A stretch of DNA of 45,890 nucleotides from Anaerolineae bacterium (GTDB lineage Bacteria > Chloroflexota > Anaerolineae > Fen-1058): contig PMCF01000420.1 of the NCBI GenBank assembly GCA_003154115.1, positions 1-45,890 on the forward strand. Reading direction: 5' to 3'. Positions 1 through 45,890 of this stretch are shown piece after piece. How positions within the stretch are numbered: the first letter of the stretch is position 1; each line of letters begins with the position of its first letter. The position numbers and the translations under genes were made by a program. The notes under the pieces were generated by a model that worked only from the letters and a program-made list of their open reading frames with translations, searched no databases and was not told the origin of the DNA.

Positions 1-1330
1 AACGGCCACAGGGCTTACTGGCACTGATTGGAATTGTAATCTGGGGACGCTGACTTGCACCCGGAGTGATGTGTTAGCGGCAGCAGCGAGTTACCCTTCG
101 ATTGCGCTGACCGTCACGGTAGCGAGCGGTGCGCCGTCCAGCGTGACTAACGACGCAACGGTGTCGGGGGGCGGCGAACTTATCACAACCAACGACACGG
201 CGAGTGATCCGACGACCATTGTGCAGGTGGCGGATCTGACCATTTCCAAGTCGCATTCTGGTAACTTCGTTCAAGGAGGCACGGGCACGTATACGATCAT
301 CGTCAGTAATACGGGGTCAGGGCCAACCGTTGGGACGGTGACGATGGTGGATACTTTGCCGGTAAGCTTAACGGTCACAGGGCTTCATGGCACTGGTTGG
401 AATTGTAATCCGGGGACGTTGACCTGCACACAGAATGATGTGTTAGGGGTAGGAGCGAGTTATCCTTCGATTGCGCTGACCGTCAAGGTAGCGGACGATG
501 CACCGTCCAGCGTGACTAACCGCGGAACCGTGTCGGGGGGCGGCGAACTCAACACAACCAACGACACGGCGAATGATCCGACGACCATTGAGCAGGCGGC
601 GGACCTAACCATTTCTAAGACGCATTCTGGCAACTTCACGCAAGGAGGCACAGGCACGTATACAATCATCGTCAGCAACGTGGGGCAAACGTCAGCAGCT
701 GGGAGGGTGACGATGGTGGATACTTTGCCGGCGGGCTTAACGGCCACAGCGCTTAGTGGCACTGGTTGGAATTGTAATCCTCTATCGCAGCTGACTTGTA
801 CCCGGAATGATGTGTTAGTGGCGGGAGCGAGTTACCCTTCGATTGTGCTGACCGTCACGGTAGTGAACGATGCGCCTCCCAGCGTGACTAACAACGCAAC
901 GGTGTCGGGGGGCGGCGAACTCAACACAACCAATGACACGGCGAGTGATCCGACGACTATTGAGCAGGTGGCAGACCTGACCATTTCCAAGACGCATTCT
1001 GGTAACTTCAGGCAGGGAGGCACGGGCACGTATACGATCATCGTCAGCAACACGGGGCTAGGGTCAACCGTTGGGACGGTGACGATGGTGGATACTTTGC
1101 CGGTAAGCTTAACGGCCACAGGGCTTACTGGCACTGATTGGAATTGTAATCTGGGGACGCTGACTTGCACCCGGAGTGATGTGTTAGCGGCAGCAGCGAG
1201 TTACCCTTCGATCGTGTTGACCGTCACGGTACCGAGTGGTGCGCCGTCCAGTGTGACTAATAGCGCAGCGGTGTCGGGGGGCGGCGAACTTATCACAACC
1301 AACGACACGGCGAGTGATCCGACGACGATC
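1..1330 (+). repeat. Tandem DUF11-encoding repeats, period 369-372 bp
   Basis: Motif aacgg(c/t)cacagggctt at 1, 370, 739, 1111; bases 1-102 and 1111-1212 are identical by eye. Confidence 0.85.
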
Positions 1331-1435
1331 GCTAGTCTGCTGCCTCAGGGCTATTGGGTCGGCCTATGGCCTAATAGCGGGCGGCTCTCGATCATGGGAC
1401 CCGGGCTACGCGGGTTCTGGTCCATGTCGCCGTAA
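1..1435 (+). CDS. DUF11-repeat surface/secreted protein, 5' truncated by window edge
   Basis: Frame is open from base 2; repeats of ADLTISKTHSGNFxQGGTGTYTIIVSNTGxG...TVTMVDTLPxxLTATGLxGTxWNCNxxTLTCTRxDVL typical of DUF11 (conserved repeat) domains. Confidence 0.85.
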   Translation, partial: TATGLTGTDWNCNLGTLTCTRSDVLAAAASYPSIALTVTVASGAPSSVTNDATVSGGGELITTNDTASDPTTIVQVADLTISKSHSGNFVQGGTGTYTIIVSNTGSGPTVGTVTMVDTLPVSLTVTGLHGTGWNCNPGTLTCTQNDVLGVGASYPSIALTVKVADDAPSSVTNRGTVSGGGELNTTNDTANDPTTIEQAADLTISKTHSGNFTQGGTGTYTIIVSNVGQTSAAGRVTMVDTLPAGLTATALSGTGWNCNPLSQLTCTRNDVLVAGASYPSIVLTVTVVNDAPPSVTNNATVSGGGELNTTNDTASDPTTIEQVADLTISKTHSGNFRQGGTGTYTIIVSNTGLGSTVGTVTMVDTLPVSLTATGLTGTDWNCNLGTLTCTRSDVLAAAASYPSIVLTVTVPSGAPSSVTNSAAVSGGGELITTNDTASDPTTIASLLPQGYWVGLWPNSGRLSIMGPGLRGFWSMSP

Positions 1436-1671
1436 TGAGCTCTCAGTCTTTTGCAGCGACATTTGATTCTCATAACAACAAGGCTGACTCCCGTTGATCG
1501 TTTTTGGTGGGTTCATCTTGCCAGCGTAGGTTTTGTACGATGTCGGCCGGCCTTCAAGCCAAATTTGCCAAAGACAATGACCCCAACCGCGTCTGAACAC
1601 CTTATGACGTCGTGTCTTGCGTGAAAGCCAGCTGCGTGGATGTATCTATCTCTTCCCGGCCCGGCCTCGTT

Positions 1672-2466
1672 ATGCGCCCTGCCGCTAATGCTTATCAAGA
1701 AAAAGGAACGTCCCGCGTCGCAGCGCAGCTGGCGTTCCTTTTTCGATCGTGGGTCCTGCTGTCTTGCACCGCGCTCTGGCTGATAACGTTCTTGTCCGTG
1801 CTGAGTGCTTGCGCTCCTTCTGCCAAACTTGAAGTCGCCGTTAAGATCTCGCCGCCGCCTGCGCGTCCCTTCGCCACGGTGACCGTTCCTCGCGGATTAG
1901 CTGGACCAGCCACAGCCACGCCCGCCCCCAAATGCGGCCTTACCGAATTGCTCTCCGGGCAAACCATCTCGGCGAGCTGCAGCTACACCCAGACCGAAAC
2001 AGAAGCCGCCGGGCCGATGGTCTGCCGCATTCAACGCGATTCGTGCGCCTACAAGAACCTCATCACCGATCGTGATCCGGACATCGTCTTTAGCCAGCAC
2101 AAGCCGCCGCCCCTCACCAACGAGGATGCGATGATGCATCCGGCCATGCTGCTGCCGTTGACTCGCTTGAGCGCGTTAGTCAGGGCCGAATGGGGCAGTG
2201 ATGTCAAACTCATGGTGACCGCCGCGTATGATTCGATCCTGGAACACGATCCATTGCAGACCGATCCGACGCGCAAATACTCGCTGCATTTTGAAGGCCG
2301 CTCAATTGATCTGGTGACCTACCCCTCCGATCCGGCTAAGTTCGCCCGGTTGTGCGCGCTGGCCCTCACCGCCGGATTCGATTGGGTGCACAACGAAGCC
2401 GATCATTGTCATGCGTCGATCAACTCCAGCAGCCTGTGCACGATCTGTAGCGGTACAGCGCCTTAA
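1672..2466 (+). CDS. Putative lipoprotein with Hedgehog N-terminal signalling-like (peptidase M15-like) domain
   Basis: Lipobox-like LSVLSAC; DPDIVF...LTNEDAMM...VKLMVTAAYD...YSLHFEGRSIDLVT...AGFDWVHNEADHCHASI aligns to Shh NPDIIF...NTGADRLMT...[10 protein letters not shown]...[14 protein letters not shown]...[18 protein letters not shown]. Start codon uncertain. Confidence 0.75.
   Translation: MRPAANAYQEKGTSRVAAQLAFLFRSWVLLSCTALWLITFLSVLSACAPSAKLEVAVKISPPPARPFATVTVPRGLAGPATATPAPKCGLTELLSGQTISASCSYTQTETEAAGPMVCRIQRDSCAYKNLITDRDPDIVFSQHKPPPLTNEDAMMHPAMLLPLTRLSALVRAEWGSDVKLMVTAAYDSILEHDPLQTDPTRKYSLHFEGRSIDLVTYPSDPAKFARLCALALTAGFDWVHNEADHCHASINSSSLCTICSGTAP
1699..1744. terminator. Bidirectional terminator-like hairpin (12-bp perfect stem, A/U-rich outer arms)
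   Basis: gaaaaaggaacg (1699-1710) and cgttcctttttc (1733-1744) are exact reverse complements. Confidence 0.65.
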
Positions 2467-2477
2467 AGAGCATGGAT

Positions 2478-2532
2478 GGCTGTGCCATTCCGAACGGAGC
2501 GCTGTGTCATTCCGAGCGGAGTGAGGAATCTC
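2478..2532. repeat. REP-like intergenic repeat (CATTCCGAGCGGAGTGAGGAATCT type), one and a half copies
   Basis: tgtgccattccgaacggagcg followed by tgtgtcattccgagcggagtgaggaatct; attcc/ggaat dyad. Confidence 0.6.
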
Positions 2533-2571
2533 TTTGCCCGCCGTCGAGCCTTTCACTCTCTAACGCACGAT

Positions 2572-5559
2572 TTACAGCGGCCTAATCTTCTCGCCCACGA
2601 TCAACACCTGTCCCTGCCGATCGCGCCGCACGCGTCCCTGCACGATGACGGGTTCGCGCCGGCTAAGCCAGGCCCGCTGTTCGCGCAACGCCTCGCCGCT
2701 CCACAAGACTTGATACCGCCCGTCTTGATCGTCCATGTCGACGAGTTGCATCATCGTCTGGTTGGCCGATCGGAAGCGATGCGCGGCGAGCCGCACGCCA
2801 GGGACCTTCACCACCCGATCGAGATGCTGCTCGATTGCGCGGCTGCTGATGACATCCTCGCGTGTAGCATGTTCGGCCACGAGTTGCAGCGGCTGAACGC
2901 TCACCCCTAACCCCAGCACTTCAATTTCCCAGGCTGCTCGTTCGGCCAAAGTCGGTTCAGCGCCTAGTGCCGCTGGCGCTTCCGCTAGCGCGAGGCTTAA
3001 TTGCGCCGAATGCCGTCCATGCCAGGGCGCGTGCTGCACGTGCGCCAGCATATCCGTGCTGTTGCCTAGGCCGTCCAGCGCGCTGGCCTTGATCAAATTG
3101 ATCGCCTCGACTTGCAAAGGTCGGGCGCGAATCAAGAAATCATCCAGGGATGTGAAAGGCCGCTGGGCAATAATGGTGTTCGCGGTCGCGTGAGTCAACT
3201 CGCGCACCTGGCCCAGACCCATCCACAACGTCTGGCGATCGACTGAATCGAGCGTGAACGCTTCGCCGCTGTGATTGACGTGCGGCGGCCTCACCGTCAG
3301 GCCCACTTGCCGTGCTTCGCTCATGTACACGCGCGGCGAGTAGAACCCGCCCCATACGGCCAGGCGCGCAGCAAAAAATTCCGCCGGGTAATGTTTCTTC
3401 AGATAAGCCAACCGATAAGCCAGCGCCGCGTATCCGGCGGCGTGCGCTTTCGGAAAGCCATAACCCGCAAAGGCTGCCATCAAGTCCCACACTTTTTCAG
3501 CCGTGGTTGAATCCAGGTGACTCACACGCTCTGCGCCGGTGAGAAATTGCTCGCGCAGCCGTGTCATCTCATGCGCCGAGCGAAACTTCGACATGGCGCG
3601 TCGCAACAGATCGGCCTCGCCCAGCGAGAATCCGGCCACTTCATGCGCGATGCGCAGCACTTGTTCCTGGTACAAAATCACGCCGTATGTCTCACGCAAA
3701 ATCGGCTCCAACGCGGGATGCAGATAATCAGTCGCCTCTTGCCCTAGGTGCCGTCGCACGAACGCATCTTTCAAGCCGCCCTTCAAGGGGCCGGGACGAT
3801 ACAACGCCAACGCGACGATCAAATCGCCGATCGATTTAGCGGTGAGCTCGCGCAGCGTGAAGCGCAGGCCGGGGCTTTCGATCTGAAAACACCCGATCGT
3901 CTGTGCCGCCGACAACAGCTGGTTCGTAGCGGCATCATCGGCTGGAATGGATTCCAACGTGAAAGCAGGCTGGCGCTGCTGGATCAACTCAACGCAATCG
4001 GCGGCGACCGTCAACGCGCTGATACCCAGCAGATCGATCTTCACCAAGCCCAGCAGCTCGATACTCTTCAGATCGAACTGCGTGATCAACAAGCCCTTCG
4101 TGGCATATTGCAGCGGAACGAGATCCGTAATCGGGTCGGGGGAGATGACGATGCCGCCGGGATGAACGGACAGATGATGCGGCGCACCCGTCAACGCCTG
4201 ACTCATCTCGATCGCTTCCCGCTCGATCGGATCGCGCGCCTTCTCGATCAATTGAGTCTGCGCTTCCTGAGCTTGTTGGCGCATGGCGGGATGCCACCAG
4301 CGCGGTAGATCGTGAGCCAGCTCACCGATGCGGGCCTCTGACAATCCATACACTTTTGCCACTTCGCGCAGCGCCGAACGCGGTTGCAGCGTGGCATACG
4401 TGCAGACCATCGCCACGTGATCCGCGCCATAACGCTGATACACATAGTTGATGACTTCGTCGCGTCGATGTGAGCACAGATCGAGATCGATGTCAGGCGG
4501 ATCGCGCCGTTCGAGCGAGAGGAAACGTTCGAAGTATAAATTGTGCGCGATGGGATCGACATCGTGGATGCCCAGACAGAAGGCCACCACCGACGACGAA
4601 GCCGATCCACGCGGCGAGACCGGCACACGCTGTTCGCGCGCAAACCGCACGATGTCGGCGACCACCAGAAAGTAAGCGCCGTAACCCAGCGTATCGATCA
4701 CGTGGAGTTCTTTGTGCAGACGCGCCTCAAGGTCTGGTGTAATTTCGCCGTAACGCTGTCGCGCGCCGTCAAACGCGGCCCGATCGAGTTCGGATCGTAA
4801 GGTGCGACCGGGCGGCATATCCAGCGTGGGGAAGCGATACTGTCCCAGTGGAAAATCGAAGCTGCACATTTCGGCGAGGCGTTGCGTATTTTCGATAGCC
4901 GCCGGATAGGCGGCGTAACGGAGCTCGAATTCCGGGATAGGCCAGAAAGATCGATCGGGCAAGACGGGCAGCGCGTTGAGATGTTGTCCGGCGCGCATCG
5001 CCATCAACACGCGGTAACGCGCCGCATCGATCGGATCGAGATAACGAATGTCTGGTGTCGCAACGAGTGGCGCCCCCAGTTGTTCGGCCAGCTGTGGCGC
5101 TTCACGTCCCTCAGGTTCTTCCAGACGGATGAAGACATTCTCTCGCCCGAAATGTTCGATCAATGCGCTGGCTTGATGTCCATCGCTCAGCGCGATCAGA
5201 TCGTTGCTGTGGTTGATGAGATCCGCTAATGACAGGCCCCGTTGGAGCGCCGCTTCCCGATCGGATGCAGCTTGCAGCCGCGTGACGAGGCGGCACAGGT
5301 TGGCATAGCCGGCCAGGTTGCGCGCCAGCAGCACCAGCGTGTGATCACGCTCGAAAGTGAAATCGACGCCGAGGATCGAGTGGAGGTGGGCCGCGCGGCA
5401 CTCGCGCACGAACTCGATCGCGCCGTACAGCGTATTGGCATCGGTCAACGCCAGAGCAGACAGATCATTGGCTTGAGCATGGGCCACCAGCTCAGGCACG
5501 GTTGGGACGCCGGCCAGCAGGCTCCAATGCGAATGGACGCGCAGAGGCACAAAGGTCAT
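2572..5559 (-). CDS. dnaE2: DNA polymerase III alpha subunit, error-prone DnaE2/ImuC-like
   Basis: 995 aa; PHP-like N-terminus, PRGSASSSVVAFCLGIHDVDP, RRDPPDIDLDLCSHRRDEVI, GLVKIDLLGI, ALYRPGPLKGG, OB-like C-terminus. Confidence 0.85.
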   Translation of the reverse strand: MTFVPLRVHSHWSLLAGVPTVPELVAHAQANDLSALALTDANTLYGAIEFVRECRAAHLHSILGVDFTFERDHTLVLLARNLAGYANLCRLVTRLQAASDREAALQRGLSLADLINHSNDLIALSDGHQASALIEHFGRENVFIRLEEPEGREAPQLAEQLGAPLVATPDIRYLDPIDAARYRVLMAMRAGQHLNALPVLPDRSFWPIPEFELRYAAYPAAIENTQRLAEMCSFDFPLGQYRFPTLDMPPGRTLRSELDRAAFDGARQRYGEITPDLEARLHKELHVIDTLGYGAYFLVVADIVRFAREQRVPVSPRGSASSSVVAFCLGIHDVDPIAHNLYFERFLSLERRDPPDIDLDLCSHRRDEVINYVYQRYGADHVAMVCTYATLQPRSALREVAKVYGLSEARIGELAHDLPRWWHPAMRQQAQEAQTQLIEKARDPIEREAIEMSQALTGAPHHLSVHPGGIVISPDPITDLVPLQYATKGLLITQFDLKSIELLGLVKIDLLGISALTVAADCVELIQQRQPAFTLESIPADDAATNQLLSAAQTIGCFQIESPGLRFTLRELTAKSIGDLIVALALYRPGPLKGGLKDAFVRRHLGQEATDYLHPALEPILRETYGVILYQEQVLRIAHEVAGFSLGEADLLRRAMSKFRSAHEMTRLREQFLTGAERVSHLDSTTAEKVWDLMAAFAGYGFPKAHAAGYAALAYRLAYLKKHYPAEFFAARLAVWGGFYSPRVYMSEARQVGLTVRPPHVNHSGEAFTLDSVDRQTLWMGLGQVRELTHATANTIIAQRPFTSLDDFLIRARPLQVEAINLIKASALDGLGNSTDMLAHVQHAPWHGRHSAQLSLALAEAPAALGAEPTLAERAAWEIEVLGLGVSVQPLQLVAEHATREDVISSRAIEQHLDRVVKVPGVRLAAHRFRSANQTMMQLVDMDDQDGRYQVLWSGEALREQRAWLSRREPVIVQGRVRRDRQGQVLIVGEKIRPL

Positions 5560-5716
5560 GGGCCGATTGTATCACGCTCTTGTAGTACTCCTTTGCAGTA
5601 GACGCATCACCGAGATTGACGTATCATTGGTAGCCAGAGATGAAGAGGTTGAAAGGAATATCGTGTGGAATGCCTCACCCCAGCAGAATTTATCGACTCA
5701 CTACAAGGAGTATGTC

Positions 5717-8700
5717 ATGACGACTTCACCAACTCAGTTGCGTAACTTAGCCCTCAGTATTCTCGTGACCTTCAGTATTCTCGTGGCCCTCGGTTTGAGT
5801 TTGTCGGCGGTTCAGCCGCTGGCGGCCCTGCCGTTGATCGACGCGCAGCGTGCCGCAGGGTCCAGCGTTGCCGCACGGCCGAGTACGGCCACGACGATAA
5901 CGCTTACGGCGTCGCCCAATCCATCCACTCAGGGACAGCTGGTTACTTTCACGGCGACGGTGGCTCCGCTGTCTGCAACGGGCGTGATGACTCTTACTGA
6001 AGGAGCGACAGTGTTGGGCACGGCCACGCTGGTGAACGGCGTGGCGACGTTTCCCACGCTAACGCCCAACATCGGGTGGCACGTCATTAGCGCTATTTAC
6101 GGTGGCGATGGAACGCACAATGGCAGCAGCGCGCCCGACCTCATCACGGTAGTCAATTATCGGCCTTCGGTCGTCACGGGAGCCGGATACTTCTGCACGA
6201 TGAGGGACAGTGGCATACTGGGCTGCGGGGGCTACGGTGAGGACCATCAAACGGATGTGCCGACAACCACTGTGCCTTTTGCGCAGGTCAGCGCCGTCTA
6301 TAAGCACACCTGCGCGGTGAAAGAAGATGGCATGCTCGCTTGTTGGGGACTCAATGACTCGAACCAGACGACAGTGTCGACGAACACTGTGCCCTTCGTG
6401 CAGGTCAGCGTGGGTTACAAGCATACCTGCGCGCTGAAGGTGGACGGCACGCTGGCTTGTTGGGGCTTAAACGGCGATGGTCAGACCAACGTGCCGGCGG
6501 CGACGATCCCCTTTGTGCAGGTTAGTGCGGGTTACCACCATTCCTGCGCTTTGAAGGCCGATGGCACTCTGACCTGTTGGGGGTTGAATGACCACGGGCA
6601 GACGGCGGTACCGACGACCACGGTACCTTTTGCACAGGTCAGTGCCGGCGACTCGCATACGTGCGCCTTGAAAACCGATGGGTCGGTGGCCTGTTGGGGC
6701 CTGAACACCGATAACCAAACAGACGTGCCGATAACCACCGTGCCCTTTGTGCAGGTCAGCGCGGGCTACAACCATACCTGTGCAATGAAAGACGGTGACA
6801 TGCTGGTGTGCTGGGGCGGAAATATTCTAGGGCAAGCTGATGTGCCACCGACGTACAGCCCCTTTGTTGAGGTGAGCGCCGGCTGGAATGCCACCTGTGC
6901 GACAAAGGTTAACAAGACTCTGGCCTGTTGGGGGCAAAACATGCCCATTGTGATCATGCAGCCGGATGAACTGCAGCGCGCCACCATCGGCGCGCCGTAC
7001 TTGCAGACGCTCACCGCCAGCGGATTCTATGGCACCGACGTGCCCTACTCCTTCAGTGTTATCTCGGGTACCGTGCCGCCGGGCCTCACGCTCTACTCTA
7101 ATGGTACGCTCAGCGGCGTGCCCACTGCGGGCGACTATGGATTTGTCGTGCAGGCGGCTGACGTGAATAGTATCGCCGGCACTCACTATTACTCTATGAC
7201 AGTGAGTCCACCCGGTGACACGACGACGGAGATCCGCGCCACGCCCGACCCGGTGGCGTACGGTCACAACGTCTTGTTGGTGGTGACGGTCACTACTACG
7301 GCGCTCGAGATGCCGATCGGCGTCGTGACCATCACAGAAGGCTCAACTCTGCTTGTCACAGGTACCCTGAACGCTGCCGGGAAAGCGGTGATTAACGTCA
7401 CGTCGCTGATCACCGGCTCGCACGCCATTAGCGCCACGTACGGCGGTGATCCTTATTTACTTGGCAGCGTCTCGCCCGTGATCGTCGTCAACGTCAACAA
7501 CCGCCCGTCGGTGGACGTGGGTTATCGACATGCTTGCGCCGTAAAAACCGATGGGACACTCGGCTGCTGGGGCGACAATGATATCATCTGGGAACAAAGC
7601 ACGCCGCCGACGGCAACGGTGCCCTTTGTGCAGCTCAGCGCGGGCAACTTCTTCAACTGCGCCTTGACTGAAGCGGGTGCAGCGGCTTGCTGGGGAAAGT
7701 CGATTGAAGGGCAGACCACCGTCCCCACGATGACCCTCCCCTTTGTGCAGATTGGGGCTGGTGAAACTCACGCCTGTGCGGTGGAGGTAGACGGAACCGT
7801 CATCTGTTGGGGGAACAACTACCAAGGGCAAACGGATGTGGTGACATCCACGGTGCCCTACGTGCAGGTTGGTGCTGGACAATATCATACGTGCGCGCTG
7901 GATGCAGAGGGTAACATCCAGTGTTGGGGGGAAAACGGCCAAGGACAAACGACCGTGCCGACGACCACGATGCCCTTCATACAGGTCGACGCCGGCGGCA
8001 ATCACACGTGTGGGTTGAAAGCGGACCAGACCTTAGCTTGCTGGGGGCAGAATAACTACGGGCAGATCAACGTGCCGCCCCCCAACAGCGGCTGGGCGCA
8101 AGTCAGCGCTGGCGGAGACAACACCTGTGCCGTGAAAGTGGATGGAACACTCACTTGCTGGGGAGCGAACACTGCTGGGCAGCCGATTGTAATTACTACC
8201 TCAACCCCCTTTGCACAAGTGGGCGTCGGTTGGACAAGCGCGTGCGCCGTGAAAGTAGACGGCACCATCGCCTGTTGGGGCTTGAACAACTGGGGGCAAG
8301 CGCCTGTTGTCGACTTGACGCCGACCACATTGCCGGACGCGCCGGCTGGAACGGAGTATGCTCAAACGATCGGCGTTGTGTTCACGACGGGCCTGCAACT
8401 GCCATACACTTTTGATGTTGTGTCTGGCACGTTGCCAGCTGGCCTCACTCTCGACAGCGCCAGCGGCGTGTTGGGAGGCACGCCAACCTCGGCCGGAACT
8501 TCCGTCTTCACGGTGCGTGCTCACGATGCAAATTACCTGGGCGGAACACAGGTCTACAGCCTGACGGTGTTGAAAATTGATACGACAACAACACTTAATT
8601 CGTCGGCCAATCCGTCGCCGTTGGGAAAGGTGATCACCTTCACCGTACAGGTGATGTCGGCAAGCGGCATACCGACGGGCGTGGTGACCTTGACTGAAAA

Positions 8701-9433
8701 TTCGACTGTGCTTGGGACAAGTGACTTGGTCGATGGTGGCGCGACTTTCACGAACTCGTCACTGTTGATCGGCCCACATAGCCTAGCTGCCCGTTACAGC
8801 GGCGACATCAACTTTAATCCTAGCGCCGGTTTCCTGGATCAGCAGATAGGCCAGGCTGAGACTGGGGTCACGCTCACTTCTTCGCCCAATCCGTCGATCT
8901 ACGGGCAGCCTGTCACCTTGACGGCGGTGGTCACGTCGAGTTATGGCCTACTCATTGGCGAGGTCTCTTTCGTGGAAGGCGCCAATCTCGAGATCGGAAC
9001 GGCCTCGCTCGTGAATGGCGTGGCGACGTTTATCTCCTCGACGTTGAGCGTTGGAGCGCACATCATTAAAGCGAGTTATGGCGGCGACAACAATTCCAAT
9101 GCTGGCGACTCGACAAGCATCAGACAGCAGGTGAACGATGAGCCGATTACGGACTTGCGTGCGGCCAACAGTGGCCCGATCGCGGCCGGGCTCACGGTGT
9201 TTTTCTCGGCCACGATCGGCAGCGGCACCCACGTCGCCTATCAATGGAATTTTGGCGATGGCGTCATGGGCAGTAAGGTCGTGGCTGATCACATTTACGT
9301 GAAGCCGGGCATCTATACGGCCATCGTCACGGCGACAAATACCGTCGGCGCGCTCAGCGCCCCCACTACTGTAACCGTCACGTCCGTCACGTCCGGGAAT
9401 TCCATTTATCTACCTCTTCTGCTGAAAATGTGA
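5717..9433 (+). CDS. Large secreted protein: Ig-like (Big) domains, two 7-blade RCC1-type propellers, PKD domain, YLPLLLK tail
   Basis: AAGGAG RBS at 5705-5710 and ATG 5717; repeated FVQVSAGYxHTCALKxDGTLxCWGxNxxGQTxVPTTTVP; PTGVVTLTEG Ig-like repeats; YQWNFGDG PKD; C-terminus IYLPLLLKM. Confidence 0.85.
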   Translation: MTTSPTQLRNLALSILVTFSILVALGLSLSAVQPLAALPLIDAQRAAGSSVAARPSTATTITLTASPNPSTQGQLVTFTATVAPLSATGVMTLTEGATVLGTATLVNGVATFPTLTPNIGWHVISAIYGGDGTHNGSSAPDLITVVNYRPSVVTGAGYFCTMRDSGILGCGGYGEDHQTDVPTTTVPFAQVSAVYKHTCAVKEDGMLACWGLNDSNQTTVSTNTVPFVQVSVGYKHTCALKVDGTLACWGLNGDGQTNVPAATIPFVQVSAGYHHSCALKADGTLTCWGLNDHGQTAVPTTTVPFAQVSAGDSHTCALKTDGSVACWGLNTDNQTDVPITTVPFVQVSAGYNHTCAMKDGDMLVCWGGNILGQADVPPTYSPFVEVSAGWNATCATKVNKTLACWGQNMPIVIMQPDELQRATIGAPYLQTLTASGFYGTDVPYSFSVISGTVPPGLTLYSNGTLSGVPTAGDYGFVVQAADVNSIAGTHYYSMTVSPPGDTTTEIRATPDPVAYGHNVLLVVTVTTTALEMPIGVVTITEGSTLLVTGTLNAAGKAVINVTSLITGSHAISATYGGDPYLLGSVSPVIVVNVNNRPSVDVGYRHACAVKTDGTLGCWGDNDIIWEQSTPPTATVPFVQLSAGNFFNCALTEAGAAACWGKSIEGQTTVPTMTLPFVQIGAGETHACAVEVDGTVICWGNNYQGQTDVVTSTVPYVQVGAGQYHTCALDAEGNIQCWGENGQGQTTVPTTTMPFIQVDAGGNHTCGLKADQTLACWGQNNYGQINVPPPNSGWAQVSAGGDNTCAVKVDGTLTCWGANTAGQPIVITTSTPFAQVGVGWTSACAVKVDGTIACWGLNNWGQAPVVDLTPTTLPDAPAGTEYAQTIGVVFTTGLQLPYTFDVVSGTLPAGLTLDSASGVLGGTPTSAGTSVFTVRAHDANYLGGTQVYSLTVLKIDTTTTLNSSANPSPLGKVITFTVQVMSASGIPTGVVTLTENSTVLGTSDLVDGGATFTNSSLLIGPHSLAARYSGDINFNPSAGFLDQQIGQAETGVTLTSSPNPSIYGQPVTLTAVVTSSYGLLIGEVSFVEGANLEIGTASLVNGVATFISSTLSVGAHIIKASYGGDNNSNAGDSTSIRQQVNDEPITDLRAANSGPIAAGLTVFFSATIGSGTHVAYQWNFGDGVMGSKVVADHIYVKPGIYTAIVTATNTVGALSAPTTVTVTSVTSGNSIYLPLLLKM

Positions 9434-9463
9434 CGGTTGAAAGTGGCGCACAAGAAAGAAAAC

Positions 9464-9489
9464 GCCTCGCGGTGGATTCGCCGCGAGGC
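9464..9489 (+). terminator. Stem-loop, probable terminator
   Basis: gcctcgcgg / ccgcgaggc perfect 9-bp stem, 8-nt loop, 30 bp after stop codon; weak T-tract. Confidence 0.6.
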
Positions 9490-9691
9490 TTCCCTGTACG
9501 GTGCGGATTAACGCACTTGAGTGACTGCATCGTACTTCGTATCGAGCCGCTTGCCCGGCCACGCTTGTGCTGCGCGAAGCGGGGCACATCCAGCGCCACC
9601 AGACGCCGGATGTGTCCACGCGCAGCGGAGCAGGAGCGTACCCCAAAGGTCACCAACACTTTTGCGTTATACTCCTGAAAGTTGACACCAC

Positions 9692-10621
9692 GTGGAATTC
9701 GACATGGATAAACCCCTGCCAGAGATCATCATTTACACTGATGGTGCTTGTGATCCCAATCCCGGCCCCGGCGGATGGGCGGCGATACTGCGCTTTGACG
9801 CGCCTGCGGCGGCGCACGAAAAAGTGCTGACCGGCGCAGACCCGCGCACCACCAACAATCGCATGGAATTGCAGGCCGTCATCGCCGCATTGAACGCGTT
9901 GAAGAAGCCGTGCCGCGTCACGCTGCACACCGATTCGCAGTATGTGCACAGAGGGGTCACCGAATATCTGGCGCGCTGGAAAGCCAAAGGCTGGCAAACG
10001 GCCGATAAAAAAGCGGTGGCCAATCAAGATTTGTGGCAGGCGTTGGATGAAGCGTTGCAGCGGCATCAGATCGACTGGGTGTGGGTGAAAGGTCATGCCG
10101 GCGATCCACTCAACGAGCGCGTCGATCAACTGGCGGTAAGCCTGATCCCTCGATCGGCTTTGCCGCTCGACGACGCGCAGGCGGCGCACGTTTTTACGGG
10201 CGTGTCATGTTTGGGGCAGACGGGCCCGGGTGGTTGGGCTGCGATCATTCGTGCTGGGGAAACGACGCACGAAGCGAGCGGCCGCGAGGACCACACCTCA
10301 GCGAATCGGCTGCATTTGCTCGCCGCGCAAAAAGGCTTGGAGGCAGCACCGCCGCGATCGATCATTCATGTGTACACGCCTTCCGACTATGTCGCGCAGG
10401 GGGCCACGCACTGGGTGAAGAATTGGATCGCGCAAGGGTGGCGCACCAAAGATGGACAACCGGTGAAACATCGCGAGGTGTGGCAGGCCATTGTAACGGC
10501 GTCGCGCGGCCGTGAGGTGAAATGGCACAGCCTCAAAGAAGAAACGCGCCCGGCAGAATCGCAACGGGCTGAAAGATTGGCCCGTTTGGCAATTCAGCCA
10601 TTGCCGGGGCGCGTGGCTTGA
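9692..10621 (+). CDS. rnhA: Ribonuclease HI with a second, degenerate RNase H-like domain
   Basis: [52 protein letters not shown]; second copy [13 protein letters not shown]...[11 protein letters not shown]...[29 protein letters not shown]. Confidence 0.9.
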
Positions 10622-11013
10622 TCGGCGGTTGCCGTGATGGCCGCGCGCAGCTGTTTCGCTAAATCGCGCAGCTGCAAAATACTAATCGGCTTGATTAAAA
10701 CCAGATCACTTGGCTGACGCAGTGCCGTGGCTAGCGTCGCATCGGCCGTGGTGATGATCACCCGTGTCTGCGCCAGACTTTCTGTTCGGCGAATTGCCCC
10801 CAGGATTTTATCTCCTGAAACGTGCGGCAAATGCAAATCCAGCATGATCAACGCCGGCTGGCACATCTGGATCTTGGCCAACGCTTCCGCTCCATCGTGA
10901 ATCACCTGTGTGTTGAACCCCGCTTGACGCAGGGCCTCGGCAAACATGATCGATAGCTTGTCGTCGTCGTCGATGATGAGCGCCAGCGGTTCGCCGTGTG
11001 TTTCAGCGGTCAT
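10594..11013 (-). CDS. Single-domain response regulator (receiver only)
   Basis: [33 protein letters not shown] upstream of ATG 11013. Confidence 0.85.
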
Positions 11014-11285
11014 GTGCGTTTCTCCTGCGGGTTGCGTCACGCTGACTTTGCGGTGCAGGTGGCGCCTGGTCTTGGTGCGAAGCGCTTATCCAACTGTAAT
11101 TCAACTGTAACTGAAGCAGCGCAGTTCGCGCCAGACAAACCTTCAATATGGTTGTATTATAGCGCAAGCGGGGCGATCATTCTTACTGGACACTGGCGAG
11201 CATGATAGAATGGACTACGGGATGAAGCGAGTTTCAAGGTCTTACAGTTTTCTGTGTGGTGCTTGATCCCTGAACAGGAGTGTGT

Positions 11286-13214
11286 ATGAGCCAATCCACC
11301 AATGATGTCTTGCGTCGAGCGCAAGCCTGCCTTCGTGCCGGCCAGCCCCAGTTGGCCCGGCCGATGCTCGCCGAATACGTGAGGCAATTTCCTGCCTCGG
11401 AAGAAGGCTGGCTGTTGTTAAGTCAGGCCGTGATGGAGCAGAAGCAGAAGATCGATTGTCTGCAGCGCGTTTTGCGAATCAATCCAGCCAACGCCGAGGC
11501 TCAGACTCGCTTGAGACGTTTGTTAGCGCCGCCCGATGAGCCGCCGCCGACCATGCCGCCTCCTCCGCGCATCCAACCGCTCAAGCCGAGTGCGCCGGCG
11601 GTGGCCGCTGCCACGACACCACGCGAGCCGCAGGCGGAATCACCTCAACCCGATCGGCCTGTGCCGCCCGGCGCGCCCAGCGCTCAACCCGAAGTCGATG
11701 CACTGCGTGTCGCGGCGCAACGCACGCTGGCGGCGCCTAAGTCCAAAGCGCGCTTGACCAAGTCGCAGCGCATCATCATCGGCGTAACGGCCTTGGTGAT
11801 CGTCGCTTCGATCGGCCTCGCTTTCGTGCTGGTCCTTACGTCATTGAATCGGACCCCAGGCGCGCCCGCGCCTGCCGCCGTAGCGGCTTTGCCAACGGCG
11901 ACGCCGGTCTTCACTGCTACGCCGCCGCCCTCGCCAACTGAGAGAACGCTGCCTCCGACGTGGACGCCTACGGCGCTGCCCGCGGCGACACCTACGCGCA
12001 CGGCCACGCCTTATCCGACGTTGAATCCCACCACCGGCGCGCAAATGGATAAGATCGAACAGCAAGTGGCCGACTTGCGCGGCTTGTCGAGCGACACGGC
12101 GGTACCGCGTCGCTTGATCGGCAAGATGGATGTGGAAAGCATGTTGAGGCAAATGCTGATCGAGGAAGGCTATTTGCAGACGCTGCCCGATCTGGCGCGC
12201 AGCCTCAGCGCGTTGGGCTTGATCAAGCCGACGTATGATTTGACCAAGTATGCCATGAATGGACTGGCCGATAACATCGGCGGGTTCTACATTCCGTGGC
12301 TGAAGCAGCTCTTTGTAATCGGCACAAGTTTCCATGGGTTGGAACGCTTTGTGTTCTCGCACGAATACGATCATGCCCTGACCGATCAGCATTTCAACAT
12401 CGATCAATTGGGAGTGTATCCTGATTGTCTCAGCAACAATCAACGCTGCGCAGCGATTAAGGCTCTGGTGGAAGGGGATGCCACCTTGTTGATGCAGGAA
12501 TGGCTCCAGCAGTATGCCGGTCCACTGGATTACCAAGACATCGTCCGCTATCAGCCGCCGAGCCAGACGCTGCCCGAAGATTATCCGCCGCCCTACGTCA
12601 GCCGCGATCTGGCCTTTCCTTATACTGCTGGCCTGGAGTTTGTGCAGTATCTTCACCAGCGTGGCAATTGGGCCACGGTCAATAAGGCTTACACGAACCT
12701 GCCTGCCAGCACCGAACAGATCTTGCATCCTGAAAAATATCTTGCGGATGAGCAGCCGATCGAAGTCGCCGCTCCACCGTTGACGGATACGCTGGGCTCA
12801 GGTTGGCGTCTGATCGACGACAACGTGCTGGGGGAATGGACCACCTACCTGGTCTTGCGGGCGGGCGCCGATATGGCCGCGCAGCTCGACGAGAAGACGT
12901 CACTGGCCGCCTCGCGCGGTTGGGGGGGCGATCATTATCAAGTCTACTACAACGACCCAATCAGTCAGACCGTGCTGGCCGCCGAATGGGTCTGGGACAC
13001 GCCGCGTGATGCCACCGAATTCAAGCAGGCGCTGTTGAAGTATCTCGACGAACGCTATCGCGGCGCGAAACTCGATCGGGCGAGCGGCAATTGCTGGGAA
13101 GCCAATCACCAAACTAGCTGTCTCTTTGTGAAGGATAAGCGCACCCTGTGGTTGCTCGCACCGGATAGTGCGACGCTGGAAGCGGTGCTGGCGGCTTATC
13201 CGGATTTTCAGTAG
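11286..13214 (+). CDS. TPR-containing membrane protein with extracytoplasmic HExxH metallopeptidase-like domain
   Basis: TPR-like N-terminus, TM IIIGVTALVIVASIGLAFVLVL, Pro/Thr-rich linker, FVFSHEYDHALTDQHF and LVEGDATLLMQEW. Confidence 0.75.
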   Translation: MSQSTNDVLRRAQACLRAGQPQLARPMLAEYVRQFPASEEGWLLLSQAVMEQKQKIDCLQRVLRINPANAEAQTRLRRLLAPPDEPPPTMPPPPRIQPLKPSAPAVAAATTPREPQAESPQPDRPVPPGAPSAQPEVDALRVAAQRTLAAPKSKARLTKSQRIIIGVTALVIVASIGLAFVLVLTSLNRTPGAPAPAAVAALPTATPVFTATPPPSPTERTLPPTWTPTALPAATPTRTATPYPTLNPTTGAQMDKIEQQVADLRGLSSDTAVPRRLIGKMDVESMLRQMLIEEGYLQTLPDLARSLSALGLIKPTYDLTKYAMNGLADNIGGFYIPWLKQLFVIGTSFHGLERFVFSHEYDHALTDQHFNIDQLGVYPDCLSNNQRCAAIKALVEGDATLLMQEWLQQYAGPLDYQDIVRYQPPSQTLPEDYPPPYVSRDLAFPYTAGLEFVQYLHQRGNWATVNKAYTNLPASTEQILHPEKYLADEQPIEVAAPPLTDTLGSGWRLIDDNVLGEWTTYLVLRAGADMAAQLDEKTSLAASRGWGGDHYQVYYNDPISQTVLAAEWVWDTPRDATEFKQALLKYLDERYRGAKLDRASGNCWEANHQTSCLFVKDKRTLWLLAPDSATLEAVLAAYPDFQ

Positions 13215-13270
13215 GGCACGCTGCGCGTCCATATCAGCCGCGCTGCGACGACTTAACATCCTATGATAAA

Positions 13271-13309
13271 ACACTCCGTGCCATTACTGGTGCGGAGTGT
13301 TTTTCTTTT
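13271..13309 (+). terminator. Rho-independent terminator
   Basis: acactccg...cggagtgt followed by ttttctttt. Confidence 0.85.
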
Positions 13310-13381
13310 ATCCGGTTTTTCCAGCAGGTGCGCGCGCACGACGAGGCCGGGGCGGTGGAATAAAGAGTTTGGTCGTAGCCG

Positions 13382-14209
13382 ATGAATGATCAATCTGTGG
13401 CGCGCGACTGGCAATTGAATATCGATGCCGACCTGGTGCTGCGCGGGCAGGGCGCTGATCCGGCGATGCTTCTCACGCGACATCCAACTCCGCGCGGCCC
13501 ACGCTGGGCGGCCAATGATCACTTTCTGGCGGAACTCTTCGATCTGCGTATGCTGCTGGCGATGCAGCGTGAAGACCTCCGCCCGTTTGTCGAACACACG
13601 ACGACGCCTGATCTGGTCAATGGATCATTCCTCGCACCGCTGGAAATGACGCACGAAGTTTGGCTCGTCAGAAATCCCGATCGGCTAGCTGCGCCTCAAC
13701 GGCCCGCGTTGTTTTTCAAGTCTATCGGCTGGCGCGCGGTGGGTCAGCAGCACCCCATTCGCATTCGTGCCGACAGCGCCCGCCACGTGCCTGAGCCGTG
13801 TGTGACGCTGATCGTCAATCAGCGTCAAGAGGTCGTTGGCTACACACTTGGTAACGATGTGACGGCCTGCGACCTTGGCGATCTACCACAAGCCAAGATT
13901 TACGATGGCGCCTGCGCGTTAGGCCCGGCGCTTCAGTTGATGGATGATGACATACTGCCGGTACTGTCCATCACGCTTGAGGTTGTGCGTGAAACCCGAT
14001 CGGTCTTGCGCGGCGAAGCGGTGCTGAGTGTTGATCAGCCGCAGGTGGCCGATTGGATCGCGTGGCTCTATCGGGAGATGAGTTTTCCGCATGGCGCATT
14101 TTTGATGCTCGGCGTGCCGCTCGCGTTTCCCGCTGATTTCACCTTGCACCACGGCGATCGCGTGACCATTGCCAGCGGTGTGTTGGTGTTGGAAAACACT
14201 GTCGCTTAA
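13382..14209 (+). CDS. Fumarylacetoacetate hydrolase (FAH) family protein
   Basis: VVGYTLGNDVTACDLGDLPQAKIYDGACALGPAL, GVPLAFPADFTLHHGDRVTI. Confidence 0.75.
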   Translation: MNDQSVARDWQLNIDADLVLRGQGADPAMLLTRHPTPRGPRWAANDHFLAELFDLRMLLAMQREDLRPFVEHTTTPDLVNGSFLAPLEMTHEVWLVRNPDRLAAPQRPALFFKSIGWRAVGQQHPIRIRADSARHVPEPCVTLIVNQRQEVVGYTLGNDVTACDLGDLPQAKIYDGACALGPALQLMDDDILPVLSITLEVVRETRSVLRGEAVLSVDQPQVADWIAWLYREMSFPHGAFLMLGVPLAFPADFTLHHGDRVTIASGVLVLENTVA

Positions 14210-14340
14210 CCATGACCAGATCCTGCGAAGTCGCTCCGCCGTCGGTGGGGCGCCGCGCCGCTATCACGACGGGACAGACCACCTGTCCTGATTTCACACA
14301 GCGCTACCTCGCCGCGTCGTATTTCTAAATCCATTCGGTT

Positions 14341-14399
14341 ACGGGAGCATTCCCCCACAAGATGGGGACTTCGTGCACCGCAGGTGTCTGTTCTCCCGT
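14341..14399 (+). ncRNA. Candidate structured RNA, three-way-junction fold (unassigned class)
   Basis: P1 acgggag/ctcccgt; P2 tcccc/gggga; P3 gcacc/ggtgt nested within P1. Confidence 0.35.
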
Positions 14400-14406
14400 T
14401 GTTGCC

Positions 14407-14435
14407 TTGACAGCCCTTGCCTGAGCGTGTACAAT
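14407..14435 (+). promoter_or_regulatory. Sigma70-type promoter TTGACA-17-TACAAT
   Basis: ttgaca 14407-14412, tacaat 14430-14435, 17-nt spacer. Confidence 0.8.
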
Positions 14436-14444
14436 CTTGGCGTA

Positions 14445-14469
14445 CTAATTGAAAACAATTTTCAATTAG
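14445..14469. promoter_or_regulatory. Fur/Zur-type operator, perfect 25-bp palindrome
   Basis: ctaattgaaaa-caa-ttttcaattag directly downstream of the -10 and upstream of the Fur-family ATG. Confidence 0.8.
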
Positions 14470-14479
14470 AGAAAGTCCC

Positions 14480-14911
14480 ATGAACCTCAATTTAGATACG
14501 CTCAACACTCAACTCAGCCAGCAGGGCTACAAACTGACCCGCCAACGCAAGGCGGTGGTGGAAGTGGTCACACACGCTCATACGCGCTTGAGCGCGGCCG
14601 ACGTCTTCACGCAGGCCCAACGCGTGTGCCCCGACCTCGGCCTGACGACGGTGTATCGCACGCTGGAAATTCTGGAGCAGATGGGTGTCATTCGGCGTGT
14701 GCATCTGGAGGACGGCTGCGAAGGATTTGCTCCGGCGGCGGCAGAACATGGACATCACCTGATTTGCAGTCGCTGTCAGGAAACGATCGAGTTTGAAGAT
14801 TGCAATCTGGCTGCGCTGTTGAAGCGCGTCGCCGAGCAGACGGGCTTCACCATTCAACAGCACTGGTTAGAACTGGTGGGGCTGTGCCCGAAGTGTCAAA
14901 AGAAGAAGTAA
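14480..14911 (+). CDS. zur: Fur-family transcriptional regulator, probably Zur by context
   Basis: GYKLTRQRKAVVEVV, GLTTVYRTLEILEQMGVI, HGHHLICSRCQ, GLCPKCQ; adjacent to znuABC-like genes. Confidence 0.85.
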   Translation: MNLNLDTLNTQLSQQGYKLTRQRKAVVEVVTHAHTRLSAADVFTQAQRVCPDLGLTTVYRTLEILEQMGVIRRVHLEDGCEGFAPAAAEHGHHLICSRCQETIEFEDCNLAALLKRVAEQTGFTIQQHWLELVGLCPKCQKKK

Positions 14912-15056
14912 CGTTCAACGAGAAGAGCGAACCGGTGGTCAGACCGATTCGCTCAATGCAAAAGCCAGCGATCAAGCCGCGCTTTGCGAGGGTCATTGTA
15001 GCATGCCCGCCGACCCCGATCAAGGCGCGAGCATTCTAAGAAAGGGGAAAACGACA

Positions 15057-15998
15057 ATGATCCGAAGAATAGTTGTGATCCTGTTGATAACCGCCGCCCT
15101 ATCCGCCTGTGCTACTCCGGCGGGTCCTGCACTGATTCAGGCCCCGCCGTCGAGCGCAGCAGCATCGTCCACGAAGACGATTGTCGTGACGTATTCCGTC
15201 CTTGGATCGATCGTGAAGGATTTAGTTGGAGATAAGGCTAACGTCGTTGTTTCCATGCCGAACGGACAAGACCCGCACGAATGGGAACCTTCAGCCAAAG
15301 ACATCGAAGTCATCATGAAGGCCGACTTGATCGTGCAGAATGGTCTGGGCCTGGAAGGCGGGATGGAAAAGACGCTGCAACAAGCGCATGACGCCGGCGT
15401 CAGATTCTTCACCGCGTCTGAGCACATTACAGTTCGCAAAGTCGGCGAGGGCGAAGGCCTGCCCAGCGGCGATCCCGATCAGGCGGTGGGCGCGGAAGAC
15501 CCGCATTTGTGGATGGACCCGGTTGATATGAAGGCGGTCGTTGAAGCGTTGGCCGCTCAGATTAAAACCGATCTCGGGATCGATCTATCCGATCGGGCTA
15601 AAGACCTGGAGGGCCGACTCGATGCCCTGAATCAGGAAGTTTCTGATAAAGTCAAGAGCCTGGCCGACGCCAATCGCAAGCTCGTCACGGGCCATGAATC
15701 GATGGGGTATTTTGCGCAGCGATTCGGTTTCAAGTTGGTCGGCGCGATCATTCCGAGTATCACCACCCAGGCCGAGGTCTCGGCATCTGATCTCGCGGCG
15801 CTGAAGAAGTTGATTCAGGACAACCAAGTGAAGGCCATCTTTACGGAATTGGGCACGCCACCGGCCGTCGCCGAAGCGATTGGTCAAGAGACCGGCGTAA
15901 AGGTGGTTGAATTGACAACCCACAGCCTGCCGGCGGATGGCTCGTACTTCACCTTTCTGCGGAACATTGCTCAAGTCATTGTCGATGGATTGAAATAG
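15057..15998 (+). CDS. znuA: Metal (Zn/Mn) ABC transporter substrate-binding lipoprotein
   Basis: LSACATP lipobox; GQDPHEWEPSAKD, DPHLWMDPVDM, GHESMGYFAQRFGF, IFTELGTPP. Confidence 0.88.
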   Translation: MIRRIVVILLITAALSACATPAGPALIQAPPSSAAASSTKTIVVTYSVLGSIVKDLVGDKANVVVSMPNGQDPHEWEPSAKDIEVIMKADLIVQNGLGLEGGMEKTLQQAHDAGVRFFTASEHITVRKVGEGEGLPSGDPDQAVGAEDPHLWMDPVDMKAVVEALAAQIKTDLGIDLSDRAKDLEGRLDALNQEVSDKVKSLADANRKLVTGHESMGYFAQRFGFKLVGAIIPSITTQAEVSASDLAALKKLIQDNQVKAIFTELGTPPAVAEAIGQETGVKVVELTTHSLPADGSYFTFLRNIAQVIVDGLK

Positions 15999-16081
15999 GA
16001 TCAAGCGGATATGGGTGGGGCAGACGGAGTCGATCACTGCGGTACGCTGCCCTACCAGTTTGTTTTGAGATCGAGGTTGAG

Positions 16082-16930
16082 ATGGATGCGTTAATTATGC
16101 CGTTTACGTCCAATGAGTTTATGCTGCGAGCCCTCCTCGCCGGTGGGCTGGTGTCGATCGCGTGCGCGATTGTCGGTACGTTTGTCGTCCTGCGGGGGTT
16201 GGCCTTCATCGGCGACGCGTTGGCGCATGGCGTCCTGCCCGGCATTGCTGTGTCGATCTTGCTGGGCATTCCCGGCATTGTGGGCGCTACGGCCGGAGCC
16301 GTGGTGATGATTGGCGGCATCAGCCTGATCACGCACCGCTCGCGCCTGTCGTCCGACACGGCAATTGGCCTGTTGTTTGTGGGGATGCTGGCCTTGGGCG
16401 TCGTCATCGTCTCACGCTCGACCTCCTTCAACGGCGATCTCGTGCGCGTGCTGTTCGGTGAAATCCTGGGCATCAATGTGCAAGCGATCTCGATCCAGCT
16501 GGTTGCCACTATCGCGGTTGCGATCACGACCACCGTCTGCGCCCGGCCTTTTCTGCTGTTGTGTTTCAGCCCGGAACAAGCCCAGGTGGCCGGCTTCTCG
16601 GCGCGGCGATATCACAACATCATGCTCGCGCTGATTGCCATTACGATCATCGTGTCGTTTCAGACGGTCGGCACCTTACTGGTCTTCGGGATGCTGCTGG
16701 CGCCAGCGGGTGCGGGCGCGCTGATTGCCCGCCGCATCGAGTCGATGATGGCCTGGGCCGCGATCTTCGGTCTGAGTTCAGTCTACATTGGGCTGCTCGC
16801 CAGTTATCATTTCAATCTGGCCGCGGGTTCGACGATCGTGTTGACGGCTACCCTGATCTTCTTCGCCGTCTTCTTCGTACAGAATGCGCGTAGCCGACGT
16901 GCACGCCAGGTGGAGCTGCCGTCCGCATGA
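16082..16930 (+). CDS. znuB: Metal ABC transporter permease
   Basis: ABC-3 family: LAGGLVSIACAIVGTFVVLRGLAFIGDALAHGVLPGIA. Confidence 0.9.
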   Translation: MDALIMPFTSNEFMLRALLAGGLVSIACAIVGTFVVLRGLAFIGDALAHGVLPGIAVSILLGIPGIVGATAGAVVMIGGISLITHRSRLSSDTAIGLLFVGMLALGVVIVSRSTSFNGDLVRVLFGEILGINVQAISIQLVATIAVAITTTVCARPFLLLCFSPEQAQVAGFSARRYHNIMLALIAITIIVSFQTVGTLLVFGMLLAPAGAGALIARRIESMMAWAAIFGLSSVYIGLLASYHFNLAAGSTIVLTATLIFFAVFFVQNARSRRARQVELPSA

Positions 16931-17736
16931 GCAACCCTCACGCTGACCCATTGCGGCTGCGTGCCAATCATCTCGATATTGGCTATGATCACAACTCGAT
17001 CGTGGCGGACATCAACGTGGAGTTAGGCGCCGGTCAATCGCTCGCCTTGGTGGGCATCAATGGCTCAGGCAAGTCCACCCTGCTCAAAACGATCGTCGGC
17101 CTCCAGCCGCCCCTGGCGGGTGAGATCGACGTGCTCGGCACGCGACCGGGAAATGCGCCTAAACGCATCGCTTATCTCAGCCAATTCCATGCGTCCGGTT
17201 TTGTGCTGCCTTTGCGTGCGGTGGACGTCGTACGCATGGGGCGTTTCCCGGTGCGCGGCTTGCTAGGTCGCATGACGCACGAAGATGACGAGCTGGTGCT
17301 GACGGCCATGCAGACGATGGGGGTGAGACAACTGGCCGATGTGCCGCTCCGCTCACTGTCGGGGGGCCAGCAGCAGCGGGTTTATCTGGCCCAGGTGCTG
17401 GCGCGCCAGGCCGAACTACTGGTGCTGGATGAGCCGACCGCGGGCCTGGATGCCGGCGGCCGCGAAATCTACGCTCAGGCGATGCGCGCTGAAATCGCGC
17501 GCGGTGCGACGATCATCACCGCCACGCATGATATTCAAGAAGCGGCACGGTGTGATTGCGTGATGCTACTGGCGCAACGGGTAATCGCGTGCGGTGTACC
17601 CCAAGCGATACTGACACCGGAAATGTTGCTCGAAACGTTTGGCATTGTCCTGACCCTGCGCGATCAACATTTGAGTCTGGCCGTTGTCGAGCGGGAACAT
17701 GGACACGAACCGGCCGAGCACCCTCAGCGCGACTGA
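16927..17736 (+). CDS. znuC: Metal ABC transporter ATP-binding protein
   Basis: GINGSGKSTLL, LSGGQQQRVYLAQ, LLVLDEPTAGLD; ATGA overlap with permease. Confidence 0.92.
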   Translation: MSNPHADPLRLRANHLDIGYDHNSIVADINVELGAGQSLALVGINGSGKSTLLKTIVGLQPPLAGEIDVLGTRPGNAPKRIAYLSQFHASGFVLPLRAVDVVRMGRFPVRGLLGRMTHEDDELVLTAMQTMGVRQLADVPLRSLSGGQQQRVYLAQVLARQAELLVLDEPTAGLDAGGREIYAQAMRAEIARGATIITATHDIQEAARCDCVMLLAQRVIACGVPQAILTPEMLLETFGIVLTLRDQHLSLAVVEREHGHEPAEHPQRD

Positions 17737-17973
17737 TCTCATTGCAACGCGCGCCTAACCCGCTATCCAGTGGAGAATCGATGAGATGATTAGGGTGGCA
17801 GGCCGTGGAGAAAGGCGAGAGCCTGATCGACCGCGGCGATTTTGACGACCTGGATGTGCGGCATTCGATGAACGCTGTCAGGGGTATCACGTCCAGCGGA
17901 GTCGAAGTGGCGAAGTATCATGCGGCACTGTTGCAGCGATACTCAAGTCACACGGGACGAATCCAAAATTGAT

Positions 17974-18852
17974 ATGAAAACTGGTAGTCGAATATTACGG
18001 TTCATGCGGGCGATTTCGGTCACGCTGGGAATCGCGGTGCTCTTAGCAGCTTGTGCGGGCATGCCTACGGCGACGCCCACCCAGCCTTTCGTCAGTATCA
18101 TCTCGCCGATCGCAACCGCGACCGCGCCTGTCCGCAGCCTCACGCCTCAACCCATCCCGGTCTACACCTTCACGGTGGTCAATTCTTATCCTCATGATCG
18201 AGCGGCTTTCACGGAAGGACTGGTGATGGATGGCGGGGTCTTATATGAAGGCACCGGCTTGAATGGTCAGTCATCGCTGCGGCGGGTCGATCTGGCGAGC
18301 GGCAAAGTGTTGCAGAATCTGGCGCTGGCCCCCGCGTATTTTGGTGAAGGCGTGACCGTGTGGGGCGATCACATTATCCAGCTGACGTGGAAATCACACA
18401 TCGGGTTTGTTTACGACAAGGCCAGTTTCAAGCTACTCAAGACTTTCAACTATCTGGCCGAGGGTTGGGGTCTCACTCATGATGACATCCGGCTGATCAT
18501 GAGTGACGGTACGCCCACCTTGCATTTCTTAGATCCGAATACCTTCCAGGAAACAGGGCGGATCACCGTCACCGCTGAGGGCCTACCGGTGGTCAACCTC
18601 AACGAGCTTGAATATGTTCGTGGTGAAATCTGGGCGAATGTCTGGCAGACCGATCGTATCGCACGCATTGATCCGGAGACCGGACGGGTGATCGGCTGGA
18701 TTGATCTCGCTGGACTGCTCAATCCTGCCGATCGCCAGCCTTCGGTCGACGTGTTGAACGGCATCGCGTATGAGGCCGAACACGATCGGCTGTTTGTGAC
18801 TGGCAAACTCTGGCCCAAACTCTTCGAGATCAGGCTCATTCCCAAGTCCTAA
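17974..18852 (+). CDS. Glutaminyl-peptide cyclotransferase-like beta-propeller lipoprotein
   Basis: LLAACAG lipobox; YPHDRAAFTEGLVMDGGVLYEGTGLNGQSSLRRVDL, LNELEYVRGEIWANVWQTDRIARIDPETG. Confidence 0.85.
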   Translation: MKTGSRILRFMRAISVTLGIAVLLAACAGMPTATPTQPFVSIISPIATATAPVRSLTPQPIPVYTFTVVNSYPHDRAAFTEGLVMDGGVLYEGTGLNGQSSLRRVDLASGKVLQNLALAPAYFGEGVTVWGDHIIQLTWKSHIGFVYDKASFKLLKTFNYLAEGWGLTHDDIRLIMSDGTPTLHFLDPNTFQETGRITVTAEGLPVVNLNELEYVRGEIWANVWQTDRIARIDPETGRVIGWIDLAGLLNPADRQPSVDVLNGIAYEAEHDRLFVTGKLWPKLFEIRLIPKS

Positions 18853-18942
18853 TGCGTGCCGCGTAATAGGCCGCGAGTCGGCGTAGCACGGACTCGTTCA
18901 CCCTGACTGTTTTCTAACCTCAATCGTCGCCCGGGGATGCTA

Positions 18943-19072
18943 TAATCATTTGGGTGTGGCTAAACTCAGTTGATCGCCAATGTAAGGGCAGGGCCTTGCG
19001 CCTGTCCAAATGCGGGCGACCGCGAGGGTCGCCCCTACGGCTCAACCAGATTTAGCCACACCCTAATCATTT
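18943..19072. mobile_element. MITE-like element with 13-bp perfect TIRs and 9-bp direct repeats
   Basis: TAATCATTT (18943-18951) gggtgtggctaaa (18952-18964) ... tttagccacaccc (19051-19063) TAATCATTT (19064-19072). Confidence 0.85.
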
Positions 19073-19128
19073 AGCGCTTCTAGCCAAAGCGGTGTTTACT
19101 TCATCCAGTTTTAGCAGCAAATACTCAA

Positions 19129-19536
19129 ATGGTGTCTACCAAGCGTGCGCCACAATATCGCCAACCGGTGTGCGGCTTGGCTCGATCGTTCGTGTGTCTG
19201 ATCGTATGTGGTTGGCTGGCGCTCGTTCAACCCGGCCTCAGTTATTATTGGTTGATCGATCCGTCATTGCATGCCAAGATCGATGCAGAACGCTACGGCC
19301 AGCTGCCTGATGGCCGCACGCTTCCAGGACATCCGCATCATCCGCCGCACGAACATCCCAGCAGTGGCGGCTTGCCGACCACAGGTGCCGCAGCACTTGA
19401 TGGTTGTGCCGTTGCCTACTCCAGTGTGATTTTCTGGGAGGCCAATCGCCCGTCGCTGCACAGCCGCCCTGCGGAAGCGGCGGTGATTGCCCGCGCTGTT
19501 TTTCTCGATCCGCCTGAGCACCCTCCGCGTGCCTGA
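19129..19536 (+). CDS. Hypothetical membrane-anchored His-rich protein
   Basis: N-terminal hydrophobic segment then LPGHPHHPPHEHPSSGG; same strand as copper-type genes. Confidence 0.55.
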   Translation: MVSTKRAPQYRQPVCGLARSFVCLIVCGWLALVQPGLSYYWLIDPSLHAKIDAERYGQLPDGRTLPGHPHHPPHEHPSSGGLPTTGAAALDGCAVAYSSVIFWEANRPSLHSRPAEAAVIARAVFLDPPEHPPRA

Positions 19537-19589
19537 CCAAAGGTCTTCGCATATCCATCCAAACAAACTCATACAGAGGAGATATAGTC

Positions 19590-20171
19590 ATGCGTGCAAA
19601 GTTGCTGGCGCGAGCGCTGATCGTCGGGGGACTGCTGGCCTTGGCCGTGACCTCAATTGCGCTCGCGCATACATCGCTCAAAGTTGGACCCTATATGGTG
19701 GAAGTCGGCTGGGTTGACGAACCGCCGATCGTGGGTGAGAAGAACGCCGTCTTCATCAGCATTACGAACGACGATACGGGCAAGCCGGTCGAAGGTGTCG
19801 GCACCTTGAACGTCACCGTGAGCACCGGTGGTAAAGATCGCCAGTTGGAACTGCGGCCGCTGAGCGAGGATCAGCCCGGACAATATGCGGCCGATTTCAT
19901 TCCGACCCGGCGCGGCACTTACACGGTAAAGTTGTCGGGGCAGATCGAGCAGACCGATGTCATGACAAGCACCGACATCGAAGAAGTTATCCCGGCAAGC
20001 AGTCTGCAATTTCCTGAGCCGGTGCTGGATGCACAGACCATCAGTCAGTCCGTCAGCCAGGCGCAGAGTGCGGTGAGCACAGCGAATACGACGGCCTTGA
20101 TCGCACTGGTCGTGGGCGTCATCGGCGTTCTGTTGGGCGGCCTGGCGCTGTTACGAGGCCGCAAGTCGTAG
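19590..20171 (+). CDS. YtkA/FixH-like secreted protein with C-terminal TM
   Basis: AHTSLKVGPYMVEVGWVDEPPIVGEKNAVFISITNDDTGKPVEGV; C-terminal TM ALIALVVGVIGVLLGGLALL. Confidence 0.7.
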   Translation: MRAKLLARALIVGGLLALAVTSIALAHTSLKVGPYMVEVGWVDEPPIVGEKNAVFISITNDDTGKPVEGVGTLNVTVSTGGKDRQLELRPLSEDQPGQYAADFIPTRRGTYTVKLSGQIEQTDVMTSTDIEEVIPASSLQFPEPVLDAQTISQSVSQAQSAVSTANTTALIALVVGVIGVLLGGLALLRGRKS

Positions 20172-20186
20172 TGTGAATTGAGGTTT

Positions 20187-20229
20187 CAGCTTCACGGCTC
20201 GTGTCAGTAGCGAGCCGTGAAGCTGTTTT
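20187..20229 (+). terminator. Strong 15-bp stem-loop with short T-run, abutting the next start codon
   Basis: cagcttcacggctcg-tgtcagtag-cgagccgtgaagctg-tttt. Confidence 0.8.
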
Positions 20230-20232
20230 AAG

Positions 20233-22437
20233 ATGAAAAAAGGTTGCTCTCTCGCGCTGGCATTTCTGGTGCTGTTCGGGTTAGCAGTTGTGCCTGTTCT
20301 GGCGCATGCGTTGCTAATGCGCTCGATACCCGAAGCTAACGCCGTGCTTGATCGCGCGCCAGCACAGGTCGAGTTGTTTTTCAGCGAAACGGTTGATCCG
20401 GTTTTCAGCACGATCAAGGTTCTTGACTCCAACGGGCAACCCGTCGATAGCGGCGACCATCAAGTTGATTCCGCCGATCCGACGCACCTCACTGTGTCAC
20501 TTCGCTCATTACCCGACGGAATCTATACCGTTTCGTGGAAGGCGCTCTCCGCCACAGATGGTCACGTCACACAGGGATCATATCCATTCGCCGTCGGCAA
20601 CGTCGATGCTGCCGCATTAGCTGACGCAACACAGGCCGGCAAACAAATCAAGCTCTCGATCGGCGAAGTCGTCGCCAAGTGGTTGCAGTATCTTTCGGCC
20701 ATGACCATCATGGGCAGCCTGCTCTTTAGTGCCGGCGTCTGGCAACCGGCGCGTCGAGCTGCCCAGATCGATCGGGATGTAGCCCAACCGCCCTGGCAGC
20801 GCTTATCGAACTTGGCGCTGATCGGCTTGATCGTCGCCAGCATCATCAGCTTACTGGTTCAAGCCGGACAAGCGAGCGGAGCCGAGATCGCTGCGCCCTG
20901 GGACACAGCGACGAATGGCGTGCTCTTTGCCACCCGCTATGGCGTTCTCTGGATCGCACGCCTGGCATTGACGTTCGTGCTGATCGGATTAGTGCTGCGC
21001 AATATCACGTATCTACAGACATCACGGCGCGAACAGGGGTTGATGTTCGGCGCTGCGTTGTTGCTCTTGCTTTCGATCAGCTTAGGCAGCCACGCCGCAG
21101 GTGAGCCACAACCGACTCTGCCCGTCATCGACGACGCGCTGCACTTGCTGGCCGCTTCAGTGTGGGTGGGCGGCCTGATATCTTTTGTGCTCGGTGTGTG
21201 GTCGCTGCGCAAAATCGATCCCGTTCTCCGCACGCGCCTCACGGCGCAACTTATTCCACGCTTTTCGGCTTTAGCCCTCATGAGTGTGGCAACGCTGGTT
21301 TTGACCGGCGTGTATTCAGCCGTGCTGCGGATCGGCACCATCGATGCGTTAGTCATTACACTCTACGGTCAGGCCTTGATCGTCAAGCTCTTGATCGCGC
21401 TGTCGATGATTGGTCTGGGCGCGATCAATTTGCTGATCATCACGCCTCGACTCAAACGCGCTGCCGCGCTACCCACGACTCCCTCGCGTTGGGCGGATCG
21501 ATTTCGCTGCATCGTGACGAGTGAGGTCATACTGGGCGTGACGCTACTGTTGAGTGTGGGCGTGTTGACGTCGCTGCCGCCCGCGCGCCTCACCGCCAAC
21601 GTTTCCGATCTCAACGCGGCCGCCGACGTTGACGATCTCAACCTGGCGCTTGACATCGCGCCGGGGCGGGTGGGCGTGAATACCTTTGCCGTCAAATTAA
21701 CCTCGCAGGGGCAGCCCGTCGATAACGTCAAGAACGTAGAAGCGCGGTTTACCTCTGCGAATGGCGACATCGCGCCCGGTCAGGCGCAATTGAGCGGACA
21801 AGGCAACGGTGAGTATTCGATTAAGGGTGCCTATCTCAGTCTGCCCGGCACCTGGCAAGTGCAAGTCGTCGTGCGGCGGGCCGATCACTTCGACGCTTAT
21901 GCCGATTTTACTTTTTCGCTGAGTGCAACAGGATCTTCGGCGAATTTACCGTGGAATCGCTTGGCTGGTGGCTTGTTGTTTGTCGCGGCGTTGATGTACA
22001 TGTTCGCCTTTCGCCGTTTTGAGTTTGTGCGCGGGCCGTTGATTGCGATCGAGTTGACGCCGGCCCTGGCGTTGGTGTTGATCGGCACGATCGTTTTCGC
22101 ACAAACCCCGATCGAATCCACCGGTCCGATCAATCCGAACCCGCCGAATGCTGCATCTGTCGCGGCGGGTAAAGGCATCTTTGACGAGAAATGTGTGCCG
22201 TGTCATGGCGAATCCGGGAAGGGAGATGGGCCGGTCGGGTTGACGCTCAATCCACGCCCCGCCGATCTGACTCAACACGCGGTTCCCGGCGTTCATACCG
22301 ACGGCCAGCTGTTTGAATGGATCACGAATGGCTTTCCGGGTTCGGTGATGCCGCCGTTTCGCCAGGCGCTGAGTGATGACGACCGGTGGAATGTGGTCAA
22401 TTTTATCCGCACGCTCGCGCCGAGAAGCACGCCGTGA
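20233..22437 (+). CDS. CopC-CopD fusion with YtkA/FixH-like and C-terminal cytochrome c domains
   Basis: AHALLMRSIPEANAVLDRAPAQVELFFSE (CopC); multi-TM CopD region; GNGEYSIKGAYLSLPGTWQVQVVVRR; CVPCHGESGKGDGPVG...MPPFRQALSDDDRWNVVNFIRTL. Confidence 0.85.
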   Translation: MKKGCSLALAFLVLFGLAVVPVLAHALLMRSIPEANAVLDRAPAQVELFFSETVDPVFSTIKVLDSNGQPVDSGDHQVDSADPTHLTVSLRSLPDGIYTVSWKALSATDGHVTQGSYPFAVGNVDAAALADATQAGKQIKLSIGEVVAKWLQYLSAMTIMGSLLFSAGVWQPARRAAQIDRDVAQPPWQRLSNLALIGLIVASIISLLVQAGQASGAEIAAPWDTATNGVLFATRYGVLWIARLALTFVLIGLVLRNITYLQTSRREQGLMFGAALLLLLSISLGSHAAGEPQPTLPVIDDALHLLAASVWVGGLISFVLGVWSLRKIDPVLRTRLTAQLIPRFSALALMSVATLVLTGVYSAVLRIGTIDALVITLYGQALIVKLLIALSMIGLGAINLLIITPRLKRAAALPTTPSRWADRFRCIVTSEVILGVTLLLSVGVLTSLPPARLTANVSDLNAAADVDDLNLALDIAPGRVGVNTFAVKLTSQGQPVDNVKNVEARFTSANGDIAPGQAQLSGQGNGEYSIKGAYLSLPGTWQVQVVVRRADHFDAYADFTFSLSATGSSANLPWNRLAGGLLFVAALMYMFAFRRFEFVRGPLIAIELTPALALVLIGTIVFAQTPIESTGPINPNPPNAASVAAGKGIFDEKCVPCHGESGKGDGPVGLTLNPRPADLTQHAVPGVHTDGQLFEWITNGFPGSVMPPFRQALSDDDRWNVVNFIRTLAPRSTP

Positions 22438-23564
22438 TGAGGATGACCGAAAGAGAGATGGCCTTGATCAAACGAATGACAAAGACGCTGCTGATGTTGA
22501 GCCTGTTAGCGCTCGCCGGTTGCTCGATCGATCTATCGGGTCCAACGCACAAGCCGCCTGAGTCGATCTACATCATGGACACCCCGGTCCCTGATCTGGC
22601 GACGCCAGGTCAGTCGGGATTATCGTCGACGCCACCGGCGTGGGCTGGCTTAAAGTTAGGCGGACACTTGATCTACGTGCAAATTCCACGGCAGATCATT
22701 AAGCTCGATCTGGCTTCGGGTCAGAAATCCATCTTGTTCGATGCGCCGGGTAACGCTTTTGTCAGCGCGGTGCAGGTGTCACCGGATGACAAACAGCTGG
22801 TGATGGCTTACGCGCCGCCTGAAGATCCGGCGTTGCAATCGGTTAACACGGATTTGTATGTCATGCCCGCCGATGGATCTACCGCGCCCCAGGTGTTGCT
22901 CAAACGCGCTGATCCCAAAGAGGATTTTTTCAATCCGGTCTGGTCGCCGGACGGCAAATACATTTACTACTCGCATCTGATTCCTGATCTCAGCGGCGGC
23001 CGCAAATATACCAACTACCAATATGATTTGGAACGCGTGGCTTATCCCGGGGGGCAGCCGGAGAAGATTCTCGATAGCGCCTTCTGGCCGCGTCTCTCGC
23101 CGGATGGATCGAAGTTGGCTTACGTCTCCTTTGTGCCGTCGACGAACTCAAACGACTTATACATGGCCAACGCGGACGGCAGCCAGCCTAAACTGGTCAT
23201 GCCCGCCGGTGCTTTCTTTGCCGTCGACGCGCCTTTGTTTTCGCCGGATGGCCAAACAATCTTGTTCAGCGCCGTAGGCGAGCCGCAAGTTTCCAGCTTA
23301 TCGTGGCTGGATCAGTTATTGGGTGTGCAAGTCGCCGAAGCTCATACTGTCCCGTCGGATTGGTGGAGTGTGTCGATCAAGAGTGGTAAGGCCCAGCAAC
23401 TGACTCACATCAACGGCACCGGTCTGTATGCCGACTTCGCGCCCGACGGCCAACACGTTGCCTTTACTAGCATCACAGGGTTGTTTGTCATGCGACCCGA
23501 TGGTAGTAACCTCATTCAATTGATCAACGAGGGGATCGGCGGATCGGTGAGCTGGACGCGCTAA
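22437..23564 (+). CDS. TolB/PD40-type beta-propeller lipoprotein
   Basis: LALAGCS lipobox; repeated SPDGKYIYYS, SPDGSKLAYVS, SPDGQTILFSA, APDGQHVAFTS; overlaps preceding stop codon. Confidence 0.8.
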   Translation: MRMTEREMALIKRMTKTLLMLSLLALAGCSIDLSGPTHKPPESIYIMDTPVPDLATPGQSGLSSTPPAWAGLKLGGHLIYVQIPRQIIKLDLASGQKSILFDAPGNAFVSAVQVSPDDKQLVMAYAPPEDPALQSVNTDLYVMPADGSTAPQVLLKRADPKEDFFNPVWSPDGKYIYYSHLIPDLSGGRKYTNYQYDLERVAYPGGQPEKILDSAFWPRLSPDGSKLAYVSFVPSTNSNDLYMANADGSQPKLVMPAGAFFAVDAPLFSPDGQTILFSAVGEPQVSSLSWLDQLLGVQVAEAHTVPSDWWSVSIKSGKAQQLTHINGTGLYADFAPDGQHVAFTSITGLFVMRPDGSNLIQLINEGIGGSVSWTR

Positions 23565-24030
23565 TCAACGAATCGCGCGCTCGGTCTCTTTATCGAAGAA
23601 GTGCAGCCTGTCGAGGTTGATGGTCAGCGCCACGGTGTTGCCTACACAGGCGCGGCTGCGCGGATCGACGCGCGCGACGAATGAATGCGCACCGCTGAGC
23701 AGGTATAAGAAGATTTCGTTCCCCATCAATTCGGTTACGTCCACTTTGGCTTCAATCGTCGCGGCTTTGACGCCCGGCGCGGCATACGCCGAGTCATAGA
23801 TGTCTTCAGGCCGCAGCCCCACCACGATCGATTTCCCTACGTAGTCTTTCAGCGCCGTGTGCCGATCGAGCGGAATGCGTAGCCGGAGCGTCTCGCTCTG
23901 GGCGTAGAGCTCATCACCTTTAGTGCGAGCGACATGTTAGCGGCCACGTCCATGTGCGGATACAACGCCTACGACTGGAACACCATGGCGATGTCGCGAT
24001 CTTTAGGCGGCACGTCGTTGATCAGCTTGT
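23565..24030 (-). pseudogene. Remnant of MalK/UgpC-type ABC transporter ATPase
   Basis: [35 protein letters not shown], then a frame-changed jump to TKGDELYAQSETLRLRIPLDRHTALKDYVGKSIVVGLRPEDIYD...; Walker A, signature and Walker B regions absent. Confidence 0.85.
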
Positions 24031-24130
24031 GATATTGCACGTTCAATTGTAGCACGGTTGGCAGTTGCGCCTCGCGCATGGACGGGCTACAATGGTGCGC
24101 GATACTTCGCCGCGAAAGGATTTTTCCCAC

Positions 24131-25102
24131 ATGCCGCTCACCGCCCTCGAAGTGCAGACCCAGGCTCAGAAGATCGTCGACAATCTGGAAACCGTCATCG
24201 TCGGCAAGCGCCACGAATTGGAACTGGTCTTGATCGGTTTGTTGTGTCAGGGCCATCTGTTGATCGAAGATGTGCCTGGCGTAGGCAAAACGATCCTGGC
24301 GCGCAGTCTGGCGCAGTCGCTGGGCTGCACCTTCAGCCGCATCCAGTTCACGCCCGATCTGCTGCCCAGCGATGTCACCGGCTCGTCGATCTTCAATCCG
24401 CAGACCCGCCAGTTTGAGTTTCGCCCCGGCCCCATCATGGGACAGATCGTGTTGGCCGACGAGATCAATCGGGCCACGCCCAAAACCCAATCGGCTTTGC
24501 TGGAGGCGATGGAAGAACACCAGATGACGATCGACGGTGTGGTGCATCCGCTGCCGCAGCCTTTTCTGGTCATCGGCACCCAGAACCCGATCGAGTACGA
24601 GGGCACTTTTCCGCTGCCTGAAGCGCAGCTCGATCGTTTTCTGTTGCGCGTGAGCCTGGGGTATCTGTCGAAGCGTGAAGAGATTCGTATGATCGAACAA
24701 CAGCAGTTCGCGCATCCGCTCGCGACGTTGAATGCCGTCGTCTCGGACGATGAACTGTTGGCGTTGCAAGAAGCCGTGAAGCACGTGTTTGTCTCGGAAG
24801 CCGTGAAGCAGTATGTGGTCGATATCACCTTCGCCACACGCGAAAATGACAGCCTCTATCTCGGGTCGAGTCCGCGCGGCAGTCTGGGCTTGTTCCGCAC
24901 GGGGCAGGCGTGGGCGGCGGTGCATGGCCGCGATTACGTGCTGCCCGATGACATCAAGGCGCTGGCCGAAGTGGTGCTGGCGCATCGCGTGATGGTGAAT
25001 CCCTCGGCGCGCTTGAAGCAGGTGACGCCCAAACGCGTGATTGCCGATCTGTTGCAGCGTGTGCCGCTGCCCGATACGGGAAACGTCATGCGTGGTGCGT
25101 AG
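24131..25102 (+). CDS. moxR: MoxR-family AAA+ ATPase
   Basis: [57 protein letters not shown]. Confidence 0.92.
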
Positions 25103-25116
25103 TGCGTGGTGCGTGA
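25088..25116. repeat. gcgtggtgcgtagtgcgtggtgcgtgatc low-complexity repeat overlapping the moxR stop
   Basis: Tandem tgcgt(g/a)g units; moxR ends ATG CGT GGT GCG TAG inside it. Confidence 0.6.
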
Positions 25117-25137
25117 TCAATGTCGGGCGCGGCAGCG

Positions 25138-25170
25138 TCATTCCCGCGTGTTGTTGGCGGGAATCCAGTT
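25138..25170. repeat. REP-like hairpin (CATTCCCGC...GCGGGAATCC type)
   Basis: attcccgc / gcgggaat dyad. Confidence 0.6.
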
Positions 25171-25260
25171 GATCATTGGCCAACGTTGCTCGTCATGTAT
25201 TGGATGCCCGATAACGGCACGCTGCGCGGGGCATGATGAGCACGACGACTTTCACCGAAT

Positions 25261-26607
25261 ATGAAAATTGCGCGACGAGTTCCGAATCGAATCACACGCC
25301 TGTGGCGCTTTGCGCGCCCTGAGTGCGATGTCAGCATTCACTTGCGGCAGCGTCTCCTTCTCGTTGCGTGGTTGGTGTTGCTGGCGTGGTTTATCTTCAT
25401 GCCCAATCCGCTCGTGATGACGGGCCTTGTCACATTGGGCAGCCTGCTGCTGATCGGTTACGGATGGACGCGCTCGCTTGCTAAGCGCGTGACCACCCAG
25501 CGCGTGCTGCGTTACTCGGCCGTGCAAGTGGGCGATGAACTGGAAGAGCTGGTGGCGCTTGAAAACCGATCGATGTTGCCCGTGATCTGGGCGGAGTTCG
25601 TCGATCGCTCCACGGCGCCTGGCTATTCGATCTCGGGCGTGCGGATCGTGGGTGGGCGCAAGACGGAGCAGTGGCGCTTGCATACCAGCTGCTCGCAGCG
25701 CGGTGTGTATGCCCTCGGCCCGTGGGAGGTACGGCTGGGCGATCCCTTTGGAATTTTTGAGGCGCGACAGGCTTATCGGCAGCAGACCGAGATTGTGGTG
25801 TATCCGCCGCTAGTAGCTTTACCGCCGGAGATCGCACAACAGCGCCGGGCGATCGGCGATCGCGCCCCTTTGCGGCAGCCTGTGTCGGCGGAAACCATCA
25901 GCGCCATGTCGACGCGCCCCTACGTCATGGGCGATGCGCTGCAGCGCGTCCACTGGCGCACCAGTGCCAAGCGCGACGATTTGTTTGTGAAGGTCTTTGA
26001 GCCGGAAGCCTCAGCGACGATGTGGTTGATTCCTGATCTTGATGCGACGGTGCAGCTAGGTGAGGGCGCGGACTCCTCGCTTGAAAAGATGATCATTCTC
26101 ACGGCGACCATCGCCGCCCGCTTGTTGGATCAGCATCTGGCCGTGGGCGTGATTCTGGACGCGGCGCATAGCCACACGGTTTTGCCGCAAGCCGGATCGG
26201 CGCACCTGTGGACGATTCTGCGCGCGCTGGCGTTGGCGCGTTCAACACCCGATCGGCCTCTGGCGGAAACGTTGGTGCACGCGCGCTCGATCGTTTCTCT
26301 GCGTGATTCGTCGGTGATCCTGACGCCGTCGCTCGATGCGGAATGGATGAAGGCGCTCCCGCATCTATCCGGGGGATCGCGGATGGGCGGCGTCGAAGTC
26401 GTGCTGCTCGATCCGATGTCGTTCGGTGGCTCGATCGGGGCCGAGGGCTTCCGCTCGATGTTGGCCGAGCAGGGTGTGCCCACGCATATTGTGCGTTGCC
26501 AGGATATTCGACCGGCGACGGGCACGTATGGCGCGGTGCGCCGCTGGGAATTCAAAACGTTGGGCACAGGACGCGTGGTGGTGATGCAGACGCCGCGTGG
26601 CGCTTAG
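25261..26607 (+). CDS. DUF58 domain protein
   Basis: RPYVMGDALQRVHWRTSAKRDDLFVKVFEPE hallmark; follows moxR. Confidence 0.88.
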   Translation: MKIARRVPNRITRLWRFARPECDVSIHLRQRLLLVAWLVLLAWFIFMPNPLVMTGLVTLGSLLLIGYGWTRSLAKRVTTQRVLRYSAVQVGDELEELVALENRSMLPVIWAEFVDRSTAPGYSISGVRIVGGRKTEQWRLHTSCSQRGVYALGPWEVRLGDPFGIFEARQAYRQQTEIVVYPPLVALPPEIAQQRRAIGDRAPLRQPVSAETISAMSTRPYVMGDALQRVHWRTSAKRDDLFVKVFEPEASATMWLIPDLDATVQLGEGADSSLEKMIILTATIAARLLDQHLAVGVILDAAHSHTVLPQAGSAHLWTILRALALARSTPDRPLAETLVHARSIVSLRDSSVILTPSLDAEWMKALPHLSGGSRMGGVEVVLLDPMSFGGSIGAEGFRSMLAEQGVPTHIVRCQDIRPATGTYGAVRRWEFKTLGTGRVVVMQTPRGA

Positions 26608-26620
26608 GCATTCAACAACT

Positions 26621-28837
26621 ATGATCGACACTCTTCGTGACACTGCGTGGAATCAACTCAAACAGGGCTGGATCACTGGCGCGTTGGTCAGTGTGGTCGT
26701 AGTCGCTTGGCTGCAAGTGATCGCCGCGGCCGATTGGCTGCGCGACGCCAACGTGCTGGTCTCGGCCGCGATCTGCGGCGTGCTGTACGGCTTGCTGCTG
26801 GCCTCGGCACGGTTTCGCGGGCGCACCGCGCTGATCGTCGATCTCGTCACGTCGCTGGGGTTTGCGCTGCTGGTGGTGGGACGAGTGTTGCCCGAAGCAA
26901 AGCTGCTCACCGCGCAGTCCTTCGAGAAAACGATCTGGCTGATGAACGCGCGCACACTCACTGTGCTGGAAGCGCTGCGTGATGACGCGCAGTGGCTGAC
27001 CACGAATTACTTTCCCACCACGCGCCTGTTTTTGTTCTTGAATGTTTTTGCCATGTGGAATGCGGCGGTCTGGCTGATGTGGTGTGTCGCGCGTCGTAAA
27101 CGAGCGCTGCGCGGCGTGTTACCGATTGCGGCGCTCATCGCCTATCACACCAGCCTCGGAAAAGCTGGGCCGTCAGTGCCGCTCTGGTTCATCGCGGGCA
27201 GTGTGCTGTTAATGGCGCGCACCGCGTTCACTTATACTGTCCGCGATTGGGATCGACGCCAGGTGGGCTTTCCTGATCTCATCGGCGAAGACTGGACAGC
27301 CGCCGCCGCGATCTTATCGGTCGTGGTGATTCTATTAGCGGGTGTCAGCACACCTGAATGGCGCAACTCGATGCAGCGCTTCATGGAGTCACTACGCCCG
27401 CCTCCGCCGCCTGCCGAAAAACCCGCTGCGCCCAGCGTCGTTCAAGTCAAGCCCACCGGTGATTACACGGCCAGTTTTGTGCCCAGCATGGGCTATGTAG
27501 GCGATCCGTTTCCCGAATCCACCGAAACAATCTTCTACGTCACGACCAGCGATGCGCCCTCGGGCATGGAGAGCAACGGCGTCGCGAAGCCGCCTACGCA
27601 ACAGCACTACTGGCGGGGCGCGATCTACGATCGGTACACGGGCGCCGGCTGGGAACAGCTCGACGTCAGTGTTGCTGCACCGCAGCCCGAATCCATCGAC
27701 TTGGTCGCACCCGGTCGCTATGCCTTGACTCAGCAATTTCAAATTGTTTCGCTGCAAGACAATCGCTTGTTCGCCGCCGGTCAGCCTGTTGCCAGCAAAG
27801 ACGCTGCGCTGCAAGCCGCGCCCGAGGATGCCACTGCGATCTTGCCACGGGGTCGCCTACCCAGATATGAAATCACGTCGTGGGTGCCTAAAGTTTCTGC
27901 GCAGGAATTAGAAGCCGATACCGCTGCGTATCCGCCCGAGATTGTCACGCGTTATTTGCAGCTGCCTGACAGTGTGCCGCAACGCGTGAAAGATTTAGCG
28001 GCGCGTCTGGTGCAAGGTGCGGCCTCAGCGTATGACAAAGCCATCCGCGTTCAAGAATATCTGCGCGCCACGTATCCCTACAAACTCGACGTGCCTGCGC
28101 CGCCGCCCCATCGCGATGTGGTCGATTACTTTCTCTTCGATGCGCCGGGCGGTTTTTGCAGCTACTACGCTTCGGCGATGACGGTCTTGCTCCGTTCGCA
28201 AGGCGTGCCCGCGCGCGTGGTCGTGGGCTTTGCCGCGGGTGATTACGATGGTTTGCTGCGCCGCTACGTGGTGCCCGCTAATGCCGCGCATTCGTGGGTG
28301 GAAGTGTACTTTCCTACTTACGGCTGGATTGAGTTTGAGCCGACAGCGGCGCGATCAACTTTCGAGTACACGGGTAAAGAAGCGCCACAACCCGATCAGC
28401 TGCTGGAAACCTCAACGACCCGATCGGATGATGCCGCCCCGACGGTGCTTGTGTTCAGCGCGTTAATGGTGTTGTTGATCGGTAGTGGAGGATTCGCTGC
28501 ACTTTATCTGTGGCGACGCCAGCGGTGGTTGCAGTTAGCGCCGGAAGTTCACGCGCGGAAGTTGTACTGGCAGACGCGGCGATCGTTGGCGCAGCTGGGC
28601 GTCGAAGCGACGGGCAGTGCCACTCCCGCTGAATTCCTACACGCTTGCGCCGATCGCTTGATCGATCAACCGCGCTTGCAAGATAGCGTGCAGCGTGTGA
28701 CGGAGTTATACATTCGCGCTGTCTATACCGCTGCATCACCTGATCAAACAGATGTGAGTGCTGTGCGTCGCGTGTGGCGATCCACATGGCGTGCGCGAGT
28801 GAGGTTGCGCTGGCGACGAATACGGCGGAAGAGTTGA
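26621..28837 (+). CDS. TgpA-like transmembrane transglutaminase-like protein
   Basis: Multi-TM N-terminus; APGGFCSYYASAMTVLLRSQGVPARVVVGFAAGDYD...NAAHSWVEVYFPTYGWIEFEPT. Confidence 0.9.
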   Translation: MIDTLRDTAWNQLKQGWITGALVSVVVVAWLQVIAAADWLRDANVLVSAAICGVLYGLLLASARFRGRTALIVDLVTSLGFALLVVGRVLPEAKLLTAQSFEKTIWLMNARTLTVLEALRDDAQWLTTNYFPTTRLFLFLNVFAMWNAAVWLMWCVARRKRALRGVLPIAALIAYHTSLGKAGPSVPLWFIAGSVLLMARTAFTYTVRDWDRRQVGFPDLIGEDWTAAAAILSVVVILLAGVSTPEWRNSMQRFMESLRPPPPPAEKPAAPSVVQVKPTGDYTASFVPSMGYVGDPFPESTETIFYVTTSDAPSGMESNGVAKPPTQQHYWRGAIYDRYTGAGWEQLDVSVAAPQPESIDLVAPGRYALTQQFQIVSLQDNRLFAAGQPVASKDAALQAAPEDATAILPRGRLPRYEITSWVPKVSAQELEADTAAYPPEIVTRYLQLPDSVPQRVKDLAARLVQGAASAYDKAIRVQEYLRATYPYKLDVPAPPPHRDVVDYFLFDAPGGFCSYYASAMTVLLRSQGVPARVVVGFAAGDYDGLLRRYVVPANAAHSWVEVYFPTYGWIEFEPTAARSTFEYTGKEAPQPDQLLETSTTRSDDAAPTVLVFSALMVLLIGSGGFAALYLWRRQRWLQLAPEVHARKLYWQTRRSLAQLGVEATGSATPAEFLHACADRLIDQPRLQDSVQRVTELYIRAVYTAASPDQTDVSAVRRVWRSTWRARVRLRWRRIRRKS

Positions 28838-28855
28838 GCGCGCAGTGAGATCACC

Positions 28856-28970
28856 CTCATCTTGGTCTTCTCCCTTCCCGTGTCCGTGGTAGCGGCGGGA
28901 CGGTTGGCCGCGAAGGGAGAAGATTAAGATGCGCTCCCTCGCCCTGTTAGGGAGAGGGTTGGGGTGAGGG
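28856..28970. repeat. Intergenic REP-like dyad (CCCTCACCCC...CTCTCCC family)
   Basis: catcttggtcttctccctt / aagggagaagattaagatg imperfect IR; gggagagggttggggtgaggg. Confidence 0.6.
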
Positions 28971-28974
28971 TCTA

Positions 28975-29433
28975 TCACGCCGACCACGCCTGCAACTCGA
29001 TCACATTTCCTTCCGGATCGCTGACGTAGCACCAAGTCACTTTCGCCCCTGAAGCAATTTGCAGCGTGACGACATCTCCCACCGGCTGACCTCCGGCCGC
29101 TAACACCTCGGTGCGAGCCGCGGCCACATCCTCTACCGCAAACGCGAGATGCCCCCAGCCCGGACGATTGACCGCCGTCGTTGGTCGATCCGCCAATTGG
29201 TTGTACTGAAAGATCTCCACGGTCGGGCCGCTATCGCCGTAACCCGGCAGCCGCAGATGCACGCCTCGCAGCGCCGCCCCCGGAATGCCTGTTCCGGCCT
29301 CCAGTGCCTCGCCCTTGAGATCGCGTTCGGGCGGAACGGGTGTACAGCCGAAGACATGCTGATAGAAATTAGCGAGGGTGCGCCAATCGGCGGCGATGAG
29401 ATTGGTGTGAACGTACTTGGCTTGTAAGGTCAT
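28975..29433 (-). CDS. VOC/glyoxalase family protein
   Basis: VHTNLIAADWRTLANFYQHVFGC...GWGHLAFAVEDVAAARTEVLAAGG...VTWCYVSDPEGNVIELQAW. Confidence 0.85.
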   Translation of the reverse strand: MTLQAKYVHTNLIAADWRTLANFYQHVFGCTPVPPERDLKGEALEAGTGIPGAALRGVHLRLPGYGDSGPTVEIFQYNQLADRPTTAVNRPGWGHLAFAVEDVAAARTEVLAAGGQPVGDVVTLQIASGAKVTWCYVSDPEGNVIELQAWSA

Positions 29434-29453
29434 GTCGAAATCCTAAGAATTTA

Positions 29454-29524
29454 GGACGCGGATTCACGCGGATTTTCGCGGATACGAAGGAAATATCGGC
29501 GTTCATCGGCGTTCATCTGCGTCC
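29454..29524. mobile_element. Short gene-less element: three 10-bp iterons, 11-bp spacer, three inverted iterons
   Basis: GGACGCGGAT TCACGCGGAT TTTCGCGGAT - acgaaggaaat - ATCGGCGTTC ATCGGCGTTC ATCTGCGTCC. Confidence 0.75.
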
Positions 29525-29534
29525 CCAAAATCAT

Positions 29535-30764
29535 TCAATCCACGGAGGCCGGATTAGCCGCCACCGCGCGATCGGGTAAAGTGCGCCGCAGTCGCATGAT
29601 CGCCGCAAAGGCCGCGAGGTTTCCCACCAGACTCATGAAAACCAAAGGCGTCATCGCCTGTGGGCCGACGCCTTTCATCACTTGACCCACCACCCACGGC
29701 AGCACCATGAAGCCCAGGCTGTCGCCCAGCAGAATGATGCCGCTGACGCGCGACGTCAAGCGCACCGATTGTCCGGCCAGCGTAAAACCGCTGGGCCAGA
29801 TGGGGGCCATGCAGAAGCCCAGCGCCGCGGCCAGAATCCAGACAAAGGTGATGCTGGGTTGAATGATCAACGACATTCCTAAGATGGTGAGACAGCCCGT
29901 CAAGGAGGCGGCAATCAGCTGCTGTGGCTTGAAGCGGATCGCCAGTGGAATCGAAGCCATGCGGCCCAGCGTGAAAGTCAGCCAAAATCTCGACGTGAGG
30001 TAAGCGGCAGTCTTTTCGTCCATCGTTCCATCGGCAAACCTAATCGTTGTGGCGTAGCGATAAATCCAACCCGAGAAAGCAATCTCTGCGCCCACGTAGA
30101 AGAACAGGAAAGCCATCGCCGCGATGACCACACCGTAGTTGATGCGCGTTTTTTCTTCCGCCGTCGTAGTGGTATGTTCATGCTGCGGATTCCGCTTCAG
30201 TGAGAGCATTACCAACCCGGCCAGACCACTAAAGGCCGCCAGCACCCAGAAGGCGTAACGATAGCCGTCGGGAATGTCGATCACTTCTGCGACCAAGCTC
30301 GGCGCGAGGGACGCACCGAGACCAAAGAAGAAGTGCAGTGCGTTCATGTAGGGGCTGCTCTTTTCTTTGTGCGTCCAAACCAGCAGTGTATTCGCGCCCG
30401 TGTTGATGAAGCCGTCGGTCAAGCCTTTGAAGCCTACGACGATGAGCAAGATCCCGGCAGAGGGGATCACGGGATACAATGCGATGAGCGCGGCGGAGGC
30501 CAACTGCGCGATACCCAATGCGCGGTGTCCCCGCACCCGATCGAACAGGCGGCCACCCAACAGGGTGCCCAGCAAAGCGCCAACGGCGCTGACGGTGAAT
30601 ACTGCACCTAGGTCCTCGGTGATCGTTTGAGTTTGATTGGCCAATGAGGGTAGCGTAGGTCCCACCAGCCCGATGCTCAAGCCGAGGCAGATGAACAACC
30701 AGTAATACATCATGGTCGAACGCATCGCGTCGGTGCGGATAAAGGACATGAAACGAGAGTTCAA
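29535..30764 (-). CDS. MFS transporter
   Basis: 12-TM-like; LGTLLGGRLFDRVRGHRALG MFS motif A-like. Confidence 0.88.
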   Translation of the reverse strand: MNSRFMSFIRTDAMRSTMMYYWLFICLGLSIGLVGPTLPSLANQTQTITEDLGAVFTVSAVGALLGTLLGGRLFDRVRGHRALGIAQLASAALIALYPVIPSAGILLIVVGFKGLTDGFINTGANTLLVWTHKEKSSPYMNALHFFFGLGASLAPSLVAEVIDIPDGYRYAFWVLAAFSGLAGLVMLSLKRNPQHEHTTTTAEEKTRINYGVVIAAMAFLFFYVGAEIAFSGWIYRYATTIRFADGTMDEKTAAYLTSRFWLTFTLGRMASIPLAIRFKPQQLIAASLTGCLTILGMSLIIQPSITFVWILAAALGFCMAPIWPSGFTLAGQSVRLTSRVSGIILLGDSLGFMVLPWVVGQVMKGVGPQAMTPLVFMSLVGNLAAFAAIMRLRRTLPDRAVAANPASVD

Positions 30765-30773
30765 AATGGCTCC

Positions 30774-31695
30774 TTACACTGCTTTTGAAAACCAGACCTT
30801 GCTGGATTCTAGTTGAAAACCCGCCGATTGGGCTGCCGCTTGCATTGCTACATTCTCGCTGCTGGTTCCCAGAGTAGCATATGCCAAACCACGTTCGCGC
30901 AGCAAGTGCAGGCCGGTCAATATCAACGCGCGCGCCAAGTCCCTGTTTTTGAAAGTCGGGATGCACGCCGATGGGATCGGTGTAGCCTTCATGGCGGCCG
31001 GTGACGGCGTTTTCTTCGGCAGGTATGCCGCAGACACAGAAACCCGCCAGCCGGCCATCCGGTGCGACGGCGGCCAGATCGAGTTCGGGTAGATAGTCCG
31101 GCCCGCTCATCATCGCCCGACGTTCCTCTACCGTCATGTTGTCAGTGCCAAACGCCGCGCGATGCAGGGCTACCAGCGCGTCGACTTCTGCGGAGCCGAT
31201 AATCGATCGGATGAAGAAGCCCGTGGGTAGTTGTGGATCGGGAATGGGTTCGCTGAGCGAACGAATGAAGCGCAGCGTGCGCAGTGTTTGCGGTTGAAAG
31301 CCGTGCCGGGTCAGCCACGCCATACGCGCGGTGTCCTCTTCACGGCACACCGCATCGAGCGTCACGTCTTCATCGCCCGCCTGAGGCGCACGTTGAAGAC
31401 ACGCCACGCCCCACTGCAGGATGGCTTCGTCGAGATCGGCTGAAGCTGCACCCGGATCGAAATCGAACAAGAGATTGTTAAAGGCGTCGACCAACGCGAA
31501 AGCCATCATGCGATCGGACGGATCGAACCACAGGCGAGTGCTGGCTTGCAGATGGGACTGGCACAGCATCTCGCGCAGATCGGTCGCGCTGGGGTAATCA
31601 CCCACCCAATCGGCTGGGCGCGCCACTGGCAAGAGATCGATCATCTTGGTCAAATCGGTTTCGCCAGCATAGAGCCGACTGATGTTGGAGTTCAT
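30774..31695 (-). pseudogene. GNAT acetyltransferase gene with a single-base frameshift (or recoded)
   Basis: Frame 1 ...DPIGVHPDFQKQGL | frame 2 ARALILTGLHLLRERGLAYATLGTSSENVAMQAAAQSAGFQLESSKVWFSKAV. Confidence 0.8.
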
Positions 31696-31701
31696 ACGCA
31701 G

Positions 31702-32544
31702 TCACTTGCTCGCTACAATCGCGATGAGGTCTTTCTGCCGTTCGTCGGGTTGGCCGATGAGCGACGGGTAAAACGTGATGTCGCTGAAGCCGGCGGCTTG
31801 CACCAGTGTGCGATACTGTTCGTCAGTATAGGCTTGCGTACTGATGGAATGCGGCGTCACTTCTGCGGTTTCGGCGTCGATGATGTAGAAGCGCTCAATG
31901 GCTACAGCCTGCGCCTCGTCCCAGAAACTTTCGAACAAGACCGCGTGCGGTCGATCGGAGAACAGACCTTGATCCAGCGTGTACCAGGTCGAGCGTTGAT
32001 GTCCTTGTCGCTGTACGTCCGCAAAAGTAGAGACTTCCAGCAGCAAACGTCCGCCTTCGTTCAGGGCCGCGTGCGCTTTACGCAGAATGCGCTGCGCATC
32101 TTTCGGTCGAAAGACATTCAATTCGCCGAAGATGAACATGGCCAGTTCGTAGCTCGCGCCATATTCGGCGAGACGCACATCGCCCAGCCGATAGTCACAT
32201 GCCAGTTGTTGAGCATGAGCGACCTCGCGCGCATACTCGATCGAGGCCGGAGAAAAATCGATGCCCACGCAGGTGTGGCCGCGTTGAGCCAGACGGCTGC
32301 TATACAGGCCGGGGCCGCAGCCTAGATCGAGCACGCGGCTCGATCGGTTGTGGAGTATCTCGCGCTGAATCCACTCGACGTGCTCTTCGATGATCGTGGT
32401 GCGGCGGCTGGCCGCATCGTGCGCTTGCGAGAGATGCTCGCGCAGCATACGCCGGCTGAAGTCAGGATCGTGCCAGGGGATTTTGTCAGCTTCGGCCCAG
32501 GGCACAGGAACGGGGGTGCGCTGCAGTAGATCAAATAAGTTCAT
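31702..32544 (-). CDS. SAM-dependent class I methyltransferase
   Basis: SRVLDLGCGPGLYSSRLAQRGHTCVGIDFSPASIEYA. Confidence 0.9.
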   Translation of the reverse strand: MNLFDLLQRTPVPVPWAEADKIPWHDPDFSRRMLREHLSQAHDAASRRTTIIEEHVEWIQREILHNRSSRVLDLGCGPGLYSSRLAQRGHTCVGIDFSPASIEYAREVAHAQQLACDYRLGDVRLAEYGASYELAMFIFGELNVFRPKDAQRILRKAHAALNEGGRLLLEVSTFADVQRQGHQRSTWYTLDQGLFSDRPHAVLFESFWDEAQAVAIERFYIIDAETAEVTPHSISTQAYTDEQYRTLVQAAGFSDITFYPSLIGQPDERQKDLIAIVASK

Positions 32545-32945
32545 GGTGATACTCCAGGAGATTGCGAAATGCGGGAAGCGATGAACCGGTCAACCCGATC
32601 GGCGACTTCTTGGGGAGTGAGATCATCGGTCGGCAGGTAGAGATCGCAGGCCGCGCGCGCTTCGCGTAAGCGATGGATTTGCTCCTGGTGTTCGGCCAGC
32701 GTCCAATCCGATCGGCCCTGCCGCGCGTTGGCGGTTTCCGGTTCCGTATCGAGGAAGATCAGCACATCGGGGTAGCCGCGCAGTTTCCACAGATCACGGA
32801 TACTGGAGTGTTCCTGCGCCACCACGCGCACCTGCGTATAACCGCGTGCCTGCAACTGGGTGCGCAGCGTGCTCTTGCCGGCAGCACACGGCCCGACAAT
32901 GACGATGTGCCGGTGAAGGTGAGGATCATCGCCCATGCGCGTCAA
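32541..32945 (-). CDS. Small P-loop NTPase/kinase-like protein
   Basis: HIVIVGPCAAGKSTLRTQL Walker A; 4-bp overlap with methyltransferase; TTG start or ATG 32936. Confidence 0.75.
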   Translation of the reverse strand: MTRMGDDPHLHRHIVIVGPCAAGKSTLRTQLQARGYTQVRVVAQEHSSIRDLWKLRGYPDVLIFLDTEPETANARQGRSDWTLAEHQEQIHRLREARAACDLYLPTDDLTPQEVADRVDRFIASRISQSPGVSP

Positions 32946-34069
32946 TGGGTGTGCGCGCGTCCCAGCAGGCGCTTGAAGACGTTGGAGTTGGAACGCGGGT
33001 GCTTGGCGCTGTTGTGATTCATGCCGCCGATTTGTCCTAATGTTTCCAGGGTGGCGAAGACCACGAGCGTATCACCCGCGTTGATGAGTTCGTCGTAAGC
33101 GGGATGCAAATGCAGTTCATTGTTGGTCTGGTGCATCACGATCGTCATGTTGTATTTTCGCTCGGCATCTTCCATCGTCATGCCCAACAACGGCGAATCA
33201 CTTTCGGCGCTGATCTGGCTGACGTGCAGGAGCGTACCGCCCACATAGAAGGAGTAATCGATGTGCGCGCGCGTGGCCGCTGCCGCAAACGCCGGAGCGG
33301 CTAGCGCTGACATGCTGAACGCCGTATGAATCCCAAAGCCCTTTTCGACCTTGCTGGCCAGTGTTTCATCGAACATGCGCAGCACCACTTTGATGTCCGG
33401 GTGCATTTCGCGCGCATCCAGGGCAATGTCGAGGTTGGCGAGTTCGTCCTGCGTGCAGCAGATCACCGCGGAAGCGCGTTCGATACCGGCTTTGCGCAGC
33501 ACGACGCGCTGCCGGGCATCGCCGATAATCACGGGCACATCGCGCTCGCGCGCCGAAGCGATGAAGTCCTTATCGGGTTCCCGCTCGATCGCGACTACCG
33601 ACTGCCCGAATTCCAGCAGCTGCAGCGTGACGCGATAGCCGAGCTTGCCCAGGCCGCACACAATGATATGGTCAGAATACATCGAAGCCAAAGCAACCTC
33701 CCAGTCTTGTCCGCGCGCCGATTTGTTGAACAACTTCACGCCCAGATTCGCCGCGCCGGCGCTTAAGAGCATAATCCCGATGACGGGCATGATGAAAAAA
33801 AAGATTTGCAGATAGAACGGTTCGGGAAAAGCCGTATTGGCCTGCAAAAAGATCATCGACAGAATGAGGAAGATCGATTCGACCGGGCCGGGGTTATCGG
33901 GAATTTTGGAAATATCGGCCAGAAACCAGTAAAGCAGGCCAAAGAAGATCAGCGTGCCGATGAAGAGCAGCACGGGGCGGCTGAAGGCGCGCAGCAACAC
34001 GCGAAAATCGCGCCAGTTCTTTCTGATTTTTTGCTGCCGGGTGCGGCGACGGATATGGGTGGAGGACAT
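32942..34069 (-). CDS. Two-TM membrane protein with RCK/TrkA-N and TrkA-C domains
   Basis: DHIIVCGLGKLGYRVTLQLLEFGQSVVAIEREPD...VIIGDARQRVVLRKAGIERASAVICCT; no TVGYG filter motif in the TM region. Confidence 0.85.
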   Translation of the reverse strand: MSSTHIRRRTRQQKIRKNWRDFRVLLRAFSRPVLLFIGTLIFFGLLYWFLADISKIPDNPGPVESIFLILSMIFLQANTAFPEPFYLQIFFFIMPVIGIMLLSAGAANLGVKLFNKSARGQDWEVALASMYSDHIIVCGLGKLGYRVTLQLLEFGQSVVAIEREPDKDFIASARERDVPVIIGDARQRVVLRKAGIERASAVICCTQDELANLDIALDAREMHPDIKVVLRMFDETLASKVEKGFGIHTAFSMSALAAPAFAAAATRAHIDYSFYVGGTLLHVSQISAESDSPLLGMTMEDAERKYNMTIVMHQTNNELHLHPAYDELINAGDTLVVFATLETLGQIGGMNHNSAKHPRSNSNVFKRLLGRAHTH

Positions 34070-34083
34070 ACACCACAGAAAAA

Positions 34084-34127
34084 GAAACCGGGTTTCCGGC
34101 TCCTGCGGAGCAGGCGGAACCCGGTTC
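34084..34127. repeat. GAAACCGGGTTTC-type inverted repeat element, copy 1
   Basis: gaaaccgggtttcc ... ggaacccggttc. Confidence 0.65.
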
Positions 34128-34138
34128 GTGAAGAGCGG

Positions 34139-34885
34139 TTATCCGCCGCGGATGGCGACGATGATCAACAATAAGCCCAGAATGCCCAGCACGACGGTGG
34201 CCATACTCGTACCGATGAGCTTCCAATCGAGACTGCTCGCTATGCTTTCACCGGCGCGTTGAGCCTTGCGTGGCTTGGGCGCAATGGGCTGTGGGGGTTT
34301 GCCCAACGTCGGTGCGACTTTGGGCACTTGCAGGGTGTTGCCTCGCTGCGAGACCACCGTTTCCGATGCTGCCGACTTAAGCGCGGGTTCCGGCTCTGTC
34401 GCGAGCCGCGCCGCGGTGGCAGCCGATACCACGTTATCGATAATCACGGGCTCTTGCTTTGGGGATGGCGCCACGGTGGGTGTGATGATCGTCACTTCTT
34501 CAGTGGCCTGGGCCGCCGGGCTGGCTTCAGGCGTCGTTGGCAAGGCAAACGGCTCGACGTAGAACTCGGGCGACTCGGCGGGCGGTTCCGGTTTGGTTTC
34601 GACGACAGGCTTGGTCTCAGCAGCGGGCTTAGGCGCAGGAACCGGTTCAGTGGGAATCTCGATCAACGGGCGCACTTCGGGCGCGGGTTTGGGCTTGGGC
34701 TTCTCGATCAACCCGAGCGCTTCGGCGCACGCTGCGCAGATCATGGCGCTGCCGGGGCCTTTGCGCGGCGTCGCATGCACGGAACACACATAGCGTCCGC
34801 AGTTGTTGCTGCACATGATGCTGGCCGGGCGCGGATTGTCGGGATCGCACAGGGCGCAGACAAACGCAGCCGTAACTCGTGACAT
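34139..34885 (-). CDS. Zinc-ribbon/treble-clef-like N-terminus, Pro/Glu-rich linker, C-terminal TM anchor
   Basis: CALCDPDNPRPASIMCSNNCGRYVCSVHATPRKGPGSAMICAACAEALG; C-terminal ATVVLGILGLLLIIVAIRGG. Confidence 0.7.
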   Translation of the reverse strand: MSRVTAAFVCALCDPDNPRPASIMCSNNCGRYVCSVHATPRKGPGSAMICAACAEALGLIEKPKPKPAPEVRPLIEIPTEPVPAPKPAAETKPVVETKPEPPAESPEFYVEPFALPTTPEASPAAQATEEVTIITPTVAPSPKQEPVIIDNVVSAATAARLATEPEPALKSAASETVVSQRGNTLQVPKVAPTLGKPPQPIAPKPRKAQRAGESIASSLDWKLIGTSMATVVLGILGLLLIIVAIRGG

Positions 34886-34942
34886 GATGAATCTCCTTAG
34901 TTCAGCGATCGCGCGGTGCCACAGGACACGGCGCGCTGTACT

Positions 34943-35644
34943 CTAAAGTGGCATACTGACTTGCAACCAGCGGGTATCGACGCTTTGTTCGCGTGCGCTG
35001 ACCGCTACCACCAAAATGCTGATGTCATCGGCCGGGCGCTGCTGATCGGCGGTTAGGGCCTGCTGCAAGAGCGCCTGCGCCAGATCATGGGCGTTCAGCT
35101 GCTGCCCGATCAGCTCACGCACCAACTCCGGCACATTCAGCGGTTGGCCGGTGCGCTCACCTGCGGCGGAAAGTCCGTCGGTGAATATTACCACAGTTAT
35201 CCCCGGCGCGAGAGGCAGCTCATGGATGATGGGTTTGGTGCCCCGGTGCACCCCGACGGGCTGCGACGGCTCGTCGAATACTTGAAGTTGACCGTTTTGG
35301 CCCACCAGCGTGGGGCAATGGTTATTGCGCGACAACACCAGCGTCTTCGATTCCAGATCGACCGAGACGATATTGAGCGTGGCCGAGACCTTGCCCGAGC
35401 GGTGCGTGTACAGGTAATCGTGCGCGGCGCGGGCGGCCGCGCCATCGCGTACCCCCTCGGCCAGCAGGGTGAGGGCCTTGCGTGCCACCATATTACTGAT
35501 GGCCTTGGCGCTCTTGCCCGAACGCTGCCCGTCCACCACGATGAATGACAATCCTCCGCCGGGGCGCTCGATCATCTCGACCGTATCGCCGCTTTCCGGC
35601 GTGGCATATTTGCGAGTCTTCGCAACGGCGACGTCTAAGTGCAT
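34943..35644 (-). CDS. SpoIIE/PP2C-type serine phosphatase
   Basis: FIVVDGQRSGKSAKAISNMV, VVIFTDGLSAAGE, PADDISILVVAV. Confidence 0.85.
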   Translation of the reverse strand: MHLDVAVAKTRKYATPESGDTVEMIERPGGGLSFIVVDGQRSGKSAKAISNMVARKALTLLAEGVRDGAAARAAHDYLYTHRSGKVSATLNIVSVDLESKTLVLSRNNHCPTLVGQNGQLQVFDEPSQPVGVHRGTKPIIHELPLAPGITVVIFTDGLSAAGERTGQPLNVPELVRELIGQQLNAHDLAQALLQQALTADQQRPADDISILVVAVSAREQSVDTRWLQVSMPL

Positions 35645-35650
35645 GTTATG

Positions 35651-36167
35651 GGACACGGATAAATACGGATGCACACGGATTTTTATTGGTTTGTTGCTTG
35701 GCCGGGATTAGTCCAAGTCAAAGTACCTTTAAGTTCGTTGTCGTACACCTTGCGCCGATACTCGGCCTTTGGCCCAAAGTTCAACAGCAAGCCCACTTCT
35801 ATGGTCGTTGCCTTGAGGTAGTTGAGTAACTGGGCTTCGTGCTCGTCAAGCAAATGGCGTACTGCCTTCAGCTCGAGAATGACTGTGCCGTTCACCAGAA
35901 TATCAGCGAAATAGTCGCCGACATTATACTCTTCATAGTAGACCGTTATGCTCTTCTGTTGTTCGACCTGTAACCCCAACTTCCGCAGTTCGATCGCCAA
36001 CGAGTTTTCATAGACCTTTTCGGCAAACCCATACCCTAATGTGTTATAAACTTTGAAGAATGCTCCGATGACCTTTTCAGTCACTGCGGAATGCTTGCCT
36101 TCGAACATGAAATTCCTCCTGAAATCAACGATTAAAAATCCGTGTTTATCCGTGTGTATCCGTGTCC
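35651..36167. mobile_element. 517-bp GxxExxY cassette bounded by inverted triple 10-bp iterons
   Basis: Left GGACACGGAT AAATACGGAT GCACACGGAT; right end (revcomp) GGACACGGAT ACACACGGAT AAACACGGAT; both followed inward by TTTTA. Confidence 0.8.
35683..36108 (-). CDS. GxxExxY family protein (PDDEXK-like)
   Basis: VIGAFFKVYNTLGYGFAEKVYENSLAIELRKLGL...VGDYFADILVNGTVILELKAV. Confidence 0.9.
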   Translation of the reverse strand: MFEGKHSAVTEKVIGAFFKVYNTLGYGFAEKVYENSLAIELRKLGLQVEQQKSITVYYEEYNVGDYFADILVNGTVILELKAVRHLLDEHEAQLLNYLKATTIEVGLLLNFGPKAEYRRKVYDNELKGTLTWTNPGQATNQ

Positions 36168-37264
36168 AATACTTCTTGGTGTTCCGTGAACTTATTTAGC
36201 GCCGTCTCGTTCACGGTCACGCCCAGGCCCGGCGTCGTCGGCACGGTCAACGTCGAATCGGGATTGAGCGCAAACAGCGGTTCGGCGATGTCCTCCGCGT
36301 AGTAGCGATTGCTGGCGCTGATGTCGCCGGGCAGAGTGAAGTTGGGCAGGGAGGCCAACGCCACATTGCCCGCCCGCCCGATGCCCGTTTCCAGCATACC
36401 GCCGCACCACACCGGCAGGCCGCGCGCCTGGCAGAGATCGTGGATGCGGCGCGATTCAGTGAAGCCGCTCACTCGCGCCGGCTTGATGTTAATGATCTGG
36501 CACGCGCCCAGATCGATTGCTGTCACGGCATGGCCCAGCGAATGAATGGATTCGTCCAAACAAACGGGCGTGTCGAGCAGCGGTTGAAGCTTCGAGTGCT
36601 CGTAGATGTCGTCCCAGCCAAACGGCTGCTCGATGAGCAGCAACTTGACCTCGTCCATTGCCTCAAACAAGGGCGCATCCGGCAGATGATAGGCCGAGTT
36701 CGCATCGACTTGCAGCAGAATCCTGGGGAACCTGGCGCGCACGCGCTTCACGATGTCCAGATCGTAACCCGGCTTGATTTTGATCTTGATGCGACCGTAG
36801 CCTTGTGAAAGATAACTCTCGATCTTGGCGATGAGCGCCTCGGCGGATGACTGAATGCCGATGCTGACGCCGACCGCGACTCGATCACGTGTGCCGCCCA
36901 ACGCCTTCGAAAGCGAGATACCCTGCTGCTGCGCGACGATGTCCCACAGCGCCGATTCCAGACCATGCCGCGCCATGTTGTGCCCGCGCAGATGTTCACC
37001 CAGTTCGAACGTCGCGGCAATATCAACCGGCTTGCCCAGCGCATGCGGAATGAGGAAATCTTTCAGGGCGTGCCACACCGTCGTCGTCGTTTCGTACGAA
37101 TAGCCGAAACTGTGCGACGCCGGGCACTCGCCCCAGCCGGTGAGTCCGTCGGCGTCCACGCGCACGATGACGCACTGCCGATCTTGCTCCACGCCGAAGG
37201 AAGTCTCAAACGGCGCGGTGAGGCGCATGTTGACGAGGAAGAGAGTGATGCGATCGATGGTCAT
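36146..37264 (-). CDS. menC: Enolase-superfamily o-succinylbenzoate synthase / N-succinylamino acid racemase-like
   Basis: IKIKIKPGYDLDIVKRVR, LQVDANSAY, LLIEQPFGWDD, VCLDESI, INIKPARVSGF, GGMLETGIGRA. Confidence 0.85.
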   Translation of the reverse strand: MTIDRITLFLVNMRLTAPFETSFGVEQDRQCVIVRVDADGLTGWGECPASHSFGYSYETTTTVWHALKDFLIPHALGKPVDIAATFELGEHLRGHNMARHGLESALWDIVAQQQGISLSKALGGTRDRVAVGVSIGIQSSAEALIAKIESYLSQGYGRIKIKIKPGYDLDIVKRVRARFPRILLQVDANSAYHLPDAPLFEAMDEVKLLLIEQPFGWDDIYEHSKLQPLLDTPVCLDESIHSLGHAVTAIDLGACQIINIKPARVSGFTESRRIHDLCQARGLPVWCGGMLETGIGRAGNVALASLPNFTLPGDISASNRYYAEDIAEPLFALNPDSTLTVPTTPGLGVTVNETALNKFTEHQEVLDTDTHG

Positions 37265-37280
37265 GAGTGCTCCGTAATGT

Positions 37281-37351
37281 CCAGAAACCGGGTTTCTCCA
37301 CGCTAATCGTTCAATTCCATTTGGAATCGCTTGCGCGGAAACCCGGTTTCT
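37281..37351. repeat. GAAACCGGGTTTC-type inverted repeat element, copy 2
   Basis: ccagaaaccgggtttct ... gcggaaacccggtttctt. Confidence 0.65.
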
Positions 37352-37355
37352 TCGG

Positions 37356-38220
37356 TTAGCCGTAACTGTTTTCGCTTGGTTCGATCTTCTGCAGCAGGTA
37401 GAAACTGCGTGCGTACTTTCCCGGCTCGTGCACATAGTCGATGACGGTGAAGCCACTGGCAAAGGCCGTTTCGCACAGCAGACGCAGATGAGCGCGCCAC
37501 GCCAGGGCCAGCGCATTGTCGGTACGTTTGATGGCTTGAAAATCCGCCGGGAATTCCACCAGGAACCGATCGGGGCGCGGTGATTCAATCGGATTGGCGC
37601 ACATCGGCAATCCGCGCTCATCCCACGTCACAGAATTCAAGATCGTCACGCCCTCATCAAGGTAATCTGCTAACGACGCCTGCTTGCGTGCGAGATGATT
37701 TTCTACATGTGATGAAGCAATCCACCAGTCCACCTGGAAGCGATCGGTTGCCAGGCCCAGATTAAGGTCGTCGCGTAATTCGCCGTATTGGTCGGGGATA
37801 TAGGTATTGCACACCGCGCCCAGCTTAGCGATGTTGAGACGCGCATTCTTGCTTTCCAGCGGATCGTACGTCCACGTGATCAAGCGCAGACCCTGTTTAA
37901 GTACCGCCTCGCGCTGCGCGACTTTGAGCGCATAGCCCACGCCGCGACTTTGCCATTCCGGCAACACGCCCATTAGATGCGAGGCGTGCTTCAAGTTCGT
38001 GATAGATTGATCGCTGGCACCCAAAAAGCCAAACACACACCCGATCAGCTGATCGGGCGCGAACGCGCCCAACACTACGCCGCCGTTCTTGGCGATGGTC
38101 AGCATGACGTGCAGCGGCGCAATATCGATGTCGGCGCTGCCCCACGCGGCGCGTTGCAGTTCTTCGGCCGCATGAAATTCATCGAGCGTTTTGAGAGGAC
38201 GGATTTCAAAGTCGGACATG
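37356..38220 (-). CDS. GNAT-family N-acyltransferase (COG3375-like)
   Basis: HLMGVLPEWQSRGVGYALKVAQREAVLKQGLRLITWTYDPLESKNARLNIAKLGAVCNTYIPDQYG; adjacent to menC-like gene. Confidence 0.8.
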
Positions 38221-38227
38221 GTGGCGT

Positions 38228-39118
38228 TTAACCCAAATAAGTCAACGCCTGGGCCAGGCGTATGGGCGTAAAACCAAACTGAAATGAGATCGCATCCAGG
38301 TTCGTCGTGCGATCGATCGACAGCAGGTCGATCTGGGTATTCGTGTATAGCGCCTGTCCACCGATGAAGCCGCGCATGAAGTTCGACCAGCGCACCGCGC
38401 TGGCGGGGCGCAGATAACGCTTGCGGTGCGTGTGATGCGTGACTTGCATGATCGTGTTGATCATGTCGTCGTACGTTAGATGTTGCGGTCCGCCCACAGC
38501 GTACGTTTTGCGGCTCGTCTTGTTGTCGGCGATGCAGGCGAGAATGCAGCGTGCCAGGTCGCTGACGTGCAACGGTTGTAACCGCACGCGGCCATCGCCA
38601 GGAATCGGAAAGAAAAACGGAAAGCGCCGCAGTGCCAGATCGATCGTCTCCGTCCAATTGTCGCCAGGCCCATACACCGCCGACGATTCCAGCATCGTAT
38701 AATCCAAGTCGCTCGCCTCGACGACGTCGTCGACCTGCGCCTTGATGCGCATGTACGGAAAGGCCGAATGCGTATGCGCGCCGATGGAACTGATCGTAAT
38801 CAGCCGCCGGGTGCCGACCTCTTTCATCGCGTCGATGACGTTCTGCGTGCCTTGAATGTTCGTGGCTTCAAACGTATCCCGCTCGGTCTCTTCCCACACT
38901 CCGGCTAGATGGATGACGTGCGTGACCTGATAGAGCGCTACACGCAGCGCGGGTAAATCGTCCACGTCGCCGGCGACGACGTGAATTCTCACGCCCGGCG
39001 CAAACGCGCGTTCACGCGGCGAGGGGCGAATGAGACCGCAGACCGGATACTGGGCATCGACCAGGTGTTTGACGAGATGTTGACCGATGAAGCCGGTCGC
39101 GCCGGTAACAAGAATCAT
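38228..39118 (-). CDS. NAD-dependent epimerase / extended SDR
   Basis: ILVTGATGFIGQHLVKHLVD. Confidence 0.9.
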   Translation of the reverse strand: MILVTGATGFIGQHLVKHLVDAQYPVCGLIRPSPRERAFAPGVRIHVVAGDVDDLPALRVALYQVTHVIHLAGVWEETERDTFEATNIQGTQNVIDAMKEVGTRRLITISSIGAHTHSAFPYMRIKAQVDDVVEASDLDYTMLESSAVYGPGDNWTETIDLALRRFPFFFPIPGDGRVRLQPLHVSDLARCILACIADNKTSRKTYAVGGPQHLTYDDMINTIMQVTHHTHRKRYLRPASAVRWSNFMRGFIGGQALYTNTQIDLLSIDRTTNLDAISFQFGFTPIRLAQALTYLG

Positions 39119-39129
39119 GGTAATGTCCG

Positions 39130-39783
39130 TTAGTAGAACTTCTCGATTGGCCAGCTGCGCTGGTGCGCCATTCTTTTCAGGCGGGCATCGGGATTGACGA
39201 CAATGGGATGTCCGACGAGTTCTAGCAGGGGCCGATCGCTATGGCTGTCGGTGTAGAAATAAGCGGCTGACAGGGCGGCATTGTACTCGTCCGCATAGCG
39301 CTGCGCCCACGTGACTTTGCCTGCGCCGTAACACGCTGGTTCGACCACCTCCCCCGTCATGCGATCATCGACCACGACCAACTGTGAACAGATGAAGTCG
39401 ATGTGCAGCTGTTCGGCCACCGGCTGTACCGCGAATTGCGTTGAGGCTGAGATCAAAACCACGTGGTGTTCCTGCTGCCGATGAGCTTGGATCAGCTCGA
39501 TGGCGCGTGGCGTGATGTGCGCTTTCAACCTTTGATCGAACCACGCGTAGGATTCCGCCATGAGGTGTGAGGCGCTCACTTCATCGATGTAGGAGAGCAA
39601 TTTGGGTGCGGCGCGGTTCATATCGACGGCTGATGCTTTATACATCAATGTCCACCACGCGATGTGCAGCAGCAGGCGCGCGCCAAGGCGCTTTTGCCCG
39701 CGCAGGTGCTTGACGTACTCCAGGCTGGAGCTCGTATCGAGCACCGTATAGTCCATGTCGAAAAAAGCGAGCACGGTTGACAT
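39130..39783 (-). CDS. HAD-IB family hydrolase
   Basis: LAFFDMDYTVLDTSSS, VLISASTQF, YFYTDSHSDRPLLELVG. Confidence 0.85.
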   Translation of the reverse strand: MSTVLAFFDMDYTVLDTSSSLEYVKHLRGQKRLGARLLLHIAWWTLMYKASAVDMNRAAPKLLSYIDEVSASHLMAESYAWFDQRLKAHITPRAIELIQAHRQQEHHVVLISASTQFAVQPVAEQLHIDFICSQLVVVDDRMTGEVVEPACYGAGKVTWAQRYADEYNAALSAAYFYTDSHSDRPLLELVGHPIVVNPDARLKRMAHQRSWPIEKFY

Positions 39784-39837
39784 GGCACCATTGTAACACG
39801 AGTGACTTGGTGTCTGGCGCGGCGTGAAGTCAGGCGT

Positions 39838-40264
39838 TCAGCGCGGCAGAGAGAGTTGATTGATCACGATCAGGCCGCCGGCGATCAAGGCCAGACTGCC
39901 GAGATAAATCGCCAGCTGCCGTTGATGCCGCTTCCGATCGGGTTGGGCGGCGAACCGGCGACTCAGATGCGCGACGACGACTGCCAGGATCATGATGATC
40001 GGATGAACCCAAGTGGCGCTGTCGGCCCATGTGATGGTGTCCTGCAAAGTCGCTGCTCCTAACACGAGCAGGATGCCCAGCAAGAGTTGAAAGTCGAGCA
40101 GTCCCGCATAGGGCGCGGCTGACGCCCACGTCGAGGCGCGTGAAGCGCGCACTCACGCTGAGCATGCTCACAAACGATCGGGCGGCGCCGAACAACGCCA
40201 GCGAGAGAATCAACCACCGCACGAAGCTGTGAATGGTCAGCAACGAATCTTGAATTTGTTGCAT
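39838..40264 (-). pseudogene. Small 4-TM-like membrane protein gene interrupted by a frameshift
   Basis: MQQIQDSLLTIHSFVRWLILSLALFGAARSF... in one frame continues as ASAAPYAGLLDFQLLLGILLVLGAATLQDTITWADSATWVHPIIMILAVVVAHL in another. Confidence 0.65.
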
Positions 40265-40351
40265 GAGTTTGTCCCTTTCAAAGTAATGGCTTGATGCTAC
40301 CACGCCCGGAACAGATGTCAAACTGCGACGCACTGCGTCGTAAGACGCGCT

Positions 40352-40390
40352 GTATCGTCAGATACGCCGTATCGTCAGATACGCCGTATC
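40352..40390. promoter_or_regulatory. Operator-like array of alternating GTATC/GATAC half-sites
   Basis: gtatc-gtca-gatac-gcc-gtatc-gtca-gatac-gcc-gtatc; 51 bp upstream of fabF. Confidence 0.65.
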
Positions 40391-40440
40391 TTTACGCCAC
40401 TCCGTGTGTTACATACCGAGAGACTAATTGGGAGGATACT

Positions 40441-41682
40441 ATGAGTCGTCGAGTCGTTATCACGGGCCTGGGCGCGGTGACGCCGGTGGGCAATGATGTG
40501 CCGACCATGTGGCGTAATCTGCTCGCGGGCAAATCTGGCGCCGGGCCGATCACGTTGTTTGATGCCGCTGCTTTCAAAACAAAATTTGCGTGTGAGGTGA
40601 AAGACTTCGACGCCGGAACACTCATTGGCAAAAAGGACGCGCGCCGCATGGATCGCTTTACGCAGTTGGCAGTGGTGGCGGCGCAGCAAGCATTACAGGA
40701 CAGCACCTTAATCGTGAACGCCGACAACACGGCGCGCATCGGCGTGTATGTCGGTTCTGGCATTGGCGGCATCGGGACGTTGGAGGCCGAGCTGCGGCAG
40801 TTGGTCGCCAAGGGGCCCGATCGGGTCAGCCCCTTCCTAGTGCCGATGATGCTGCCCGACACCGCCGCCGGACAGGTGGCGATTCAATTTGGACTGCGCG
40901 GCCCCAACATGGCGATCGTCACGGCGTGTGCGTCCGGCAACAATGCCATCGGCGAAGCGACCGAGTGCATTCGGCGCGGCGCGGCCGATGTGATGGTAAC
41001 CGGCGGCGCGGAAGCAGGAATTACCCCGTTGGCGGTGGCGGGCTTCAACAGCATGACGGCCATCTCCACGCGCAATGACGCGCCCACGCAGGCCAGTCGT
41101 CCCTTTGATAAAGAGCGCGATGGATTTGTGATCGGCGAAGGCGCGGGTATGTTGGTGCTGGAAGAGTTAGAGTACGCCCGAACACGCGGCGCAAAGATCT
41201 ATGGTGAGATTCTGGGGTACGGCGCAACGGCCGATGCTTATCACATCACTGCGCCGGAAGAGAACGGCGCGGGTGCGGTGCGCGCGATGCAAGCGGCCTT
41301 GCAACAGGCGAGCCTGCAACCCGATCAAATCGATTACATCAACGCGCACGGCACCAGCACGCCGTTGAACGATAAGAGCGAAACGCTGGCGATCAAGACG
41401 GTGTTTGGCGCAGCAGCTTATCGCATCCCGATCAGTTCCACCAAGTCGATGACGGGACACCTGTTAGGCGCAGGTGGCGCGGTCGAGTCTGTGATCTGCG
41501 CGCGCGTGTTGACCGAGGCCGTCATCCCGCCGACGATCAACTACGAGCATCCCGATCCGGCCTGTGATCTCGATTACGTGCCAAACACCGCGCGCCCGGC
41601 AGCGATCGAGACCATCATGTCGAATTCATTCGGCTTTGGCGGACACAACGCCGTGTTGATCTTCGGCCAGTATCAGGCTTAG
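40441..41682 (+). CDS. fabF: Beta-ketoacyl-ACP synthase II
   Basis: RRVVITGLGAVTPVGNDV, ACASGNNAIGEA, NAHGTSTPLNDKSE, STKSMTGHLLGAGGAVE; GGGAGG RBS. Confidence 0.95.
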   Translation: MSRRVVITGLGAVTPVGNDVPTMWRNLLAGKSGAGPITLFDAAAFKTKFACEVKDFDAGTLIGKKDARRMDRFTQLAVVAAQQALQDSTLIVNADNTARIGVYVGSGIGGIGTLEAELRQLVAKGPDRVSPFLVPMMLPDTAAGQVAIQFGLRGPNMAIVTACASGNNAIGEATECIRRGAADVMVTGGAEAGITPLAVAGFNSMTAISTRNDAPTQASRPFDKERDGFVIGEGAGMLVLEELEYARTRGAKIYGEILGYGATADAYHITAPEENGAGAVRAMQAALQQASLQPDQIDYINAHGTSTPLNDKSETLAIKTVFGAAAYRIPISSTKSMTGHLLGAGGAVESVICARVLTEAVIPPTINYEHPDPACDLDYVPNTARPAAIETIMSNSFGFGGHNAVLIFGQYQA

Positions 41683-41692
41683 GTTCTGAAAT

Positions 41693-41722
41693 CCTCACAA
41701 GCGCTACGCGAAACCTGTGAGG
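41693..41722 (+). other. Intergenic stem-loop between fabF and fabH
   Basis: cctcaca ... tgtgagg. Confidence 0.45.
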
Positions 41723-41749
41723 GTTAGCGGTAATCTCTAGGGGGGCCGT

Positions 41750-42922
41750 GTGACTTATGCACATATCGTCGGCTGGGGCAAGTATGTTCCACCGAAAGTG
41801 ATGACCAACGCTGATCTCGCCAAGACGGTCGAGACCACGGATGAATGGATCTTCAGTCGCACCGGTATTCGTGAGCGGCGCATCGCCGGGCCGAAAGAGA
41901 CCGCTTTCTCCATGGGCTATAGCGCGGCGCGTGACGCCTTGGAAAAGGCCGACATTTTGCCCGACGAAGTCGATTTGATCATTTGCGCCACAGCAACGCC
42001 CGAACACACCTTTCCCTCCACGGCCTCGCTCATTCAGGATGCGCTCGGCGCGACCCGCGCGGGCGCATTTGATCTGTCGGCGGGCTGCGCCGGATTCGTG
42101 TACGCGTTGACGATCGGGGCACAGGTGATTCAAGGTGGCGGACACAAAGTGGTGCTCGTAATCGGCAGCGAAACGCTCAGCCGGATCACCAACTGGAAAG
42201 ATCGCGGCACCTGCATTTTGTTCGGCGATGGCGCGGGCGCGGTGGTGTTGCAAGCCTCTGAGGAGCGAGGGGGCGTGCTCGCGTCGCTGGTGCGCTCGGA
42301 TGGCGCGGGCGGTGATCTGCTCATCGTGCCGGCCGGGGGCAGCAAACTGCCGGCTTCGCCCGATACGGTACTGCGCAACCTGCACACGATTCAGATGGAT
42401 GGCCGTGAGGTCTTTCGCTTTGCCGTCCGCGTGGTCGATAAAGCGACGCGTGAAGTGGTAGAGCAAGCCGGGCTGACATTGGACGATATCGATCTGTTCG
42501 TGCCGCATCAGGCCAACGTGCGCATCATTCAGGCTGCGGCGCGCGCCCTGGAGGTCGACGAATCGCGCATCTTTGTGAATTTGGAAAAGTACGGCAACAC
42601 CTCCAGCGCCAGTGTTCCGCTGGCCCTGTGTGAAGCGGCCGAGCAGGGGCGTATGCAGCCGGGACAGCACCTCGTCCTCGTCGGCTTTGGCGCGGGCCTG
42701 GCCTGGGCCGCTGCGGTCGTGCAGTGGGGGCCGCCCGTTACGCTGCACAAGCGTACCCTGCGCGAACGTGCCGTGCGTGTGGCGATCTTCCCGTTTGGGT
42801 TGGTGCGCTCGCGCGTGCTGCGTATCTGGTACCGGTTCGAATCGCGCGTGTCGCTTCCGCCTTCGGCCCTGCGCATCGACGATGGTGGAGATCACGCAGA
42901 CAAGCAGGATACGCAGAATTGA
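41750..42922 (+). CDS. fabH: 3-oxoacyl-ACP synthase III with C-terminal extension
   Basis: SAGCAGFVYAL, VPHQANVRII, GNTSSASVPLAL; GTG start with AGGGGGG RBS. Confidence 0.92.
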   Translation: MTYAHIVGWGKYVPPKVMTNADLAKTVETTDEWIFSRTGIRERRIAGPKETAFSMGYSAARDALEKADILPDEVDLIICATATPEHTFPSTASLIQDALGATRAGAFDLSAGCAGFVYALTIGAQVIQGGGHKVVLVIGSETLSRITNWKDRGTCILFGDGAGAVVLQASEERGGVLASLVRSDGAGGDLLIVPAGGSKLPASPDTVLRNLHTIQMDGREVFRFAVRVVDKATREVVEQAGLTLDDIDLFVPHQANVRIIQAAARALEVDESRIFVNLEKYGNTSSASVPLALCEAAEQGRMQPGQHLVLVGFGAGLAWAAAVVQWGPPVTLHKRTLRERAVRVAIFPFGLVRSRVLRIWYRFESRVSLPPSALRIDDGGDHADKQDTQN

Positions 42923-42927
42923 GACGC

Positions 42928-42960
42928 AAGCCTTGCGGGGAATTTCTTCGCAAGGCTTTC
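42928..42960 (+). terminator. Terminator-like stem-loop
   Basis: aagccttgcg ... cgcaaggctttc. Confidence 0.75.
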
Positions 42961-43010
42961 TGTGCCTGCCCTCGCACTATAGCCGCTTCCAAGTTGATTT
43001 ACAGTCTCGT

Positions 43011-43113
43011 TTGGAGTCGAGGCTTCAGCCGGTTGGTTGGTATGCGACGGATCCGGCTACGCCTAGCGGCCCGCCGCCGCAATACGGCGGATACGGGCAA
43101 GCCTCGACTCCAA
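43011..43113. repeat. 103-bp dyad element with perfect 15-bp terminal inverted repeats
   Basis: ttggagtcgaggctt (43011-43025) / aagcctcgactccaa (43099-43113). Confidence 0.8.
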
Positions 43114-43208
43114 TTGGCGTAGGCCGCGTGACCCGAGTCCTCCATAACTTCTGCACAACTTCGTGGTATGCTTGGCGGTGAAGAGACTATTGAAGTGGAG
43201 CAAGTAGT

Positions 43209-43904
43209 ATGAGTCAGCGAATACTGGTCGTCGACGACGACAAAGAAATTGTGCGCATCGTGCGGGCGTATCTGGAAAAAGCCGGTTACAGCGTGTTAAT
43301 CGCTTACGACGGTGAGACGGCCCTGCACATTCTTCGCAGCGATCGGCCCGATCTGATCGTGCTCGATTTGATGCTGCCCGATCGGGATGGCTGGGACATC
43401 ACGCGCATCGTGCGCGGCGATGCGTCGTTGGCCGCCACCCCGATCGTGATGCTCACCGCCCGCGTGGAAGGTGAAGACCGCGTCATGGGCCTGGACATCG
43501 GCGCCGATGATTACATCCCCAAGCCCTTCAATCCGCATGAAGTGGTGGCGCGGGTGCGCGCCGTGCTGCGTCGGACCCATCAGGACTTTGGGCTGGCGCA
43601 CATCATTCAGATTGGGCAGCTGCTGCTGGATGCGGATCGACACGAGGTTCAGATCGCCGGCAAGCCGATCGAGCTGACACCCACCGAGTTTGATCTGCTG
43701 AAGACCTTGATGGAGTATCCGGGTCACGCGTTCACGCGGCAGGCTTTGATCGAGAAGGGGCTGGGCTTTGCTTACGAAGGCATGGAGCGGACGCTCGATA
43801 GTCACATTCGCAATCTGCGCCGCAAGATCGAACCTGATGCAACCGAGCCCCTTTACATCAGAACCGTGTTCGGGGTGGGCTATCGCATGGTCGGGCCGGA
43901 GTAA
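43209..43904 (+). CDS. OmpR-family response regulator
   Basis: RILVVDDDKEIVRI, DLIVLDLMLPDRDGW, PKPFNPHEVVARV, winged-helix C-terminus RKIEPDATEPLYIRTVFGVGYRM. Confidence 0.95.
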   Translation: MSQRILVVDDDKEIVRIVRAYLEKAGYSVLIAYDGETALHILRSDRPDLIVLDLMLPDRDGWDITRIVRGDASLAATPIVMLTARVEGEDRVMGLDIGADDYIPKPFNPHEVVARVRAVLRRTHQDFGLAHIIQIGQLLLDADRHEVQIAGKPIELTPTEFDLLKTLMEYPGHAFTRQALIEKGLGFAYEGMERTLDSHIRNLRRKIEPDATEPLYIRTVFGVGYRMVGPE

Positions 43905-43907
43905 AGC

Positions 43908-45302
43908 ATGAATCGTTTGTGGGTGCGCTTGACGTTAGCCTTTGCCATCGTCGCCGTCATCGGCATCGGCGTGGCGGCGTTTCTGGCCGATCAATCCGTC
44001 AATAGCGAGTTCCGCAGTTTCATCGCTCGCAATGAAGCCGATGCGCAGAATAGCAGCTTAGTTTCGGCGCTGGTGAAATTTTATGAAGAACACCAGAACT
44101 GGCAAGGCGTCGACGCCGTGATCACCTCGACCATGCCGCCGCCGCGCCCCAATAGTGCTCCGCCCAATCAACCCCCCGATCGCTTCAATCCGCGTCCGCC
44201 ATTGCTGGTAGCCGATGCCGATAAACGCGTCGTGTTTGACAGCGGTCAAGGGCCAAGGCGGTTGGGCGAAATTCTTCATTCACCTGAAATCGATTCGGCC
44301 ACGACGCTGCAGTCTAACAATCAAACGATCGGATATTTGCTGTTCACTCCCGGCCCGATCGGAAATCTGCTGCCGCCGGAGCAGGCTTTCATCGATCAAG
44401 TGCGGCGCAGCTTAATGCTGGCCGCGTTCATCGCCAGCGTGATTGGCGTCATGGTGGGGTTGGCCTTCAGCCGCACTTTGACTCGTCCGCTCGATCGACT
44501 GGCTTCGGCGGCCCGTGCGATCGCCGCCAAGGATCTCACGCAGCGCGTCGAACCCGGCGGCACGATCGAAGTGGCGAATGTAGCGCACGCCTTCAACGAC
44601 ATGGCCGCCTCGCTGCAAAAGTCCGAGGAATTACGCCGCAACCTGGTGGCCGATGTGGCGCACGAATTGCGCACGCCGCTCAGTGTGATGCAAGGCAGTC
44701 TGACGGCGCAGCTCGACGGGGTGTTTCCCCTCGACCTAAGTGAAACCGCGAAACTATATGATGAGACACGCTTGCTCAGTCGGCTGGTGGATGATCTGCG
44801 CGAACTGGCGCAAGTCGAAGCAGGACAATTGCAGTTGAACGTCGGCGCGATCGATCTACGGCGCGTCATCGAGTCGACGGTAGCCGCTTTCGCCGGAGCT
44901 GCCAGCGAGAAGCCGGTTACTTTAAGCGTTGCTGTTCCCGCCGATGTGCCGTTGGTGACAGCAGATTCCGAACGCGTGGCGCAAGTGTTGCGTGTGCTGC
45001 TCAGCAATGCGCTGCGGCACACGTCAGCGAATGGCACGATTACCAGCGCGGCTGTGGTGCTGGCAGATCAGGTGGAAGTCAGCGTGCGTGATACGGGAGA
45101 GGGCATCCATGCCAACGAATTGCCCTATGTGTTCGATCGCTTCTGGCGCGGCGATAAGTCGCGCGCGCGCGAATCGGGCGGCTCCGGCCTCGGCCTCGCC
45201 ATTGCCAAACAATTGATCGAGGCGCAAGGTGGTTCGATCGGGGTGGAGAGCACGATCGGGCAGGGCAGTCGCTTCTGGTTCCGGCTGCCGATCACTAACT
45301 GA
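43908..45302 (+). CDS. Sensor histidine kinase (HAMP-HisKA-HATPase)
   Basis: VADVAHELRTPLSVMQG, LLSNALRHT, DTGEGI, GGSGLGLAIAKQLIEAQGGSI. Confidence 0.95.
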   Translation: MNRLWVRLTLAFAIVAVIGIGVAAFLADQSVNSEFRSFIARNEADAQNSSLVSALVKFYEEHQNWQGVDAVITSTMPPPRPNSAPPNQPPDRFNPRPPLLVADADKRVVFDSGQGPRRLGEILHSPEIDSATTLQSNNQTIGYLLFTPGPIGNLLPPEQAFIDQVRRSLMLAAFIASVIGVMVGLAFSRTLTRPLDRLASAARAIAAKDLTQRVEPGGTIEVANVAHAFNDMAASLQKSEELRRNLVADVAHELRTPLSVMQGSLTAQLDGVFPLDLSETAKLYDETRLLSRLVDDLRELAQVEAGQLQLNVGAIDLRRVIESTVAAFAGAASEKPVTLSVAVPADVPLVTADSERVAQVLRVLLSNALRHTSANGTITSAAVVLADQVEVSVRDTGEGIHANELPYVFDRFWRGDKSRARESGGSGLGLAIAKQLIEAQGGSIGVESTIGQGSRFWFRLPITN

Positions 45303-45309
45303 GTTACCT

Positions 45310-45378
45310 ACCCCCACAGCCCCCTCTCCCGAAATTCAAAGGGCCGATTTCGGGAGAGGGGGAGCGGTCGGGGTGAGG
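45310..45378. repeat. Intergenic dyad, second copy of the CCCTCACCCC/CTCTCCC-type repeat
   Basis: cccctctcccgaaat / atttcgggagagggg perfect 15-bp IR, then ggtcggggtgagg. Confidence 0.65.
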
Positions 45379-45403
45379 CTGGGCAGTTACGATCAGGGTG
45401 TTA

Positions 45404-45890
45404 TTATGCCGAGGCCGGCTTGGATGCTGGTTTGGCTTTCTTCGTCGTGCGGGCCACCACCTCGAACCCCCACTGTGCCAGATCGGGCGTGACCGTGCCG
45501 TCGCACTGCTTGACGACGATCTGCACGGCGGCCGCTTGCAGCAGATCCAATAACTTCGTCGCCGCCACGGTCGATTGATGTGTGCCGGAGGCGCGCTGGC
45601 TCTGGGCCGTGGTGCGCATGCCGAGGTTCTCTTTCAGGCTATCGACCACCGCCTGGACATCGGCCAACGCTGGTGTCGTAAATCGATCGGCGGCGGGGTG
45701 GGCCTTCTCGGTCTTGATGTAGCGATCGAGCATCTTCAAGATCGCATCGCGCCCATCCGGTAATAAGATCGTGCCTTTGCGCTTGCCCGTCTGCCGCACC
45801 TCGAAGCCCCAGTCGGCGGCCTGCGCGGGCGTATCGCCAAATTCGTAATTCATGGCGCGATGAATCTTCTTCGCCAGATCGGCGGCCTGC
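45404..45890 (-). CDS. Hypothetical protein, 5' end beyond window
   Basis: Frame open to window edge (ADLAKKIHRAMNYEFGDTPAQAADWGFEVRQTGKRKGTILLPDGRDAILKML...); WGFEV motif occurs twice. Confidence 0.65.
   Translation of the reverse strand, partial: QAADLAKKIHRAMNYEFGDTPAQAADWGFEVRQTGKRKGTILLPDGRDAILKMLDRYIKTEKAHPAADRFTTPALADVQAVVDSLKENLGMRTTAQSQRASGTHQSTVAATKLLDLLQAAAVQIVVKQCDGTVTPDLAQWGFEVVARTTKKAKPASKPASA

Follow-up and report, generated by a model that had tools for sequence, protein, structure and literature searches.

The GxxExxY gene of the Anaerolineae genome studied here (G000) sits between two inverted arrays of short iterons, and the same arrangement recurs around GxxExxY genes in many phyla. 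From the sequence comparisons, we consider it reasonably probable that these units are widespread minimal selfish or mobile elements in which the GxxExxY nuclease binds and cuts iterons of its own type, while the unit is copied or moved. The iteron-armed GxxExxY family has apparently gone undescribed so far. The open-access literature on GxxExxY, PF13366 and TIGR04256 describes no such element and assigns no function to GxxExxY genes, and an earlier description elsewhere is possible.

The window, that is the whole stretch of 45,890 nucleotides that was analysed, contains the following features.

35651 to 36167, minus strand: the whole element, 517 bp from outer end to outer end, delimited by the inverted iteron arrays at both ends and by the menC–phosphatase interval of G002 and G004, which is without the element
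35651 to 35680, plus strand: left iteron array GGACACGGAT AAATACGGAT GCACACGGAT
36138 to 36167, minus strand: right iteron array ATCCGTGTTT ATCCGTGTGT ATCCGTGTCC, which is the reverse complement of GGACACGGAT ACACACGGAT AAACACGGAT
35683 to 36108, minus strand: GxxExxY gene, 141 amino acids, predicted PD-(D/E)XK fold
36146 to 36172, minus strand: final codons of the menC-like gene with its stop (VLDTDTHG-stop), read through the right iterons
29456 to 29528, no strand assigned: second iteron palindrome of the same family, gene-less, GGACGCGGAT TCACGCGGAT TTTCGCGGAT ... ATCGGCGTTC ATCGGCGTTC ATCTGCGTCC

Each arm of the focal element consists of three 10-bp iterons, inverted with respect to the other end, with TTTTTA on the inward side of both arrays, and together the arms form a 45-nt inverted repeat that is 84% complementary. 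The two-unit pattern ATCCGTGTNNATCCGTGT, with at most three mismatches, has six matches in the window while 0.36 are expected, and none of 100 shuffles reaches six, which excludes chance as the origin of these iterons. Four of the six matches are the focal arms and the other two belong to the gene-less palindrome, which is missing from the sequence-only reading of this DNA. That reading had placed inverted arrays of three 10-bp units at either end of a single GxxExxY gene, and they lie at the coordinates it gave. It was also right about both junctions: the left end is separated by 6 bp from the ATG of the phosphatase gene (A at 35644), and the right iterons provide the last codons and the stop of the menC-like gene (VLDTDTHG-stop at 36146). 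In G004, which is without the element, translation of the menC-like gene ends in ALEKYTLQSEKFTA-stop. A consensus scan detects no promoter or terminator inside the element, and the ATG of the GxxExxY gene is directly preceded by a Shine–Dalgarno-like AGGAGG. Elsewhere in the window, a further dispersed repeat at positions 28868 to 28973 (CTCCCTCGCCCTGTTAGGGAGAGGGTTGGGGTGAGGG together with its neighbour) has about 30 matching places in four related genomes.

Tandem sites spaced by one helical turn beside a gene are typical of operators, and the focal iterons are arranged in this way. That they serve only as operators through which an immobile gene regulates itself is nevertheless extremely improbable, given that the gene also has matching arrays at its other end, that solo copies exist without a gene and that orthologous sites exist without the element.

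The focal open reading frame matches PF13366 with 142.7 bits (cut-off 22, E = 8e-42) and TIGR04256 with 139.1 bits (cut-off 35, E = 8e-41). In a Pfam search PF13366 is its sole match, and the element contains no DDE transposase, Y1/HUH or PF05635 domain. The protein carries G27xxE30xxY33, D69, E79, K81 and Q93xxxY97. In an alignment of 27 sequences, Asp69, Lys81 and Tyr97 are invariant and Glu79 and Gln93 nearly so, while G27xxE30xxY33, Asn110 and Arg119 are likewise invariant or nearly so. No sequence relative is found in the PDB. The AlphaFold2 model (pLDDT 91, pTM 0.84) finds its best Foldseek matches in Cas4 SSO0001, LHK-Exo, lambda exonuclease and the Cas4-like ACE1, with high probability and modest TM-scores of 0.35–0.53 by query length. 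The protein is thus predicted from the model to be a PD-(D/E)XK enzyme of the Cas4/RecB/lambda-exonuclease type with its catalytic residues intact. The copies in G000 and in the same-genus genome G001 are under purifying selection (pN 0.20, pS 0.77). A defence or phage function was considered and rejected, as there is no convincing PADLOC or PHROG match; among the PADLOC defence families no known family is matched and the best hit has an E-value of 0.024 over 40 residues.

The genome G000 (7.7 Mb in 460 contigs, 96% complete, 8.5% contaminated) contains ten PF13366 matches, and several of its other GxxExxY loci have inverted arrays of other units (ATTCGCG, ATCTGTG and ATTCGTG). A scan of GTDB genomes retrieved 29 relatives, from Chloroflexota, Bacteroidota, Planctomycetota, Neomarinimicrobia, Pseudomonadota, Nitrospirota, Verrucomicrobiota, other phyla and one archaeon, most of them with inverted arrays of a locus-specific unit beside the gene. 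Within a locus the left and right arms match; between loci the repeat sequence differs, with for example an ATCCGTG type in the window and a CTCTGCG type in G130. To score arms blindly, the reverse complement of the left 300 bp was aligned with the right 300 bp. Medians for three sets of GxxExxY loci are 17.5–21.5, with 62–78% of loci at 16 or above, while 92 control ORFs from the same loci have medians of 9–10 with none at 16 or above, and cross-locus pairs give 9–9.5. In all, 67% of 110 GxxExxY loci from many phyla reach an arm score that no control ORF reaches; these loci are a non-random sample in which the best profile matches were taken first. About a third of the 110 are without strong arms by alignment score, and arms were not seen on reading at L037, L044 (archaeal) and L052. 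At least two TYNGYG motifs are present in both arms at 69 of 84 armed loci and in none of the shuffled arms. The co-occurrence of iterons with GxxExxY genes that the sequence-only reading called for is therefore found in many genomes and phyla, and its 10-bp period holds across the family as 9–10 bp. Among 150 genomes sampled from the class, 98 carry GxxExxY, often in several copies. By simple ORF calls at 23 loci, both neighbours are co-directional with the gene at 15 and both opposite at one, and the median distance from the end of the upstream gene to the GxxExxY ORF is 88 bp.

The same architecture surrounds an unrelated protein. S23 (PF05635), the four-helix-bundle protein encoded in 23S rRNA intervening sequences (IVS), was included as a control family, and 80% of 30 S23 loci lie at or above the arm score. 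The S23 loci (L162–L191 and L308–L312), in Chloroflexota and on cyanobacterial plasmids, have inverted arrays of 7-bp locus-specific units. On plasmids the architecture is present at five of six loci, including those of Nostoc, Anabaena, Pseudanabaena and Geminocystis, and the flanks of an Azospirillum copy read by eye as 23S rRNA. On two of the cyanobacterial plasmids (L308 and L310) the S23 gene is found in a CRISPR operon, with cas6 on one side and cas4 on the other. In common with GxxExxY elements, S23 IVS and the heptamer repeats have a single small gene between inverted short tandem-repeat arrays, a repeat sequence that is specific to the locus, a patchy distribution and several copies per genome; the differences are an unrelated, non-nuclease protein and a period of 7 bp instead of 9–10 bp. 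GxxExxY elements possibly belong to a wider, general element type shared with S23. S23 elements may also explain the cyanobacterial heptamer (STRR-type) repeats, in the open-access descriptions of which S23 is not mentioned. Since S23 is non-enzymatic and has the same architecture, an iteron-armed architecture does not by itself need a nuclease.

Within the arms, the 8-bp core of the iteron is ACRCRGAT at the focal element and generally nTYNGYG on the other strand, repeated about once per helical turn with two free bases between cores. Among 51 elements with 36 spacer pairs, some overlapping loci included, the variable core positions agree between mirrored units in 84% of cases (51% when shuffled), with an almost equally high figure (78%) for non-mirrored units. 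Mirrored spacers agree in 22% of cases, compared with 32% when shuffled. A selected stem would mirror its spacers, and this favours protein binding over hairpin pairing; an 8-bp core that is read by a protein once per turn, the reading that we favour from these sequences, would not need mirrored spacers. That the arms are there to form a hairpin or an RNA stem is rejected on these grounds, and the focal element has no match in Rfam. An element that acts at the level of RNA, the arms forming a transcript stem as in rRNA IVS so that the insert is cut out by RNase III or tolerated and the DNA repeats are incidental, would fit the focal transcript, which folds far better than its shuffles (z = −4.5), and the fact that S23-encoding IVS in 23S rRNA are cut by RNase III (PMC4990558). 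The lack of agreement between mirrored 2-bp spacers and the similar sharing of variants by non-mirrored units make it distinctly improbable.

Iteron type follows the protein. On a tree of 103 proteins, with the arms of 76 loci assigned to six types, iteron type changes 16 times, compared with 39.6 ± 1.9 times in full shuffles and 29.6 ± 2.5 times when types are shuffled within genomes, where none of 300 shuffles reaches 16. A Mantel comparison of protein identity with arm similarity gives rho = 0.43, and 0.26 for within-genome pairs (p = 0.02). The two tests agree, so the arms are passed on with their gene, whatever the host. Such co-inheritance is a prediction of element-specific recognition and equally one of whole-unit copying. 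The earlier proposal that the nuclease recognises its own iterons thus gains indirect support from co-inheritance and from the iteron grammar, while the S23 elements, with a non-nuclease in the same architecture, weigh against it. Recognition of the iterons by the nuclease would still be the best-supported mechanism.

Occupied and empty versions of a site, which the sequence-only reading had suggested looking for, are found at four independent loci, at each of which one species carries the element and relatives have no GxxExxY gene. At the focal site, the interval between the menC-like and phosphatase genes is occupied by the element in G001 as well, while G002 and G004, from the same family, have a 115-bp spacer alone. 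This spacer holds a palindrome with a 7-bp period (CGTGTTG CGTGATA CGTATTG CGTGATG ... CACGCAG CACGCAC CACG), so that the site is free of GxxExxY yet is not a virgin site. The same intergenic spot (L102 and L103, orthologous to positions 35645 to 36210 of the window) is used both by GxxExxY elements and by elements of the S23 type with their 7-bp period. Between radA and a FAD gene the element is present in B. finegoldii and the site is empty in Parabacteroides distasonis; between fabD and fabG it is present in Sphingomonas parapaucimobilis and the site is empty in S. paeninsulae and Sinorhizobium. At the fourth locus G081 is occupied and its congener G154 empty, and G141 and G155 retain a decayed iteron array without the gene. 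The empty sites of G154, Parabacteroides and Sphingomonas contain no iterons. The occupied and empty sites that were compared are about 70–87% identical, and their junction positions are approximate. At fabD–fabG and at radA, gain would be a simpler reading of these sequences than loss because the genes are adjacent in relatives. Together with the recurrence of the arms, these pairs give good support to the earlier description of a minimal mobile or selfish unit.

Silent sites diverge more in the GxxExxY copies of G000 and G001 (L104), with pS 0.77, than in the menC-like gene that flanks them (0.52); replacement, conversion and fast evolution are candidate explanations of the difference. Independent insertion in the two genomes, suggested by the maximum-likelihood tree and by pS, is rejected because an AU test does not exclude that the copies are sisters (p = 0.42). 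With this result and with element junctions that on reading agree within a few bases, a shared insertion is no less likely. The excess of silent differences would also fit a model in which the nuclease cuts solo palindromes that are then converted by repair from a gene-bearing copy, new sites being reached by another route. Such homing is further consistent with the gene-less decayed arrays of G141 and G155 at the G081 site and with the complete palindrome found on each side of several gene-bearing copies (L025, L027, L032 and L287). Empty sites without iterons imply that elements are also gained at, or lost from, plain sites, and the sisterhood left standing by the AU test speaks against homing as well; we regard it as unlikely.

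Gene-less palindromes are dispersed widely. A three-unit iteron pattern occurs at 13 places in G000 and its reversed control at none, and palindromes ending in GGACACGGAT...ATCCGTGTCC are found without a gene elsewhere in G000 and in G001. Across the 150 class genomes the pattern ATCYGYGNNNATCYGYGTCC has 686 matches, while the reversed control has none in any genome. With kinship ignored, solo iteron counts correlate with GxxExxY copy number (Spearman 0.43, 150 genomes) and their presence with that of GxxExxY (odds ratio 3.7, p = 8e-4), and in four of four genomes examined the commonest solo variant of the unit is that of a gene-bearing copy in the same genome. Solo elements are 54–130 bp long, mostly about 70 bp. 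Target-site duplications, which were also on the list of the sequence-only reading, left no clear signal: in 33 solo palindromes there is no excess at 3–10 bp and a slight one at 2 bp (five, with 2.0 expected). Of the 56 genomes that carry solo iterons, ten have no detected GxxExxY gene, including G079 (97% complete, 20 matches) and G149. In the latter (L192–L204) the iteron palindrome is central in a dispersed repeat of about 130 bp.

Y1_Tnp genes are present in 110 of the 150 class genomes, and the size and palindromic layout of the elements resemble REPINs. It could be argued from this that RAYT (Y1/HUH) transposases move these palindromes as ordinary REPINs and that GxxExxY was captured. 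With GxxExxY held constant, however, iteron counts have a partial rank correlation of 0.07 with Y1, compared with 0.36 for GxxExxY when Y1 is held constant, and eight Y1-less genomes carry iterons. The outer ends are of the GGAC or GCCAC/GCGG types and not the GTAG/CGTC tags of REPs (PMC3733652). We rejected RAYT as the mobiliser once GxxExxY was accounted for, and only a very slight chance is left for REPINs of this origin.

A more serious alternative is that host processes, such as template switching or recombination between palindromes, or another enzyme copy the unit, and that GxxExxY is a passenger or helper that is otherwise beneficial or only stabilises the element. In its favour, S23 elements are built in the same way and enclose a non-enzymatic four-helix bundle, some genomes in which no GxxExxY was detected carry solo palindromes, the iterons of G149 lie inside a larger repeat, and copying of whole units by other machinery would also lead to co-inheritance of arms and gene. 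The tracking of the protein tree by iteron type even within genomes and the conservation of the catalytic residues are not readily explained in this way, and solo counts track GxxExxY copy number; we therefore hold a passenger role to be possible but rather doubtful.

We favour instead an active role of the GxxExxY protein itself. Most likely, this protein binds both ends of the unit through iterons of its own type, and the bound enzyme would then cut or nick the DNA at the iterons. The unit would subsequently be copied or moved into the intergenic spaces of operons, by transposition or by homing and without target-site duplication. Insertion mostly co-directional with host transcription would allow the gene, which has a ribosome-binding site but apparently no promoter of its own, to be read from the host operon. 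The gene-less palindromes are probably non-autonomous derivatives or targets, related to GxxExxY as REPINs are to RAYTs.

The elements are REPIN-like in behaviour and fall outside the REPIN/RAYT family. Both are short intergenic palindromes of inverted units with many non-autonomous copies, no detected target-site duplication and one associated small gene that is flanked by the same repeats. RAYT, however, is an HUH tyrosine transposase and GxxExxY a predicted Cas4-like PD-(D/E)XK protein, the GxxExxY palindromes are arrays of 9–10-bp iterons whose type varies by locus within a genome, and their outer tag is a different one. From classical IS and MITEs of the DDE type they differ by solo copies without duplications and by an element without a DDE transposase. 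With Cas4, lambda exonuclease and RecB nucleases the protein shares the predicted fold and the D..ExK and QxxxY motifs; unlike these it is a short single-domain protein with no sequence relative in the PDB, and the focal gene is not located beside CRISPR or recombination genes. Homing endonuclease genes of the PD-(D/E)XK type exist, for example I-Ssp6803I, and are likewise small selfish nuclease genes with presence/absence polymorphism. GxxExxY, in contrast, is inserted between genes, without intron or intein and with its own repeated arms, and its empty sites exist without a recognisable target sequence.

Taken more broadly, the elements may constitute a new minimal class of mobile elements, present in many phyla, in which a Cas4-like PD-(D/E)XK protein recognises the arms of its own unit, which co-evolve with it, and spreads palindromes with and without the gene. 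With S23 and the IVS they would form a general iteron-armed type that is the source of many unexplained 7-bp and 10-bp intergenic repeats; for this wider proposal we consider the chances to be even. If it is true, the orphan GxxExxY family would gain a role as the protein of a selfish element and a large group of intergenic repeats would gain an origin. Dozens of natural protein–iteron pairs would become available for studying how a small Cas4-like nuclease chooses its DNA. The S23 parallel ties two old puzzles, the rRNA intervening sequences and the cyanobacterial heptamer repeats, to the same architecture.
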